NCBI RefSeq assembly: GCF_900116115.1
Contig: NZ_FOZP01000001.1
Span: 264,071 to 328,070, forward strand
Reading direction: 5' to 3'
Source: Lutibacter maritimus
GTDB lineage: Bacteria > Bacteroidota > Bacteroidia > Flavobacteriales > Flavobacteriaceae
Length of the DNA stretch: 64,000 nt
Position numbers and translations under genes: made by a program. The notes beneath the pieces are model-generated. The model made no database searches, had not been told where the DNA came from, and saw only the letters and a list, made by a program, of their open reading frames with translations. Each line of letters starts with the position of its first letter. Position 1 is the stretch's first letter. Shown in pieces: positions 1-64,000 of the stretch.

Positions 1-429
1 GATTATTATGTGTATTCAGGAATTCTATCAACTGTAAAAACTACCAATAAAATTATAAATGTATTAGCTGCTATTTTTGCTGAAGAAAATGAATTAGATA
101 ATTGTGTTTTATTAAATGAAAAAAGGAATATTGTTGAGGTTTTAAATGGTACTATATTTTTAGTTTTTGGAAATACAATTAAAACTCCTGCTATTTCTCA
201 AGGTTGTATAAAAGGTATTATTAGAAAAAAAATAATTGAAATAATTTTAAATAATACAACTTATACTTTAGAAGAAACTGAAATATCACCATTTGAGCTA
301 CAAAAGGCTGATGAGGTATTTATAACAAATGCAATTATTGGAATTCAACCAGTTAATTTTTATAAAAAAATGGTTTATAAAACAGCTGTTTCTAATGAAA
401 TAAAAAATATGTTAGATAAATTAATTTAA
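1..429 (+). CDS. Class IV aminotransferase (PLP-dependent), C-terminal part only
   Basis: The frame is open to the left window edge, so the start lies outside; about 142 residues are seen. The stretch with NGTIFLVFG, a TP a few residues on, and GIIRKKI matches the second half of the fold IV aminotransferase/lyase family (branched-chain aminotransferase, D-amino acid aminotransferase, 4-amino-4-deoxychorismate lyase), where the N-x-F and T-P-x-x-x-G-x-x-x-G-x-x-R pattern binds the PLP phosphate. The catalytic lysine would be upstream, out of view. Which substrate it uses cannot be told from this part. It converges on the YqgE gene with a 9-base overlap of the 3' ends. Confidence 0.75.
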   Translation, partial: DYYVYSGILSTVKTTNKIINVLAAIFAEENELDNCVLLNEKRNIVEVLNGTIFLVFGNTIKTPAISQGCIKGIIRKKIIEIILNNTTYTLEETEISPFELQKADEVFITNAIIGIQPVNFYKKMVYKTAVSNEIKNMLDKLI

Positions 430-978
430 TTCTGGGTTCATTGGTGCATTTGCCCAAATTTGATATTCGCCACCAATAGACATTAGTTGATTTTTCCAAA
501 AAGTAGCACTATCAATATCAAAAATATTTGGGTATTTATTTGGGATTATTAACCAGGTAGATTCTGTTAATTCTTCAGTTAATTGCGCTACTGACCAACC
601 AGAATATCCTAAAAAAAAGCGAATATCCGTTTCTGCTATTTTTTTTGAATTTAGTAATTCTGTTAAAGTTTCAAAATCACCGCCCCAATAAATATCTTTA
701 TCAATTTTAATGCTGTTTGGAATAAGTTCAGGAAGTTTATGGATAAAATATAAATTTTCTTGCTCAACAGGTCCACCATTATATATGGTAAAGTTGCATT
801 CAATATCAGGTATTAAATCTTTTAAAACAAATTCACTTGGTTTATTAAGTATAAAACCAATACAACCTTCTTTATTATATTCCGTTAAATATATCACCGA
901 TCTATTAAATTCTTTATCATTTAAAATAGATGGTTCTGCAACTAATAATTTTCCTTTTGATGGATTTTTAGATAGCAT
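421..978 (-). CDS. YqgE/AlgH family protein
   Basis: 185 residues, the usual length of the YqgE/AlgH (DUF179) family. Recognisable features are the opening with GKLLVAEPSI, the GFILNKPS segment near residue 43, YNGGPV at about 66-71, and FFLGYSGWSVAQLTEEL near 121-137. The molecular role of the family is not established; AlgH in Pseudomonas was linked to alginate regulation. No signal peptide, so probably cytoplasmic. It follows HU on the same strand but a terminator hairpin lies between them, so it probably has its own promoter, which I could not identify. Confidence 0.9.
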   Translation of the reverse strand: MLSKNPSKGKLLVAEPSILNDKEFNRSVIYLTEYNKEGCIGFILNKPSEFVLKDLIPDIECNFTIYNGGPVEQENLYFIHKLPELIPNSIKIDKDIYWGGDFETLTELLNSKKIAETDIRFFLGYSGWSVAQLTEELTESTWLIIPNKYPNIFDIDSATFWKNQLMSIGGEYQIWANAPMNPELN

Positions 979-1023
979 ATAAGATATATTTTAAATTAAA
1001 TATAATGAAATTTAGGAATAAAA

Positions 1024-1054
1024 AAAACTCTTCAATGTTAAATTGAAGAGTTTT
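1024..1054 (-). terminator. Rho-independent terminator after HU
   Basis: Perfect 12-base inverted repeat (AAACTCTTCAA-type arms at 1024-1035 and 1043-1054) with a run of A on the plus strand at 1021-1027, which reads as a T-tract after the hairpin on the minus strand. It sits just past the HU stop codon. Confidence 0.85.
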
Positions 1055-1078
1055 AAGAATAAGAATATTTCTTATATA

Positions 1079-1351
1079 TTAATTTACAGCATCGCTAAAA
1101 CCAGCTCCAGCTTTAAATTTAACTACGTTTTTAGCCGCAATTTTAATAGTTTTTCCTGTTTGAGGATTTCTTCCTGATCTTGCTGCTCTTTTAGAGATAG
1201 ACCAAGTTCCCCAGCCTACTAATGCAACTTTCCCACCGTTTTTAAGAGTTTTAGTTACATTGTCTGTTAATGATTCTAAAGCTGCTTTTGCTGCTGCTTT
1301 TGTGATGCCAGCATCAGCTGCCATTGCATCAATTAAATCTGATTTGTTCAT
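1079..1351 (-). CDS. HU-family DNA-binding protein
   Basis: 90 residues, the standard HU/IHF length. The opening MNKSDLIDAMAADAGITKA, the GWGTWSISKRAAR segment and the arm sequence GRNPQTGKTIKIAAK (residues about 61-75) are classic HU signatures; the RNPQTG motif forms the tip of the DNA-binding beta arm. It acts as a nucleoid protein that bends DNA as a dimer. It is a single-gene unit with its own -7 element at 1404-1411 and a strong terminator at 1024-1054. Confidence 0.97.
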   Translation of the reverse strand: MNKSDLIDAMAADAGITKAAAKAALESLTDNVTKTLKNGGKVALVGWGTWSISKRAARSGRNPQTGKTIKIAAKNVVKFKAGAGFSDAVN

Positions 1352-1403
1352 AATTTAAATGTTAAATTAATTGGTTAAACATATTTCGCTTTTAATAGCT
1401 TAA

Positions 1404-1411
1404 CAAAGTTA
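1404..1411 (-). promoter_or_regulatory. -7 promoter element of the HU gene
   Basis: CAAAGTTA on the plus strand reads TAACTTTG on the minus strand, a match to the Bacteroidota consensus TAnnTTTG, 53 bases upstream of the HU start codon. Confidence 0.6.
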
Positions 1412-1450
1412 GACGGAATAAGGGTTTGTGCAAGTTTTTGCCTAAAAAAA

Positions 1451-1476
1451 ACACTCTTTTGTTAATAAAAGAGTGT
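1451..1476 (-). terminator. Terminator of the fmt-recQ operon
   Basis: Inverted repeat ACACTCTTTT (1451-1460) and AAAAGAGTGT (1467-1476) with a plus-strand A-run at 1444-1450. It faces transcription arriving from fmt, whose stop codon is at 1538. Confidence 0.85.
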
Positions 1477-1537
1477 AAATGTTAATAACCTTCATTAATT
1501 TTTACTATTATTTACAAAAGCCTTTAAAATTAAGGGT

Positions 1538-2482
1538 TTATAGCATTATATAATTTTCTTGAAATGTAAATCCGTTTAATAAACTTTTGGTGTCCATTTT
1601 TTTCTTACCAGCTAATTGCAAACTTTCAACTAAAATAAATCCATTTTTTGCGGCAATTTTTATTTCATTTTTAGAACATACTATAGAACCTGGTTTTAGA
1701 TGATGATGAATTTGTTCTTTTTTCACATCATAAATTTTAACTTTTATTTCTTCTTCATTATTTTTTAATGTTGTCCAAGCTGCTGGGTAAGGATTTAAAC
1801 CACGAATTAAATTATAAATAGTATTTACAGATGCTTCCCAATTTATTTTGCAGGTTTCAGAAAAAATTTTTGGAGCGGCTTTTTCTTCAAATTCTGGTTG
1901 TTTGGTTGTAATAACTTTATCATGCTTAATAAGGTGTATGGTTTTTACTACTAAATTACTTCCAACTGTCATTAATGTATCATGCAATTCACCTACAGTT
2001 TGATTATCAGCAATAGCAACTTCTTCTTGTAAAATTATATTTCCAGTATCAATTTTTTCATCAATAAAAAAAGTAGTAACACCCGTTTTAGTTTCACCAT
2101 TTATAATTGCCCAGTTAATTGGCGCTGCACCTCTATAATTTGGTAATAGCGATGCGTGTAGATTAAAGGTTCCGTATTCAGGCATTTTCCAAACAATATT
2201 GGGTAACATTCTAAAAGCTACTACAATTTGTAAGTTAGCATTTAAGTTTTTTAATTCATTTAAAAAGGATTCACTTTTTAAATTTGTTGGTTGTAGTATA
2301 GTTAAGTTATTTTCTAAAGCATATTTTTTTACTGCAGATTGTTGAAGCTTTTGTCCGCGTCCAGCTGGTTTGTCTGGTGCAGTAATTACGCCCACAACAT
2401 TGTAGTTTGCTTTTAAAACAGCGTCTAATGTTGCAACTGCAAAATCTGGAGTTCCCATAAATACAATTCTCAAATCTCTCAT
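1538..2482 (-). CDS. fmt: Methionyl-tRNA formyltransferase
   Basis: 314 residues, normal Fmt length. It formylates initiator Met-tRNA using 10-formyl-tetrahydrofolate. The formyltransferase core starts with RIVFMGTPDFAV; the catalytic set is visible as N107, H109 in HASLLPNYRG (109-118) and D145 in IDTGNI. A C-terminal OB-fold-like tRNA-binding domain follows from about residue 205 (GLNPYPAAWT). Its start overlaps the end of recQ by four bases, so the two are translationally coupled, and the P-loop gene upstream completes a three-gene operon. Confidence 0.97.
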   Translation of the reverse strand: MRDLRIVFMGTPDFAVATLDAVLKANYNVVGVITAPDKPAGRGQKLQQSAVKKYALENNLTILQPTNLKSESFLNELKNLNANLQIVVAFRMLPNIVWKMPEYGTFNLHASLLPNYRGAAPINWAIINGETKTGVTTFFIDEKIDTGNIILQEEVAIADNQTVGELHDTLMTVGSNLVVKTIHLIKHDKVITTKQPEFEEKAAPKIFSETCKINWEASVNTIYNLIRGLNPYPAAWTTLKNNEEEIKVKIYDVKKEQIHHHLKPGSIVCSKNEIKIAAKNGFILVESLQLAGKKKMDTKSLLNGFTFQENYIML

Positions 2483-4377
2483 AAATCGGTTCTTTTAATT
2501 TTATTTTGCGAAGTTATCGTTATTTTATTTTTTTCTAAAAGTATTTTAAGTGTATTTAAAATCTCTTTTTCTGAATATTGTAAGTTGTTAATTATTTCTA
2601 TTGAAGTATAGGATGAAATTGCTAGGAAATTTAAAATAGCTTCAGATATGTTTTTAAACGTAGCTTTATTTTTTGTTTTTGCTAGACAGTTATCGCATTT
2701 ACCACAATCTTCAGTTATTATTTCATTAAAATAAGCGAGTAATAATTTATTTCTACACGTTTTTTTATTTTGAAGATAATTTATGGTAGCATTTAGCTTT
2801 TCAAATTTTAGCAGTTGTTGTTGTTCTATTCTTTTTGAAATTCTATTTATAGTGTAATTATCTTCTCTGTTAACCAAAAAAGATAGTTTAGATGTTGAAT
2901 CTTGATAGGTGTAATTTATGATACCATCTTTAGTTAAACTTTCTAATTGTTTTATAATTTCAGTTTTTGAAAGCCCTAATTTTGATGCTAAAGAAAACTC
3001 ATTAATTAAAGTTATGTGGTCAAATATGCCACCATAAGTTCTTAAAAGCAATTTTAATAAATTTTGGAACGTTGGATGAGAATTTATGTAATTAAACAAT
3101 TGTTGATTGTTTAAAGCTATTTGTATGGTAGATTTTTTGCTATAATTTTCATCTAATTGAATGATATTTTCTCGTTCTAAAACTTTTATGGTATTGTAGG
3201 TTTTTAAAATGTTTAATTGGTAAGTTGCACAAAACTCTTGTAGTGAAAAACTAAACAATTCAGTAGGTAAATCTCCATAAGAAATACTATAAAAACTATT
3301 TAAATGTTGATAGATTTTTTTTATGTATTTTACCGTTGGTGATGTGGTTTTAAATTTTGTTAAAGAATCATTTATAACAGCATTATTAGTTAAAATAAAT
3401 GAATAAGCATTATTATCATCTCTTCCAGCTCTTCCAGCTTCTTGTATAAAATTTTCTAAACTATCTGGAATATTTATATGAATTACTGCTGTAACATTGG
3501 CTTTGTCTATTCCCATTCCAAAAGCATTTGTAGCAACCATTATGGGTGTTTTTTCTTGCATCCAATTATTAAAGGCATTATTTTTTTCATCAACAGATAA
3601 GCCTCCATGATAAAAACTGCTTTTAAAATTATGGTTAATTAAAAAATTGCAAATATCTTTAGTTTGTTTTCTGCTTTTGGTATAAATTATTGTTGGAGCG
3701 TTTATTTTTTTTGTAATACTTAACAGTCTATTATAGGTATCTTCAGTTTCAATAACATAATATTGAAGGTTTTTTCTTTGAAATGATTTTTTAAATAGCT
3801 GCGCATTTTCAAGTTTTAAATTATGTTGAATATCATTTAAAACATTGCTTGTAGCAGTTGCCGTTAAAGCAATAAAAGTAGCTGCCGGATGTAACTCTTT
3901 TAAAATGTGTAATTTTAAATAGGATGGTCTAAAATCGTGTCCCCATTCCGATATGCAATGTGCTTCATCTATTGCAATAATTGACACTTCTAATTGCTTT
4001 ATTTTTTCTTGAATTAAAGGTGATTGTAATTTTTCGGGTGAAATATATAAAAATTTATAATCACCAAATTGTAAATTATCAAATGCAGTAATAGTTTCAT
4101 CTTGAGATAATTGTGAGGTTAAGGCAATGGCTTTAATGTTTTTATCTTTTAAACTGTTTACTTGGTCTTTTATTAGTGCAATTAATGGTGAAACAACAAT
4201 GCAAACGCCGTGTGAAAGTATTGCAGGTATTTGATAACAAAGTGATTTTCCTCCGCCAGTTGGTAATAAAACTACGGTGTTTTGTTTATTTAAAACAGCG
4301 TTTATTATTTCTTCTTGCGGCGCTCTAAATTGGTTATGATTCCAATATTTTTGAAGAATTTCTAGTGGAGTTGCCAT
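2479..4377 (-). CDS. recQ: ATP-dependent DNA helicase RecQ
   Basis: 632 residues. A superfamily 2 helicase with Walker A GGGKS at 41-45, DEAH at 137-140 followed by CISEWGHDFRP (aromatic-rich loop), motif VI QEAGRAGRD, and the RecQ zinc cluster made by C541, C558, C561 and C564. It unwinds 3'-5' in repair and recombination. After the zinc site only about 70 residues remain and they do not look like a full HRDC domain, which suggests a shorter RecQ. Flavobacteria usually carry more than one RecQ, so this may be the paralogue of a longer one elsewhere. The start shares one base with the neighbouring gene's stop. Confidence 0.95.
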   Translation of the reverse strand: MATPLEILQKYWNHNQFRAPQEEIINAVLNKQNTVVLLPTGGGKSLCYQIPAILSHGVCIVVSPLIALIKDQVNSLKDKNIKAIALTSQLSQDETITAFDNLQFGDYKFLYISPEKLQSPLIQEKIKQLEVSIIAIDEAHCISEWGHDFRPSYLKLHILKELHPAATFIALTATATSNVLNDIQHNLKLENAQLFKKSFQRKNLQYYVIETEDTYNRLLSITKKINAPTIIYTKSRKQTKDICNFLINHNFKSSFYHGGLSVDEKNNAFNNWMQEKTPIMVATNAFGMGIDKANVTAVIHINIPDSLENFIQEAGRAGRDDNNAYSFILTNNAVINDSLTKFKTTSPTVKYIKKIYQHLNSFYSISYGDLPTELFSFSLQEFCATYQLNILKTYNTIKVLERENIIQLDENYSKKSTIQIALNNQQLFNYINSHPTFQNLLKLLLRTYGGIFDHITLINEFSLASKLGLSKTEIIKQLESLTKDGIINYTYQDSTSKLSFLVNREDNYTINRISKRIEQQQLLKFEKLNATINYLQNKKTCRNKLLLAYFNEIITEDCGKCDNCLAKTKNKATFKNISEAILNFLAISSYTSIEIINNLQYSEKEILNTLKILLEKNKITITSQNKIKRTDL

Positions 4378-4910
4378 TATTTTATAAAGTCTAAAATAAA
4401 ATCGGCTCTTTTTTCTACGGTACCAAAAGGCACTTCAATAACATTATAATTTAATTTTTTATAGGTACGCTCTAAATGATTATGAATTGCCAACGCTTGT
4501 TCAAAATTTTCGTAGCGTTCACTGTCTGATATATAAATTTCTTCCCAAGGAGGCATTAAAAAAATATAATCGTATTTGTACAATGTGCTTTTTTCAATAT
4601 ATGTTTCTGGATAATCAATACTAATATAGTTCATGTATGCATGAACATCTGGAATTCCTCTATCAAAAAAAACTAAATCACAATTTTTTTTCTCAGCTTC
4701 AATGTATTGGTTAATTCTTCCTTCTAAAAGTAATTCACTAAATAATAGTGGTTTGGTTAAAAATAATTGTTCTACACCTTTTTTTCGGGCATTTAAAGTA
4801 ACTTCTCTTGAAATTTCTGTCATACACATAAAATTTCTATTCAATAATTCTTCAATTACCGTGGTTTTGCCAGTACTAGGCCCACCAGTTAAAACAATTT
4901 TTTTTTGCAT
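4377..4910 (-). CDS. NadR/AAA_28-like P-loop nucleotide-binding protein
   Basis: 177 residues with a P-loop GGPSTGKTT at 9-17, a FFDRGIPD segment around residue 82-89 that resembles the switch aspartate region of NadR-type ribosylnicotinamide kinases and deoxynucleoside kinases, and a C-terminal VEVPFGTVEKRADFIL tail typical of AAA_28 proteins. Substrate unknown; NMN-type kinase or a general ATPase is possible. It is the first gene of the recQ-fmt operon. A possible -7 element (CAAAAATA at 4915-4922 on the plus strand) is so close to the ATG that the mRNA would be nearly leaderless. Confidence 0.8.
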   Translation of the reverse strand: MQKKIVLTGGPSTGKTTVIEELLNRNFMCMTEISREVTLNARKKGVEQLFLTKPLLFSELLLEGRINQYIEAEKKNCDLVFFDRGIPDVHAYMNYISIDYPETYIEKSTLYKYDYIFLMPPWEEIYISDSERYENFEQALAIHNHLERTYKKLNYNVIEVPFGTVEKRADFILDFIK

Positions 4911-4956
4911 ACTACAAAAATAAGTTTTTCATAAAATAATACTAAAAATAATAGTG

Positions 4957-5004
4957 TAATTTTGTCAGTTAAATATTAACAGTTTAATTATGGTACTAAA
5001 TTTG
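4957..5004 (+). promoter_or_regulatory. Two candidate -7 elements and a dyad upstream of the DUF493 gene
   Basis: TAATTTTG at 4957-4964 and TAAATTTG at 4997-5004 both fit TAnnTTTG. The second is embedded in a dyad, GTACT at 4993-4997 and AGTAC at 5005-5009, so a repressor bound there would cover the promoter. The ATG is at 5027. Confidence 0.5.
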
Positions 5005-5026
5005 AGTACTATAAATAAAAAAGATA

Positions 5027-5308
5027 ATGGATAATAGAACTCAATTTTATAAAAAGTTAAAGAAAAAATTAAAGCAAGATACTACATTTCCTTCTAAATA
5101 CTTGTTTAAGTTTATTGTACCTACGGATGAAGATAAAATAAATCAAATTGAAAATTTATTTAATTATGAAGGTGCTGTAATAAATAAAACATCATCAAAA
5201 ACTGGAAAGTATACCAGTGTGTCTATTCATGTGGTTATGAAAAAAGCCGATCATATTATTATAAAATATATGGAAGCTGAAAAAATAGAAGGTATTATTT
5301 CTTTGTGA
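5027..5308 (+). CDS. DUF493 (YbeD-like) family protein
   Basis: 93 residues, matching the ferredoxin-like DUF493 family: FPSKYLFKFIVPT near 22-34, a central INKTSSKTGKYTSVSIHVVM (residues about 53-72) typical of the family, and a short C-terminal helix. The E. coli YbeD relative precedes lipB; no such partner is present here. Cytosolic, function unknown. It stands alone between divergently transcribed recQ operon and the isomerase operon. Confidence 0.88.
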   Translation: MDNRTQFYKKLKKKLKQDTTFPSKYLFKFIVPTDEDKINQIENLFNYEGAVINKTSSKTGKYTSVSIHVVMKKADHIIIKYMEAEKIEGIISL

Positions 5309-5412
5309 TACTTTTAACATGAAAAACAAAAAATAAAAAATAAATTGCAACGTTTTTTAACTCAAAAAACTTCAATAAATCAATAGTTTGATAACAAGCA
5401 TATTTAAAAAAT

Positions 5413-7020
5413 ATGAATTTTAGAATTGTAACGCTTATTGTACTTTTTATTGCTACTAATATAGTAGCACAAAATAACCAAAAAGTGTTGTTTAGTATTA
5501 ATGATGAACCTGTTTTTACGCAAGAATTTATTGATGTTTATAAGAAAAACAGTGCATTAATAGAAGATTCTTCAAAAAAAGGAATTGAAAATTATTTAAA
5601 TTTATACGTAAATTATAAGTTAAAAGTTAAGCAGGCGTATGAGCTTAGTTTAGATACATTTCCTAAATTTAAAAATGAATTAAATTCATACAAAGAAAGT
5701 TTAATAGCACCTTACTTAAAAGATAAAAAAGTTTCAGAACATTTAATTAATGAAGCTTATGAAAGAATTTTAAAAGAAGTTGATGTAAGTCATATTTTAT
5801 TATTTTTAAAGCCAGATGCTACTCCTAAAGATACTTTAGATGCTTATAATAAACTAATAGAAGCTAGAAACTTAGTAATGAATGGAAATCATTTTAGTGA
5901 TGTAGCTTTAAAGTATTCTGAAGATCCAACAGTACAACAAAATGGCGGAAGAATTGGATATTTTACTGGTTTGCAAATGGTTTATCCTTTTGAAAATAAG
6001 GCTTTTACTACAAGTATTGGTGATGTTTCAATGCCATTCAGAACAAAATTTGGTTACCACATTTTAAAAGTTCACAATATTAGAAAATCAAAAGGCGATG
6101 TTGAAGTTGCTCATATAATGATTAAAAATGATAGTAGTAATGCTAAAATTAAAATTGATTCTATTTACAATCAAATAAGTACTAAAAATGCCAATTTTTT
6201 TGAATTAGCAACACAGTTTTCTGATGATAAAGCAAGCGCTATACAGGGCGGGAGATTGAATAAATTTGGCACAGGACAAATGGTTGAAAGTTTTGCAGTT
6301 GAAGCTTTTAAATTAGAAAATGAAGGTGAAGTTTCTAAACCATTTCAAACACAATTTGGTTGGCATATTGTTAAGTTGTTAAAAAAATATCCAATAGAAA
6401 GTTTTGATAAATTAAAAGAAAAAATTACCCAACAAGTAGAAAATGATGAGCGATCAAATTTAATTGGTGAAACAGTTATTAAAAGACTTTTTAAAGAATA
6501 TAATGTTGCTGTTAATGAAGATGCTTTACAAAAGCTTAATACGGATAATTGGAAAGATTCTCCAGAAAAATTCACAAGTAATTTATTAACAATAAAAGAT
6601 ATACATATTCCACAAAGCAGCTTTATATCTTACTTAAAAACAGTTAAAAATACGGATATAAATAAAGCATTTGCAGGTTTTAAAGAAAAAGAAGTTATAC
6701 AGTATTACAAACAACATATTGAAACTGATAATGAGGAGTTTGCGTTAATGTTTAAAGAATTTAAAGAAGGATTATTATTATTCGATTTAATTGAAAAGAA
6801 AGTGTGGAATACATCTAAAGACAGCTTAGCGTTAGCAAATTATTTTAATCAAAATAAAGTAGAAAAATATCAAAATAAAGAGTTGTCAAATATAAAAGGA
6901 ACCGTAATTTCAGATTTTCAAGAATATTTAGAGAAACAATGGATAAAAGATTTATATTTAAAGTACAATGTAGTATTTAATAAATCTGAAAAAAGAAAAC
7001 TTCTAAAACTTAAAATATAA
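5413..7020 (+). CDS. Periplasmic parvulin-type peptidyl-prolyl isomerase (first of three)
   Basis: 535 residues with an N-terminal signal peptide (hydrophobic stretch to about residue 19, AQN cleavage region). Two parvulin/PpiC rotamase domains are visible, about residues 125-225 (DVSHILLFL ... GGRIGYFTGLQMVYPFE ... FGYHILKVH) and about 230-325 (EVAHIMI ... GGRLNKFGTGQMVESFA ... FGWHIVKLLKK). It likely folds or chaperones outer-membrane proteins in the periplasm, like SurA/PpiD. First gene of an operon with two more isomerase-like genes and moxR, with gaps of 1-3 bases. Confidence 0.9.
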   Translation: MNFRIVTLIVLFIATNIVAQNNQKVLFSINDEPVFTQEFIDVYKKNSALIEDSSKKGIENYLNLYVNYKLKVKQAYELSLDTFPKFKNELNSYKESLIAPYLKDKKVSEHLINEAYERILKEVDVSHILLFLKPDATPKDTLDAYNKLIEARNLVMNGNHFSDVALKYSEDPTVQQNGGRIGYFTGLQMVYPFENKAFTTSIGDVSMPFRTKFGYHILKVHNIRKSKGDVEVAHIMIKNDSSNAKIKIDSIYNQISTKNANFFELATQFSDDKASAIQGGRLNKFGTGQMVESFAVEAFKLENEGEVSKPFQTQFGWHIVKLLKKYPIESFDKLKEKITQQVENDERSNLIGETVIKRLFKEYNVAVNEDALQKLNTDNWKDSPEKFTSNLLTIKDIHIPQSSFISYLKTVKNTDINKAFAGFKEKEVIQYYKQHIETDNEEFALMFKEFKEGLLLFDLIEKKVWNTSKDSLALANYFNQNKVEKYQNKELSNIKGTVISDFQEYLEKQWIKDLYLKYNVVFNKSEKRKLLKLKI

Positions 7021-7023
7021 CTA

Positions 7024-7872
7024 TTGAAAAATTTAATTAAATTTTTAGTGCTATTAATGCTTTTGCAATCCTGCAATTATTTTACTTTTAAAAGTAATGA
7101 AAGAGAGGCAGTTGCAAGAGTAAATGATACGTACTTATATAAAGATGATTTATTAAAGATTTTTAATTCAGATTTATCAAAACAAGATAGTATATTATTA
7201 GCAAATAGTTATATAAATAATTGGGTAAAACAACAGTTGTTACTTTCAAAAGCTCAAATAAATTTAGAAGATAGTCAATTTGATTTTGAAGCATTGGTAA
7301 AAAAATATAGAGAAGATTTATATATAAATTCCTATAAAGAAGCCGTTGTAAAACAGTATTTAGATTACGAAATAACACCAGAAGATATTGACAAGTTTTA
7401 TATAGAAAACAGTCAAAATTTTAAATTAAATGAAGAGTTAGTTAAATTAAAGTACATTAAAATAGGAAAAAATTTAATTAACAAAAATGAATTAATTAAA
7501 CTCTTTGAATCTTCAAAAAAGAAAGATTTAGATACGCTTCAAGCACGAGAAATATTTTTAAAAGCACACCACTTAAACGATTCAATTTGGGTAAAGTTAA
7601 GTGAACTATATTCCAAAGTACCAATATTAAAAGATATTGATAAACAAGAACTTCTAAAAAAAGATAATTTTGTTAAAAAAGAAGATTCATTAAGCTTATA
7701 TTTGGTCAAAATTAAAAATGTATTAAATAGGAATGATGTTGCTCCTAAAAGTTATATTACACCTTCAATAAAACAGATGATTTTGCATCAAAGAAAATTG
7801 CAATTATTAAAAAATATTGAAGAAACATTAATAGAAGATGCACAAAACAAAAAACAATTTGAAATATATTAA
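7024..7872 (+). CDS. SurA/PpiC-like lipoprotein (second of three), TTG start
   Basis: 282 residues. The only plausible start is TTG at 7024, three bases after the previous stop; it is followed by KNLIKFLVLLMLLQSC, a lipoprotein signal with C17 as the lipidated cysteine. The body (VARVNDTYLYKDDLLKIF and a helical region) resembles the SurA N-terminal chaperone domain, but no clear rotamase motif with GGxxG or FGYHI is present, so this paralogue is probably chaperone-only. Membrane-anchored in the periplasm. Confidence 0.8.
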   Translation: MKNLIKFLVLLMLLQSCNYFTFKSNEREAVARVNDTYLYKDDLLKIFNSDLSKQDSILLANSYINNWVKQQLLLSKAQINLEDSQFDFEALVKKYREDLYINSYKEAVVKQYLDYEITPEDIDKFYIENSQNFKLNEELVKLKYIKIGKNLINKNELIKLFESSKKKDLDTLQAREIFLKAHHLNDSIWVKLSELYSKVPILKDIDKQELLKKDNFVKKEDSLSLYLVKIKNVLNRNDVAPKSYITPSIKQMILHQRKLQLLKNIEETLIEDAQNKKQFEIY

Positions 7873-7873
7873 A

Positions 7874-9253
7874 ATGAGTAAAAAAATAACAATTATCGCT
7901 TTTTTATTAGTTGCCTTTACGTTAAAAGCACAAGATAGTTTAAGTATAAAAAGCGAAAGAATTAAAGTAGATGGAGTAGCAGTTGTTATAGGAAAAAACA
8001 TTGTGTTAGATTCTGATATAGAGAAGTTTAAAAAAGAATTGCAGCAACGTATAGAAGGTAAAATTGAAATTTCAGATTGCGAAATTTTAGAAGAAATAAT
8101 GACTCAGAAATTAATAGCGCACCACGCAGTTGTTGATAGCGTTGTGGTAACTGATGCAGAAATACAATCTGAAGTTGAAAGAAATATAAGTTATTTTACA
8201 CAACAATTAGGTTCTATGGAAAAAGTACTTAAAATGTATGGTTTTAATGATGAAGAAGATTTGAGAAACGAATTGTCAGAAATACAAAAAGAACAAATTT
8301 TAGTAAAAAGAGAGCGATCTAGTATCACTGAAAAAATTGATGTAACACCTGAAGAAGTTAGAACATACTTTAAAAATCTTGAAAGAAGTAATAATTTACC
8401 TGAATTTAGTGCAGAAATTGAATTAGCTCAAATAGTAAAATATTTAAAACCAACTGAAGAAGAAACTAACCGAGTAATAACTAAATTAAAAGAGTTAAAA
8501 AAAGAGATTGAAGATGGCTATAGTTTTAGATTAAAAGCAATCATTAATTCTGATGATCCTGCGGTTTCTGGAAACGGCCCAGGTTCAGGAGGTAAATATA
8601 CAATTACACGTGAAAGCGGATTTATTAAAGAGTTTAAAGAAGTAGCCTTTTCATTAGATGAAGGTGAAATTTCTGAACCATTTGAGTCTGGTTTTGGATA
8701 TCATATTATTCAAGTTGAAAAAATTAAAGGTCAAGAACGGGATGTGCGTCATATTTTAATTCAACCAAAAATAAGTGAAGATGAATTAAATGCTTCAAAA
8801 GCAGCACTAGCAAAAATTAGAAGTGAAATTTTAAGTGGTGAAATAACCTTTGAAGATGCCGTTTTAAAATATTCTGATGATGTTGAAACAAGAAATAATA
8901 AAGGTTTAATATTAAACCCTGAATCAAATGATACAAAATTTGATTTAACTTTAATGGGACCTGATTTATATAGCAAAGTAAATAATTTAAAAACTGGAGA
9001 AATTACTGAACCTTTTTATGAAGAAGTAAGAGGTGGCGAAAAAATGCATAAAATTATTTTACTAAAAAGCAAAAATGAAACTCATAAAGCAGATTTTGTA
9101 AAAGATTACGAAAAAATTCAACAACTTACTTTGCAAAAGAAACAAGAAGAAGCTATTGAAAAATGGGTGCAAAATAAAATTGGAGATACCTATATTAAAA
9201 TAGGCAATGATTTTAAAAAATGCGATTTTAAAAATAACTGGAAAAAAGATTAA
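7874..9253 (+). CDS. SurA-like peptidyl-prolyl isomerase (third of three)
   Basis: 459 residues from the ATG at 7874, one base after the previous stop. I prefer this start to the in-frame ATG at 7838 because it puts a good signal peptide at the N-terminus (MSKKITIIAFLLVAFTLKAQ). A SurA N-terminal-like helical region (VAVVIGKNIVLDSDIE) is followed by a rotamase domain around residues 175-285 (AEIELAQIVKYL ... FGYHIIQVEK) and a second at about 290-390 (DVRHILIQPK). Periplasmic folding factor for outer-membrane proteins. Confidence 0.9.
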   Translation: MSKKITIIAFLLVAFTLKAQDSLSIKSERIKVDGVAVVIGKNIVLDSDIEKFKKELQQRIEGKIEISDCEILEEIMTQKLIAHHAVVDSVVVTDAEIQSEVERNISYFTQQLGSMEKVLKMYGFNDEEDLRNELSEIQKEQILVKRERSSITEKIDVTPEEVRTYFKNLERSNNLPEFSAEIELAQIVKYLKPTEEETNRVITKLKELKKEIEDGYSFRLKAIINSDDPAVSGNGPGSGGKYTITRESGFIKEFKEVAFSLDEGEISEPFESGFGYHIIQVEKIKGQERDVRHILIQPKISEDELNASKAALAKIRSEILSGEITFEDAVLKYSDDVETRNNKGLILNPESNDTKFDLTLMGPDLYSKVNNLKTGEITEPFYEEVRGGEKMHKIILLKSKNETHKADFVKDYEKIQQLTLQKKQEEAIEKWVQNKIGDTYIKIGNDFKKCDFKNNWKKD

Positions 9254-9254
9254 T

Positions 9255-10208
9255 ATGTCGGATGTTGCTGCGTTAAAACAACTTGTTGAAAAACATACAG
9301 CTTTAAAACAGGAAATAGGAAAAATTATTATTGGTCAAAATAAAGCAGTTGATCATATTTTACTTTCTATTTTAAGTGGAGGTCATTCGCTATTAATTGG
9401 TGTTCCAGGACTTGCTAAAACTTTAATAGTTAATACAATAGCGCAAACATTAGGGTTAGATTTTAAACGTATTCAATTTACTCCAGATTTAATGCCTTCC
9501 GATATTTTAGGAAGTGAAATTTTAGATGAAACAAATCATTTTAAATTTATAAAAGGACCAATATTTAGCAATATTATATTAGCAGATGAAATTAATAGAA
9601 CACCTCCAAAAACACAAGCAGCACTTTTAGAAGCTATGCAGGAGCGTTCTGTAACCGTTGCCGGCCATCATCACACATTGGCAAAACCATTTTTTGTTTT
9701 AGCAACTCAAAATCCAATAGAACAGGAGGGAACCTATCCTTTACCTGAAGCGCAGTTGGATAGATTTATGTTTTCAATTAATTTAGAATATCCAACTTTT
9801 AATGAGGAAATTGAAGTTGTTAAAACTACCACAAGTGATATTAAGGCAGTGATCAATCCATTGCTTTCGGCGAATGAAATAAATGAATTTCAACATTTAA
9901 TTAGACGGATTCCAGTTGCAGACAATGTAATTGAGTATGCTGTTAAATTGGTGTCTAAAACTCGTCCAAATTCAATTAATGCGCCAGAAATAGTAAATAA
10001 TTATATTGATTGGGGAGCTGGACCTAGAGCATCGCAAAATTTGATTTTAGCAGCTAAAGCAAATGCAGCTGTTAATGGAAAATATTCACCAGATATTGAA
10101 GATGTGCAAGAAGTTGCTTATGCAATTTTAAAGCACAGAATTGTTAAAAATTACAAAGCTGAAGCTGAGGGTGTTACTGAAAAACAAGTTATTGAATCGC
10201 TGTTCTAA
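9255..10208 (+). CDS. MoxR-type AAA+ ATPase
   Basis: 317 residues from ATG 9255, one base after the upstream stop; an in-frame start at 9207 would overlap the surA-like gene. Walker A GVPGLAKT at 49-56, Walker B LADEINR at 109-115, sensor 1 LATQNPIEQEGTYPLPEAQLDRF and a C-terminal lid with GPRASQNLI. MoxR ATPases act as chaperones that insert metals or assemble complexes, commonly with VWA proteins, but none is encoded here. Grouping with three periplasmic isomerases suggests an envelope-protein maturation role (inference). Its 3' end overlaps rsmD by four bases, tail to tail. Confidence 0.93.
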   Translation: MSDVAALKQLVEKHTALKQEIGKIIIGQNKAVDHILLSILSGGHSLLIGVPGLAKTLIVNTIAQTLGLDFKRIQFTPDLMPSDILGSEILDETNHFKFIKGPIFSNIILADEINRTPPKTQAALLEAMQERSVTVAGHHHTLAKPFFVLATQNPIEQEGTYPLPEAQLDRFMFSINLEYPTFNEEIEVVKTTTSDIKAVINPLLSANEINEFQHLIRRIPVADNVIEYAVKLVSKTRPNSINAPEIVNNYIDWGAGPRASQNLILAAKANAAVNGKYSPDIEDVQEVAYAILKHRIVKNYKAEAEGVTEKQVIESLF

Positions 10209-10759
10209 GATGATATTTCAGAGTTTTCAAAAAAACTAAAGACACTACCTCCATATTTTTTTTGATAGCTTAAAAACTCATGATTTTCAATTTTAGTATG
10301 TTTAGAGTGTTCAATAATTAGCACACCACCTTCATCTAATAATTGATTTTTAAAAACGAGTTCTACTATTTTTTCAAATTGAACTTCTTCAAATCCATAA
10401 GGAGGATCTGCAAAAATAACATCAAATTTAGTTTTACTATTTTTTTCTAAATATTTAAAAACATCACTTTTAATGGTTGTAATGCCTAACTCAAGTTCAT
10501 CAGAAATTTGATTAATGTATTTTATACAACCAAAGTTTTCATCAACGCTTGTTATTTTTTCTGTACCTCTTGAGCCAAATTCATAACTAATGTTTCCAGT
10601 TCCTGAAAATAAATCTAATACAGCTATTTCATGAAAGTAGTAAAGATTATTCAAAATATTAAATAAAGCTTCTTTAGCAATATCTGTAGTTGGTCTAACA
10701 GGTAATTTTTTTGGAGCTTGTAACCTTTTGCTCTTAAATTTTCCAGAAATAATTCTCAT
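10205..10759 (-). CDS. rsmD: RsmD-family 16S rRNA (guanine-N2) methyltransferase
   Basis: 184 residues. The opening RIISGKFKSKRLQAP, the SAM-binding LDLFSGTGNISYE (48-60) and the catalytic DPPY at 118-121 are the RsmD pattern; the enzyme methylates G966 (E. coli numbering) of 16S rRNA. The start shares one base with the stop of the DUF3822-like gene, so the two are coupled in an operon with the membrane protein upstream. Confidence 0.93.
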   Translation of the reverse strand: MRIISGKFKSKRLQAPKKLPVRPTTDIAKEALFNILNNLYYFHEIAVLDLFSGTGNISYEFGSRGTEKITSVDENFGCIKYINQISDELELGITTIKSDVFKYLEKNSKTKFDVIFADPPYGFEEVQFEKIVELVFKNQLLDEGGVLIIEHSKHTKIENHEFLSYQKKYGGSVFSFFENSEISS

Positions 10760-11607
10760 TAAATTTGATTTAATAAAGTGTAATGCTCGTGTGATGAAAT
10801 ACCATCAATAATATTGTTATAAGTTAAATTTTTATAAAAACTTACATTTCTAATGTATTGGTATACAATTTTATAGAGTTCAGATTCTTTTTCAATATCG
10901 CCCATAAGTATTAATTGAAATTCTTCAGGATTTAAATTTAATTGCTCGGCTATAAAAAGAATGTAATATATAAAGTCCTCTTTTGTTTTAAAATTGAAGA
11001 TGTTATATAGTTCTAGTTTTTTGTTTTTAATTACAACAATTTCAAATGTATTTTTAGTAACATTAACAAAATATTGTTGTTCAATATTATTTTTAAATTC
11101 ATTTAATAAACATTCAATTAAAACTGTTGATGCGTGTTTAAAAATGAATGAACCATACATATCAAATAAAAAGTTATTGATGTTTACAAACGGTATGTAA
11201 ACATTTACAATGTCAGAATTTTTAATTTCATCAAAAGTAATATAGTCGTTTTCTAAAACTTTAATTGAGTATTTTAAATAATTGGCTAAATTATTTTTAT
11301 CAAAAATTGGTTTTGGAACTTGCGTAACTAAGTTATTAAAGTGCGTAACACTTACTGATGGATATTTATACTTAAGAATAGACTCTTTATTATAAACGTG
11401 CTCAACTAACTCTAAATGTTTATATGGCGAAATTTTGTGTTCATCAGCAAATTCAAAAGAGTTAAAATATTCAATGCTTTTAGTATGAATATTACAAATA
11501 CAAAAAGAAAATCCATCCAAACTAAGTTGGATGGATAAATGGTAATCTTTTAGATTGTTAAAATCTATAGTATTATTCTTCGATATCTTTTTTGTCTGCT
11601 TTATCAT
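10759..11607 (-). CDS. DUF3822-like protein
   Basis: 282 residues if started at the ATG at 11607; a GTG-type start at 11634 would extend deeper into the previous gene. Even so, its first 35 bases overlap the end of the 244-residue membrane protein gene. The sequence (YHLSIQLSLDGFSFCIC near the start, VNVYIPFVNINNFLFDMYG in the middle, ILMGDIEKESELY near the end) matches my memory of the DUF3822 family, found next to rsmD in Bacteroidota; the fold is likely ASKHA-like. Function unknown. Confidence 0.72.
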   Translation of the reverse strand: MIKQTKKISKNNTIDFNNLKDYHLSIQLSLDGFSFCICNIHTKSIEYFNSFEFADEHKISPYKHLELVEHVYNKESILKYKYPSVSVTHFNNLVTQVPKPIFDKNNLANYLKYSIKVLENDYITFDEIKNSDIVNVYIPFVNINNFLFDMYGSFIFKHASTVLIECLLNEFKNNIEQQYFVNVTKNTFEIVVIKNKKLELYNIFNFKTKEDFIYYILFIAEQLNLNPEEFQLILMGDIEKESELYKIVYQYIRNVSFYKNLTYNNIIDGISSHEHYTLLNQI

Positions 11608-12307
11608 AAAATGGTGGCCAGTTACCGTCTTCACTAACTTCGCCTAATGATCCTACTCTAATATATTCACCTTTAATTTCTTCTCCACCAATGGCTTCTT
11701 TTTCTTGTTTGATAAGATTCATATCCATACCATCTAAAATTAAAGCTTTGTCTACTTTTACTTCAAAAACAGGTGCTTTTAAACCAGCGATTTTTTCTAC
11801 AAAACCAATTTCAATTTTAAAATTTTGGTCAGTACCAGGAATTTTAAGCATATTTTTATAGTCTTTACCCGCAAATTTTGCTCTTACGTCTTCATATCCA
11901 ATAGTATCAACAACTCTTTCTTCAATTTCTTTAGTGATACCTCCACCAACATTTACGGTTTTAACTACGTTTCTGGTTTGGGTTAAGGCAAATTTACCAT
12001 TATCAATAAAGTCAATTAATTCTTGTCCATTATCAGTATATCTTCCTTTTACTTTTTTAAATGCAACTTCAGCATCTCTAATAATTTTCATGCTTTCAAT
12101 TACTCTAGCATATTTAACTTTTTTCTCTTTGTTAAATTGCATAGGTTTTTGTATTTCGAAATTGATTTTATACACTAAAAAAGCTGCAATTGCAATTAAT
12201 AAAACCGATAAAACCCAGTGTAATTTTTTTGGTATAAAATTAACTATGGCATAAGCTAAAAATGCGGTAACTACAATCGCCGCTATAATAATCAATATTG
12301 TTGTCAT
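11573..12307 (-). CDS. Membrane-anchored protein of unknown function
   Basis: 244 residues. Two hydrophobic helices at about 3-23 and 31-47 precede a soluble domain of about 190 residues. The region from residue 63 (KYARVIESMKIIRDAEVAFKKVKGRY) resembles the start of pseudopilin-like proteins, but a prepilin cleavage site is absent, so I do not call it a pilin. It leads a minus-strand operon with the DUF3822-like protein and rsmD. A -7 element is at 12342-12349. I do not recognise the family. Confidence 0.65.
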   Translation of the reverse strand: MTTILIIIAAIVVTAFLAYAIVNFIPKKLHWVLSVLLIAIAAFLVYKINFEIQKPMQFNKEKKVKYARVIESMKIIRDAEVAFKKVKGRYTDNGQELIDFIDNGKFALTQTRNVVKTVNVGGGITKEIEERVVDTIGYEDVRAKFAGKDYKNMLKIPGTDQNFKIEIGFVEKIAGLKAPVFEVKVDKALILDGMDMNLIKQEKEAIGGEEIKGEYIRVGSLGEVSEDGNWPPFYDKADKKDIEE

Positions 12308-12341
12308 TTGTGTTTGTGTTTGTAATTTTTATCTGTGTACG

Positions 12342-12349
12342 CAAATCTA
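12342..12349 (-). promoter_or_regulatory. -7 element of the membrane protein-DUF3822-rsmD operon
   Basis: CAAATCTA on the plus strand is TAGATTTG on the minus strand, matching TAnnTTTG, 35 bases upstream of the start at 12307. Confidence 0.6.
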
Positions 12350-12394
12350 CAAATTTTTTTTAATGAGAAAAACTTTTAAGCATAAATCAATTTG

Positions 12395-12402
12395 TATATT
12401 TG
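12395..12402 (+). promoter_or_regulatory. -7 element of the RecD2-like helicase gene
   Basis: TATATTTG matches TAnnTTTG and lies 15 bases before the ATG at 12417. It falls inside the longer in-frame reading (from 12363), which argues that the longer start is not used. Confidence 0.6.
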
Positions 12403-12416
12403 AATTTTATTACAAA

Positions 12417-13844
12417 ATGATTAAAACTACACAAGAATTTTACAAAAACCTGATTGAAAACTTTCCTTTTGAGCCTACAAATTTACAAGATTTGCTGCTT
12501 GAAAAATTAACTGACTTTATTTTTGAAAATGATTCTAAACAATTGTTTTTAATAAAAGGCTATGCGGGTACAGGTAAAACAACGTCTATTAGTACGGTAG
12601 TTAATAATTTGTGGAAAGCTGGTAAAAAAGCAGTTTTATTGGCGCCTACGGGTAGAGCAGCAAAAGTAATTTCAGGATATTCGGGTAGGCAAGCGTTTAC
12701 AATTCATAAAAAAATTTACCATCCTAAAAAAAATAAATCAGGAGGAGTAGATTTTACGTTACAAACAAATAAGCATACAAATACAATTTTTATTGTTGAT
12801 GAAGCTTCTATGATTCCAGATTCATCAACAAACGGAAATTTATTTGAAAATTCTTCATTATTAGATGATTTAATGTCGTATGTGTATTCCGGAGCACGCT
12901 GTAAATTGGTTTTAATAGGCGATACAGCGCAATTACCGCCAGTAAAGTTGGAATTAAGTCCGGCTTTAGATGCACAAAAATTAGAGTTAAATTACGATAA
13001 AATTGTAACCGAAATTGAGTTAAACGAAGTAATGCGTCAACATGCAGAATCTGGAATTTTAGTGAATGCTACAGATTTAAGATATATTTTAGCAAATAAT
13101 GGTTTTAGCGATTTTAAATTTAAATTGGGTTATCCTGATTTAATACGTTTAATTGATGGTTATGAAATTGAAGATGCCATTAATAGTGCGTATGATAATT
13201 TTGGAGTAGAAGATACTGCATTTATTGTACGCTCAAATAAAAGAGCCAATCAGTACAATCAGCAAATAAGAAGTAAAATTAGAGGGCAAGAAAACGAAAT
13301 TTCTACAGGAGATTTTGTAATGGTAGTAAAAAACAACTATTATTGGTTAAAAGAAAGTAGCGATGCAGGTTTTATTGCCAATGGTGATATTTGTGAAATT
13401 CTCCAAATATTCTCTATAAATGAGTTATACGGATTTAGATTTGCTGAAGTAAAAGTGAGAATGATTGATTACCCAAATCAAAAACCTTTTGAAACTGTTT
13501 TGTTGTTAGATACTTTAACTTCAGAAACACCATCATTATCTTATGAAGAGTCTAACAAATTATACCATGAAGTTGGCAAAGACTTTGCACATGAAACATC
13601 TAAATATAAACAACTATTAGGTATTAAAAAAAGTAAACATTTTAATGCATTGCAGGTAAAGTTTTCCTATGCAGTAACGTGCCACAAATCACAAGGTGGA
13701 CAATGGAAAACAGTTTTTATTGAACAACCTTATTTGCCAGACGGACAAAGTATTCCTTATTTGCGTTGGTTATATACAGCAGTTACAAGAGCGCAGGAAA
13801 AAGTGTATTTAATTGGTTTTAAAGATGATTTTTTTGTTGAATAG
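12417..13844 (+). CDS. RecD2/UvrD_C_2-type ATP-dependent helicase
   Basis: 475 residues from ATG 12417, chosen because the -7 element at 12395-12402 overlaps any longer form. Superfamily 1B helicase: Walker A GYAGTGKTT at 48-56, LLAPTGRAAKV, Walker B FIVDEASMI, motif III LIGDTAQLPPV, and a C-terminal UvrD_C_2 domain with VTCHKSQGGQWKTVF and LYTAVTRAQEK. It lacks RecB/RecC partners and the long N-terminal region of classical RecD2, as is common for the short flavobacterial form. Likely a 5'-3' DNA repair helicase. Confidence 0.9.
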   Translation: MIKTTQEFYKNLIENFPFEPTNLQDLLLEKLTDFIFENDSKQLFLIKGYAGTGKTTSISTVVNNLWKAGKKAVLLAPTGRAAKVISGYSGRQAFTIHKKIYHPKKNKSGGVDFTLQTNKHTNTIFIVDEASMIPDSSTNGNLFENSSLLDDLMSYVYSGARCKLVLIGDTAQLPPVKLELSPALDAQKLELNYDKIVTEIELNEVMRQHAESGILVNATDLRYILANNGFSDFKFKLGYPDLIRLIDGYEIEDAINSAYDNFGVEDTAFIVRSNKRANQYNQQIRSKIRGQENEISTGDFVMVVKNNYYWLKESSDAGFIANGDICEILQIFSINELYGFRFAEVKVRMIDYPNQKPFETVLLLDTLTSETPSLSYEESNKLYHEVGKDFAHETSKYKQLLGIKKSKHFNALQVKFSYAVTCHKSQGGQWKTVFIEQPYLPDGQSIPYLRWLYTAVTRAQEKVYLIGFKDDFFVE

Positions 13845-13859
13845 TAAAACTATTTAAAA

Positions 13860-14180
13860 CTATTTAAATAGATCCATTCCAGGAATATTTGGCATTCCAT
13901 CTTTTGCAGCAGCAGCTAATTCAGCTTCGCTTATAGAATTTGCTTTTTCTAAAGCTTTATTTAAAGCAATAACTAACAAGTCTTCTATTTCTTCTTTATC
14001 GGTAAGTTCTTCAGAAATAGCTATGTTTTTAACGGCTCTATTGGCTGTTACAGTAACTTTTACCAAACCATTACCTGCTTCACCATCAATTAAAATAGTG
14101 TTTAATCGTAATTTAGTAGCTTCAATTTTTTGTTGCGCTTCTTTTAATTTAGCCATCATTCCAGATAAGTCTCCAAACAT
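13860..14180 (-). CDS. YbaB/EbfC family nucleoid-associated protein
   Basis: 106 residues. The family pattern is clear: a long N-terminal helix ([19 protein letters not shown]), the [23 protein letters not shown] strand region split by glycines, and the [20 protein letters not shown] helix. It forms a tweezer-like dimer that binds DNA. In many bacteria ybaB sits by dnaX-recR; here it is alone, back to back with the oligopeptidase gene across overlapping promoters. Confidence 0.92.
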
Positions 14181-14210
14181 TTTGTTACATTTTTAACAGT
14201 TGATACCAAG

Positions 14211-14218
14211 CAAATATA
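14211..14218 (-). promoter_or_regulatory. -7 element of ybaB
   Basis: CAAATATA on the plus strand reads TATATTTG on the minus strand. It is 30 bases upstream of the ybaB start and only one base from the opposite promoter's -7 element at 14220-14227. Confidence 0.65.
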
Positions 14219-14219
14219 G

Positions 14220-14227
14220 TATTTTTG
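14220..14227 (+). promoter_or_regulatory. -7 element of the oligopeptidase gene
   Basis: TATTTTTG matches TAnnTTTG. The first in-frame TTG (14225) lies inside this element, so translation most likely begins at the later TTG at 14252. Confidence 0.62.
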
Positions 14228-14251
14228 CGGACTATTGAAAATAAATTAATA

Positions 14252-16315
14252 TTGGAAAAAATTATAAAAGCGCCTAAAGCTACAAAAATTGAAAAGAAAT
14301 TAGAAATTCATGGAGATGTAAGAATTGATAATTACTATTGGTTAAACGATAAAGAAAACCTAAATGTTATTGATTATTTACATGAAGAAAATGATTATTA
14401 CAATCATGTAACAGCGCATACCACTAAATTTCAGTCTGCTTTATATGAAGAGATGAAGGCGAGGATTAAAGAAGATGATGAATCGGTTCCATATAAAAAA
14501 AATAACTACCATTATATTACGAAGTTTCAATTAGGAAAACAATATCCGATTTATACACGCAAAAAGGAAACTCTTGAAGCACAAGAAGAAATTTTGTTTG
14601 ATGTAAATCAAATGGCAAAAAAGCATTCTTACTTTAAGTTATCCGGATTGTCTGTGAGTCCAGATAATAAATTAGTTTCATTTGGTATAGATACAAAAGG
14701 AAATAGAGAGTATAAATTACAGTTTAAAAATTTAGAATCAGGAAAGTTATTTTCTGAAAAAATACACAATACCACAGGCGGAAGCACTTGGGCAAATGAT
14801 AATAAAACTATTTTTTACACCAAAAACAACCCGATAACTTTACGAAGTGAAAAAATATTTAAACACGTTTTAGGGACTAATGTTTCTGAAGATGTGGAAG
14901 TGTTTTTTGAAGAAGATGAAAGGTTTAACACCTTTGTATATAAAACAAAATCGGAAAAATATATTGTAATAGGTTCGTATAGCACAGTTTCAACCGAATA
15001 TCGTTTTTTAGATGCTAATAATCCAAACGGAGAATTTAAAATTTTGCAACCTAGAGAACGCAATTTAGAATATAGTATTGCGCATTACGATTCTGATTTT
15101 TACATACTTACCAATAAAGATGAAGCCACCAATTTTAAATTGATGAAAACATCTGAAGATAAAACCGAAAAAGAACATTGGGTAGATGTATTACCACATA
15201 GAAAAGATGTTTTACTTGAAGATATTTCAATTTTTAAAAACTTTTTAGTAGTTGAAGAGCGTGAAAATGGATTGAGTAAAATACGAATCATAAAATGGGA
15301 TAAAACAGAAGATTTTTATTTACCATTTGAGGAAGAAACGTATTCTGCTGGCGTGTATTATAATCCAGAATTTGATACTGATATTGTTAGATATGGTTAC
15401 AATTCAATGACTACACCAAGTTCAGTAATAGATTTTAATGTAGTTTCTAAAACAAAACATATTGTAAAAGAACATGAAGTTTTAGGTGGTAAGTTTGATA
15501 AGAAAAACTATAAAAGTGAACGACTTTGGGCAACAGCACAAGACGGAACAAAAGTGGCTATTTCATTAGTACATCATATAAATACTGAATTTTCAGAAAA
15601 TACTCCTTTATTATTGTATGGTTACGGTTCATACGGTCATACTATTGATCCTAGTTTTAGTTCAACACGTTTAAGTTTGTTAGATAGAGGTTTTATATTT
15701 GCCATTGCACACGTAAGAGGAAGTGAATATTTAGGTAGAAATTGGTACGAAGATGGTAAACTACTCAATAAAATGAATACGTTTACTGATTTTATAGATT
15801 GTGCCCAGTTTTTAGAAGACAACAAAATTACATCAGCAAAACATTTATACGCTTATGGTGGTTCAGCTGGTGGGTTGCTAATGGGAGCTGTGATTAATAT
15901 AAAACCAGAACTTTTTAACGGAATTATTGCTGCAGTTCCTTTTGTAGATGTAGTTACGACAATGTTAGATGATAGTATTCCATTAACAACTGGTGAATAT
16001 GACGAATGGGGAAATCCGAACGAAAAAGAGTATTATAATTATATGAAATCGTACTCTCCTTATGATAATGTGACTAAACAAAATTATCCAAATATGTTAG
16101 TTACAACAGGTCTTTATGATTCACAAGTGCAATATTTTGAGCCTGCAAAATGGGTTGCAAAGCTTCGAGAATTAAAAACTGATAAAAATATTTTAATAAT
16201 GCATATAAATATGGATGCAGGTCATAGCGGGGCTTCCGGGCGTTTTGACTCCTTAAAAGAAGTAGCTAGAGATTATTCTTTTATTATTGATTTGGAAGGA
16301 CGAACAATAATTTAA
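14252..16315 (+). CDS. Oligopeptidase B / prolyl oligopeptidase family (S9A) serine peptidase
   Basis: About 687 residues from the TTG at 14252; there is no ATG before the conserved IHGDVRIDNYYWL segment, and the alternative TTG at 14225 lies within the promoter. An N-terminal beta-propeller is followed by an alpha/beta hydrolase with nucleophile in YGGSAGGLL, the aspartate in TGLYDSQV and the histidine in DAGHSG. The WGNP(N) segment and the acidic motifs near the active site fit oligopeptidase B (PtrB), which cuts small peptides after Lys or Arg. No signal peptide, so cytoplasmic. Confidence 0.92.
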   Translation: MEKIIKAPKATKIEKKLEIHGDVRIDNYYWLNDKENLNVIDYLHEENDYYNHVTAHTTKFQSALYEEMKARIKEDDESVPYKKNNYHYITKFQLGKQYPIYTRKKETLEAQEEILFDVNQMAKKHSYFKLSGLSVSPDNKLVSFGIDTKGNREYKLQFKNLESGKLFSEKIHNTTGGSTWANDNKTIFYTKNNPITLRSEKIFKHVLGTNVSEDVEVFFEEDERFNTFVYKTKSEKYIVIGSYSTVSTEYRFLDANNPNGEFKILQPRERNLEYSIAHYDSDFYILTNKDEATNFKLMKTSEDKTEKEHWVDVLPHRKDVLLEDISIFKNFLVVEERENGLSKIRIIKWDKTEDFYLPFEEETYSAGVYYNPEFDTDIVRYGYNSMTTPSSVIDFNVVSKTKHIVKEHEVLGGKFDKKNYKSERLWATAQDGTKVAISLVHHINTEFSENTPLLLYGYGSYGHTIDPSFSSTRLSLLDRGFIFAIAHVRGSEYLGRNWYEDGKLLNKMNTFTDFIDCAQFLEDNKITSAKHLYAYGGSAGGLLMGAVINIKPELFNGIIAAVPFVDVVTTMLDDSIPLTTGEYDEWGNPNEKEYYNYMKSYSPYDNVTKQNYPNMLVTTGLYDSQVQYFEPAKWVAKLRELKTDKNILIMHINMDAGHSGASGRFDSLKEVARDYSFIIDLEGRTII

Positions 16316-16325
16316 AAAAAATTAT

Positions 16326-16333
16326 TAAATTTG
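16326..16333 (+). promoter_or_regulatory. -7 element of the cysteine synthase-like gene
   Basis: TAAATTTG matches TAnnTTTG, 67 bases before the ATG at 16400 and just past the oligopeptidase stop, implying a short untranslated leader. Confidence 0.6.
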
Positions 16334-16399
16334 CACGTTATAGATTATTATTCTAATTTCATTTTTGAAAAATATTATATCTGAATTAAACTATTAAAA

Positions 16400-17437
16400 A
16401 TGACAAAAAATAAAGGTATAAGTAACAATATTTTAGACCTTATAGGTAATACTCCCTTAATTAGATTAAATAAAATCACCAATAATCTTTCTGGAAATTT
16501 TTATGCTAAGTACGAAGGTTTCAATCCGGGACATTCTATGAAGGATAGAATTGCTTTGCATATTATTGAAGAAGGAGAAAGACAAGGTATACTTAAAAAA
16601 GGAAGTACTATTATTGAAACTACATCTGGTAATACAGGTTTTAGTATCGCTTTAGTTAGTATAATTAAAGGTTATAAATGTATGTTAGCCGTAAGCTCAA
16701 AAGCTTCTGAAGGTAAAATTAACATGCTTAAAGCAATGGGAGCAAAGGTATATGTTTGTCCAGCACATGTCAGTGCAGATGATCCTCGCTCATATTATCA
16801 AGTAGCAAAAAGATTACACGAAGAAACTGCAAACTCAGTGTATATTAACCAATACTTCAATCAGTTAAACGCTGATGCACATTATAATTCTACTGGACCA
16901 GAAATTTGGGAACAAACAAATGGAGAAATAACCCATTTAATTGCAGCAAGTGGAACAGGAGGAACAATATCTGGAGTTGCAAAATATTTAAAAGAGCAAA
17001 ATCCAGCAATAAAAGTCTTAGGTGTTGATGCATATGGATCAATTTTAAAGAAATTTCACGAAACTGGCGAATTTGATAAGGATGAAATATACCCATATAG
17101 AATAGAAGGATTAGGAAAGAATTTAATTCCTACTGCTACCAATTTTGATGTGATAGATGTTTTTGAAAAAGTGTCAGACGAAGATGCAGCGCATCGCGCA
17201 AGAGAATTAGCTATAACTGAAGGTTTATTTACAGGATACACAAGTGGTGCAATTATTCAAGCAGCAATGCAATATGGTGAAAAAGGATATTTTGATGAAA
17301 ACTCAAAAGTAGTACTAATTTTACCTGACCATGGATCGCGTTATATGGAAAAAATATATAGTGATGACTGGATGAAAGAACAAGGTTTTTTTGACTCAAA
17401 AACACACGCTCACCAACAAGTTGAGTTTATAAAATAA
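16400..17437 (+). CDS. Cysteine synthase/CBS-like PLP enzyme (fold type II)
   Basis: 345 residues. PLP lysine K48 in HSMKDRI, TSGNTG at 75-80 holding the substrate carboxylate, and the phosphate-binding SGTGGT at 184-189. The stretch after TSGNTG ([25 protein letters not shown]) and the C-terminal half ([12 protein letters not shown]) are closer to cystathionine beta-synthases than to CysK, although the C-terminal CBS regulatory domains are absent. It could make cysteine, cystathionine, or (with sulfite) cysteate. The next gene on the same strand is an alpha-oxoamine synthase, but a terminator separates them. Confidence 0.88.
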
Positions 17438-17459
17438 AAATATATTGTAAAAAATTTAA

Positions 17460-17494
17460 AAGAGGTTAGAATATTTTTTCTAACCTCTTTTTTT
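17460..17494 (+). terminator. Terminator after the cysteine synthase-like gene
   Basis: Perfect 12-base arms AAGAGGTTAGAA (17460-17471) and TTCTAACCTCTT (17478-17489) followed by a T-run to 17494. Confidence 0.9.
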
Positions 17495-17592
17495 ATAAAA
17501 TTTACATTTGAAAACCACAAAAAAAATAACGTACTTTGCACTTGTAAAAATGCAAGATGTTTAGTTACATTTTAGACATAAATAATATACTA

Positions 17593-18837
17593 ATGAAAGA
17601 TTTATTTGAAAGAATCGTAAAAGATAAAGGTCCGTTAGGAAAATGGGCAAAACAAGCTGAAGGTTATTACGTATTTCCTAAACTTGAAGGTGAAATTTCA
17701 AACAGAATGAAATTTAACGGTAAAAATGTTGTTACTTGGAGTATTAATGACTATTTAGGTTTAGCAAATCATCCAGAAGTTAGAAAAGCAGATGCTGAGG
17801 CTGCAGCTGAATATGGAATGGCATATCCAATGGGAGCTAGAATGATGTCTGGACACACTGTTTACCATGAACAACTAGAAAGAGAATGTGCAGAATTTGT
17901 TGGTAAAGAAGCCGCATATTTAGTTAATTTTGGGTATCAAGGAATGGTTTCTGCTATTGATGCATTGGTTACTAAACATGATGTAATTGTGTATGATATT
18001 GATTCTCATGCTTGTATTATTGATGGTGTTAGATTGCATCATGGAAAAAGATTTACCTATCAACATAATGATATTGAAAGTTTAGAAAAAAACTTACAGC
18101 GTGCTACTAAACTTGCAGAAGAAACTGGCGGTGGAATACTTGTAATTTCAGAAGGTGTTTTTGGAATGCGCGGTGAGCAAGGTAAATTAAAAGAAATTGT
18201 AGGTTTAAAAGATAAGTACAATTTTAGATTTTTAGTGGATGATGCACATGGTTTTGGAACTTTAGGTGAAGGCGGAAGAGGTGCTGGTTTTGAGCAAGGT
18301 GTGCAGGATGGAATTGACGTATACTTTGCAACATTTGCAAAATCTATGGCTGGTATTGGAGCATTTTTTGCTGCAGATAAAGATATTATTCAGTATTTAC
18401 AATACAATATGCGTTCACAAATGTTTGCTAAATCATTACCAATGGCAATGGTTAAAGGGGCATTAAAACGTTTAGATATGCTGCGTACAATGCCTGAATT
18501 GAAAGCAAAATTATGGGAAAATGTAAATGCGCTTCAAAATGGATTAAAAGAGAACGGATTTAACATTGGTAAAACAAATACGTGTGTGACACCAGTGTTT
18601 TTAGAAGGTGATATTCCAGAAGCCATGGCAATGGTAAATGATTTACGTGAAAATTATGCAATATTTTGTTCTATAGTTGTGTATCCAGTAATTCCAAAAG
18701 GATTGATAATTTTAAGATTAATTCCAACTGCAGCTCATACTTTAGAAGATGTAAAAGAAACAATTGAGTCGTTTTCTGCAATTAGAGAAAAACTTGAAAA
18801 AGGTATTTATAAAAGAATTGCAGCTTCCATGATGTAA
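17593..18837 (+). CDS. Alpha-oxoamine synthase (serine palmitoyltransferase/KBL-like PLP enzyme)
   Basis: 414 residues from ATG 17593 (an in-frame ATG at 17557 adds an unlikely hydrophobic tail). Fold type I PLP enzyme of the alpha-oxoamine synthase family: SHA with H139, LVDDAHGFGTLGEGGRG around 214-230, and the Schiff-base lysine K250 in TFAKSMAGIGAF. This family condenses an amino acid with an acyl thioester, making 3-ketosphinganine, 2-amino-3-ketobutyrate, KAPA or the capnine precursor. Sequence alone does not fix the substrate; flavobacteria make sphingolipids and sulfonolipids, so a lipid role is likely. Ends in a strong terminator. Confidence 0.87.
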   Translation: MKDLFERIVKDKGPLGKWAKQAEGYYVFPKLEGEISNRMKFNGKNVVTWSINDYLGLANHPEVRKADAEAAAEYGMAYPMGARMMSGHTVYHEQLERECAEFVGKEAAYLVNFGYQGMVSAIDALVTKHDVIVYDIDSHACIIDGVRLHHGKRFTYQHNDIESLEKNLQRATKLAEETGGGILVISEGVFGMRGEQGKLKEIVGLKDKYNFRFLVDDAHGFGTLGEGGRGAGFEQGVQDGIDVYFATFAKSMAGIGAFFAADKDIIQYLQYNMRSQMFAKSLPMAMVKGALKRLDMLRTMPELKAKLWENVNALQNGLKENGFNIGKTNTCVTPVFLEGDIPEAMAMVNDLRENYAIFCSIVVYPVIPKGLIILRLIPTAAHTLEDVKETIESFSAIREKLEKGIYKRIAASMM

Positions 18838-18861
18838 ATCTTTTAATATATTTATAAAATT

Positions 18862-18897
18862 AAAAAAGCCTTTTAGAAATTTCTAAAAGGCTTTTTT
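18862..18897 (+). terminator. Terminator after the alpha-oxoamine synthase gene
   Basis: A perfect palindrome with arms AAAAAAGCCTTTTAGAAA and TTTCTAAAAGGCTTTTTT. The A/T-runs on both sides let it stop both this gene and the convergent FNR-like regulator. Confidence 0.9.
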
Positions 18898-18915
18898 AAT
18901 TAAAAGAACAACATT

Positions 18916-19602
18916 TTAATATCCTTCTGAAATATTTTTTAATGCACTTTTATTTATAATTTTAATTTTCTTTCCAATTAAATCTATAACACGATCTTTT
19001 TTTAGGTTAGAAAGTAATCTAATTGCTGATTCTGTTGCAGTACCAATAGTGTTTGCTATTTCTTCTCGTGTTAAAATAACATCAATACAAGCTTCATTAT
19101 CAACTCCAAAAATTTCTTCTAAATAAATTAAAGTTTCAGCCAATCTATCTTTCACTGGTTTTTGAGCCATTTGTGAAATAGAAGTATTGGCATCATTTAG
19201 TTGCTGAGAAATATTTCGCATTAAATCCAACGAAAAATTAGCATTTTCTTTTATGGTTTCTAAAATATCACCTTTAGGAATAAAACAAACATGCATATCT
19301 TCAAGGGCAATGGCATTTAAACCAACTAATTCTTCGCTTAAAATAGACCTATGTCCTAATATATCACCACCTTTAATAAACTTTATAATTTGTTCCTTAC
19401 CGTTGGTATTTAGTTTAGTCATTTTACCTTTACCATCTCTAATGCAGTAAAGTCCATTTATAGCGTTTCCTTCAGTTAATAAGTTTTCTCCTTTTTTTAT
19501 AACCAAAGTAGTTTTGTGATCAGAAAATTTTTCTAATTCTTCTTGGGTTAATGTCTTTAAAGCGTTAAAACGTTTAATTATGCATTGTCTGCAGTTCGAC
19601 AT
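18916..19602 (-). CDS. Crp/FNR-family transcriptional regulator next to the cbb3 oxidase locus
   Basis: 228 residues. An N-terminal cyclic-nucleotide-binding-type beta roll, a dimer helix (FSLDLMRNISQQLNDAN) and a winged helix with LTREEIANTIGTATESAIRLL. C4 and C7 (CRQC) align with FNR C20 and C23, and C106 in HVCFIP aligns with FNR C122; the position of FNR C29 is N13. So three of four E. coli cluster ligands are kept. In the recognition helix E and R of the E-x-x-x-R pair that reads the TGA core are present. It likely senses oxygen and activates the divergent cco genes (inference). Confidence 0.88.
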   Translation of the reverse strand: MSNCRQCIIKRFNALKTLTQEELEKFSDHKTTLVIKKGENLLTEGNAINGLYCIRDGKGKMTKLNTNGKEQIIKFIKGGDILGHRSILSEELVGLNAIALEDMHVCFIPKGDILETIKENANFSLDLMRNISQQLNDANTSISQMAQKPVKDRLAETLIYLEEIFGVDNEACIDVILTREEIANTIGTATESAIRLLSNLKKDRVIDLIGKKIKIINKSALKNISEGY

Positions 19603-19636
19603 ATATCATTAAATTTAAATAAAGTGTTATCGATTA

Positions 19637-19644
19637 CAAATTTA
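19637..19644 (-). promoter_or_regulatory. -7 element of the FNR-like regulator gene
   Basis: CAAATTTA on the plus strand reads TAAATTTG on the minus strand. The nearer TGAn6TCA box (19655-19666) is centred 23.5 bases from the end of this element, where the -33 region would be, a position suited to autorepression. Confidence 0.55.
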
Positions 19645-19654
19645 AAAAATAAAA

Positions 19655-19666
19655 TGACAAATATCA
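19655..19666. promoter_or_regulatory. Candidate FNR-type box 1 (ccoI/fnr divergent region)
   Basis: TGACAAATATCA, a TGAn6TCA near-palindrome. Together with box 2 it forms a larger inverted repeat with 13-base arms (19654-19666 and 19678-19690). Centre 19660.5, 58.5 bases from the end of the ccoI -7 element. Confidence 0.55.
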
Positions 19667-19677
19667 CTTACAATGTA

Positions 19678-19689
19678 TGATATTTGTCA
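19678..19689. promoter_or_regulatory. Candidate FNR-type box 2, ccoI promoter
   Basis: TGATATTTGTCA, the inverted copy of box 1, centre 19683.5. It is 35.5 bases from the end of the ccoI -7 element, the same distance as the palindrome at the ccoS promoter; this is the class II activator position near -41. Confidence 0.65.
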
Positions 19690-19711
19690 TAGATAAAATT
19701 CAACTAATTTA

Positions 19712-19719
19712 TAGTTTTG
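19712..19719 (+). promoter_or_regulatory. -7 element of ccoI
   Basis: TAGTTTTG matches TAnnTTTG, 18 bases upstream of the ccoI ATG at 19738. No TTG is seen in the -33 region, as expected for an activator-dependent promoter. Confidence 0.65.
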
Positions 19720-19737
19720 CAAACGTAAATAATAAGT

Positions 19738-22113
19738 ATGAGTTCAAAAGATTGTTACCATTGTGGGGCAGATTGTGGTAAAAAACCAATTATTTTTAAC
19801 GAAAAAGAGTTTTGTTGTAACGGTTGTAAAACCGTTTACGAGATTTTAAATGCCAATGAATTAACTTGTTATTACGATTTGCAAAATGCTCCGGGCACTA
19901 TTCCTAAAGAGATTAAAGGCAAATTTAATTATTTAGAAAACCCCGAAATAGTTGAAAAATTGTTAGAATTTAATGATGGATCTACTTCGGTTGTTGAATT
20001 TTATATACCAAGCATACATTGTAGTTCTTGTATTTGGGTGCTGGAAAATTTATCGAAATTAAATAAAGGTGTAATTACATCTATGGTAAACTTTCCAAAT
20101 AAAACATTGCGAATAACTTTTAAAAATGACTTATGTCACTTAAAAGAGTTAGCAGAATTAATCACTTCAATTGGGTACGAACCCTACATAAGTTTAGAAG
20201 ACGACAATAAAAAGTTACATAAAGTTGATAAAACATTAATTTATCAGGTATCAATAGCAGCTTTTGCTTTTGGTAATATTATGCTTTTATCGTTTCCTGA
20301 ATATTTTGAGGTTGATGAATTTTGGTTGGAAAAATATAAATATTTGTTTAGATGGCTCATGTTTGTAATGGTAATTCCGGTAGTTTTTTATTCAGGAAAA
20401 GGCTATTTTATTTCGGCCTATAAAGGGTTAAAGCATAAAATATTAAATATTGATGTACCTATTGCGTTAGGAATTTCAGTATTATTTATTAGAAGTACTA
20501 TTGAAATACTGTTAGATATTGGCTCTGGTTTTTTTGATAGTTTGGCTGGATTGATTTTCTTTTTATTACTTGGTAAATTTTTTCAACAAAAAACCTATAA
20601 TTTTTTATCTTTTGAACGCGATTATAAATCGTATTTTCCCATTGCAGTGACTAAAATTGTTGATGGATTGGAAATAAATATTCCAGTGAATGATATTAAA
20701 AAAGGTGATAGATTGTTAATTAGAAATGAAGAATTAATACCTGTTGATGGAATTTTAATTAACGGAAATGCAGCTATCAATTATAGTTTTGTTACAGGTG
20801 AGTCTGTTCCAACAGTAAAACAAAGCGGCGATAAGTTATTTGCAGGAGGAAAACAAACGCAAGGCGCCATTGAAATGGAAGTAATTAGCACAATTTCTCA
20901 AAGTTATTTAACACAATTATGGAGTAATGATGTATTTAATAAAACAACTGATTTTACCATAAAAAATTTAACAGATTCTATAAGTAAATATTTTACCATT
21001 GCCATTTTAACTATTGCATTTTTTGCGGGTATATTTTGGTATTTTAAAAATCCATCAATGGCATTTAACGTTGTTACAGCCGTATTAATTATTGCTTGTC
21101 CGTGCGCATTAGCTTTGTCTGCGCCATTTGCTATTGGTAATATGTTACGAATTTTTGGTTACAAAAAATTCTATTTAAAAAATGCCGAAACTTTAGAACA
21201 AATTTCAAAAGTAACTACTATTATTTTTGATAAAACAGGAACTATTACTACAAGTCATAAAACACAATTGGAATATACTGGAACAGCTTTAACATCTGAC
21301 GAACTTAAAATAATTAAAACAGTTTTAAGAGCTTCAAATCATCCTTTAAGCAGAACTTTGTATGAGCATATTAATAAAAAACCATTTGCAGAAAAACTAA
21401 CTTCTTTTGATGAAATATTAGGAAAAGGTATTAAAGCTACTATAAATAATACGTCAATTCAATTAGGTTCTGCGAGTTTTGTTGAAGTAGCATCTAAAAG
21501 TATAAATGAAACTTCAATTTATGTTAAAATAAACAATGAAGTAAAAGGATGTTTTATATTTCAAAATAGTTATAGAGATGGTTTACAAGAAGTGTTTAAT
21601 ACATTAAAAGAAAACTACAATTTAATTATTTTATCTGGTGATAACGAAGGTGAAAAAACTTATTTGCAAAATTTTTTACCTAAAAACACTAAATTTCAAT
21701 TCAATCAAAAACCAGAAGATAAATTAAATTACATAAAAAATTTACAGCAAAAAGGAGAAAAGGTAATGATGGTTGGTGATGGTTTAAATGATGCGGGAGC
21801 TTTAGCGCAAAGCAATGTTGGAATTGCAATTTCAGAAGATGTAAATGTATTTTCTCCAGCTTGTGATGCTATTTTAGATGCAAAACTTTTCAACAAATTT
21901 CCAAAGTTTTTAACACTGTCAAATAAAACTATTGAAATAATTAAAACAAGTTTTGTAATTTCATTACTATATAATTTAATAGGTATGTATTTTGCATTAA
22001 CTGGTCAGTTAACGCCAGTTGTAGCAGCAATTTTAATGCCGTTAAGTTCAATAAGTATTGTGGTTTTTGTAACAGTTATGACTAATTTGGTTTCAAAAAA
22101 GTTTGTAATTTAG
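19738..22113 (+). CDS. ccoI: CcoI-type copper-transporting P1B ATPase
   Basis: 791 residues. A Cys-rich N-terminus (C6, C9, C13, C26, C27, C30) of the heavy-metal P-type ATPase metal-binding type is followed by an HMA-like domain with CSSC at 95-98, transmembrane helices, a CPC transport site at 454-456, DKTGT at 498-502 (phosphorylated D498) and GDGLNDAGAL in the hinge. In cbb3 clusters this pump (CcoI/FixI) exports copper to the periplasm for insertion into the oxidase CuB site. It is the first gene of the locus, under its own box-controlled promoter. Confidence 0.93.
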   Translation: MSSKDCYHCGADCGKKPIIFNEKEFCCNGCKTVYEILNANELTCYYDLQNAPGTIPKEIKGKFNYLENPEIVEKLLEFNDGSTSVVEFYIPSIHCSSCIWVLENLSKLNKGVITSMVNFPNKTLRITFKNDLCHLKELAELITSIGYEPYISLEDDNKKLHKVDKTLIYQVSIAAFAFGNIMLLSFPEYFEVDEFWLEKYKYLFRWLMFVMVIPVVFYSGKGYFISAYKGLKHKILNIDVPIALGISVLFIRSTIEILLDIGSGFFDSLAGLIFFLLLGKFFQQKTYNFLSFERDYKSYFPIAVTKIVDGLEINIPVNDIKKGDRLLIRNEELIPVDGILINGNAAINYSFVTGESVPTVKQSGDKLFAGGKQTQGAIEMEVISTISQSYLTQLWSNDVFNKTTDFTIKNLTDSISKYFTIAILTIAFFAGIFWYFKNPSMAFNVVTAVLIIACPCALALSAPFAIGNMLRIFGYKKFYLKNAETLEQISKVTTIIFDKTGTITTSHKTQLEYTGTALTSDELKIIKTVLRASNHPLSRTLYEHINKKPFAEKLTSFDEILGKGIKATINNTSIQLGSASFVEVASKSINETSIYVKINNEVKGCFIFQNSYRDGLQEVFNTLKENYNLIILSGDNEGEKTYLQNFLPKNTKFQFNQKPEDKLNYIKNLQQKGEKVMMVGDGLNDAGALAQSNVGIAISEDVNVFSPACDAILDAKLFNKFPKFLTLSNKTIEIIKTSFVISLLYNLIGMYFALTGQLTPVVAAILMPLSSISIVVFVTVMTNLVSKKFVI

Positions 22114-22130
22114 TTGACATTATTTTTTTA

Positions 22131-22148
22131 ATATGATAATTATCATAT
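22131..22148. promoter_or_regulatory. Candidate FNR-type box, ccoS-ccoNOQP promoter
   Basis: A perfect 18-base palindrome ATATGATAATTATCATAT with TGATAATTATCA as core, centred at 22139.5. Its centre is 35.5 bases from the end of the -7 element at 22168-22175, matching the ccoI arrangement exactly. Confidence 0.7.
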
Positions 22149-22167
22149 AATTTTTCATCGAAAAAAT

Positions 22168-22175
22168 TATTTTTG
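22168..22175 (+). promoter_or_regulatory. -7 element of the ccoS-ccoNOQP operon
   Basis: TATTTTTG matches TAnnTTTG, 33 bases upstream of the ccoS ATG at 22209. Confidence 0.68.
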
Positions 22176-22208
22176 TAGCAAAATCAGTAAAAAACTAATA
22201 ACTAAAAA

Positions 22209-22418
22209 ATGGAAGTCGTATATATTACAATAGGCGTTAGTATTATTGTAGCCATATTTTTTTTCATTATATTTATTAAATCAGTAAAATCTGGGCAGTA
22301 TGAAGATACGTATACGCCATCAGTACGTATGCTATTTGATGATGAGTTAGTTACTGAAAAAAATAAAGACAAACACAAAGACACTGAAAAGAAATCTCAA
22401 TCAACTAAAAATAAATAA
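22209..22418 (+). CDS. ccoS: CcoS, cbb3 oxidase maturation protein
   Basis: 69 residues: one N-terminal transmembrane helix (about 4-26), then SVKSGQYEDTYTPSVRMLFDD, the conserved CcoS segment with the GQY(E/D)D motif, and a charged tail. CcoS is needed for cofactor insertion into the cbb3 oxidase. It is the first gene of the structural operon, 21 bases before ccoNO. Confidence 0.93.
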   Translation: MEVVYITIGVSIIVAIFFFIIFIKSVKSGQYEDTYTPSVRMLFDDELVTEKNKDKHKDTEKKSQSTKNK

Positions 22419-22439
22419 TTAACAATTAATCAAATAAGT

Positions 22440-24608
22440 ATGGAAAAAGAACAGTTTTATTATGATAATAAAATCGTAAAAATGTTCCTTTGGGCTACAA
22501 TTCTTTGGGGAGTTGTAGGAATGTTAGTAGGGCTTTTAGTAGCACTACTTTTTGTTTTCCCAGGACTATTAGAATTTGCAGGAGCAGATAACGCAATTTC
22601 TTGGTTAAGCTTTGGTCGTTTACGCCCATTGCATACCAATGCAGTTATTTTTGCTTTTGTGGGTAATGGAATCTTTTTAGGAGTTTATTATTCTACGCAA
22701 AGATTATTAAAAGCGAGAATGTTTAATGATGTTTTAAGTAGAATTCATTTTTGGGGTTGGCAAGCAATAATAGTTGCCGCTGCAATAACATTGCCTTTAG
22801 GTTTAACATCTTCAAAAGAGTATGCAGAATTAGAATGGCCAATTGATATTGCGGTTGTTTTAATTTGGGTGGTTTTTGGAATTAACTTAATTGGTACTAT
22901 TTTAAAACGAAGACAACGTCATATTTATGTGGCTATTTGGTTTTATATTGCCACATTAGTAACAATTGCTGTTCTTTATATATTTAACAATTTAGAAATG
23001 CCAGTATCTGCATTTAAAAGTTACTCAGTTTATTCAGGAGTGCAAGATGCATTGGTACAATGGTGGTACGGACATAATGCTGTGGCATTTTTCTTAACAA
23101 CACCAATTTTAGGTTTAATGTATTATTTTGTACCTAAAGTAGCGAATAGACCTGTTTATTCTTATAGATTATCCATTATTCACTTTTGGACATTAATTTT
23201 CTTATACATTTGGGCTGGTCCTCACCATTTATTATATACTGCTTTACCTGAATGGGCACAAAACTTAGGTACCGTATTTTCTGTAATGCTTATTTTCCCA
23301 TCATGGGGTGGTATGATTAATGGTTTATTAACATTGCGTGGTGCTTGGGATAAAGTTCGTGAAAACCCAGTGTTAAAATTCTTTGTGGTTGCAATTACTG
23401 GTTATGGTATGGCAACTTTTGAAGGACCAATGTTATCATTTAAAAATTTAAATGCTATTGGACATTATACTGATTGGATTGTAGGTCACGTTCATATTGG
23501 AGCATTAGCTTGGAACGGATTTATGATTGCTGGAATTGTATATTGGTTAGCTGAAAAACTTTGGAAAACACCATTATATTCTAGAAAATTAGCAAATACG
23601 CATTTTTGGTTAGGTACTTTAGGTATTTTATTTTATGCCATTCCATTATATGTTGCTGGGTTTACACAAGCTTTTATGTGGAAACAATTTAATCCTGATG
23701 GAACGTTAGTGTATGGTAACTTCCTTGAAACAGTTACACAAGTAATTCCAATGTACGCAATGCGTGCAATTGGTGGTACTTTATATTTAACCGGATTTAT
23801 TTTATTAGCAATAAACGTTATTAAAACTGCAAAAGCAGGTTCAACTGTTGAAGACGAATTAGCAGAAGCTGCTCCGTTGAAAAAAATTAGCGGACAAAGA
23901 GTTGCAGGTGAAGGTTTCCATACTTGGTTAGAAAGAAAAACAGTATTATTTACAATTTTAACCACAGTTGCTATTTTAATTGGTGGTTTGGTTGAAATTG
24001 TTCCATTAATTTTAGTAAAATCAAATATTCCAACTATAGAAAGTGTAAAACCTTATACCCCGCTTGAGTTAGAAGGAAGAGATATTTATATTAGAGAAGG
24101 TTGTAATAACTGTCACTCTCAAATGATTCGTCCTTTCCGTTCAGAAGTAGAACGATATGGTGAATATTCAAAAGCTGGAGAATATGTATATGATTTTCCA
24201 TTCTTATGGGGATCACGAAGAACTGGACCAGATGTTCATAGAGTTGGAGGAAAATATAATGACAACTGGCATTTTAATCACATGATGGATCCACGTTCAA
24301 CATCTCCAGGTTCAATAATGCCACGTTACTCTTGGTTACTTAAAAATGACATGAATGCTTCAAATTTAGAAAGTAAAATGAAAGGTTTAGTAACATTAGG
24401 AGTACCTTATACTGCAGAAGATATTAGCGGAGCTAAACAAGCACTTTTAGCACAAGCAAAAGAAATAGAAGGAAATTTAAGACAAGATCCTGAATTTGTG
24501 AAAAATTACGGTTCTAGTAATATTCAAAATAAAGAAATTGTTGCTTTAATTGCTTATTTACAACGTTTAGGTACGGATATTAAAGCAAACACAACAGCAT
24601 TAAAATAA
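22440..24608 (+). CDS. ccoNO: Fused CcoN-CcoO subunit of cbb3 cytochrome oxidase
   Basis: 722 residues, a single protein combining both catalytic subunits, as is usual in Bacteroidota. The CcoN half (about 1-490) has about 12 transmembrane helices with heme/copper ligands, e.g. HTNAVIFAF, WYGHNAVAF and HIGALAWNGF. The CcoO half carries one c-type heme motif CNNCH near residue 554 with a distal methionine in IMPRY. It reduces O2 to water with high affinity at the cytoplasmic membrane. Expression is probably raised at low oxygen by the box at 22131-22148. Confidence 0.97.
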   Translation: MEKEQFYYDNKIVKMFLWATILWGVVGMLVGLLVALLFVFPGLLEFAGADNAISWLSFGRLRPLHTNAVIFAFVGNGIFLGVYYSTQRLLKARMFNDVLSRIHFWGWQAIIVAAAITLPLGLTSSKEYAELEWPIDIAVVLIWVVFGINLIGTILKRRQRHIYVAIWFYIATLVTIAVLYIFNNLEMPVSAFKSYSVYSGVQDALVQWWYGHNAVAFFLTTPILGLMYYFVPKVANRPVYSYRLSIIHFWTLIFLYIWAGPHHLLYTALPEWAQNLGTVFSVMLIFPSWGGMINGLLTLRGAWDKVRENPVLKFFVVAITGYGMATFEGPMLSFKNLNAIGHYTDWIVGHVHIGALAWNGFMIAGIVYWLAEKLWKTPLYSRKLANTHFWLGTLGILFYAIPLYVAGFTQAFMWKQFNPDGTLVYGNFLETVTQVIPMYAMRAIGGTLYLTGFILLAINVIKTAKAGSTVEDELAEAAPLKKISGQRVAGEGFHTWLERKTVLFTILTTVAILIGGLVEIVPLILVKSNIPTIESVKPYTPLELEGRDIYIREGCNNCHSQMIRPFRSEVERYGEYSKAGEYVYDFPFLWGSRRTGPDVHRVGGKYNDNWHFNHMMDPRSTSPGSIMPRYSWLLKNDMNASNLESKMKGLVTLGVPYTAEDISGAKQALLAQAKEIEGNLRQDPEFVKNYGSSNIQNKEIVALIAYLQRLGTDIKANTTALK

Positions 24609-24614
24609 TTTTAT

Positions 24615-24809
24615 ATGTTAAAATTTATAAAGCATAATTTAGAAGGCATTGATGGCGTAGAAATATACCCAATAATTTCATTATTACTGTTTTTTACAGT
24701 ATTTGTAACTATGATTGTTTTTGTATATAAATTACCAAAACGAAATATTGATGAAGTTAGTCAATTGCCTTTAGATAACGATAATAATAAAGAATTTAAC
24801 CATGAATAA
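24615..24809 (+). CDS. ccoQ: CcoQ-like small cbb3 oxidase subunit
   Basis: 64 residues with one transmembrane helix (about 20-40: IISLLLFFTVFVTMIVFVY) and a KLPKRNIDEVSQLPLDND tail. Size, position between ccoNO and ccoP and the short tail fit CcoQ, which stabilises the complex. It overlaps ccoP by eight bases. Confidence 0.85.
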   Translation: MLKFIKHNLEGIDGVEIYPIISLLLFFTVFVTMIVFVYKLPKRNIDEVSQLPLDNDNNKEFNHE

Positions 24810-25449
24810 AAATTCAGAAAACATATCTGCTTGGAAAAGGTTTATGAAATCTATGACCAAAGCACACGACTTAGGAACCGAAGAAGATATTATGTTAGAC
24901 CATGATTATGATGGTATAAAAGAATTAGATAACGTATTGCCACCTTGGTGGTTAGCAGGGTTTTATATAACAATAGCAATTAGTATATTTTATTATATTC
25001 AAGTATTTTATAATTCAGAAGAATATAGTCAAGCAGAAGAATTTGCTACAGAAATAGCAGAAGGAAAAGCTCAGGTAGAAGCCTATAAAGCTGCTAACCC
25101 TCAATTATTTGATGATTCAAATATAGTTGCATTAACTGATGAAGAAAGTTTAGCAAAAGGAAAAGCATTATTTACTGAAAAAACATGTTTCGCTTGTCAT
25201 TTAGCTGATTTAGGAGGAAGTATTGGTCCTAATTTAACAGACAATAAATGGATTTTAGGTGGAGATGTTAAAAGCATTTTTAACACTATTTCTAAAGGTG
25301 GAAGACCAGGAAAAGGTATGATAGCTTGGGAAAGTACAATTAGTAGAGAAGAAAGAATTCAGTTAGCAAGTTATATTGTTTCAATGCAAGGGACTCAACC
25401 AGCAACGCCAAAAGCGCCTGAAGGAGATATTACTTGGCCTGAAGAATAA
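24802..25449 (+). CDS. ccoP: CcoP, c-type cytochrome subunit with a single heme site
   Basis: 215 residues. An N-terminal cytoplasmic stretch, a transmembrane helix at about 51-70 preceded by LDNVLPPWW (the FixP N-terminal domain signature), then one cytochrome c domain with CFACH at about 129-133 and distal methionine in GKGMIAW. Classical CcoP has two CxxCH motifs; here only one is present, so this is a monoheme form and electron entry differs from the proteobacterial enzyme. Confidence 0.92.
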   Translation: MNKNSENISAWKRFMKSMTKAHDLGTEEDIMLDHDYDGIKELDNVLPPWWLAGFYITIAISIFYYIQVFYNSEEYSQAEEFATEIAEGKAQVEAYKAANPQLFDDSNIVALTDEESLAKGKALFTEKTCFACHLADLGGSIGPNLTDNKWILGGDVKSIFNTISKGGRPGKGMIAWESTISREERIQLASYIVSMQGTQPATPKAPEGDITWPEE

Positions 25450-25553
25450 GGTTAAAATAAATAGAAATTGAATAGTTTTTATTAGTGGCTATCAATTAGG
25501 CTTTGTTTTTATTTTTTGTCACTTTTGTTTCTATTAAGTTAAGTTATTAGCTA

Positions 25554-25561
25554 TAAATTTG
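25554..25561 (+). promoter_or_regulatory. -7 element of ccoG
   Basis: TAAATTTG matches TAnnTTTG, 41 bases before the ATG. No TGAn6TCA box is seen in the 150-base gap, so ccoG-ccoH may be expressed apart from the FNR-type control. Confidence 0.55.
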
Positions 25562-25602
25562 GAAAGTGAAAAAATAAAAAGAAAGCCTTTTTTTATCAAA
25601 AT

Positions 25603-27018
25603 ATGGGAGAACAAGTAAAAGAAAAATTTAGAGATTCTATTGGAACAATAGATGAAAGTGGAAAAAGAAAATTTATTTTTCCAAAAAAACCACAAGGAAA
25701 ATTATACAATTACAGAACCTATGTAAGTTGGTTTTTATTAGCATTCTTATTAGCAGCTCCTTTTATTAAAGTGAAAGGAAATCAATTTTTGTTATTTAAT
25801 GTTATAGAACGTAAATTTCATATTTTCGGGTTTCCTTTTTGGCCGCAAGATTTTCATTTATTAGTAATATCTCTATTGGTAAGTGTTGTATTTGTAATAT
25901 TGTTTACAGTTGTTTTTGGTAGAATTTTTTGTGGATGGATGTGTCCTCAAACTATTTTTATGGAAATGGTTTTTAGAAAAATTGAATACCTAATTGAAGG
26001 TGATAGAAGTAAACAAATAAAACTTGAAAAACAAGCTTGGGATGCCGAGAAAATTAGAAAAAGAGTAACAAAATGGATTGCTTTCTTTTTAATTTCATTT
26101 ATCATTGCAAATGTATTTTTAGCATATATTGTTGGATCTGATGAAGTTTTAGCATATATATCAGAAGGTCCTTTAGCTCATGTGAGTATGCTAATTAAAT
26201 TATTAGCTTTTACAGCTGTTTTCTATTTTGTATTTGCTTGGTTTAGAGAGCAAGTGTGTATTATTGTTTGTCCATATGGAAGATTGCAAGGTGTTTTATT
26301 AGATAATAAATCTATAAATGTTGCTTACGATTTTGTTAGAGGAGAAGGAGAAAAAGGTAGGAAAAAGATTAGAAAAGGTGAAGATAGAGAAACGTTAGGG
26401 TATGGAGATTGTGTAGATTGTAAACAATGTGTACAAGTTTGCCCAACAGGTATTGACATTAGAAATGGAACTCAATTAGAATGTATAAACTGTACTGCTT
26501 GTATTGATGCTTGTAATGATATAATGGATAAAACTGGATTTGAAAGAGGTTTAATTCGTTATGCATCTGAAGACAATATTGAGAAAAAAGAGAAATTTAA
26601 ATTTACAGCAAGATTAATTGCATATTCAGTAATATTAACAATTTTAATAGGAGTTTTAGTTACCATGTTGTTTTTAAGAAATGATGTAGAAGCAACTATT
26701 TTGAGATTACCAGGACAAACATTTCAATCTACAGAAAACACAATTAAAAATGTATATACCGTAAAATTAATTAATAAAACTACGGAAGATATTGATGATG
26801 TTGAAATTAAATTAATATCACACAAAGGTGAAATTTTAATGGTTGGAGGCACTTTAAATGTAAAAAAACAAGGTTTAAAAGAAGGTACTTTATTTATTGA
26901 AATTAATAAAAAAGACCTAAATTCGTCGAAAGAAAAACTAAAAATTGGAATTTATTCCAAAGGTAAATTAATTGAAACCACTTCAACTAACTTTACCGGA
27001 CCTTTAAAAATAAACTAA
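25603..27018 (+). CDS. ccoG: CcoG, cbb3 oxidase accessory ferredoxin-type protein
   Basis: 471 residues. Transmembrane helices around 42-60 and 82-110, then CGWMCPQ and two ferredoxin-like cysteine clusters (CVDCKQCVQVCPTGIDI and CINCTACIDACN), then another helix and an Ig-like C-terminal FixG domain. CcoG reduces Cu(II) for cbb3 assembly. First of a CcoG-CcoH-SafE cluster with one-base spacing to ccoH. Confidence 0.95.
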   Translation: MGEQVKEKFRDSIGTIDESGKRKFIFPKKPQGKLYNYRTYVSWFLLAFLLAAPFIKVKGNQFLLFNVIERKFHIFGFPFWPQDFHLLVISLLVSVVFVILFTVVFGRIFCGWMCPQTIFMEMVFRKIEYLIEGDRSKQIKLEKQAWDAEKIRKRVTKWIAFFLISFIIANVFLAYIVGSDEVLAYISEGPLAHVSMLIKLLAFTAVFYFVFAWFREQVCIIVCPYGRLQGVLLDNKSINVAYDFVRGEGEKGRKKIRKGEDRETLGYGDCVDCKQCVQVCPTGIDIRNGTQLECINCTACIDACNDIMDKTGFERGLIRYASEDNIEKKEKFKFTARLIAYSVILTILIGVLVTMLFLRNDVEATILRLPGQTFQSTENTIKNVYTVKLINKTTEDIDDVEIKLISHKGEILMVGGTLNVKKQGLKEGTLFIEINKKDLNSSKEKLKIGIYSKGKLIETTSTNFTGPLKIN

Positions 27019-27471
27019 ATGAAATTAAAAATAAGTTGGCCAACGGGAATTATAATAGCAATTACAGCGTTTGTAATTTTTATTCTATCATTTGTGTATA
27101 AAGTTACATTTATGCCAGAATACGACCATCATTTAGTTTCTGAAGAATATTATAAAGATGAACTTAACTATCAGCAGGAAATTAATAAAGAAAATAAAGG
27201 TGTTGCTTTAAAAGAAAATATAAAAATTAAAAAGGACTCTTTAGGCTTAACAATTATATTTCCTGTTGAATTTGAGCCATCAAAAATAAATGGCACCATT
27301 TCTTTTGTTAGACTATCAAACGATAAAATTGATTTTAATATTCCAATTAAATTAACTTCAAATGAAATTTTAATTAAAGATGAAAAATTAGTTGAAGGTA
27401 GGTGGGATGTAAAAATTGAGTGGAATGTGAATAATATTGATTATTTATACAAAGAAAAATTAATTTATTAA
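27019..27471 (+). CDS. ccoH: CcoH/FixH-family protein
   Basis: 150 residues: a short N-terminus, one transmembrane helix (about 9-28), then a periplasmic domain with EEYYKDELNYQQEINKE, the FixH signature in which YY precedes a charged helix. It joins early assembly of the cbb3 complex. It begins directly after the ccoG stop. Confidence 0.9.
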   Translation: MKLKISWPTGIIIAITAFVIFILSFVYKVTFMPEYDHHLVSEEYYKDELNYQQEINKENKGVALKENIKIKKDSLGLTIIFPVEFEPSKINGTISFVRLSNDKIDFNIPIKLTSNEILIKDEKLVEGRWDVKIEWNVNNIDYLYKEKLIY

Positions 27472-27472
27472 T

Positions 27473-28192
27473 ATGCTTTGGACTGCACTAATTTTAGGAT
27501 TGGCTGGTAGTTTTCACTGTATTGGTATGTGCGGTCCTATCGCTTTTGTTTTACCTGTAGATAAATCATCCAAATCAAAATTAAGTTTTCAAACGTTTTT
27601 GTACCATTTTGGTAGATTATTAAGTTATTCTATAATTGGTGTTCTTTTTGGATTTATTGGAAAAGGATTGTATTTAGCAGGTTTTCAACAACGCTTATCC
27701 ATTTTGGTGGGCGTTTTAATGATTTTTTTAATAATAATTCCAGTTTCACTATTCAATAAATATAATTTCACAAAACCTTTATATAAAATTATTGGAAAAA
27801 TTAAGCAACAATTAGGACTTTATCTCAATAAAAAATCAAATAAATCAATTTTTTTAATTGGGTTCTTTAATGGTTTTTTACCTTGTGGATTAGTTTATAT
27901 GGCTTTAATTGGTTCAATTTCAACAGGTAATGCGTTAAATGGAGGATTGTATATGTTTTTATTTGGATTAGGAACAATTCCTTTAATGACAGCAGCAATT
28001 TTATTAGGAAATTTTGTTAATTTAACTCTTCGAAAAAAAATACAAAAAGCAATTCCAGTTTTTGTTGTTATTATCGGAATATTATTTATTTTGCGAGGGC
28101 TAGGTTTAGGTATTCCGTATATTTCACCTTCTGATGCGAAATTACAAATTTCTAATAATCCAGCAGAATGTATAACCGTTGAAAATGAATAG
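27473..28192 (+). CDS. TauE/SafE-family membrane protein (COG2836 type) of the cco cluster
   Basis: 239 residues with about six helices. The opening LGLAGSFHCIGMCGPIAF with GSxHCxGMCGP is the diagnostic motif of this family, often encoded right after ccoH; the second motif is FLPCGLVYMAL. The CxxxC and PCG cysteines suggest metal handling or thiol chemistry in copper delivery to the oxidase (inference). It begins one base after the ccoH stop. Confidence 0.88.
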   Translation: MLWTALILGLAGSFHCIGMCGPIAFVLPVDKSSKSKLSFQTFLYHFGRLLSYSIIGVLFGFIGKGLYLAGFQQRLSILVGVLMIFLIIIPVSLFNKYNFTKPLYKIIGKIKQQLGLYLNKKSNKSIFLIGFFNGFLPCGLVYMALIGSISTGNALNGGLYMFLFGLGTIPLMTAAILLGNFVNLTLRKKIQKAIPVFVVIIGILFILRGLGLGIPYISPSDAKLQISNNPAECITVENE

Positions 28193-28197
28193 TACTT

Positions 28198-29055
28198 ATG
28201 GAAGAAAACCCAAAGCTAACTCTTAATGATTTTGAAAGTATATCAACAAACCAAGAACTTATTGAACTAATAAACGATAAAAAAATATCTTTAGAAAAAG
28301 TAAATGCCAAAATATTTTACGAAGAAGAACTAAAGAAATTACAAATTGAATTGGTAAAATTTCAAAAGTGGGTTGTAAAAAATAAAAAGCGTGTTGCCAT
28401 AATTTTTGAAGGTAGAGATGCTGCTGGAAAAGGAGGAAATATTAGAAGGTTTACAGAACATTTAAATCCGCGTGCAATGCGTGTAGTTGCGTTAACTAAA
28501 CCAACAGAAGTTGAGCGTGGGCAATGGTATTTTAGACGGTATATAAAGGAATTACCAAACTCTGGAGAAATAGTTTTTTTTGACAGAAGTTGGTATAATA
28601 GAGCTGTAGTAGAGCCAGTAATGGGATTTTGTAATGAATCTCAATATGATAATTTTATGGTACAAGTTCCTGAATTTGAACATATGCTTTATGAAGACGG
28701 TGTTGTACTTATAAAATTTTGGTTTTCAATTTCTAAAGGAGAACAATTAGCCAGATTTAATGAACGAATTTCAACACCACTAAAGCGTTGGAAATATAGC
28801 CCGGTAGATAGAAAAGGTCAAGAACTTTGGGACAAGTATACACACTTTAAAGAGTTAATGTATAGCAAAACACATACCAGTTATAGCCCCTGGATTATAG
28901 TGAGAGCAAACAACAAAAAAACCGCAAGGCTTGAGAGTATTCGTCATGTATTATCATTGTTTAATTATGATGGTAAAAGTGAAGCTTTAACTATTTTATT
29001 GCCAGATCCAAACATAATTTCAAGATATTATCGTTCATCAAAACAAATTGATTAA
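28198..29055 (+). CDS. Polyphosphate kinase 2 family protein (first of tandem pair)
   Basis: 285 residues. The PPK2 core is clear: Walker A FEGRDAAGKGG at about 71-81, NPRAMRVVALTKPTE, Walker B FFDRSWYNRAVVEPVMGF and the lid WKYSPVD. PPK2 enzymes transfer phosphate between polyphosphate and nucleotides, typically making GTP or ATP/ADP. It lies six bases after the TauE/SafE gene and directly before a second PPK2. Confidence 0.93.
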   Translation: MEENPKLTLNDFESISTNQELIELINDKKISLEKVNAKIFYEEELKKLQIELVKFQKWVVKNKKRVAIIFEGRDAAGKGGNIRRFTEHLNPRAMRVVALTKPTEVERGQWYFRRYIKELPNSGEIVFFDRSWYNRAVVEPVMGFCNESQYDNFMVQVPEFEHMLYEDGVVLIKFWFSISKGEQLARFNERISTPLKRWKYSPVDRKGQELWDKYTHFKELMYSKTHTSYSPWIIVRANNKKTARLESIRHVLSLFNYDGKSEALTILLPDPNIISRYYRSSKQID

Positions 29056-29056
29056 T

Positions 29057-29848
29057 ATGGAGAAGAAGTTTAAACTTACAGAAGAAGATGTTGAAATTCT
29101 GAATTCAAATAAAGGATTAAAAGCAATATTATCTAAAGAGCCTTACAATTTAGAAAGAGCTGTTAGGTATGTTAAATATGAAAAAAAATTAAAAAAATTA
29201 CAAGTTGAATTAATTCGTTTACAAACATGGGCAATAAATGAAAATGAACGTGTAATTATAATTTTTGAAGGAAGAGATGCAGCAGGAAAAGGTGGCGCAA
29301 TTAGACGAGCTACGGAACGTATGAATCCTCGTCATTTAAGAATTATAGCTTTGCCTAAACCAACAGAAGATGAGCAAACACAATGGTATTTTCAACGATA
29401 TGTTAATCAATTTCCAAAAGCTGGTGAAATCGTTTTTTTTGATAGAAGCTGGTATAATAGAGCAGTAGTAGAACCTGTAAACGGATTTTGTACACCTGAA
29501 GAATATGAAACTTTCATGAGACAAGTCAACGAATTTGAAAGAATGATTACCGAATCAGGTATACGTTTGGTTAAAATATATATGTCAATTTCTAAACGCG
29601 AGCAAGCAAAACGTTTTGAAGATATTAAAAATGATCCTTTAAAACATTGGAAAATGACTTCTGTTGATGAGAGAGCACAAGAACTTTGGGATACCTATAC
29701 TGCTTATAAAGCAAAAATGTTTGAAAATACAGCATTAAGCGGTTTGCCTTGGAAAGTTATAAGAGCTAATAAAAAGACTTTTGCTAGAGTAGCAGCCATA
29801 AATCATATATTAAAGAGTATTCCTTATGATAAAAAGTTGGAAATTTAA
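29057..29848 (+). CDS. Polyphosphate kinase 2 family protein (second of tandem pair)
   Basis: 263 residues from ATG 29057, one base after the previous stop (a TTG nine bases upstream overlaps that gene). Same fold and motifs as its neighbour: FEGRDAAGKGG, NPRHLRIIALPKPTE, FFDRSWYNRAVVEPVNGF and WKMTSVDERAQELW. The two proteins are clearly paralogous but diverged, so they may differ in nucleotide preference or act together. A shared terminator with secA follows. Confidence 0.93.
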   Translation: MEKKFKLTEEDVEILNSNKGLKAILSKEPYNLERAVRYVKYEKKLKKLQVELIRLQTWAINENERVIIIFEGRDAAGKGGAIRRATERMNPRHLRIIALPKPTEDEQTQWYFQRYVNQFPKAGEIVFFDRSWYNRAVVEPVNGFCTPEEYETFMRQVNEFERMITESGIRLVKIYMSISKREQAKRFEDIKNDPLKHWKMTSVDERAQELWDTYTAYKAKMFENTALSGLPWKVIRANKKTFARVAAINHILKSIPYDKKLEI

Positions 29849-29854
29849 TTCAAT

Positions 29855-29887
29855 AAAAAAGCCTTAAATTTTAATTAAGGCTTTTTT
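29855..29887. terminator. Bidirectional terminator between PPK2 and secA
   Basis: Arms AAAAAAGCCTTAA (29855-29867) and TTAAGGCTTTTTT (29875-29887), with A- and T-runs on both sides, placed between two converging genes. Confidence 0.88.
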
Positions 29888-29904
29888 ATTATTTATAAAA
29901 TAAG

Positions 29905-32900
29905 TTACTCTTCAACAACTACCCAATCACCTTTTTGAATTAAAGGAATTGCTTGTTTGTATTTCACAGATTTATTTTCACCTGTCATCACATTTTTAAT
30001 AGTAACTTGCTCATTTCTACCTATTTTACGTTCAGTTCGTACAATGGTTTCAACAACTTGTGGTTGCTGAGTTTGGTTGGTTTGTGTTGCTTCTGTAGGA
30101 CTTTGGTATTCCTCTTTACTTAACTTAACTTTTTCACGTTTATGCTCTCTAGCCTGATAAACTTGATTTGAATCTTGAGAAGGTAAACTACCTTTAAATA
30201 AGAATGATAATACTTCTTTATTTATGGTATCAAGCATCGAATTAAACAACTCAAATGATTCAAATTTGTAAATTAATAACGGATCTTTTTGCTCATAAGT
30301 AGCATTTTGAACAGACTGTTTTAATTCATCCATTTGGCGTAAGTGATCTTTCCAAGTATCGTCAATAATTGCTAAAGTGATATTTTTTTCAAAATCTGTA
30401 ACCAACCCTTTTCCTTCAGTTTCATAAGCTTCTTTTAGGTTTGTTACAACTTTCAATTCTTTTGAGCCATCTGTAAAAGGAACAACAATTCTTTCAAATC
30501 TGTCACCTTGTTTTTCGTAAACTTCTTTAATAACAGGATATGCAGCTTGTGCATTTCTAGCTAATTTTTCTTTATAATGTTTATAAACTTTATCAAACAA
30601 AATATCAGTTAATTCTTGAGCTGGTAATGTTTTAAATTCTTCTTCAGTAAAAGGAGAACTTGTTGAAGAAAAACGAATCAATTCAAACTCAAAATTTTGA
30701 AAATCATTTGTACCTTTATTTTCCTGAATTAATGCACTACAGGTATCATATACCATATTTACAATATCAACCTGTAATCTATCGCCATATAATGCGTGAC
30801 GACGACGTTTGTAAACTACTTCACGTTGAGAGTTCATAACATCATCATATTCTAATAAACGTTTACGAACACCAAAGTTGTTTTCTTCAACTTTACGTTG
30901 TGCGCGTTCAATAGATTTAGTAATCATAGAATGTTGAATTACTTCACCTTCTTGTAATCCCATTCTGTCCATCATTTTGGCAATTCTTTCAGACCCAAAT
31001 AAACGCATTAGGTTGTCTTCTAAAGAAACATAAAATTGTGATGATCCTGGATCTCCCTGACGACCAGCTCTACCACGTAACTGACGGTCAACACGTCTAG
31101 AATCGTGACGTTCTGTACCAATAATTGCCAAACCTCCAGCTTTTTTAACAGCTTCAGACAATTTGATATCCGTACCACGACCCGCCATATTTGTTGCAAT
31201 GGTAACAACACCAGCATTACCTGCTTGCGCTACAATGTCGGCTTCTTTTTTATGTAATTTCGCGTTTAATACATTGTGGTTTATTTTTCTGATGGCAAGC
31301 ATTCTACCCAATAATTCAGAAATTTCAACAGATGTTGTACCAACTAAAACTGGACGACCTTGATTTACCAAGTTTACAATTTCATCAATTACAGCATTGT
31401 ATTTTTCACGTTTGGTTTTAAATACCAAATCTTCTCTATCAAAACGTTGTAAAGGAACATTTGTTGGAATTTCAACAACATCTAATTTATAAATGTCCCA
31501 AAATTCGCCAGCTTCTGTAATTGCAGTACCCGTCATACCAGATAGTTTGCGGTACATTCTAAAGTAATTTTGAAGTGTTACCGTAGCATATGTTTGTGTA
31601 GCTGCTTCAATTTTTACATTTTCTTTTGCTTCAATTGCTTGATGTAAACCGTCTGAATATCTACGGCCTTCCATAATACGACCAGTTTGCTCATCAACAA
31701 TTTTAATTTTATCATCCATAATTACATACTCAATATCTTTTTCAAATAAGGTGTATGCTTTTAATAGTTGATTCATTGTATGAATACGCTCACTTTTGAT
31801 ACTGAAGTCTCTGTAAAGCGTTTCCTTTTTCTCTGTTTTTTCTTCTGTTGAAGTATTTTCTTGTTCTATTTTTCCAATTTCGGTACTTAAATCTGGTAAA
31901 ATAAAGAAGTTTTCATCGCCATCATCTCCTGATAAAAATGTAATTCCTTTATCAGTTAATTCAATTGAATTATGTTTTTCATCAATCACAAAATATAATT
32001 CTTCATCAATTTTTGGCATTTCACGGTTATTATCTTGCATGTAGAAGTTTTCCGTTTTCTGCAACAATTGCTTAATACCTTCTTGACTTAAATATTTTAT
32101 TAATGCTTTACTTTTTGGTAATCCTCTAAAAACACGGTATAATAAAAAAGCGCCTTCTTTTGTATCGCCTTCAGCAATTAGTTTTTTAGCTTCAGCTAAA
32201 ACACCTGTTAAATAGTTACGTTGCGTGGTAACAATTCTGTCAACGCTAGGTTTTAATTCATTAAATTCATGGCGATCAGCATTGGCTGTTGCTCCAGAAA
32301 TAATTAATGGTGTTCTGGCATCATCCACTAAAACTGAATCGACCTCATCAACAATTGCATAGTTGTGTGGACGTTGCACTAAATCATTTGGCGAATGTGC
32401 CATATTATCACGTAAATAATCGAAACCAAATTCGTTATTTGTTCCGTATGTGATATCTGAATTATAAGCTTTTCTACGTTCGTCAGAGTTTGGTTGGTGA
32501 TGGTCAATACAATCAACACTTAATCCGTGAAATTCAAATATTGGTCCCATCCAAGCAGCATCACGTTTTGCTAAATAGTCGTTAACTGTTACAACATGAA
32601 CTCCTTTTCCTGTAAGTGCATTTAAATATACTGGAAGCGTTGAAACTAGTGTTTTTCCTTCACCAGTCATCATTTCAGCAATTTTTCCTTGATGTAAAAC
32701 GGCTCCACCAATTAATTGAACATCGTAATGTACCATGTCCCAAGTAACTTCTTTACCTTGTGCATCCCAAGTATTTCTCCAAATGGCTTTATCGTCTTCT
32801 AAACTAATATTGTCTCTTGTTGCGGAAAGTTCTCTATCAAAAGGCGTTGCAGACACCGTAATATTTTCATTTTCAACAAAGCGTTTTGCTGTTTCTTTTA

Positions 32901-33243
32901 CAACGGCAAATGCTTCAGGCATGATTTCTTTTAAAATTTGTTCAGAAGCTTCGTAACGTAAATCTTCTAAATTATCAATTTCGGCGTAAATTTCTTCTTT
33001 TCTGTCAACATTAGCATCATGAGCTTCTTCGTTTAGTGCTGTTATTTTTGAAGTAAATTCTAATGTTCCTTCGTTAATTTTTTGTTTGAAATAATTTGTT
33101 TTTGCTCTTAATTCATCATTAGATAGTTTTGAAATTTCACTTTCAAAGGCTCTTACATTGGCAACTATTGGTTGTAGTAGTTTTAGATCGCTCTTCTTTT
33201 TATCTCCAACAAATATTTTTAGAACTGAATTTAATATACTCAT
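29905..33243 (-). CDS. secA: Protein translocase ATPase SecA
   Basis: 1112 residues, longer than E. coli SecA (901) as usual for Bacteroidota, owing to insertions in NBD1 (about 340-480). GEGKT Walker A at 194-198, [30 protein letters not shown], the SGMTGTA and [11 protein letters not shown] motifs and [12 protein letters not shown] are all present. The zinc-binding C-terminal tail (CxCxSGKKYKxC) is missing; the last residues are a charged linker plus an SH3-like end. It drives preproteins through SecYEG. Confidence 0.98.
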
Positions 33244-33372
33244 TTTTAGGTTATTTTTTTATTATACCAACTTTTAAAAAGGGTTTAATAGTGTTAAATA
33301 TTACAAAGCGAAGTTAAAATAATTTAAGATTATATCTTAACTTCAAATTAAAATAATAAGTTAAAAAATAAA

Positions 33373-33396
33373 AAAAAGCCTCAATAGAGACTTTTT
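33373..33396 (-). terminator. Terminator after the DUF2795 gene
   Basis: Imperfect arms AAAAAGCCTC (33373-33382) and GAGACTTTTT (33387-33396), one mismatch, with an A-run on the plus-strand left side, i.e. a T-run for the minus strand. Confidence 0.6.
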
Positions 33397-33412
33397 AGGT
33401 TTTTAATATTTT

Positions 33413-33634
33413 TTAGTATTCATCCTCATTCCAAAGATAATCCTCATCGGAAGGATAATCAGGCCAAATTTCGATAATTGATTCAAAATTCTCATCGTCG
33501 TCTTCAATTTCTTGAAGATTTTCAACAACTTCTAAAGGAGCACCTGTTCTAATTGCATAATCTATTAACTCATCTTTTGTTGCTGGCCAAGGTGCATCTG
33601 CTAAATAAGATGCTAATTCTAATGTCCAATACAT
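33413..33634 (-). CDS. DUF2795 domain protein
   Basis: 73 residues from the ATG at 33634. A longer reading to 33661 is excluded because the -7 element (33659-33666) overlaps it. MYWTLELASYLADAPWPATKDELIDYAIRTGAP is the DUF2795 helical domain (residues about 1-45), followed by a very acidic tail ending WPDYPSDEDYLWNEDEY, strongly conserved in flavobacteria. Cytosolic; function unknown. Confidence 0.88.
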   Translation of the reverse strand: MYWTLELASYLADAPWPATKDELIDYAIRTGAPLEVVENLQEIEDDDENFESIIEIWPDYPSDEDYLWNEDEY

Positions 33635-33658
33635 AATTTTATGTGTATTAAATTTTTG

Positions 33659-33666
33659 CAAAAATA
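33659..33666 (-). promoter_or_regulatory. -7 element of the DUF2795 gene
   Basis: CAAAAATA on the plus strand reads TATTTTTG on the minus strand, a match to TAnnTTTG, 24 bases upstream of the chosen start. Confidence 0.6.
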
Positions 33667-33723
33667 ATTTTTTTACTTAAAAAACCAAGTATTTTTTGCT
33701 TTTTTTTCACTATTAAAAAGAAC

Positions 33724-34299
33724 TTATTTTATTTTCTCAGGAATCCATTGAATTTCCTGAGCGTTATTGTCGTAAGTCAATTTTCGTGCCAGCACAAATA
33801 AGTAGTCAGAAAGTCGGTTTAAATAAATTAAAATTTGCTCATCAATCTCACTTTCAGTACTTAATTGAGTTGTAATTCTTTCCGCTTTTCGGCAGATGCA
33901 CCTTGCTATGTGACAAAATGACACCGTTGTATGGCCGCCAGGTAAAACAAAGTGAGTCATTGCAGGTAAAGTTTCATTCATTGTATCAATTTCATTTTCT
34001 AAAAGCGCAACAGCTTCAGTATTAATTTTATTGATATTTAAGCGTTCCTTTCCACTTTTTAAAAAGGTTTTTTCTGGTGGCGTTGCCAACATTGCGCCCA
34101 AAGTAAATAGTTTATTTTGTATTGCAATTAAAATATCTGCGGAATGTTGATCTATTTTTTGGTCGCGAATTAATCCTAAATAGGAATTTAATTCATCAAT
34201 TGTTCCGTAGGCTTCAATTCGTAAATGGTATTTTGGAACTCTGGTTCCGCCAAATAATGATGTTTCTCCTTTATCGCCTGTTTTGGTATATATTTTCAT
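33724..34299 (-). CDS. PduO-type cob(I)alamin adenosyltransferase
   Basis: 191 residues. The opening YTKTGDKGETSLFGGTRVPK binds ATP, followed by AYGTIDELNSYLG and a helical bundle with RRTE-like CRKAER. It transfers adenosyl to cob(I)alamin to make coenzyme B12. No cobalamin riboswitch or other cobalamin gene is seen nearby. It is 31 bases downstream of the methyltransferase gene on the same strand and may be cotranscribed. Confidence 0.95.
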   Translation of the reverse strand: MKIYTKTGDKGETSLFGGTRVPKYHLRIEAYGTIDELNSYLGLIRDQKIDQHSADILIAIQNKLFTLGAMLATPPEKTFLKSGKERLNINKINTEAVALLENEIDTMNETLPAMTHFVLPGGHTTVSFCHIARCICRKAERITTQLSTESEIDEQILIYLNRLSDYLFVLARKLTYDNNAQEIQWIPEKIK

Positions 34300-34330
34300 A
34301 AACTATATGTTTAATTTAATGCTTACGTTA

Positions 34331-35107
34331 TTAAATTCGTATTGTAAAATGTTGTTTTAATTGTTCTTTTCTAAAAAAAACAATTCCCCAAAAATACGTA
34401 TTTATTGTAACAGTTACTTTTGGATGTTGTTTAATTATTTCCCAAGTTTCGGTCATTTCTGGGTTCCAGTAAATATCATCAAAAATAAAAACTGAATTGT
34501 TCGTTACTGTTTTTATACACCTATTAAAATAGTTTAAAGTTGCTTCTTTTTGATGATTTCCATCAAAGTAAATGAAATCAAAATTTGAGGAAACTAAAAT
34601 TTCTGGTAACGTATTTTTAAAATCGCCCACGGTTAATTGAATGTTTTTTAATTGAAACTTTTGAAATGTATTTTCAGCAACTTTCGCTGTATTTTCGCAA
34701 CCTTCAAGTGTAACTATTTTTGAATTTGAATTTCCAATACTTAAAGCGCTACTTGCTAAACCAACGGAAGTTCCAATTTCAAGCACATTTTTAGGTTTAA
34801 AATATGCAACTAATCGGATTAATAATAAGGCTTTTTTTGTTGAAATTCCAGCAATGTTGGCAATATCTGAAATTTTACGTGTATTGCTTTTAAAAATTTT
34901 AGAGCCTTTTCCAAAGTCTAAAACTTCTATGGTAGCATAATTAGTAGTTAAACTATTTCTAATTTTTTTAAACAATAAAACTTTGTCTTCAGATGTTTTT
35001 TTATAAAAGCATTTTGTAACTAAATTATAAACAAAAGGCGAATGCACCCCATGTTGATTTGTTGATTTTAATAAAAATGATAAATATGTAGAAATTTTAA
35101 ACCACAT
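34331..35107 (-). CDS. Class I SAM-dependent O-methyltransferase-like protein
   Basis: 258 residues. A class I methyltransferase fold with NVLEIGTSVGLASSAL (about 113-128) as the SAM-binding glycine loop, TLEGCE as acidic strand end, FDFIYFDGNHQKEATLNY as motif III, and FIFDDIYWNPEM. The early histidines and the YFDGNH segment resemble O-methyltransferases of the catechol type. Substrate unknown. It is divergent from the polysaccharide export gene, 86 bases away. Confidence 0.8.
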   Translation of the reverse strand: MWFKISTYLSFLLKSTNQHGVHSPFVYNLVTKCFYKKTSEDKVLLFKKIRNSLTTNYATIEVLDFGKGSKIFKSNTRKISDIANIAGISTKKALLLIRLVAYFKPKNVLEIGTSVGLASSALSIGNSNSKIVTLEGCENTAKVAENTFQKFQLKNIQLTVGDFKNTLPEILVSSNFDFIYFDGNHQKEATLNYFNRCIKTVTNNSVFIFDDIYWNPEMTETWEIIKQHPKVTVTINTYFWGIVFFRKEQLKQHFTIRI

Positions 35108-35165
35108 GAAAGCTTATTTTAATGCGAAAATAATAGAAAAATTATTTTAATAAGCGATTTAAAAT

Positions 35166-35173
35166 TATATTTG
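35166..35173 (+). promoter_or_regulatory. -7 element of the polysaccharide export pair
   Basis: TATATTTG matches TAnnTTTG, 20 bases before the ATG at 35194. Confidence 0.62.
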
Positions 35174-35193
35174 CCTTACCCACATTTATTTAT

Positions 35194-35979
35194 ATGAAAA
35201 AAATATTTTTATACCTTATTTTTATTACCATTTGTTCCTCATGTGTTTCTACAAAGCAAACCACTTACTTTCAAGGTGAACCGGTTAGCAAATCGGATAT
35301 TTATAAATTAAATAATGAACCATATCGATTACAAGTAAATGATATTTTATATATTGATATTAAAGCTGAAAATCCAGAAATAGTATCATTATTTAAAAGT
35401 AGTGGAAGTAATGATGCTGGCGGAGCAGCTGCAAAAGGAGAGGGTTTGTATTTTACAGGTTATACTGTTGATAGACATGGAAATATTAGAATTCCATATA
35501 TTGGAGATTTAAATGTTTTAGGTTACACTGAAAAAGAGATAAGAGAAAAAATTGAAGTTGAACTAGCAAAATTTTTAAAAAATCCGGAAGCGGTTTTTGT
35601 AACTGTAAAATTAGCAGGAATTAAATTTGTAGCTACTGGTGAAGTTGGCTCGCCAGGAACAATTAATTTAATGCAAAATGAAGTAACTATTATTGATGCA
35701 ATTGCTAATGCCGGAGAAATTTCAGAAATGGGGAATAGACAAGAAGTAATTGTAATCAGAAAATCGTTAGATGGTGTTAAAAAATACAAATTAGATTTTA
35801 CAAAAATCGCCATTTTTGAATCTGATAATTTTTACATTCAGCCAAATGATATTATTTATGTACCACCTTTAAAACAAAAATCTTGGGGTACAGGAACAAC
35901 TGGTTTACAAACATTTTCTACCGCTGTAACAATCTTATCTTTTTTAGTAAGTTCAGTATTATTGGTTAAAAATTTATAA
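35194..35979 (+). CDS. Wza-like polysaccharide export lipoprotein
   Basis: 261 residues. Lipoprotein signal peptide MKKIFLYLIFITICSSC with C17 as lipid site; a poly_export domain (about 48-140: RLQVNDILYIDI ... GNIRIPYIGDLNVLGYTEKEI) and an SLBB domain (about 147-225: KFVATGEVGSPGTINL). A C-terminal hydrophobic stretch (about 237-258) replaces the long amphipathic Wza helix. It forms the outer-membrane channel or its periplasmic ring for exopolysaccharide, with the Wzc-like kinase eight bases downstream as partner. Confidence 0.92.
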   Translation: MKKIFLYLIFITICSSCVSTKQTTYFQGEPVSKSDIYKLNNEPYRLQVNDILYIDIKAENPEIVSLFKSSGSNDAGGAAAKGEGLYFTGYTVDRHGNIRIPYIGDLNVLGYTEKEIREKIEVELAKFLKNPEAVFVTVKLAGIKFVATGEVGSPGTINLMQNEVTIIDAIANAGEISEMGNRQEVIVIRKSLDGVKKYKLDFTKIAIFESDNFYIQPNDIIYVPPLKQKSWGTGTTGLQTFSTAVTILSFLVSSVLLVKNL

Positions 35980-35987
35980 TAATTGTA

Positions 35988-38453
35988 ATGAATAATAAGT
36001 TCAAATTTATTGAAAATCCTGGAGACCATATTTCGGATATAAAAGACTATTTATTTAGAATCTTATCTAATTGGAAATGGTTTTTAGTAACTATTCCAGT
36101 GGCGCTAGCCATTGCATATTATTTTAATATTTCAACTGAAAAAATATATGGATTAACCAATACCATTGAAGTTAAGGAAAAAAGCAATCCACTGTTTTCT
36201 TCTGGAACAAACATAGCATTTAATTGGGGAGGCGTAAGTGATAAAGTTGAATCTATCAGGAAAGCCTTAGTATCAAGATCTCATAATGAAAATGTTGTTA
36301 AAGAATTAGAATTTTACATTGATTATTTAAAAGAAGGGCGTTTTAGAAAGGAAGATGTTTATGGAATGACTCCTTTTAAAATTACGTTACAACCCAACCA
36401 ATATCAGTTATTAAATACGCTTATTAAAATTGATTTTATTGACAATACATCATTTCAATTGTCTGTGAATTTTGAGAATGAAAGAAAGTATAAATTAATT
36501 AATTATAAAGATCAATCTACCAAAAATTTTAAAAGTAATTCTTCACAATTTTCACAAACTTTTATAGTAGATGAATACATAAATTTACCTTTTTTAAAAG
36601 GACAGATTAGTGTACAACCAACTGAAGAAAGTTTAAAAGGAGCTTCATATTATATTCAATTTAATACGATTGACCAGGTTACAGGAAAATACCAAAATGT
36701 ACGCGCCAAAGGTTTGGCAGGAACGTCATTAATTGAACTTTCTTTAACCGGAACCAATAAAAATAGATTGGTTGATTTTTTAAACAAAACTGTTGAAGTT
36801 TTAGCGAAAGTTGAATTAGAACAAAAAACAAATTACGCCAGAAGCACCAAAGAATTTATTGACGCACAGTTTAAAAATACTTCGGATAGTTTAAAGTTAA
36901 TTGAAAATAATATTGAAGAGTTTAAACAAAAAAATTCAATTTATGATTTATCAGCGCAGGGTGGAGAAATATTTTCTCAAACTACGGGATTAGATAAAAT
37001 GCAAAAACAACTTTCAGATAGAATTGCCTATTTTAATAATTTAGAAAATTATATACAAACGCATAATAATTATGCTAAAATACCAGCGCCAGCAATTATT
37101 AATATAGAAGATGCCTCAATTGCTGGAATGGTTGGCAATTTAACTGAATTATCCATAAAAAAAGAAAAACTATCTAAAGAGGTAACCGCAAATCATCCTT
37201 CTTTAAAATTAGCAAATCAAGAAATTGAAACAGCCAGAAATGTTTTACTTGAAAATTTATCATCATTAAAAGAAGCAACAAAAGTTAGTTTAAACAATAG
37301 TTTAAGAAGGCTTAATTCTTATACGTATGAGTTAAATAAATTACCAAATAAAGAACAAAAGTTATTAAATTTTCAAAGAAAATATAGTTTAACAGAATCT
37401 AATTTTGTGTTTTTAATGCAAAAAAGATATGAAGCCGATATTGCAATTGCAGCTAGTGTTTCAGATATTTCTATGTTAGATTCAGCCAAAGATACCGGTC
37501 AAGGTTTTATTTTGCCAAGAGTATCTTTTAATTATATGATAGCGTTGTTATTAGGAATTATTTTGCCATTATTTGTAATAATTGCTAAAGAAATTTTAGA
37601 TAATAGAATTCATACAGCTGAAGATATTGAGCGAGTTTCTCCAATACCAATACTAGGCATTGTGGGTAGAAATACTGCTAAAAATAATTTGGCGGTGTTT
37701 TTAAAACCAAAATCTACAGTAGCTGAATCGTTTAGAGCATTAAGATCAAATATTCAGTTTTTATTTGTCAGAAAATCAAAAGATAAGTCAAAAACTGTTA
37801 TTGTAACCTCTTCTGTAAGTGGTGAAGGAAAAACATTTGTGTCTATTAATATGGCTACCGTTTTTGCTTTAGGCGGTAAAAAAACTGTTTTAGTTGGGTT
37901 GGATTTACGTAAGCCAAAAATATTTGGTGATTTTGAATTGACCAACGAAAAAGGAGTTGTGAACTTTTTAATAGATGAGGAAAATAAAGAAGCGATTATT
38001 CAAAATACAACTATCCCAAATTTAGATGTAATTACTTCAGGACCAGTTCCTCCAAACCCATCAGAATTATTAATTAGTTCAGCAACTGATGAATTAATAA
38101 ATTATTTAAAAGAAACGTATGATTATATAATTCTTGATACACCACCAATTGGATTGGTTAGTGATGCTATTGAATTATTAAAATATGCAGATTCTACAAT
38201 TTATGTTGTTAGACAAGGATATTCTCAAAAAGGGATGTTACGTATGATTAATGAAAAATATAAGAAGGAAGAAATTTCTAACATTAGCATTGTTTTAAAT
38301 GATTTTAAAATTAAAACAAAATATGGCTACGGATATGGCTATGGTTACGGATACGGTTACGGTTATGGCGGTTATGGAAAATATTCAAATGGATACCATG
38401 AAAATGAAAAACAATCATTTTTTAGCAAAATATTTAAGAAAAAGAAATTTTAA
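35988..38453 (+). CDS. Wzc-like polysaccharide co-polymerase with tyrosine autokinase
   Basis: 821 residues. N-terminal Wzz domain with helices at about 32-48 and 510-530, a coiled-coil region (about 280-470), and a BY-kinase with Walker A SSVSGEGKTF at about 605-614, Walker A' LVGLDLRKP and Walker B YIILDTPP. The C-terminal tail, normally a tyrosine cluster, is here a Tyr-Gly repeat (about 779-797) followed by a lysine-rich end. Autophosphorylation of the tail controls chain length in this family. No glycosyltransferases are nearby, so this pair acts on polymer made elsewhere. Confidence 0.93.
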   Translation: MNNKFKFIENPGDHISDIKDYLFRILSNWKWFLVTIPVALAIAYYFNISTEKIYGLTNTIEVKEKSNPLFSSGTNIAFNWGGVSDKVESIRKALVSRSHNENVVKELEFYIDYLKEGRFRKEDVYGMTPFKITLQPNQYQLLNTLIKIDFIDNTSFQLSVNFENERKYKLINYKDQSTKNFKSNSSQFSQTFIVDEYINLPFLKGQISVQPTEESLKGASYYIQFNTIDQVTGKYQNVRAKGLAGTSLIELSLTGTNKNRLVDFLNKTVEVLAKVELEQKTNYARSTKEFIDAQFKNTSDSLKLIENNIEEFKQKNSIYDLSAQGGEIFSQTTGLDKMQKQLSDRIAYFNNLENYIQTHNNYAKIPAPAIINIEDASIAGMVGNLTELSIKKEKLSKEVTANHPSLKLANQEIETARNVLLENLSSLKEATKVSLNNSLRRLNSYTYELNKLPNKEQKLLNFQRKYSLTESNFVFLMQKRYEADIAIAASVSDISMLDSAKDTGQGFILPRVSFNYMIALLLGIILPLFVIIAKEILDNRIHTAEDIERVSPIPILGIVGRNTAKNNLAVFLKPKSTVAESFRALRSNIQFLFVRKSKDKSKTVIVTSSVSGEGKTFVSINMATVFALGGKKTVLVGLDLRKPKIFGDFELTNEKGVVNFLIDEENKEAIIQNTTIPNLDVITSGPVPPNPSELLISSATDELINYLKETYDYIILDTPPIGLVSDAIELLKYADSTIYVVRQGYSQKGMLRMINEKYKKEEISNISIVLNDFKIKTKYGYGYGYGYGYGYGYGGYGKYSNGYHENEKQSFFSKIFKKKKF
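38322..38378 (+). repeat. Tyr-Gly coding repeat in the Wzc tail
   Basis: Nineteen consecutive TAY/GGN codons, giving nine tyrosines alternating with glycine in the last 43 residues of the kinase; two more tyrosines follow. Codon choice varies between TAT and TAC and among glycine codons, so the repeat is maintained at protein level rather than being a pure recent DNA slippage product. Confidence 0.9.
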
Positions 38454-39688
38454 ATTTCAACACCTTCTATAAATATTCTGTCAATATGGTTGTTACCAAA
38501 TGAATAAGGAATAAAATTATAATTTGGAATTTTTTTAGTCACTACAAAATTTGCTTTTTTCCCTCTGCAAATACTTCCATGAGTTTTTTCTAAACCCATT
38601 GCGTATGCACCATTAATTGTAGCTGCATTTATCGCTTCTTCAGGCGTCATTTTCATTTTTATACAAGCAGTAGCAACCACAAAATTCATATTTCCAGATG
38701 GAGTAGAACCTGGGTTATAGTCCGTAGCCAAAGCTAACGGTAAACCAGCATCAATCATTTTTCTTGCAGGCGTATATGGAATACTTAAAAAATAGGAGCA
38801 AGAGGGCAATGCAACGGGCATTGTATGGGTGTTTTTTAGGTACTCAATATCTTCGTCTCTCATTGCTTCTAAATGGTCTACAGAAAGGGCATTGTATTTA
38901 ACACCAGCTTGAATGCCACCAATTGCATTAAATTGATTTACATGAATTTTTGGTTGTAAACCATATCTTTTTCCGGCTTCTAATAATTGCTCGGTATCTT
39001 CAACAGAAAAATAGCCAGTTTCACAAAAAATATCTATAAACTCGGCTAAATTTTCTTTAGCAACAGTTGGTAAAATATTTTCAATTACAGCTGTTAAATA
39101 TTCATTCTTTCTATCTTTAAATTCAGTAGGTAGCGCGTGTGCCCCTAAAAATGTTGCTTTTATTGTAATGGGATAATTTTTATCTAACTTTTTTATTACC
39201 CTTAACATTTTTAACTCGGCATCTTTTGTTAAGCCGTAGCCAGATTTTATTTCAATAGCGCCAGTACCTAATTGCATTACTTCTTCTACACGTGTTGCGG
39301 CTTGCGCATATAAATCTTCTTCGCTAGTTTTTTGTAAAAGTTTTGCCGAATTTAAAATACCTCCACCTTTATTTGCAATTGCTTCATACGTAAGTCCGTG
39401 AATTCTATCAACAAATTCTTGAACTCTATTACCCGCGTAAACAATGTGTGTATGGCTATCACACCAAGTTGGTAATATCAATTTGCCCGTAACATCTATT
39501 ATGGAATTAAAATGGATATTATTAGGTAGATTATCCATAGTGCCAAAATCTGAAATAATATCATTTTCAACAATTAAAAAAGCGTTTTTTAATGTTGGGA
39601 GTTTACTCATTTCTTTACCTGACACATATTTTTTTGGTAAATCTTCAATTTGAATCAGTTCTTTTATGTTAATAAATGCAGTTTTCAT
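38450..39688 (-). CDS. hutI: Imidazolonepropionase
   Basis: 412 residues. Amidohydrolase fold: CDSHTHIVYAGNR near the N-terminus has the HxH zinc/iron ligands, EIKSGYGL, the GAHALP site, HVNQF and ATDYNPGS are typical HutI signatures. It hydrolyses imidazolone-5-propanoate to N-formiminoglutamate in histidine degradation. No hutH, hutU or hutG is nearby, so the pathway genes are scattered. Its 3' end overlaps wzc by four bases, convergent. Confidence 0.95.
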   Translation of the reverse strand: MKTAFINIKELIQIEDLPKKYVSGKEMSKLPTLKNAFLIVENDIISDFGTMDNLPNNIHFNSIIDVTGKLILPTWCDSHTHIVYAGNRVQEFVDRIHGLTYEAIANKGGGILNSAKLLQKTSEEDLYAQAATRVEEVMQLGTGAIEIKSGYGLTKDAELKMLRVIKKLDKNYPITIKATFLGAHALPTEFKDRKNEYLTAVIENILPTVAKENLAEFIDIFCETGYFSVEDTEQLLEAGKRYGLQPKIHVNQFNAIGGIQAGVKYNALSVDHLEAMRDEDIEYLKNTHTMPVALPSCSYFLSIPYTPARKMIDAGLPLALATDYNPGSTPSGNMNFVVATACIKMKMTPEEAINAATINGAYAMGLEKTHGSICRGKKANFVVTKKIPNYNFIPYSFGNNHIDRIFIEGVEI

Positions 39689-39709
39689 AATTTGAGGTAA
39701 AATTTAATT

Positions 39710-39717
39710 CAAATATA
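39710..39717 (-). promoter_or_regulatory. -7 element of hutI
   Basis: CAAATATA on the plus strand reads TATATTTG on the minus strand, 21 bases upstream of the hutI start at 39688. Confidence 0.6.
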
Positions 39718-39762
39718 CAGATAATTTATAGAGTATTTTATGCAGTTTTTTTTTTGAAAACG

Positions 39763-39774
39763 TGACAAATGTCA
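39763..39774. promoter_or_regulatory. Candidate FNR-type box, pta-ackA promoter
   Basis: TGACAAATGTCA, flanked to give the longer palindrome GTGACAAATGTCAC (39762-39775). Centre 39768.5, 57.5 bases from the end of the -7 element. That is 22 bases further than in the cco promoters, two helical turns, the class I activator position near -61 to -64. Confidence 0.65.
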
Positions 39775-39818
39775 CAAAAATTAATTAAAAAAAAAGTGGT
39801 AAACCAGTGAGTATAGAG

Positions 39819-39826
39819 TATCTTTG
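39819..39826 (+). promoter_or_regulatory. -7 element of pta-ackA
   Basis: TATCTTTG matches TAnnTTTG, 15 bases before the ATG at 39842. The longer in-frame start at 39824 lies inside it and is rejected. Confidence 0.65.
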
Positions 39827-39841
39827 CAAAAAATTTTAAGA

Positions 39842-41935
39842 ATGAACAAAGCTATATATATTGCAACAAGTGAAGCAAATAGTGGTAAATCAATTGTTGC
39901 TTTAGGACTCATGAGAATGCTGTTAGGTAAAACTGCAAAAGTTGGGTATTTTAGGCCAATAATTGATGGTCATAAAGGAGGGAAAAAAGACAATCATATT
40001 AACACAATTATATCGCATTTTGAATTAGATATAAACCCAAATGAAGCATTTGCATTTACCAGGGCAGAATTTATAAGCAAAAGAAACCAAGGTAAAGAAG
40101 GTGAAATATATGATACTATTATTGAAAAATATAAAGAAATAGAGGAGAAGAACGATTTTGTACTTGTAGAAGGTACAGATTTTTCAGGTGAAGGAACAGC
40201 AATTGAGTTAGATGCAAATATTTTAATTGCAAAAAATTTAGGAATTCCTGCTATTATAGTTTCAAGCGGAATTGGAAAAACTTTAGATGAATTTATTAAT
40301 GGTTTACATATTGCATACGATTCTTTTGCCGAAAAAGAAGTAAAAGTTTTAGCAGTAATTGCCAACAAAGTGCAAGAAAAAAATATTGAAATTGTTAGAG
40401 AAGGTGTTGAGAAGAATTTACCTAAAGATGTTTCTGTAAATGTAATTCCATTAATTCCATCATTACAAAATCCAACAATTAAAGAAATTGCAAAAGCTAT
40501 TGATGCAAAAGTAATTTTTGGTAAAGAATATTTAAATAATCAAACAACTACGTTTAAAGTTGGCGCAATGCAATTGCGTAATTATTTAACGCATTTAGAG
40601 CAAGATTGTTTAATTATAACTCCAGGTGATAGAGCCGATATAATTTTAGGAGCTTTACAAGCAAATATTTCATCTAATTATCCATCAATATCAGGAATTG
40701 TGTTAACAGGTGGAATTTTACCAGAAGAACCAATTGTAAAATTAATTGATGGTTTACAACATATTGTACCAATATTATCGGTTAATGAAGGAACTTTTGA
40801 TGTTGCCAATAAAATTGGAGCTGTACGTTCTCATATGTATGCAGAGAATAAAGAGAAAATTATTACCTCTTTAAACACATTTGATAAATATTGTGATGCT
40901 GATAAATTAACAGAGAAATTTGAAACATTTAAAAATAATGGAATTACACCTAGAATGTTTCAATACAATTTATTAAAAAGAGCAAAAACCAGCAGAAAAC
41001 ACATTGTATTACCTGAAGGAAATGATGATAGAATTATTGCTGCAGCAGTTCGTTTAATTCAAATGGATATTGTTGATATAACAATTTTAGGCGATAAAAA
41101 TAAAATTGAAGAAACCTTACTAAGACTTGGTTTAAAAATGGATTTTGATAAAGTTTCAATTATCAATCCACTAGATTCTAGTTATTATAATGATTTTGTA
41201 AACACTTTTTATGAATTAAGAAAAGCTAAAGGTGTAACAAAAGAAATTGCAGAAGATTTAATGAGCGATGTTTCGTACTTTGGAACAATGATGGTTTATA
41301 AAGGATTGGCAGACGGAATGGTTTCTGGTGCAGCGCACACAACGCAACATACTATAAAACCAGCATTGCAATTTGTAAAAACAAAACCAGGAGTTTCGGT
41401 AGTTTCATCGGTTTTCTTTATGTGTTTAGATGATAGAGTTTCTGTGTTTGGAGATTGTGCAATTAACCCAAATCCAACTGCAGAACAATTAGCAGAAATA
41501 GCAATTTCTTCAGCAGAATCAAGTATTAATTTTGGAATTGAACCAAAAATAGCAATGCTTTCATACTCATCGGGCGCATCTGGAAAAGGTGAAGATGTAG
41601 ATATTGTAAGAAAAGCTACAGAAATAGTAAAAGAAAAACGTCCAGATTTAAAAGTTGAAGGACCAATACAATATGATGCAGCAGTTGATCCTTCAGTAGG
41701 AAAAAGCAAAATGCCAAACTCGGAAGTTGCAGGGCAAGCTAACGTATTAATTTTCCCTGATTTAAATACAGGAAATAACACGTATAAAGCAGTGCAAAGA
41801 GAAACAGGAGCATTAGCAATTGGCCCAATGTTACAAGGTTTAAACAAGCCAGTAAACGATTTAAGTAGAGGCTGTACAATTGACGATATTTTTAACACAG
41901 TAATATTAACTGCAATACAAGCACAAGGTTTATAA
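39842..41935 (+). CDS. pta: Phosphate acetyltransferase (long, two-domain form)
   Basis: 697 residues from ATG 39842. N-terminal AAA_26/DRTGG regulatory part (IYIATSEANSGKSIVALGLM is a P-loop-like dethiobiotin-synthase-type motif; DRTGG domain about 215-330) and the C-terminal catalytic PTA domain (from about 370: KHIVLPEGNDDRI ... SYSSGASGKG ... VEGPIQYDAAVD). It converts acetyl-CoA and phosphate to acetyl phosphate. The stop codon shares one base with the ackA start. An FNR-type box precedes it. Confidence 0.95.
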   Translation: MNKAIYIATSEANSGKSIVALGLMRMLLGKTAKVGYFRPIIDGHKGGKKDNHINTIISHFELDINPNEAFAFTRAEFISKRNQGKEGEIYDTIIEKYKEIEEKNDFVLVEGTDFSGEGTAIELDANILIAKNLGIPAIIVSSGIGKTLDEFINGLHIAYDSFAEKEVKVLAVIANKVQEKNIEIVREGVEKNLPKDVSVNVIPLIPSLQNPTIKEIAKAIDAKVIFGKEYLNNQTTTFKVGAMQLRNYLTHLEQDCLIITPGDRADIILGALQANISSNYPSISGIVLTGGILPEEPIVKLIDGLQHIVPILSVNEGTFDVANKIGAVRSHMYAENKEKIITSLNTFDKYCDADKLTEKFETFKNNGITPRMFQYNLLKRAKTSRKHIVLPEGNDDRIIAAAVRLIQMDIVDITILGDKNKIEETLLRLGLKMDFDKVSIINPLDSSYYNDFVNTFYELRKAKGVTKEIAEDLMSDVSYFGTMMVYKGLADGMVSGAAHTTQHTIKPALQFVKTKPGVSVVSSVFFMCLDDRVSVFGDCAINPNPTAEQLAEIAISSAESSINFGIEPKIAMLSYSSGASGKGEDVDIVRKATEIVKEKRPDLKVEGPIQYDAAVDPSVGKSKMPNSEVAGQANVLIFPDLNTGNNTYKAVQRETGALAIGPMLQGLNKPVNDLSRGCTIDDIFNTVILTAIQAQGL

Positions 41936-43125
41936 TGAAAGTTTTAGTAATTAATTCAGGTAGTTCTTCCATTAAATATCAATTATTTAATATGCCTCAA
42001 GAAGAAGTAATTTGTTCAGGTTTAGTTGAAAGAATAGGATTGACTAACCCAGAAATACACTATAAGTCAAAAGATCATAAAATTGATAGAGTTTGTATGA
42101 TCACCAACCATAAAGAAGGTTTAGAGAAAGTTGTAAAATTGTTATTAGATGAAGAATCGGGTGTTATAAAATCTACTTCTGAAATTGCTGCTGTTGGTCA
42201 TAGAGTTGTGCACGGAGGAAGTGCGTTTTCTGATACTGTTGTAGTTAATGAAAATGTAAAAGCAAAAATTAAAGAATTATTTTCTTTAGCGCCACAACAT
42301 AACCCTGCTAATTATGAAGGAATTGTAGTTGCCGAAACAATATTTCCTGAAGCAACTCAAATAGCAGTTTTTGATACAGCTTTTCATCAAACTATGCCTG
42401 TTGAAGCTTATAAATATGCCATTCCAAACAAACTTTTAGAAGAACATAACATACGTAAATTTGGTTTTCACGGAACAAGTCATAAATATGTAGCAGAACA
42501 AGCACGTCTTCATTTAGGTGAAGAACAATCGCAAAAAATGATAACGATCCATTTAGGTGGCGGTTGTAGTATTACTGCTGTAAAAGATGGAAAAAGTGTA
42601 GACACATCTTTAGGATTTGGTCCAAATGAAGGATTAATAATGGGAAGTAGAAGTGGTGCTGTTGATAATTCAATTATTTTTTACTTGGTAAATAATTTAG
42701 GGTATAAGCTTGATGATGTAAACACAATGCTTCAAAAAGAAAGCGGTATGATTGGTTTAACAGGGTGTTTATCTGATTATAGAGATATTGAAGCAGAAGC
42801 CATAAAAGGCGATGAAAAATGCCAATTAGCTTTAGATATGAGTGCCTACAGAATTAAACATTATTTAGGTGGTTATATTGCCAATTTAAATGGTGTTGAT
42901 GCTATTGTATTTACTGCTGGAGTTGGAGAAAATTCAATAGTTTTAAGAAAAATGGTTTGTGATCATTTAGATTTCTTTGGAATTGAAATTGATGAAGTAA
43001 AGAATGATGTGAAAGCAAGAAAATTAACTGAAATTCATTCAGCAAACTCAAAAGTAAAAGTATTAATTATACCTACTAATGAAGAGTTAGAAATTGCAAA
43101 ACAATCTTTTCAATTATTAAGTTAA
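41935..43125 (+). CDS. ackA: Acetate kinase
   Basis: 396 residues. ASKHA fold: INSGSSSIKYQLF at the start, VGHRVVHGG, FDTAFH with the catalytic Asp, FGFHGTSHKYVA, HLGGGCSITAV and GENS. It converts acetyl phosphate plus ADP to acetate and ATP. Coupled to pta by an overlapping stop/start (TAATG), and ended by a strong hairpin. Together they give acetate overflow, a way to gain ATP when oxygen is short. Confidence 0.97.
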   Translation: MKVLVINSGSSSIKYQLFNMPQEEVICSGLVERIGLTNPEIHYKSKDHKIDRVCMITNHKEGLEKVVKLLLDEESGVIKSTSEIAAVGHRVVHGGSAFSDTVVVNENVKAKIKELFSLAPQHNPANYEGIVVAETIFPEATQIAVFDTAFHQTMPVEAYKYAIPNKLLEEHNIRKFGFHGTSHKYVAEQARLHLGEEQSQKMITIHLGGGCSITAVKDGKSVDTSLGFGPNEGLIMGSRSGAVDNSIIFYLVNNLGYKLDDVNTMLQKESGMIGLTGCLSDYRDIEAEAIKGDEKCQLALDMSAYRIKHYLGGYIANLNGVDAIVFTAGVGENSIVLRKMVCDHLDFFGIEIDEVKNDVKARKLTEIHSANSKVKVLIIPTNEELEIAKQSFQLLS

Positions 43126-43142
43126 TAACAAGATGTAATTAT

Positions 43143-43176
43143 AAAAAAAGCGTTGAATTTGTTCAACGCTTTTTTT
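43143..43176. terminator. Bidirectional terminator between ackA and fumC
   Basis: Arms AAAAAAAGCGTTGAA (43143-43157) and TTCAACGCTTTTTTT (43162-43176) between converging ackA and fumC. Confidence 0.92.
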
Positions 43177-43196
43177 ATTTCAAAGCCTTAAAATTT

Positions 43197-44594
43197 CTAT
43201 TTTAAAGAGCCAATCATATCCTCTGGTTTTACCCAAGCATCATATTCTTCGGCAGTTACATAACCTAACCGTATTGCTTCTTCTTTTAATGTTGTTCCGT
43301 TTTTATGTGCAGTATTTGCAATTTCAGCAGCTTTATAATACCCAATTTTAGGATTTAAAGCAGTTACTAACATTAATGAATTATTGAGTAATTCAGTTAT
43401 ACGCGAATAATTTGGCTGAATACCCGCAGCACAATGCTCATTAAAACTAGCACAAGCATCACCAATTAAACGAGCCGATTGTAAAAAATTTGAAGCCAGT
43501 AATGGTTTAAATACATTTAATTCATAATGACCTTGCGTACCTCCAACAGTAATTGCCACATCATTTCCCATCACCTGTGCACAAACCATTGTTAAAGCTT
43601 CAGACTGTGTTGGATTTACTTTACCAGGCATAATTGAACTTCCTGGTTCATTAGCCGGAATTATGAGTTCTCCAATTCCTGAACGCGGACCCGAAGCCAT
43701 CATTCTAATATCATTGGCAATTTTGTTTAATGAAACTGCCAACTGTTTTAATGCTCCGTGGCTTTCAACAATGGCATCGTGTGATGCTAATGCTTCAAAT
43801 TTATTTTCAGCAGTAATAAAAGGTAAACCGGTAAACTCGGCAATTTTTTTAGCAACTAAAACATCGTATCCTTTTGGAGTGTTTAATCCGGTACCTACAG
43901 CAGTTCCACCTAAAGCCAATTCAGCTAAATGTGGTAATGTGTTTTTTAAGGCTTTTAAACCGTGATTTAACTGCGATACATAACCAGAAAATTCTTGTCC
44001 CAAAGTTAAAGGAGTAGCATCCATTAAATGTGTTCTACCAATTTTTACAACAGTTGCAAATTCAATTGATTTTTTTTGAAGAGTATCTCTTAGTTTTTCA
44101 ATACCAGGAATAGTAACATCTATAAGCATTTTATAACAAGCAATATGCATTGCAGTAGGGAAGGTGTCGTTACTTGATTGCGATTTATTTACATCATCAT
44201 TAGCTTGTATTGTTGGTTCATCTTGTCCAATTATTTTTCCTGAAATTTCTTGTGCTCTATTTGCAATTACCTCATTTACATTCATATTGCTTTGTGTACC
44301 AGAGCCAGTTTGCCAAATAACTAAAGGAAATTCATCGTTTAATTTTCCAGCTAAAATTTCATCACACACAACAGCAATTAAATCTCTTTTTTCTTCAGAT
44401 AAAACGCCTAAATCATAGTTTGTGTGTGCTGCTGCTTTTTTTAAATAGGCAAAGCCATAAATTATTTCTAATGGCATAGATGCTGAATGCCCAATTTTAA
44501 AATTATTTCTGGAACGTTCTGTTTGTGCGCCCCAATAGTTGTTTGCAGGAACTTCCACTTTTCCCATAGTGTCTTTTTCAATTCTATATTTCAT
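43197..44594 (-). CDS. fumC: Class II fumarate hydratase
   Basis: 465 residues. The fumarase/aspartase signature [13 protein letters not shown], the [18 protein letters not shown] segment, and H-T-S loop THLMDATPL are clear. It is the oxygen-stable, iron-free enzyme that hydrates fumarate to malate. A second, non-homologous class I fumarase lies across the accessory island at 52349-53956. No -7 element was found upstream in the AT-rich gap. Confidence 0.96.
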
Positions 44595-45387
44595 AAGTAA
44601 ACTATTTTGTTTTGTAAATTTTGAAATTTATATAATTCTTATGCCTTACACTAATTTAAGGGTTGTTTTTATATGTGTACTGGTTGAAATCTTTTTCAAA
44701 AAAAAGATACGTTATTAAAGCTAAATACGCAACCATCAATTTTTATAATATAAAAAACACGATATTTTTGTTTTACAAGTAGTTTTGATAGGTGTTTATT
44801 ACATTTATATTCGCATTTATTGCATATGCAGGTAATACAAAAAATAGCAAAAATTTTAATTATTAATTAATTTAATAAAAACAATAAATAAAAACTTAGT
44901 TGTTTGTAGATAACAATACTTTTAAAAATACATACGGAACAACTTTGTTATTTATACGTATAAACTTTGTAAAAGATACAATTAAGTCTTGTTAAAGATA
45001 GGTAGCTTACTTGTTAACTTAGTACAATACTTTATAAGATAATGTACATAAAATCATTAAATAATGTAGATAAAATAGGTGAAAAATGTACTTAATTTAC
45101 AAAGTACTTAAAAACCCTTATAAATAAAGAGTTGTAGAAACTTACTCAAATATACAAAAAAGAGCCTATAAAAGCTGTTAACTACCTGTAAACTTACTAA
45201 CAATTTGCAGTTTTTTTTTAAGTGAAATTGTATGTTTTCAAGTTTTTAGTATATTTAAACAGTTAATAAATTGCGACTACTATAAAAATAGTGCAAACTA
45301 ATAAAATGTACAAAGCCTGCGTTTATCTGCAAATCCATGAAAATAAATGTGCTGCTTTACATAGATATAATGAGTTGTTAATAATTT
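44595..45387. other. Noncoding AT-rich gap at the left end of the accessory island
   Basis: 793 bases without a convincing gene. A lone TAnnTTTG match (TATTTTTG, 44763-44770, plus strand) has no gene after it for 600 bases. The last 90 bases end in ATATAATGAGTTGTTAA (45365-45381), whose reverse complement resembles the beginnings of the intergenic repeats further right (AACAAyTCAT), so it may be the left boundary of the cassette series. Confidence 0.4.
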
Positions 45388-46008
45388 ATGAAAAACATAA
45401 TTCAAACTACCTTTTCGATATTTATCTTTCTTGTGATTTGTAATTCTTATGGACAAAAAAATTACAAATTTGACAAAATAGTGAATAATACATTTTCGAC
45501 TAAATATATTCCGAATCAAAAACATACTAACCTTTTTAATACCGAAGATGATTCGTATCATATGCAAATTTATTATAGTAATGATTCTTTGGTGTCTAGA
45601 ATATTCGATACTAAAGAAAATATAGTTCATTATTTTTATATAGATAAAGCAGATTCACTGAAATTAAAGTTTATTAAAACTAAAAGTTTAAAGAAATTTG
45701 TTAAGGATTATAAATTTGAATTTTCAGAAATAAAGGAGAACAAGGGTTCCAAAGAAGTTATATTTAAAATTTTAAATAACAGAGATAAAAGAATTGCCAA
45801 GTATAAATTAAAAATAAAGGAAACTGAAAAAAAATTATTCTCGATTTTTAAACTTTCCTCATTAGAAACACTATTATTTACAGAGATTATTCCTTCAAAA
45901 AACTTCCTTATTTTAAAAGCAAAAGGAATAAATACAAATGGAAAATTTGTCGAATATAAACTTGATTCTATTGAAGATATAAATTTGAACGTTGAGCTAC
46001 CTGAATAA
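45388..46008 (+). CDS. Secreted hypothetical protein
   Basis: 206 residues. A signal peptide (MKNIIQTTFSIFIFLVICNS, cleavage after YGQ) leads into a lysine-rich mature domain with no family I recognise. The ATG follows the boundary-like sequence at 45365-45381 by six bases, and no -7 element is visible. It is the first gene of the island, a probable cassette; a decayed IS3 element follows within 50 bases. Confidence 0.6.
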   Translation: MKNIIQTTFSIFIFLVICNSYGQKNYKFDKIVNNTFSTKYIPNQKHTNLFNTEDDSYHMQIYYSNDSLVSRIFDTKENIVHYFYIDKADSLKLKFIKTKSLKKFVKDYKFEFSEIKENKGSKEVIFKILNNRDKRIAKYKLKIKETEKKLFSIFKLSSLETLLFTEIIPSKNFLILKAKGINTNGKFVEYKLDSIEDINLNVELPE

Positions 46009-46163
46009 AAAACTATTTATAGCAATGACTAAAGTAATTGCTTGTTTGTATTATACTGAAATAGGTTGACCATTTTTAATGGTTATTTCGTTTTTTATTT
46101 ATCCAGTTAAGCCATTTTTTTAGCCTTTGAGTGGCAAAAAATGATTGAACTTAAAGTTCGGTC

Positions 46164-47018
46164 TTAAATTTTAAGTTCGAGTAAACTTACTTTATTTTTT
46201 CGATACGATTTATATTTGATGTTAGGATTATTATGAACCTCAAAAGGTTTTCTTAAATTCAGGCTAAAATGAGTTCTTAAATGATTGTAAATATAAACTG
46301 CATTTTTAACTATTTTTTGAGCGAGTTCTGTATTTTTAATTGTTTTCTTTAATGCGTAATCGTATTTTAAAGTTCTGTTAACTCTTTCGGCAAGAGCGTT
46401 TTCATAAGGATCGTATTGTTCAGTCATACTCATAATGATTCCATTTTTTTCAGCAAAATCGGTATATTTAGGATTGCAATATTGAAAACCTCTGTCGGAG
46501 TGATGTATGATCTTTTGATTAGGGTATTTTCGATTTTTAATAGCCATTTTAAGCGTATCTACACACAATTATATCTTCATATGGTTATCCAATTTATAGC
46601 CCATAATTTTTTTAGAATAGGCATCGGTTACCAAGGCTAAATAAGCGTGTCCGCCGTCAATTTTAATATAGGTAATATCACTTACAAAAACTTGTTCAGC
46701 GTGTATTATTTCTAACTCTTTAAGTAGGTTAGGGGATTTGTAAAAGAAATGATTGGAGTTTGTTGTAATATGAAATCGTCTAGTTTTCTTCACTAATAAT
46801 CCATAGGATCAGAGCAAGTTAAACAAAGCATCTCTTCCCATTTTGATGTTGTTTATTTCTAGTTCGTTTTTAATATGTTTATATAATTTTCGTGTACCAG
46901 CTTTGGGCATTCTTTTACGAATATTTAGAATTAAATTAAGTAGAATTTTGTATTGCTTTTATTTTAGTTGATTTGCCTTTATTCTTTGATAATAAGCTTG
47001 TTTGCTTACTCCGAAGCA
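46164..47018 (-). pseudogene. IS3 OrfB (rve integrase-core transposase), three in-frame stops
   Basis: One unbroken frame of 285 codons once three stops are ignored: TAA at 46959-46961, TGA at 46809-46811 and TAA at 46569-46571. It reads through FGVSKQAYYQRIK, the HTH_21-like KRMPKAGTRKLY, and the rve domain: SDITYIKIDGGHAYLALVTDAYSKKIMGY (first Asp pair), HHSDRGFQY (second Asp) and YDPYENALAERVNRTLKYD (Glu). All DDE residues remain. Each stop looks like a single base change (for example CGA to TGA before SYGLL). The frame is -1 relative to OrfA, as in IS3 frameshifting. Confidence 0.85.
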
Positions 47019-47416
47019 TTGATAGAGCCATTTTGTTTTAAAAGGGCTTGTTTCTTTTTCTCTATCTCTTTTGCTAATGCCTCGGGCAAATACTTTTTTG
47101 AAAATTCTTCACCAGTAATATTTTCAAAATCGGCAATTATATCTTGTTGAAAGTATTTGATAAACTCTAATTCTTCAATACGTTCGCGCAGTTTTTTAAG
47201 TTCGTTATTTTTACCAATAGAAGTAGATTTTTGTTTAAAATTACTCAATTTTTTTGTCCAATAGAAAATAGAGCTTCGAAATATTTGATATTTTTTGGAT
47301 GCGTAATTAACAGAAATTTGTCCGTTAGCAATTTGGTCAATGATGGAAAGTTTGAGCTCATAACTAATTTTTTGATACTCCTTTTTTCGACAGGTTGAAT
47401 TTTGTTGTGTATCCAT
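47006..47416 (-). CDS. IS3 OrfA (transposase subunit)
   Basis: 136 residues. An N-terminal helix-turn-helix region (KLSIIDQIANGQISVNYASKKYQIFRSSIFYW) binds the IS ends; a leucine-zipper-like coiled coil (GKNNELKKLRERIEELEFIKYF) follows. The end overlaps the OrfB frame by about a dozen bases, in the -1 relation. It is intact but has no working OrfB partner. Confidence 0.8.
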   Translation of the reverse strand: MDTQQNSTCRKKEYQKISYELKLSIIDQIANGQISVNYASKKYQIFRSSIFYWTKKLSNFKQKSTSIGKNNELKKLRERIEELEFIKYFQQDIIADFENITGEEFSKKYLPEALAKEIEKKKQALLKQNGSINASE

Positions 47417-47517
47417 AAGTTACTAAAAGTGTTTAATTTTTAGTCAACTTATTTCAGGAAAGTACATACACTTAAATTTCAACCAGCAAAAATATAAATC
47501 TTATGCAAAAAAATCAG

Positions 47518-47590
47518 CGTAGGAATGTTGGTAAGTTTTTTAAAACCCGAAGGGAGTTTTTTAAAAAATCTTATCAATGTTCCGATTACT
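47518..47590. repeat. Long imperfect inverted repeat/hairpin beside the IS
   Basis: The left arm (GTAGGAATGTTGGTAAG then TTTTTTAAAA) pairs imperfectly with a right arm ending CTTATCAATGTTCCGATTAC, around a CCCGAAGGG-type loop. It could be a terminator or a mobile hairpin element. It lies between the IS3 right end and the outer inverted repeat at 47621-47635. Confidence 0.6.
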
Positions 47591-47620
47591 TTAACTATTT
47601 TTAAACTATAATTATCAACC

Positions 47621-47635
47621 AAAAATGGTCAACCT
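47621..47635. repeat. 15-base inverted copy of the IS left end
   Basis: AAAAATGGTCAACCT is the exact reverse complement of AGGTTGACCATTTTT at 46063-46077, which overlaps the IS3 left end. It marks the point where the reading frame of the following gene begins, so it may be the true outer end of the element. Confidence 0.65.
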
Positions 47636-47751
47636 CACATAAAACATCATCATCTTATGTAACAGACTACTCTTACTTAACAAAAAAATCAAGAGTAACC
47701 AAAACATTTTTTGATGTTAAAAATAATTCAAAATTTGGACTTCAAATTATA

Positions 47752-48639
47752 TTGAATCTTAAAGATAAACCGAGAATTATCAATCTTAATTATAAGCCAA
47801 AAAAAAATGATTGGGATAATAATAAAAAAGAATTAAAATGGAATCACCCGTACTATTATACAATTAGTGATTTAAAAAAGTACATTTTGCCTTTCAATAA
47901 TGAAAATGAAAATATTGAAGAAGAAATAAATAGAGTTGAAGTTATAATTAAGACTGGTGGTATAAGCAAATTAGCAGAATTTCTCTTTGATTGGAATAAC
48001 AAAAGTAATGGTGTTCCTAAATATTCATGTTTTATTGAAGCTTTTGAACATTTTCTTGAATTAGAAGGAAAAGAAAAAAAATCATATGAATTGCAAACAG
48101 TCGGTGAAATAATTTACTTCAGAACAGATGAAGTAGAATACATAATGGACACTTATGAAGGTAAAATTGAAGAGCTAAAATATTTCATTGAGAAAAAAGC
48201 GTATTCCGAGATTTATACAATGACAGATAACAATATTTGGAGTGAGATATATTTAGATGCTGGAATTGAAAAAGCACATTTCATTCCTGTAATGCATAAT
48301 TTGTGGGAAGAATACTGGGATAACATTTATGTAAGAATAAGAGAACAAGTTGGTAAGACCAACCATTTAGTTAAATCTAAAGAAAGGTCTTGGAGACAAT
48401 TTCAGATTTTCTCAGAGAGCTATAATGACGTTGGAGACATTATCAAATATGCTTATGCGTTGGATGATATGGACATTTACCCCCTAGCTGTAGTTTCAAT
48501 GATGAATATATTTGATGCTGATGTTTGTTATCTAGAATATTGTGAATACGAATTCGAAATGGGAGATTTGGAAAGTATATGTGTAGATAACGAAGACGAT
48601 AACAAACCTATTTTTCATATTAAAATAAACGAAATATAA
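47752..48639 (+). CDS. Hypothetical protein, probably missing its N-terminus
   Basis: 295 residues if read from the TTG at 47752, but the same frame is open and protein-like back to about 47638, right at the outer inverted repeat (47621-47635). The upstream codons spell residues such as SSSYVTDYSYLTKKSRVTKTF with no start codon, so insertion of the mobile element probably removed the original beginning. The rest is acidic and aromatic-rich (FLFDWNNKSNG, MHNLWEEYWDNIYVRIREQ) and I recognise no family. No promoter seen. May be a remnant rather than a working gene. Confidence 0.5.
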   Translation: MNLKDKPRIINLNYKPKKNDWDNNKKELKWNHPYYYTISDLKKYILPFNNENENIEEEINRVEVIIKTGGISKLAEFLFDWNNKSNGVPKYSCFIEAFEHFLELEGKEKKSYELQTVGEIIYFRTDEVEYIMDTYEGKIEELKYFIEKKAYSEIYTMTDNNIWSEIYLDAGIEKAHFIPVMHNLWEEYWDNIYVRIREQVGKTNHLVKSKERSWRQFQIFSESYNDVGDIIKYAYALDDMDIYPLAVVSMMNIFDADVCYLEYCEYEFEMGDLESICVDNEDDNKPIFHIKINEI

Positions 48640-48647
48640 ATAAACTG

Positions 48648-48735
48648 CCCACAACAATGTATAAAAATAATAGCGGTGTAACCGCTAAAATAAAAGTAAG
48701 TAATGATAAAAAAGGTCAATGTTTAACCGAAAAAC
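48648..48735 (+). repeat. Intergenic repeat family A, copy 1
   Basis: Begins CCCACAACAATGTATAA just after the stop of the preceding gene and contains a perfect hairpin AGCGGT (48672-48677), loop GTA, ACCGCT (48681-48686), followed by GCTAAAATAAAAGTA and CCGAAAAACTGA. The layout is shared with 51131-51240. Confidence 0.55.
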
Positions 48736-48738
48736 TGA

Positions 48739-49533
48739 ATGAATAAAACAATATTTGAAATCACTAAAATGGACTGTCCATCAGAGGAAAATCTAATCCG
48801 AATGAAATTAGAAGGAATTTCAGGTATTGCAAATTTGGACTTTGACATTGCGAATCGAAAACTAACCGTTTTTCACAGTGGAGAAATTGACCAAATCGAA
48901 AAGTCTGTTATCGAACTGAATTTAGGCGGAAAGAAAATCTCGACTGAACAAACCGACCAAACGGAATTTAAAGAAAATGCAAATCAAAAAAAACTACTTT
49001 GGTCTGTATTTGCAATAAATTTTGCCTTTTTCATAATCGAAATGACAACAGGAATTATCTCAAAATCAATGGGACTTGTTGCAGATAGTTTGGATATGCT
49101 TGCCGACAGTTTTGTTTACGGAATTAGTTTGATTGCGGTTGGCGGAACTGTGATTAAGAAAAAGCGAATTGCAAAACTTGCTGGATATTTTCAAATTTCT
49201 CTTGCTATTATTGGATTTGTAGAAGTTTTAAGGAGATTTTTTGGAAACGAAAAAATTCCGAATTTTTCGACTATGATTATCATTTCTATTTTTGCACTTA
49301 TCGCTAATGGAATTTGTTTATACATTTTACAAAAGTCAAAAAGTAAAGAAGAAGCTCATATGAAAGCAAGTATGATTTTCACTTCAAATGATGTGATTAT
49401 CAATTTAGGAGTAATAATCGCAGGAATTTTAGTAAATTGGTTAAGTTCGAGTAAACCTGATTTGATTATCGGAACTATTGTTTTTATTTTAGTAATTCAA
49501 GGTGCATTTAGAATATTGAAATTAAGTAAATGA
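48739..49533 (+). CDS. CDF-like cation transporter with N-terminal HMA-like domain
   Basis: 264 residues. Residues 1-68 look like a heavy-metal-associated domain (MDCPSEENLIRMKLEGISGI); the rest is a five- to six-helix cation diffusion facilitator fold. Metal-site positions: TM2 has ADSLDMLAD (D-x3-D instead of H-x3-D), and TM5 has FTSNDV, where the usual histidine of H-x3-D is phenylalanine. Metal choice is therefore uncertain. Base use is richer in C and G than the neighbours, a sign of recent arrival. It sits between repeat A and repeat B. Confidence 0.82.
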   Translation: MNKTIFEITKMDCPSEENLIRMKLEGISGIANLDFDIANRKLTVFHSGEIDQIEKSVIELNLGGKKISTEQTDQTEFKENANQKKLLWSVFAINFAFFIIEMTTGIISKSMGLVADSLDMLADSFVYGISLIAVGGTVIKKKRIAKLAGYFQISLAIIGFVEVLRRFFGNEKIPNFSTMIIISIFALIANGICLYILQKSKSKEEAHMKASMIFTSNDVIINLGVIIAGILVNWLSSSKPDLIIGTIVFILVIQGAFRILKLSK

Positions 49534-49545
49534 AAAAAGTACTAT

Positions 49546-49671
49546 CCACAACACCTCATAAAATTTTTGCTTAAATTTGAACTAATACAAACGACAAACA
49601 TTCAACTAACGATTTGCTACAACCGAAAAATCTCCGATTTTCCAGTGACACAAATCATATAAAATCACGTT
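49546..49671 (+). repeat. Intergenic repeat family B, copy 1
   Basis: About 126 bases after the transporter stop. The 64-base core 49593-49656 is identical to 51882-51945 at 58 positions. It holds AAATC-TCC-GATTT, a small hairpin, and TAAATTTG (49572-49579), a perfect match to the -7 consensus pointing at the next gene. Confidence 0.85.
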
Positions 49672-49692
49672 AACAATAATTAGATTAGATAA

Positions 49693-51126
49693 ATGAAAAT
49701 ATTAAAACGACTTTTAAAAATTATCTTTGCTCTTATTGGAGTACTTGTGCTTACCGGAGTTATTACACTTTGGCTTGATTCATTAGGAACTAGTTATTTA
49801 AGAATCAATAAAAATGAACCAACATCAAATGATTCTTATTTAATTATCAATGTAAATATAATACCAATGAATAAAGACACTATTTTAATAGATAAAATGG
49901 TGTACATAAAAGAAGGTATAATTGAAAAGATTGCAGACTCTATTAGGGTTAAAGGAATTGAAATTATTGACGCAAAAAACAAATACTTAACACCTGGTCT
50001 TATAGATATGCACGTTCATGTGTGGGATAAATATGAACTAGGTTTGTACCTATCAAATGGTGTAACAGCAGTTAGAAATCTATGGGGTATGCCTATGCAT
50101 TTGAGAATAAAAGAAGACGTAATTAAAAACAATATTTTTTCACCCGAGTTTTTTACATCAGGACCAAAATTAACAGGTAGAGTATTCATAGGTGACGATA
50201 ATTTAAATATAACTAATCCTAGTGAGGTTAAAGAAATGGTAATTTCATATAAAAACAGAGGTTATGATTTCATTAAAACTTATTACGGATTGGATAAAGA
50301 CATTTTTGATGCCGTGATTGAACAAGCCAAAATTTCTGAAACCGATATTGTTGCTCATCCTTCTCAAAAAGTACCTTTTTCATATCATTTAAATCCACAA
50401 ATTAAATCTATTGAACATGCCGAAGAAATAGTACAACAACCTTTACAGTTTGATTTAGATACTATTAAACTGCAACCAATTATAGATTCAATCGCTCTAT
50501 CAAATCACACAAGTTATTGTCCTACAATTACGGTATTTAATAATATTTACCAAATGATGATTGATGATTCAATTTTAGATTCAGAATCATTGGAGTTTAT
50601 GAATCCACTCATCAAAAAAGTAGATAGTAAAAATCAATTTGACCGTTGGTTCAATGAAAAGCAAAAAGACTCTAATGTAGTTAGTAGAATAAAAAATCAA
50701 CATGATTTTCATCTTGCCATTGTACGAAAACTACATAAAGCAGGAGTAAATATAGTTTGTGGAACGGACGCTGGTATTGGAATTACACTTCCTGGGTTTT
50801 CAATACATAAAGAGCTTAAATTTTATAAAGAATGTGGACTTTCTAATTACGAAGTATTAAAAACGGCTACTGTAAATGCTTCCAAAACACATTCTATTAT
50901 GAATTCTATGGGAACTATTGAGGTGGGTAAAATGGCTAATCTATTATTAGTTGATGAAAACCCTCTTTTAGCGTTGTCAACACTTGAAAATCCGACCTAT
51001 GTTTTTGTAAAGGGACGGAAATTAAATAGAGAGACTTTGGATTTTTATAATGAAAAGGCAAAGAATCGAAAAAATCTAATGGCTTCTGCGCTTAGGTATT
51101 TAGAAAATTTAATATTTGAAAAGTAA
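49693..51126 (+). CDS. Membrane-anchored amidohydrolase family protein
   Basis: 477 residues. An N-terminal hydrophobic helix (about 8-28) anchors or exports the protein. The amidohydrolase core has the HxH ligand pair in GLIDMHVHVWD (about 98-108), a probable carbamylated lysine in FIKTYYG, histidines in VAHPSQ and SIEHAEE, and the catalytic aspartate in CGTDAGIG. The family includes imidazolonepropionase-like, prolidase-like and dipeptidase members; the substrate cannot be predicted. Island cassette between repeats B1 and A2. Confidence 0.82.
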   Translation: MKILKRLLKIIFALIGVLVLTGVITLWLDSLGTSYLRINKNEPTSNDSYLIINVNIIPMNKDTILIDKMVYIKEGIIEKIADSIRVKGIEIIDAKNKYLTPGLIDMHVHVWDKYELGLYLSNGVTAVRNLWGMPMHLRIKEDVIKNNIFSPEFFTSGPKLTGRVFIGDDNLNITNPSEVKEMVISYKNRGYDFIKTYYGLDKDIFDAVIEQAKISETDIVAHPSQKVPFSYHLNPQIKSIEHAEEIVQQPLQFDLDTIKLQPIIDSIALSNHTSYCPTITVFNNIYQMMIDDSILDSESLEFMNPLIKKVDSKNQFDRWFNEKQKDSNVVSRIKNQHDFHLAIVRKLHKAGVNIVCGTDAGIGITLPGFSIHKELKFYKECGLSNYEVLKTATVNASKTHSIMNSMGTIEVGKMANLLLVDENPLLALSTLENPTYVFVKGRKLNRETLDFYNEKAKNRKNLMASALRYLENLIFEK

Positions 51127-51130
51127 TCTG

Positions 51131-51240
51131 CAGCTAACAAGAGCTATAAGCAATTGAGGCGAAAATGCTAAAACGAAAGTATAAAAATAAAACAAAGTTT
51201 AGTGCTAAACTGAAAAGTTAGTTGTAAAACCTACAACAGC
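51131..51240 (+). repeat. Intergenic repeat family A, copy 2
   Basis: Begins CAGCTAACAAGAGCTATAA after the amidohydrolase stop. It shares with copy 1 (48648-48735) the AACAA...TATAA start, then GCTAAAACGAAAGTA and AAACTGAAAAGTTAG. Similarity is partial, roughly two thirds by eye. Confidence 0.5.
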
Positions 51241-51275
51241 TGATACCCTAACTGTTGCGGCCAATTTTAAATAAA

Positions 51276-51821
51276 ATGGGAAAAAAATTAGAAAAAATAA
51301 CATCTGAATTAAGTGAATTTATTAAAAAACAGAAAATATTCTTTGTTGGAACAGCAGCTGAACAAGGTAGGGTTAATATTTCTCCAAAAGGAATTGATAC
51401 ATTTAGAGTATTAGGGGAAAATAAAATTGTTTGGTTAAACTTAACTGGTAGTGGAAATGAAACAGCTGCTCATTTGATTAAAAATAACCGAATGACAATA
51501 ATGTTTTGTGGGTTTGAAGAAAAACCTCTGATATTGAGACTCTATGGAGTTGCAAATATTTTTCACAAGCGTGATAAAAAATTTAAAGAATATTTAAACT
51601 ACTTTCCAAAATTTTCAGGTTCAAGACAAATAATTGAAATGGATATTGACTTAGTTCAAACCTCTTGTGGATTTGCGGTCCCATTTATGGATTTTAAAGA
51701 AGAAAGAACTACTCTTAATTCATGGGCAGACAAGCAAGGTGATAGTGGAATTCAAAAATATTGGAGCGAGAAAAATGTTAGAAGTATTGACGGATATGAA
51801 ACAAAAATATTAAGTAAATAA
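51276..51821 (+). CDS. Pyridoxamine 5'-phosphate oxidase-like FMN-binding protein
   Basis: 181 residues from ATG 51276; a TTG at 51255 in the repeat is unlikely. A split-barrel flavin-binding fold: FIKKQKIFFVGTAAEQGRVNISPKG (about 13-37), VWLNLTGSGNETAAHLIKNNRMTIMF and the FCGFEEKPLILRLYG strand are typical of the PNPOx-like family. Probably an FMN- or F420-type flavoprotein with unknown substrate. Last cassette in the island, followed by repeat B2. Confidence 0.85.
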   Translation: MGKKLEKITSELSEFIKKQKIFFVGTAAEQGRVNISPKGIDTFRVLGENKIVWLNLTGSGNETAAHLIKNNRMTIMFCGFEEKPLILRLYGVANIFHKRDKKFKEYLNYFPKFSGSRQIIEMDIDLVQTSCGFAVPFMDFKEERTTLNSWADKQGDSGIQKYWSEKNVRSIDGYETKILSK

Positions 51822-51835
51822 AATAAACTCAGGAG

Positions 51836-51960
51836 CCAACAATTCATATAATTTATGCATAAATTTGACTTAGTACAACCTGACAAACATTCAACAAACG
51901 ATTTGCTATCACCTACAAATCTCCGATTTTCCAGTCACACAAATCTTGTAAAAACACTTT
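51836..51960 (+). repeat. Intergenic repeat family B, copy 2
   Basis: Starts CCAACAATTCATATAATTT 15 bases after the PNPOx-like stop. It is the partner of 49546-49671, with a 64-base core (51882-51945) identical at 58 positions, and the same TAAATTTG motif at 51860-51867. Confidence 0.85.
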
Positions 51961-52303
51961 ATTATATTAAAAAAGTACCTACTACTTAAACAATAAAACT
52001 AGAACGTTTGTAACGCTATTAAGTAAAAATAGCCATACAAATGCTCCCTAACTGCACACCCATGCTAATAAGCAACAAAAAAATTATAGTTCTAAAATAG
52101 GATATAAAAAATTATTAGGATATAAAGCCTTATTATGCTTAATAGCTCCTATACAATTAAAATGGGCTAACAAATTGATACAAAAATTAGGCAACCTATT
52201 CTAAGTATAATGTACCTACTAATTTTTAGTGCATTGTTTCACTTTTTTGCAAATAAAAAGGTAAATAAATCTTTTTATATTCTGCTATTTTCTATAGCCA
52301 TTG
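51961..52303. other. Noncoding right end of the island
   Basis: About 340 bases with no convincing gene. One frame, from 52052 to 52201, is open for 49 codons without a start codon and might be the fragment of a lost gene. The fumarase promoter follows at 52304. Confidence 0.35.
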
Positions 52304-52311
52304 TATATTTG
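52304..52311 (+). promoter_or_regulatory. -7 element of the class I fumarase gene
   Basis: TATATTTG matches TAnnTTTG, 37 bases before the ATG at 52349. Confidence 0.6.
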
Positions 52312-52348
52312 TAGGAGTTTAAATTGAATTAAAAAAAATATATATAAG

Positions 52349-53956
52349 ATGGCTGAATTTAAATACCAAAAACCGTTTCCTATTACAAAGGATACCACAA
52401 AATATCGTTTATTAACTAAAGATCACGTTTCTGTGGTAGAATTTGATGGACGTAAAATATTAAAAGTTGCTCCTGAAGGACTTGAATTACTTTCGCAAGC
52501 AGCTTATCACGATGTATCTTTTTATTTACGTGCTTCTCACTTAAAAAAATTAGAAACTATTTTAAAAGATCCTGAAGCTACAGATAATGATCGTTTTGTT
52601 GCCTATACAATGTTGCTAAATCAAATGGTTACTGCAGCTGGTGAATTGCCAACGTGCCAAGATACAGGAACTGCAATTTGTGTAGCTAAAAAAGGTGAAG
52701 ATGTGTATACAGGTGTAAATGATGCAGAATATATTTCAAAAGGTGTTTTTAATACATATCAAACAGATAATCTTAGATTTTCTCAAATTGTTCCTCAAAC
52801 AATGTTAGAAGAGAAAAATTCAGGAACTAACCTTCCTGCACAAATTGATATTTATGCTGAAACTGGTAATAAATATGAATTTTTATTTATAACAAAAGGT
52901 GGTGGTTCAGGTAATAAAACATACTTATACCAAATGACAAAATCTTTATTAACAGAAGAAAACCTAACCAACTTTGTTAAAAAACATATTATGGATTTAG
53001 GAACTTCCGCTTGCCCACCTTATCATTTAGCATTTGTAGTTGGAGGAACTTCAGCAGAAGCAAATTTAGCAACGGTGAAGAAAGCATCGGCAGGTTATTT
53101 AGATCATTTACCAACAGAAGGTAACGATGGCGGACAAGCGTTTAGAGATTTGGAATGGGAAGAAAAGATAACTAAAATTTGTCAGGAAAGTGGTGTAGGA
53201 GCGCAATTTGGTGGAAAATATTTTGTGCACGATGTTCGTGTAATTCGTTTACCGCGTCACGCGGCATCATGCCCAGTAGGTTTAGGTGTTAGCTGTAGTG
53301 CCGACCGAAATGTGAAAGGGAAAATTACTGAAGAAGGTATTTTTTTAGAAGAGTTAGAAAAAAATCCAGGACAATATTTACCAAAAGAAGCGCCACATTT
53401 AGCAAATGCTGTAGAACTTGATTTAGATCAGCCAATGGATAAAATTCGTGAAGAACTTTCAAAATATCCTGTAAAAACACGTTTCAATTTAAGAGGAACA
53501 TTGATTGTTGCACGTGATATGGCGCACGCAAGAATAAGCGAAATGTTAGCCAAAGGTGAGGAGATGCCTCAATATTTTAAAGATCATCCTATTTATTATG
53601 CTGGGCCTGCTAAAACACCTAAAGGAATGGCTTCAGGTAGTTTTGGGCCTACAACAGCTGGTAGAATGGATCCGTATGTAGATAGTTTTCAAAAAGTTGG
53701 AGGTAGTATGGTTATGGTTGCAAAAGGAAACAGATCACAACAAGTAACCGATGCTTGTAAAGCAAATGGTGGTTTTTATTTGGGTTCAATAGGAGGGCCA
53801 GCTGCAATTTTAGCTAAAGAAAGTATTAAATCTGTTGAAGTAGTAGATTTTGCTGAATTAGGAATGGAAGCTGTTAGAAAGATTCGTATTGAAAACTTCC
53901 CTGCATTTTTATTGGTTGATGATAAAGGGAATGATTTTTTTGCAGAATTTAAATAA
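52349..53956 (+). CDS. Class I (iron-sulfur) fumarate hydratase
   Basis: 535 residues, the length of FumA/FumB-type single-chain enzymes. Cysteines for the 4Fe-4S cluster are likely in [18 protein letters not shown] and [11 protein letters not shown]; the C-terminal part has [15 protein letters not shown] and the swivelling beta domain. It hydrates fumarate to malate and is oxygen- and superoxide-sensitive, unlike FumC. Two fumarases would let the cell use one under each oxygen condition (inference). Confidence 0.95.
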
Positions 53957-53986
53957 CAATGGTAAATAAATTTTTAAATTAAAAGA

Positions 53987-53998
53987 TGAGAATTATCA
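53987..53998. promoter_or_regulatory. Weak FNR-type box before the small membrane protein gene
   Basis: TGAGAATTATCA differs by one base from the ccoS box core TGATAATTATCA. Centre 53992.5, 56.5 bases from the end of the -7 element at 54042-54049, close to the class I spacing seen at pta. Confidence 0.35.
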
Positions 53999-54041
53999 TT
54001 AAAAAATTAAAAACTACTATAGTTAATTAAAAAATAAATAT

Positions 54042-54049
54042 TAATTTTG
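54042..54049 (+). promoter_or_regulatory. -7 element of the small membrane protein gene
   Basis: TAATTTTG matches TAnnTTTG, 27 bases before the ATG at 54077. Confidence 0.58.
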
Positions 54050-54076
54050 TAAAAAATAAAAAAACATTCACAAATT

Positions 54077-54244
54077 ATGGATTTATCTCAATTTTCAGGA
54101 TTCTTAGTATTTTTAGCAATTTTCACCATGGGATTTTGGTTGATGATTTTTTTATTGACATTTGTAATTCCATATTGGTTAGTTGGATATTTTAGAGAAG
54201 CATGGAAGTACAGAAAAGAAGATAAAACAGTAGCAAAAAAATAA
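54077..54244 (+). CDS. Small (55-residue) membrane protein
   Basis: MDLSQFSGFLVFLAIFTMGF begins a highly hydrophobic protein: residues about 8-31 form one long or two short membrane helices, followed by PYWLVGYFREAWKYRKEDK, a short charged cytoplasmic tail. It has its own promoter and a terminator right after, so it looks like a real single-gene unit. I recognise no family; the size would suit a small subunit or regulator of a membrane complex. Confidence 0.7.
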   Translation: MDLSQFSGFLVFLAIFTMGFWLMIFLLTFVIPYWLVGYFREAWKYRKEDKTVAKK

Positions 54245-54264
54245 TTTATTATTCTTATTTATAT

Positions 54265-54298
54265 AAAAAAAGGGGCGATTTTTAATCGTCCCTTTTTT
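54265..54298. terminator. Bidirectional terminator between the small membrane protein and a TonB receptor
   Basis: Arms AAAAAGGGGCGATT and AATCGTCCCTTTTT, pairing with one G-T wobble, with A- and T-runs outside. The genes converge here. Confidence 0.85.
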
Positions 54299-54302
54299 GT
54301 TT

Positions 54303-56774
54303 TTATGCTTTAAACATTTCTTCTTCTCCACCTCCACTATCAAAACTTCTAGATCTCTCACGTTTTTTATTTTGATTAAATCTATACGTAAAGTTTAAAA
54401 GAATTTGTCTTGATCTCCATTGAAATTCACTTTTAGATATCGTATTATTAGTATAACTACTTGACGTTCTTTTTCTAGAATTTAATAAATCACTAACATT
54501 TAATGATAATGTTCCATTTTCATTTAAAATATCTTTACTAAAAGCTAAATTAACCGAAAATATTCCATCTCTTTTAGAAAACGCTCCTTCTGATGGGCCC
54601 ATATACATTCCGCTTGTTTGCCAATCTATTTTTCCTGGTAACGTAATTCTAGATTCTAGTCTAGTAAACCAATTAGTATCCTCTTTATCATAACTTACAT
54701 TATTATAGTTTCCTTCAGTTGAAGATTTAAAAAAGTTAAAACTATTGGTTAGTTTCCACCATTTTAATGGCGTATAATTTGTGGTAAACTCAAAACCATA
54801 TCTATCTTGTGAACTTAAGTTAATTGGTGATCTAAGTATTACTAAAGTTTCAACGTTATCAATATCTCTTAAGGTTTCTGATTCTACCCATTCAATGTTA
54901 TTAATTGTGTGTTGGTAATAGATTGATGAGTTTAAAGTAATTTTATCCCATCTTTTTAAATAACCAAAATCAAATGAATTGGTATAAGTTGGATCTAAAT
55001 AAATATTTCCTGATCTAATATATGTTTTGCTTGTTCTTGTTTCAAATGGATTTAAGTAAAAACTACGCGGTCTGCTTAATCTTCTACTGTAACCTAATGT
55101 TATATTTTCAGATTCACTGAATTCTAAACCTAAATTTACAGTTGGAAATAGTTCTGTAAAGTTTTCAGAAAAATCTTCATTGGTTTGAATTAATTTAATT
55201 GTTCTGTCTGTATTTTCTAAACGTAATCCAAATAAATATGAAAATTTATTTATTTTTTGTCCATATTGTGAGTAAACAGAATATACATTTTGTTGAAAAT
55301 CTAATGTATTTGAAAAATTGGTATTGTTAACATATTGGTTATTTTCAAATTCTTCTAATAAATAATCGGTTGTTTGATTATTTAAATCTGCATTTACGCC
55401 AAATTCAAATTGAGTGTTTTCGTTGATAGGAAGTACATAATCTGCTTTTAATAAAACATCTTCAGATGTTTCATCAGTAAAACTTCTTTCTATAGTATTT
55501 TCATCAACAATTCCTAAATCATCTTCTTCAAAAATATTACTTTTATTATCTTCATTACTTTTTCCATATCTAAAATCAACTGTTAATTTATGACCTTCTT
55601 TTTTGAAGTCTTTTGTTAAATTTAAAGTATATTCTAAGGTTTTGTCTTTTTCAGTTTCATCTTCAAGTCTATAATTTTTTGCTAATAAACTTTTTGAAGC
55701 ATTAAATTCTTGTCTTGTATTTGTAGATGCATCATCTCCATCAGATGTTCTGTATAAAACAGTACCAGTTAATGAAGTTTTATCATTAATATAATATTCT
55801 ACACCAAATTGTGAATTAAATCTGTTATTTTCTCTAGTATATTTTGTGTTTTCACTTATATATTTTGGCGCATCATTTATTGGGTTTAAATAAGTTACAT
55901 CACTTTTAGATTTTCCTGGAGAATTGTTGTAATTATAACCAATATTAGTAAAGTAATTTACTTTATTTGTTCTGTAGTTTAAATTAGCTGAAGCTCCAAA
56001 ATAATCAGGATTTCCGGCAGTTGCAGTGAATGAACTGTTAAAGCCTAATGCTTTTCCTTTTCTAAGAATAATGTTTAAAATACCTGCAGTTCCTTCAGCA
56101 TCATAACGTGCAGATGGACTTGTAATTACTTCAACTTTTTCAATTGCATCGGCTGGTAATTGGCGTAAGGCATCTGTTCCGCTTAAACCAACTAAACCAG
56201 AAGGTTTTCCGTTTACTAAAATTCGTACATTTTCACTACCACGTAAACTTACGTTTCCTTCAACATCTACACTAACTGATGGAACATTGTCTAAAACATC
56301 AGAAGCAGTTCCTCCTTTTACTGTCATATCTTTACCAACATTGTATATTTTTTTGTCAAGTCTAATTTCAACAGTACTTTTTTCTGCTATTATTTCAACT
56401 TCATTTAAAGATTCTGCATTTATTTCTAATAATATAGTGCCTAAATTTAAATCTTCTTTTATTTCTCTATTTTTAAATGTTTTGGTTTTAAATGAAATAA
56501 ACTCTACAGAAATATCATAGGAACCTTTTGCAACTTGAACATCAAATTTTCCGTTTTGGTCAGTAATTCCTCCAGTAATAGCTTTTCCATTTAGTGGTGT
56601 GCAAACAATTGTAGCATATTCTAATGGTTGTTTAGTTTCTGCATCTAAAACAATTCCTGTAATAGAATATTGTTGTGCCGAATTGTTTTTTAGTTGTGGA
56701 CTTTGGTTTCCTGGATTTTGAGCTATACTTATTAAGGAAATAAAGCTTAAAGTTAAAAGAATGAATTTTTTCAT
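54303..56774 (-). CDS. TonB-dependent receptor/outer-membrane beta-barrel family protein
   Basis: 823 residues. Signal peptide (MKKFILLTLSFISLISIAQ), a carboxypeptidase-regulatory-like domain (about 35-115: YSITGIVLDAETKQPLEYATI), a plug domain (about 150-240: ASDVLDNVPSVSVDVEGNVSLRGSENVRILVNGKPSG) and a long outer-membrane beta-barrel ending in FNFTYRF-type strands. The family takes up large substrates or metals across the outer membrane using TonB. A -7 element is at 56801-56808. The tail is unusually charged and Ser/Gly/Glu rich (RSFDSGGGEEEMFKA). Confidence 0.92.
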   Translation of the reverse strand: MKKFILLTLSFISLISIAQNPGNQSPQLKNNSAQQYSITGIVLDAETKQPLEYATIVCTPLNGKAITGGITDQNGKFDVQVAKGSYDISVEFISFKTKTFKNREIKEDLNLGTILLEINAESLNEVEIIAEKSTVEIRLDKKIYNVGKDMTVKGGTASDVLDNVPSVSVDVEGNVSLRGSENVRILVNGKPSGLVGLSGTDALRQLPADAIEKVEVITSPSARYDAEGTAGILNIILRKGKALGFNSSFTATAGNPDYFGASANLNYRTNKVNYFTNIGYNYNNSPGKSKSDVTYLNPINDAPKYISENTKYTRENNRFNSQFGVEYYINDKTSLTGTVLYRTSDGDDASTNTRQEFNASKSLLAKNYRLEDETEKDKTLEYTLNLTKDFKKEGHKLTVDFRYGKSNEDNKSNIFEEDDLGIVDENTIERSFTDETSEDVLLKADYVLPINENTQFEFGVNADLNNQTTDYLLEEFENNQYVNNTNFSNTLDFQQNVYSVYSQYGQKINKFSYLFGLRLENTDRTIKLIQTNEDFSENFTELFPTVNLGLEFSESENITLGYSRRLSRPRSFYLNPFETRTSKTYIRSGNIYLDPTYTNSFDFGYLKRWDKITLNSSIYYQHTINNIEWVESETLRDIDNVETLVILRSPINLSSQDRYGFEFTTNYTPLKWWKLTNSFNFFKSSTEGNYNNVSYDKEDTNWFTRLESRITLPGKIDWQTSGMYMGPSEGAFSKRDGIFSVNLAFSKDILNENGTLSLNVSDLLNSRKRTSSSYTNNTISKSEFQWRSRQILLNFTYRFNQNKKRERSRSFDSGGGEEEMFKA

Positions 56775-56800
56775 TGATTTTTAGTTAAATTTTTATGGTA

Positions 56801-56808
56801 CAAATATA
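56801..56808 (-). promoter_or_regulatory. -7 element of the first TonB receptor
   Basis: CAAATATA on the plus strand reads TATATTTG on the minus strand, 26 bases upstream of the start at 56774. Confidence 0.6.
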
Positions 56809-56993
56809 CTTTATGCTTAACTACTTATATGTTAACTAGTGTTAATGAATATTAAAGGTTATTTTATTTGATTCTTATTGAATTTAAAAATATAAAAAAC
56901 TGATAATAAGTAACTTGGTTTATTTAAATAAAAAAATCATCAAAATTAATTGATGATTTTTGTTAAGATTTTTTGTTAAAAAAAGCTTAAATT

Positions 56994-57332
56994 TTATAGT
57001 ATAGATTTTATAATTTCTGGTGGACGGCCAATTACAGCTTTATCATTATTTATTACAATAGGTCTTTCAATCAATTTTGGATTTTCAACCATTGCATTTA
57101 TTATTTCTAAATCTGATAATGTTTTTCCTTTATAATTTTCTTTCCAAATAGCTTCGTTTTTTCTAATTAAATCTATAGGTTTAATGCCCAGTAATTTTAT
57201 AATTTCAGTAAGTTCTTCTTTTGTAAGCGGATTGTCAAGATATTGAATGGTTTCAAATTTCATTTTTGAAGCTTCTAAAATAGCTAAACCTTCTCTGCTT
57301 TTACTGCAACGTGGATTGTGATAAATTTTCAT
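56994..57332 (-). CDS. ArsC/Spx-like arsenate reductase family protein
   Basis: 112 residues. Thioredoxin-like fold with catalytic cysteine C9 in HNPRCSKSREGL, IQYLDNPLTKEELTEIIKLLG and the anion-binding RP motif ERPIV near residue 90 with R103 in VIGRPPEII. It matches the arsenate reductase (glutaredoxin) family and is also like YffB/Spx-type proteins, so arsenate reduction is not proven. No ars operon is nearby. It sits between two TonB receptor genes on the same strand, 35 bases after the second. Confidence 0.85.
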   Translation of the reverse strand: MKIYHNPRCSKSREGLAILEASKMKFETIQYLDNPLTKEELTEIIKLLGIKPIDLIRKNEAIWKENYKGKTLSDLEIINAMVENPKLIERPIVINNDKAVIGRPPEIIKSIL

Positions 57333-57367
57333 TCTTTATTTTTTTAAATATAGCTAAAATAAAAAAA

Positions 57368-59758
57368 TTAGTAATTAGGTTTAGTATCTTTTTTATCAAA
57401 GTCAATTTGTCTATCTTTTTTACTTTGATTAAACCTGTAGGTAAATGATAAAATAATAGTTCGGTATTTATTTTCTATGATACTTTTTGATAAATAACCA
57501 GTATCAAATCTATCTCTATTAATGGTTTTAGATTTAAAAATATCATCAATAGTTAGGCTTATAGATGCTTCTTTATTAAACAAATCTCTATTAAAAGCTG
57601 CACTTGCATAGGTATATGCTTTTCTTTTAAAATATAAAGCGTTAGATGCTAATTGGTGTTTTGCATTAATTTGAAAATCAAACACGTTTGGAACTTTAAC
57701 CTGAGTAAGCAAACTAATAGAACCTATTAAATTTTTATGGTTGTAATTTTTAGTAATTGTTTGGTTTGCTGTATTAATAATTTCAAAAGTACCAGTTTGA
57801 TCAAAATTGACTAATAATAAATTTCCACTAAAATTTAAATTATTATTTGCTTTAAAAGTTGATGTTAAATTTAATCCGTAATAATCCAATTTTCCTACAT
57901 TAAAAGGAGTCGTTATTAATTTATTAATGCCGTTAATTTGCTCTCCAGTTTCATAAGTAACGTATTCCCAATAGCGATTATATCTGTTATAAAATATACT
58001 TGGAGAAATTGAAAATCTATTACCACTATATGAATAGGTTAAATTAGTCATATAAATATCAACCGGATTAATTTTTTCATTCCCAATAAATGATGATGTT
58101 TCGCTAATTTTTTCTTCATAAGGTTGTAAAATAGAAGGTGCTAAACGTTGAATTCCTGTGCGGTAACTTATACCAATACTATTTGCATCACTTATTGTGT
58201 AATCAATTGACGCTGAAGGGAATAGGTCATTTTGATTTTCATCTAAAGTAATACTTGAATTAATATAATTAATTGTAGATTCCTGAAATTCTGCACGTAA
58301 ACCAGCTGTAAAATAGAATTTTTCTGTTTCGTATTCCAAATCTAAAAATGTACTATGAATATTTTCAGAATAATCTAAATCTTTATGGGTAGCTGTTCCG
58401 GTGTATATAAATGGAATTTTTCCAAATTCACCCTCATAACCAATGGTATACCAAAATGATTTTCCAATTGGATTGATAAAGTTTATGTCAAAAATTGAAT
58501 TTTTAAGAAAACTTTTTTGTACAAAACTCTCATCTGTAAAATTTGAGTTGGTATTATTAATTTCACTATTTGTGTTTTCATCATCTTTTAGGTACCTAAA
58601 AGATGAAGTTAATTGTCTGCCTTCTTTTTTAAAATTATGTTCAAAATCTATAATAAATTCAAAAATTTCATTTGAAAATTCACTATCATAGCTTCTGTTA
58701 TTTGTTGTTGTTATTTCCTTTGATGTATTTAAAAAATCTGAATTCGTTTTTCCTAAACTATTGTAATTTAAATCAGTATAATTAAATGTGGTTGTAAGGG
58801 TGGTGTTTTTTGTAAAAAAATAATCAGCACCAATTGTTGAAGTAAATCCTTTTTGCTTGTTGTCAAATTCGCTATTTTCATTTAAATAAGCAGTAGTATT
58901 TCCGTTATTAAAATATTCATTTTCAGATTTTGCAGTTGTAATTGGGTTGCTATTAGAAAATGAAGTATTAGTGAAAAAATTAACGTATTCGGATTTGTGA
59001 TTTAAAGTTAATAAACCACCAAAATAATCTTTGTATCCGCCAGATGAAGTAATAGACGCATTTAAACCTTCATCTTTTCCTTTTTTTAAAATAATATTTA
59101 TAATTCCAGTGGAAGTTGCTTTGTACTTTGCGCCAGGGCTTGTAAGTACTTCAACTTTTTCAATTGAACCAGCAGGTAATGCTTTTAACGCTTCGGCTTT
59201 TGTCATTGTAGATGTTCGTCCGTTAATCATTACGGTAACATCACCTTGTCCTCTTAAAGTAATTTCTCCATCAGGATCAACATTCACAGAAGGTATGTTA
59301 TTTAAAATTTCTGATATTGAACTTCCTGCTGACGACAAATCTTTTTCAACATTAAAAACCATTTTATTGGATTTTAAATCCAATGATTTTTTTTCAGAAA
59401 TTACTTCAATTTCATTTAAATATTCGGTATCGATTTCTAATAATACAATACCAATGTTTAAGTCTCTTGTTACTGTTGAAATATTTAGTTGTTTAGATTT
59501 GTAAGAGAGAAATTCAACGCTTGCAGAATAATTACCTTCTTTAACATCAATGGTAAAATTACCTCTAGAATTTGTAATTGCACCACATTTTATTTTTACC
59601 GAATCTTGATCTTTAAATATAATAGTTGCATCTTCAATTGGTTTTTTGGTTTCAGCATCTAAAATTTTCCCAGAAACAGTATAAATATTGGTATGGTTCT
59701 TTTGGCTAAAAAGAAGAGTAGGCAGCACTAAGATAAGTATTAAAAGTACTTTTCTCAT
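57368..59758 (-). CDS. TonB-dependent receptor/outer-membrane beta-barrel family protein, paralogue
   Basis: 796 residues, the same domain order as 54303-56774: signal peptide (MRKVLLILILVLPTLLFSQ), regulatory-like domain (YTVSGKILDAETKKPIEDATI), plug (SISEILNNIPSVNVDPDGEITLRGQGDVTVMINGRTS) and a barrel ending in FTYRFNQS. A perfect 9-base dyad (59793-59814) that resembles a metal-repressor operator lies just upstream, so expression may depend on metal level. It is likely cotranscribed with the arsC-like gene. Confidence 0.92.
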   Translation of the reverse strand: MRKVLLILILVLPTLLFSQKNHTNIYTVSGKILDAETKKPIEDATIIFKDQDSVKIKCGAITNSRGNFTIDVKEGNYSASVEFLSYKSKQLNISTVTRDLNIGIVLLEIDTEYLNEIEVISEKKSLDLKSNKMVFNVEKDLSSAGSSISEILNNIPSVNVDPDGEITLRGQGDVTVMINGRTSTMTKAEALKALPAGSIEKVEVLTSPGAKYKATSTGIINIILKKGKDEGLNASITSSGGYKDYFGGLLTLNHKSEYVNFFTNTSFSNSNPITTAKSENEYFNNGNTTAYLNENSEFDNKQKGFTSTIGADYFFTKNTTLTTTFNYTDLNYNSLGKTNSDFLNTSKEITTTNNRSYDSEFSNEIFEFIIDFEHNFKKEGRQLTSSFRYLKDDENTNSEINNTNSNFTDESFVQKSFLKNSIFDINFINPIGKSFWYTIGYEGEFGKIPFIYTGTATHKDLDYSENIHSTFLDLEYETEKFYFTAGLRAEFQESTINYINSSITLDENQNDLFPSASIDYTISDANSIGISYRTGIQRLAPSILQPYEEKISETSSFIGNEKINPVDIYMTNLTYSYSGNRFSISPSIFYNRYNRYWEYVTYETGEQINGINKLITTPFNVGKLDYYGLNLTSTFKANNNLNFSGNLLLVNFDQTGTFEIINTANQTITKNYNHKNLIGSISLLTQVKVPNVFDFQINAKHQLASNALYFKRKAYTYASAAFNRDLFNKEASISLTIDDIFKSKTINRDRFDTGYLSKSIIENKYRTIILSFTYRFNQSKKDRQIDFDKKDTKPNY

Positions 59759-59792
59759 ATTTTATTGGTTATTTTGTTCACAACAATTTTTT

Positions 59793-59814
59793 TTATCATT
59801 AATAATAATGATAA
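59793..59814. promoter_or_regulatory. Dyad upstream of the second TonB receptor (possible Fur-like operator)
   Basis: TTATCATTA (59793-59801), spacer ATAA, TAATGATAA (59806-59814): perfect 9-base arms. It resembles Fur boxes made of GATAAT hexamers. It lies 35 bases before the receptor start. Confidence 0.5.
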
Positions 59815-59912
59815 TTTAATCTTTATTCGCGATAAAAATACAAAATATTGTTAATAAACAGCGCTTTATGTAAAAAAAAATACTGTTTATTGTTTATAAG
59901 ACAAAAGGAATC

Positions 59913-60548
59913 TTAAATTTTAATTTTAAGCAATTTTAAATTTTTTATTAAGTCTTTGTAATTTTCATAATGAATGCTGTTTATTTTTAACTTTTTTGCA
60001 GTTTCACAATTTTCAAAATTGTCGTCAATAAACAAGGCTTTTTCAGGAATAATATTAAAACGATTTAATAAAATAGTATAAATTTTTTCAAATGGTTTTC
60101 TAGTTTTTTCTTTTCCAGAAACCACAACACCATCAAAATTTTTTAAAAAAGGGAATAACTCTAAGGCTGTTTCCCATTTTTCATCACTCCAGTTGGTAAG
60201 TGCATAAATTTTGTAATTGTTTGAGTTTTTTAAATTTTTAAAAAGTTCAACATTTTTTTTAATTGGTCCGGAAAACATTTCAGTCCAGTTTTTATAAAAC
60301 AATTTTATAAGCTGTTCATGTTCAGGAAATTCAGCAATTTTAAGTTTTTCGCCTTCTTCAATAGTTCTTCCAGCATCTTGTTCCATATTCCATTCTGGCG
60401 TACATACATTTTTTAAAAACCATTGCATTTTTTCATTATCACCATTAAATGCTTTTTGGTACACGTATTCAGGTTTCCAATCAACTAAAACACCTCCAAT
60501 ATCAAAAATAATTGTATTTATTTCTATTTCATTTGTATTATAACTCAT
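59913..60548 (-). CDS. HAD-superfamily (subclass IA) phosphatase
   Basis: 211 residues. Motif [13 protein letters not shown] with nucleophile Asp near residue 16, motif [13 protein letters not shown], motif [11 protein letters not shown], and motif [12 protein letters not shown] are clear. The [10 protein letters not shown] opening is that of the YihX group (alpha-D-glucose-1-phosphate phosphatase), but substrates vary. Its start overlaps the end of prfB by 11 bases, so the two are coupled. Confidence 0.88.
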
Positions 60549-61647
60549 TAGAAGAAGAATCTTTTTGTCCGTTCTGCATTAAATAAGCTTTAATAAAACC
60601 ATCTATTTCACCATCCATAACAGCATCAACATTACCAGTTTCAAAACTTGTTCTCACATCTTTTACCAATTTATAAGGATGCATTACATAGTTACGTATT
60701 TGTGAACCAAATTCAATTCTCATTTTACCAGCTTCAATATCTTCACGTGCTTCATGCTGTTTTTTTAATTCAATTTCGTACAATTGCGATTTTAGCATTT
60801 GTAATGCTCTATCTCGGTTTTCGTGTTGTGATCGAGTTTCAGAACATGAAATTTGAATTCCGGTTGGTTTATGTGTTAGTTGAACTTTAGTTTCAACTTT
60901 ATTTACATTTTGTCCACCAGCGCCACTACTTCTTGAGGTAATTATTTCAATATCAGCTGGGTTTAATACAATATCAATACTATCATCAACCAAAGGATAC
61001 ACATATACCGATGCAAATGATGTGTGACGTTTTGCATTGCTATCAAATGGCGATATTCTTACAAGTCTGTGAACACCGTTTTCACCTTTTAAATATCCAA
61101 AAGCAAATTCACCTTCAATTTCAAGAGTAACCGTTTTTATGCCAGCAACATCTCCTTCTTGAAAGTTTAGCTCTTTAACTTTAAATCCATGATTTTCGCT
61201 ATACATTAAATACATACGCATTAACATTTGTGCCCAATCACAACTTTCAGTTCCTCCAGCGCCAGCAGTAATTTGTAAAACAGCACTTAAGTTATCTCCC
61301 TCTTCAGATAACATATTTTTAAACTCTAAGTTTTCAATTAAATCTAAAGTTAATTTGTATTTGTTTTCAACTTCAGTTTCTGAAATCTCATCTTCTAAAT
61401 AAAATTCATATAAAACAGTAACATCCTCAAAATTAGCCACTGCATTTTCAAAATCTTCTACCCATTTTTTTTCAAGTCGAAGTTTTTTCATTACAATTTC
61501 TGCCTCTTTTGGGTTGTTCCAAAAATTAGGATTAGCAGTTTTTTCTTCTTCATTAGAAATTTCAATTTTTTTCTTGTCAATTTCAAGGTAAGTTTTTAAA
61601 TTGCTCAGGCGTTCCTGTAATTTATTTATGTGTTCGTTTGTTATCAT
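60538..61647 (-). CDS. prfB: Peptide chain release factor 2
   Basis: 369 residues from the ATG at 61647; the longer form to 61698 runs through the -7 element at 61666-61673 and is not used. The RF2 SPF motif (ISPFDSN) reads UGA and UAA and the GGQ loop ([17 protein letters not shown]) drives peptide release. Unlike E. coli, there is no in-frame TGA at the programmed frameshift position: the codons run CTT GAA ATT GAC straight through, so RF2 autoregulation by frameshifting is absent here. Confidence 0.96.
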
Positions 61648-61665
61648 TTCATATATTATGAAATA

Positions 61666-61673
61666 CAAAAATA
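61666..61673 (-). promoter_or_regulatory. -7 element of prfB
   Basis: CAAAAATA on the plus strand reads TATTTTTG on the minus strand, 18 bases upstream of the prfB start. Confidence 0.6.
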
Positions 61674-61692
61674 ACTTTTCATTTTTAATTCT

Positions 61693-62715
61693 ATGCAAAT
61701 AAATTTAATTAGTGACACTGTTACTAAGCCAACAAAAGGAATGCTTGCTGCTATTATGAGCGCAAAAGTAGGTGATGATGTTTTTAAAACGGACCCTACG
61801 GTAAATAAACTTCAAACAAAAATGGCCAAAATGTTTGGTATGGAAGACGCATTGTTTTTTCCATCAGGTACAATGGCAAATCAAGCGGCTGTAAAACTGC
61901 ACACACAACCAGGTGATAGAATGTTTTGTGATAAATGGGCACATGTTTATAATTTTGAAGGAGGTGGTCCTGCATTTAATTCTGGAGTGACTTCTTGTTT
62001 AATAGATGGTAATAGAGGCATGTTTAAAGCAAATCAGTTGAGCGAAATTATTACAGGAAATAGGTCTGATATTCATGCACCTTTTTCAAGATTGGTTGCT
62101 TTAGAAAATACAACAAATAAAGGAGGAGGAGCTTGTTGGGATTTTGAAGAAATTTTACGAATTAAAAAGGTTTGTACTGAAAATAATTTAGCGTTTCATT
62201 TAGATGGGGCTCGGTTATTTAATGCCTTGGTTGCAAAAAATGAAACACCACAACAATATGGAGAAGTATTTGATACTATTTCAATTTGTTTATCTAAAGG
62301 GCTTGGAGCTCCAGTGGGTTCTGTATTATTAGGTTCTAAAGTACATCTGGAAAAAGCATTAAGAATTCGTAAATTATTTGGAGGAGGAATGCGACAAGCA
62401 GGTTATTTAGCTGCAGCAGGAATTTATGCGTTAGATAATCATATAGAAAGATTAGCCATTGACCATACAAGAGCAAAAATTATTGGTGTTGCGCTTCAAA
62501 ATTGTGAGTTAATTAAGCATGTAGAACCAATTGAAACCAATATTATTATTTTTAATGTAATTGATGAAATTAATGAAAACGATTTTATTGATCGATTAAA
62601 TAAAGCTGGAATATCATTAATATCTATGGGGCAAGGTAAATTAAGAATGGTAACACATATTGATTTTACCGAAGAGATGTTAGAAATGGTTGTAAATACT
62701 ATTGAACATATATAA
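61693..62715 (+). CDS. Low-specificity L-threonine aldolase
   Basis: 340 residues. PLP fold type I aldolase of the beta-eliminating lyase family: SDTVTKPT at the start, [22 protein letters not shown] and the Schiff-base lysine in [12 protein letters not shown]. It splits (allo-)threonine to glycine and acetaldehyde. It is divergent from prfB, with 45 bases between starts, so the promoters are packed closely. Confidence 0.93.
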
Positions 62716-62853
62716 AAAGTATCATTATTTATTTGGTGTTGCTAGTGTTGAAAAAGATGAGACAGAAAGGTTAACTCAATTTCCAAGAAGATTGATTTAA
62801 TCAGGAATGTAATTTTATTTAATTTATTCCGACTGAACTATAAATAATTCAAG

Positions 62854-63483
62854 ATGAAGAAAATTATATTAGTTCTAATTGTTTTAGGTTTGGGATTATC
62901 TGAAACTAAAGCACAATCTACATTTACTAAAAAAAATCAAATGAATAAAAAAATAGAAACTGCAACATTAGCAAATGGTTGTTTTTGGTGTACAGAAGCA
63001 ATTTTTCAAAGATTAAAAGGAGTAGAGTCTGTTACTTCTGGTTTTTCTGGAGGAAACATTAAAAATCCTGCTTATAGAGAAGTAATTACAGGTAGAACGG
63101 GCCATGCTGAAGCTATTGAAATTAAATTTGATGCAACTATTATTTCTTTTCAAGAAATATTAGATGTTTTTTTTAGTACCCACGATCCTACAACTTTAAA
63201 CAGACAAGGCTATGATGTTGGTACTCAATACAGATCTGCAATTTTTTATCATTCAGAAGAGCAAAAAAATATTGCTGAAAATTTTATTAAGGAATTAACT
63301 AATGCAAAGGTTTTTGATGCTAAAATAGTAACAGAGGTTACGGAATTTACATCATTTTATAAGGCGGAAGATTATCATCAGAATTATTATAATAACAATA
63401 AAACGCAGGGGTATTGTGTAGCAGTAATCAATCCAAAATTGGAAAAATTTATAAAAAAATACAAGGCTAAATTAAAAGATTAA
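62854..63483 (+). CDS. msrA: Exported peptide methionine sulfoxide reductase A
   Basis: 209 residues. A signal peptide (MKKIILVLIVLGLGLSETKAQ) makes it periplasmic. The active-site GCFWC at 42-46 starts the MsrA domain; HDPTTLNRQGYDVGTQYRSAIFY and YHQNYYNNN are further landmarks. It repairs methionine-S-sulfoxide in envelope proteins. A second domain (MsrB) is absent. The 138-base gap before it contains no clear promoter. Confidence 0.94.
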   Translation: MKKIILVLIVLGLGLSETKAQSTFTKKNQMNKKIETATLANGCFWCTEAIFQRLKGVESVTSGFSGGNIKNPAYREVITGRTGHAEAIEIKFDATIISFQEILDVFFSTHDPTTLNRQGYDVGTQYRSAIFYHSEEQKNIAENFIKELTNAKVFDAKIVTEVTEFTSFYKAEDYHQNYYNNNKTQGYCVAVINPKLEKFIKKYKAKLKD

Positions 63484-63528
63484 AAAATCTGGCATCCTTA
63501 TTGTATTCTATAAATTAAACAATTATTA

Positions 63529-63816
63529 ATGCAAAAAAAATATAAATTACTTATTTTTAGTGTGATTTTTGACCTTGTTGGAATGTTATCATTTGTTGTG
63601 CCATTTATTGGCGAAACATTTGATATTTTATGGGCGCCAGTTTCGGCTTTTCTAATTTATAAAATGTTTAAAGGTACTGAAGGTAAAGTAAGTAGTATTA
63701 TTTCATTTGTTGAAGAAGCTGGTATTTTTGGTACTGATTTTTTACCAACATTTACACTTACTTGGATTTATAAATTTATTTTAAAGAAAGACAATGATGA
63801 AATTAAACCTCTTTAA
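63529..63816 (+). CDS. Small membrane protein
   Basis: 95 residues. Helices at about 6-28 and 31-48; a short loop with FKGTEGKVSSII; and a segment FGTDFLPTFTLTWIYKF that is likely amphipathic or a third helix. It resembles the many small flavobacterial inner-membrane proteins of unknown function. Its end overlaps by 14 bases the convergent gene at the right edge. Confidence 0.7.
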   Translation: MQKKYKLLIFSVIFDLVGMLSFVVPFIGETFDILWAPVSAFLIYKMFKGTEGKVSSIISFVEEAGIFGTDFLPTFTLTWIYKFILKKDNDEIKPL

Positions 63817-64000
63817 AATAGCGTTTAAAACCTATTCTTAATAACATTTTTTTTGTGAAAAAATTCCAGAAAAATTTAAATTGTCCAAAGAAAAACCCAA
63901 CGATTGGAAGCGTTATTTGGTAAATAATAAATATTAATAGAATTCTAACAGGCCAAAACAACCAAGGATTTGTAGTTTCGTAATTTAAACCAATAAATTC
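63803..64000 (-). CDS. DUF6787-like membrane protein, C-terminal 65 residues
   Basis: The frame is open to the right window edge. The visible end reads EFIGLNYETTNPWLFWPVRI, then a hydrophobic helix LLIFIIYQITLPIVGFFFG, then QFKFFWNFFTKKMLLRIGF. This matches my memory of the small flavobacterial DUF6787 membrane proteins (FFxxWNF with a basic tail). The name is from memory and not confirmed; function unknown. Confidence 0.6.
   Translation of the reverse strand, partial: EFIGLNYETTNPWLFWPVRILLIFIIYQITLPIVGFFFGQFKFFWNFFTKKMLLRIGFKRYFKEV

Follow-up and report, generated by a model that had tools for sequence, protein, structure and literature searches.

One question raised by the cco gene cluster of Lutibacter maritimus is whether the palindromes that precede ccoI and the ccoS-ccoNOQP genes at equal spacing are operators of a Crp/Fnr-family activator and, if so, which protein reads them and to what signal it responds. 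We addressed it in a stretch of 64,000 nucleotides, the window (GCF_900116115.1, NZ_FOZP01000001.1, positions 264,071-328,070 of the forward strand). A sequence-only reading had taken the palindromes for FNR-type boxes of an oxygen regulon and had pointed to an adjacent FNR-like gene; we find this interpretation supported and largely right. Our preferred account, which we consider probable, is that the cco palindromes are predicted operators for an activator of the Crp/Fnr family, with the adjacent FNR-like protein as the likeliest candidate, working by the full mechanism set out further below. The points on which the analysis goes beyond the earlier reading are a shared or doubled operator, a genome-wide spacing rule, rival readers of the receiver-Crp type and a displaced cysteine. 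The features of the locus are as follows:

18916-19602, minus strand: fnr-like gene, 228 amino acids, with cNMP_binding and HTH_Crp_2 domains and Cys4, Cys7, Cys53 and Cys106
19637-19644, minus strand: TAAATTTG, candidate -7 element of fnr, 10 bp from box A
19654-19666, no strand: box A (TGACAAATATCA at 19655-19666), left arm of an inverted repeat, at the predicted distance for repression of fnr
19678-19690, no strand: box B (TGATATTTGTCA at 19678-19689), right arm of the inverted repeat, at class II activator distance from ccoI
19712-19719, plus strand: TAGTTTTG, -7 element of ccoI
19738-22113, plus strand: ccoI/fixI-type heavy-metal P-type ATPase
22134-22145, no strand: box S (TGATAATTATCA), at class II activator distance from ccoS-ccoNOQP
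22168-22175, plus strand: TATTTTTG, -7 element of the ccoS operon
22209-22418, plus strand: ccoS (FixS)
22440-24608, plus strand: fused ccoN-ccoO (COX1 and FixO)
24615-24809, plus strand: small open reading frame in the ccoQ position, assigned from position alone
24802-25449, plus strand: ccoP (FixP_N in Pfam; 90.9 bits with the ccoP model, under its cut-off of 179.95)
25603-27018, plus strand: ccoG
27019-28192, plus strand: fixH-like gene and DsbD_2 (ccoH-like) gene, cco accessory genes

The boxes had been described as centred 35.5 bases from the end of a TAnnTTTG element, and this is what the two promoters show: 22 bp separate box B from the -7 element of ccoI, 22 bp separate box S from that of ccoS, and the distance from box centre to final G is 35.5 in both cases. 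According to the available text of PMC9723704, the primary sigma factor of flavobacteria has TAnnTTTG as its -7 box. The absence of a TTG at the usual -33 distance also held at both cco promoters; at ccoI a TTG lies inside the box itself, its end 25 bp upstream of the -7 element, and a search of the ccoS spacer for TTG returned none. Both promoters thus display the class II trait of lacking a good upstream -33 TTG. The composite of box and -7 element occurs twice in the window, as against 0 times in 100 dinucleotide-preserving shuffles of it, which bears out the earlier judgement that equal spacing is unlikely by chance. A scan of the window with TGAYnnnnRTCAT gave no match upstream of ccoG.

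Loss of the palindromes in close relatives had been named in advance as the outcome that would overturn the proposal; instead, both the palindromes and their equal spacing proved to be conserved. We collected 80 loci by CcoI, from genera including Lutibacter, Tenacibaculum, Polaribacter, Winogradskyella, Psychroserpens and Aquimarina. Leaving aside L026, where the 5' end of ccoI is absent, an exact TGAn6TCA precedes ccoI in 79 of 80 sequences (the window and 79 loci), the lone exception, scored as a miss, being L028, which has almost no upstream sequence. The corresponding background is 43 of 1930 85-bp windows within ccoI. A box with TTTG at a distance of 34.5-36.5 was found in 78/80 ccoI upstream regions (at L029 the box is present and the TTTG out of range, scored as a miss) and in 68/72 ccoS upstream regions, a count that excludes nine loci with no ccoS match; the four ccoS misses are L013, L020 and L029, which have no exact box, and L081, which has a box with TTTA. 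In all 66 loci measurable at both promoters the ccoI and ccoS spacings are identical, 35.5 in 13 and 36.5 in 53, with a spacer of 22 bp in Lutibacter-like loci and 23 bp elsewhere. The consensus of the cco box with its flanks is ATGAYnnnnRTCAT: a T follows the box in 78/78 ccoI and 67/68 ccoS sites, and an A precedes it in 55/78 and 58/68, respectively. The TA of the -7 element is complete in 68/68 ccoS sites, while its T is present in 17/78 ccoI sites overall and is mostly absent outside Lutibacter; the invariance of TTTG is not evidence, because TTTG was a selection criterion.

The genome scan proposed along with the earlier reading, of the box against TAnnTTTG, returned a sharp peak at 22-23 bp. 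The window's own genome has 38 instances of TAnnTTTG with TGAYnnnnRTCA 10-40 bp away, compared with 11 for the backwards pattern; their spacers are 22 in 9 cases, 23 in 19 and 24 in 2, the other 28 spacings sharing the remaining 8, so that 28/38 pairs fall at 22-23 bp (binomial 1.2e-25). The laxer TGAn6TCA at exactly 22 bp gave 9 matches versus 3 backwards. Peaks were counted in the own genome, in one of eight same-genus genomes and in four of five from other genera (G169 being left out), and the 22-23 bp peak is present in all five of these others: 32/48 pairs in G008, of the same genus, and, in the four from other genera and there mostly at 23, 22/36 in G110, 18/39 in G118, 9/21 in G126 and 17/33 in G140. 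The exact-22 pattern, summed by hand over 25 genomes of the genus including the own, numbers 146 versus 5 backwards; in the 15 genomes that belong to the order but not to the family's genus, the figures are 4 versus 2, a low count that is expected if the spacer there is 23. An order-wide search for half-sites was too degenerate to use. A constant spacing between operator and -7 element is a further class II trait, seen here in six genomes; class II operators are centred near -41.5 from the mapped start.

Twenty-six of the 28 own-genome sites at 22-23 bp fall outside long open frames. Pfam searches with the first stretches (up to 400 residues) of a subset of the targets named, among others, pyruvate formate-lyase (pflB), PEP carboxykinase (pckA), pyruvate phosphate dikinase, formate-THF ligase (fhs), a POR-domain 2-oxoacid:ferredoxin oxidoreductase (kor), two ferredoxins, NADH dehydrogenase chain 3 (nuoA), a flavodoxin-type protein, an ArsR-type regulator, a sulfate permease and two universal stress proteins; FeoA and HypA are targets with a spacer of 24. 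One target encodes a cytochrome c, which Pfam labels as Cytochrom_C only and which we take to resemble NorC. Another possible target is presumably an nrfH-like gene, the first 70 residues of whose product gave nothing against Pfam; its site carries AAAATTTG and lies within an opposite open frame. Other targets have no obvious bearing on oxygen: one protein with a fasciclin domain, one with DUF47 and several that are unknown or secreted. The sites show some variation in sequence, with RTCAC in place of RTCAT at the fdx, sulfate permease and fhs sites, while nuoA and a Crp paralogue have CCTGA..TCAGG. As between fnr and ccoI (below), a box is shared by two promoters between fdx, with a spacer of 22, and the POR-domain gene, with a spacer of 23, where the two matches overlap (C9:163505-163546 and 163535-163577); a corresponding pair of overlapping matches is also listed in G008, G013 and G021. 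Taken together, the sites appear to form a class II Crp/Fnr-type regulon with a strong low-oxygen flavour, though more than one protein may be responsible for them. The earlier motif, TGAn6TCA for an oxygen regulon, stands as to conservation and spacing; at cco it is better written ATGAYnnnnRTCAT, and its tie to oxygen is an indirect one drawn from the probable targets and from cbb3 induction in another flavobacterium.

Of 81 loci, 70 have an fnr gene divergent from and next to ccoI. Three of the 11 loci with no adjacent fnr match (L026, L028 and L075) end too soon upstream, and seven of the other eight lie in genomes that were searched for homologues. A single box lies between fnr and ccoI in 68/70 loci, the window and L043 having two. 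In 65 of the 70, a TAnnTTTR of fnr lies 21.5-24.5 from the box centre, 43 of them with TTTG, for which the shuffled chance at the fnr distance is 0.4%. Within the window, TGACAAATATCA and the ccoI box form the two arms, 11 nt apart, of a perfect 13-bp inverted repeat, and TGACAAATATCA lies 10 bp from the TAAATTTG of divergent fnr (C19:283707-283736); the box centres are 23 bp apart, one at 23.5 from the fnr -7 element and the other at the ccoI distance of 35.5. A near relative (G021, locus L187) likewise has two boxes with centres 23 bp apart and a spacer-10 match. Box A had gone unmentioned in the sequence-only reading. A box near -28 of fnr, over its promoter, would occupy a repressing position; an operator that activates ccoI and lies over the fnr promoter therefore probably limits fnr as well, and in most loci one operator probably serves both functions.

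The regulator itself combines a cNMP-binding fold with a Crp-type HTH (Pfam PF00027, PF13545 and PF00325, all above cut-offs), and its best NCBIfam match is the Fnr model PRK11161, at 89.5 bits well below the cut-off of 228. The cluster ligands of FNR are Cys20, Cys23, Cys29 and Cys122. In alignment with E. coli FNR and PDB FNR chains, Cys4, Cys7 and Cys106 correspond to Cys20, Cys23 and Cys122, while Asn13 stands at Cys29 and Cys53 at Ala70. The protein accordingly departs from the classical four-ligand set, with an invariant Cys53 instead of a Cys29 equivalent. Cys4, Cys7, Cys53 and Cys106 are invariant in 70/70 ccoI-adjacent regulators, in which position 13 is Asn (68) or Ser (2) and never Cys. 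The same four cysteines, again with no Cys at position 13, are found in 30/30 proteins comprising the window's and 29 of the best class-wide homologues, spanning 15 family labels, which come from among the best matches of a family profile that favours members with the same cysteines. An extra Cys at position 16, absent from the window protein, is present in 18 of these 30, where it could be a ligand. None of 6 paralogues in the window's genome has the four-cysteine set. L169, a Crp/Fnr protein from the genome of L079, has the opposite pattern, CxxCx4C with a Cys at 106 and a Phe at 53, which would fit a swap between the two ligand positions. In the AlphaFold model (mean pLDDT 82.6, pTM 0.74, residues 1-20 at 62-64, beta-roll good), Cys53 falls within strand 50-56 and Cys106 within strand 103-109, strands that we assume adjoin each other as in the Crp fold. 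The recognition helix retains its E and R, as had been claimed, in the form of E191 and R195, both invariant in 49 aligned orthologues; FNR has E-x2-S-R here, including Ser212, with which Ile194 aligns. The adjacent gene is thus FNR-like as proposed, with one classical cluster cysteine missing.

Comparison with known systems places the protein near, and yet apart from, FNR, a [4Fe-4S] oxygen sensor. With E. coli FNR and the PDB chains labelled 'FNR type regulator' (5cvr, 5e44, 9qlt and others) it shares the Crp fold and HTH, the N-terminal CxxC, a Cys at Cys122, the recognition-helix E and R, the TGAY..RTCA core, class II geometry and anaerobic target genes. It differs in lacking the Cys29 equivalent, in having Cys53 where FNR has Ala70 and in its Bacteroidota -7 element, TAnnTTTG. 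The classical FNR box is TTGATnnnnATCAA, with which the box here shares the core TGAY..RTCA, the outer base being mostly A rather than T (ATGAY versus TTGAT). The Fnr of Bacillus subtilis and B. cereus is likewise of FNR type with cluster ligands unlike those of E. coli, given for B. subtilis as three C-terminal Cys and an Asp in the available part of PMC3520743; other FNR ligand sets therefore exist, whereas the four invariant Cys here are in the N-terminal region and the beta-roll. FnrL/FixK of Proteobacteria resemble the present case in Fnr-type control of cbb3 oxidase genes, as far as the consulted portions of PMC4634722 and PMC7888657 describe it, and differ in phylum, in -7 element and in that the operator here is common to the regulator's own promoter.

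Set against these observations, the notion that the palindromes and their equal spacing are due to chance is wholly implausible. It can draw on the modest signal of the box without a -7 element (11 matches of TGAYnnnnRTCAT in the window versus 2.42 expected, and 31 of ATGAYnnnnRTCAT genome-wide versus 22 for the backwards pattern), but it is rejected by the conservation, the genome-wide spacing peak and the shuffles, and the two equally spaced cco boxes are confirmed as real. A more substantive alternative, though one that we regard as quite unlikely, is that the cco operators are read mainly by a receiver-Crp fusion responding to phosphorylation by a histidine kinase, with the neighbouring Fnr as a secondary reader. 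The window's genome encodes three such fusions (response regulator, cNMP and HTH_Crp_2 domains, a Pfam assignment confined to these three), which differ from the Fnr in their response-regulator domain and in having none of the four cluster Cys; two of the three have a near-identical recognition helix (ATESLIR and ATETFIR versus ATESAIR of Fnr), and core boxes 23 bp from the -7 element precede the uspA genes next to two of them. Moreover, 7/7 searched genomes that have no neighbour Fnr keep the ccoI box and encode a homologue of 350-365 residues with the helix GIATESLIR or GIATETLIR and a fusion-like N-terminal part. The four-cysteine set was seen in none of the 17 homologues read in those 7 genomes, whose completeness is not given (17 of 18 homologues, L185 giving no match and the genome of L071 being left out), and the best matches are 31-34% identical. 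On the other side stands the conserved divergent position of fnr at 70/81 loci, where the promoter region of fnr itself carries an operator. As the box is kept where this Fnr is missing, it is probably readable by another Crp/Fnr protein, and in the window's genome some operators may be common to the Fnr and the fusions, the core being probably common to several Crp/Fnr proteins. The idea that the motif is specific to the neighbouring gene is accordingly rejected, as the helix is common to other Crp/Fnr proteins and the box persists without the neighbour. A Flavobacteriales Crp/Fnr homologue was placed near MalR, with a predicted role in carbon sensing, in a study of an anammox microbiome (PMC8510549).

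The signal itself offers a further alternative, namely that the neighbouring regulator does act at the cco operators and directly senses not oxygen but, for instance, nitric oxide, thiol redox state or iron, or works with no cluster at all. One classical cluster cysteine is indeed absent, and the possible targets include the putative norC-like and nrfH-like genes; yet the four cysteines are invariant in both sets of proteins examined, and the targets include genes for fermentation, for ferredoxins and for microaerobic respiration. We consider this reading unlikely. An oxygen role for the regulator is suggested by its target genes and by Flavobacterium psychrophilum, in which, in the available text of PMC9723704, cbb3 is strongly up and heme genes are up under oxygen limitation. 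The available text of that genome-scale transcriptome study mentions no Crp/Fnr regulator, with 0 occurrences each of 'crp' and 'fnr', and none of the matches listed from the open literature deals with this regulator or motif.

Returning to control by the FNR-like neighbour, we infer that a dimer of the regulator would bind ATGAYnnnnRTCAT upstream of the -7 element, at 22 bp in Lutibacter-like cco loci and at 23 bp in other genera, and, from this class II position, would contact RNA polymerase and replace the absent -33 element, such that ccoI and ccoSNOQP would rise together at low oxygen. With an operator about 23 bp from the fnr -7 element, over the fnr promoter, the regulator would probably limit its own synthesis, and in the window's genome the duties of activation and self-repression would be divided between the two boxes. 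Its activity would depend on a putative oxygen-labile iron-sulfur cluster on Cys4, Cys7, Cys106 and Cys53. We further put forward, as a tentative conjecture somewhat short of an even call, that a Bacteroidia-wide branch of FNR moved one ligand from Cys29 in the N-terminal loop to Cys53 of the beta-roll and governs a class II regulon suited to TAnnTTTG promoters, including a dual operator for ccoI activation and fnr repression, here split in two. The analysis provides a testable motif, a spacing rule and a target list for low-oxygen control in flavobacteria, and the cysteine exchange poses an answerable question, that of whether a beta-roll ligand can hold an FNR-type cluster; if true, this would be a novel mode of ligation for an oxygen-sensing cluster.

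In the Lutibacter maritimus genome, the spaced Crp/Fnr-type box stands at two loci away from the window, which are given here together with a fused reading frame of the cco locus itself:

Contig C9, 163505-163577: single palindrome serving two divergent promoters (L002, L146)
Contig C15, 9276-9317: box at a spacer of 22 bp before the gene of a protein termed L006
Window, 22440-24608: ccoN and ccoO in a single 722-aa reading frame, with COX1 and FixO domains

The C9 palindrome lies 22 bp from the -7 element on the side of a ferredoxin gene and 23 bp on the side of a gene for a POR-domain oxidoreductase, and is a predicted operator common to both promoters. The L006 protein has at least ~490 residues, the first 400 of which gave no match to Pfam; the box of its counterpart gene in a relative (L093) likewise stands at 22 bp, and similarly spaced boxes were recovered as pattern matches in genomes G011, G021 and G023.

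At the cco locus, the fused ccoN-ccoO frame matches NCBIfam PRK14485. Outside Lutibacter, the leaders from the -7 element to the start codon are strongly conserved, reading AGGCAAAAGAGTAAATATG or AGGTATAAATGAGCAAAT at ccoI and AATTATCAGGCAAGAT or CATAACTTCTAATAGGT at ccoS (L031, L035, L056, L064 and other loci); they could represent translation-start signals or a leader element.

Among the regulators, the Crp/Fnr protein L169, from the genome that carries locus L079, combines a CxxCx4C motif with a cysteine at the position of Cys122, a classical E. coli FNR ligand, and lacks Cys53, the invariant cysteine of the window's FNR-like protein, a pattern nearer to the classical ligand set. In the L. 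maritimus genome, the boxes of nuoA (L147) and of a Crp paralogue (L153), both at 23 bp, share CC-TGA..TCA-GG flanks, which suggests that these two genes answer to a separate Crp/Fnr regulator with a flank preference of its own.
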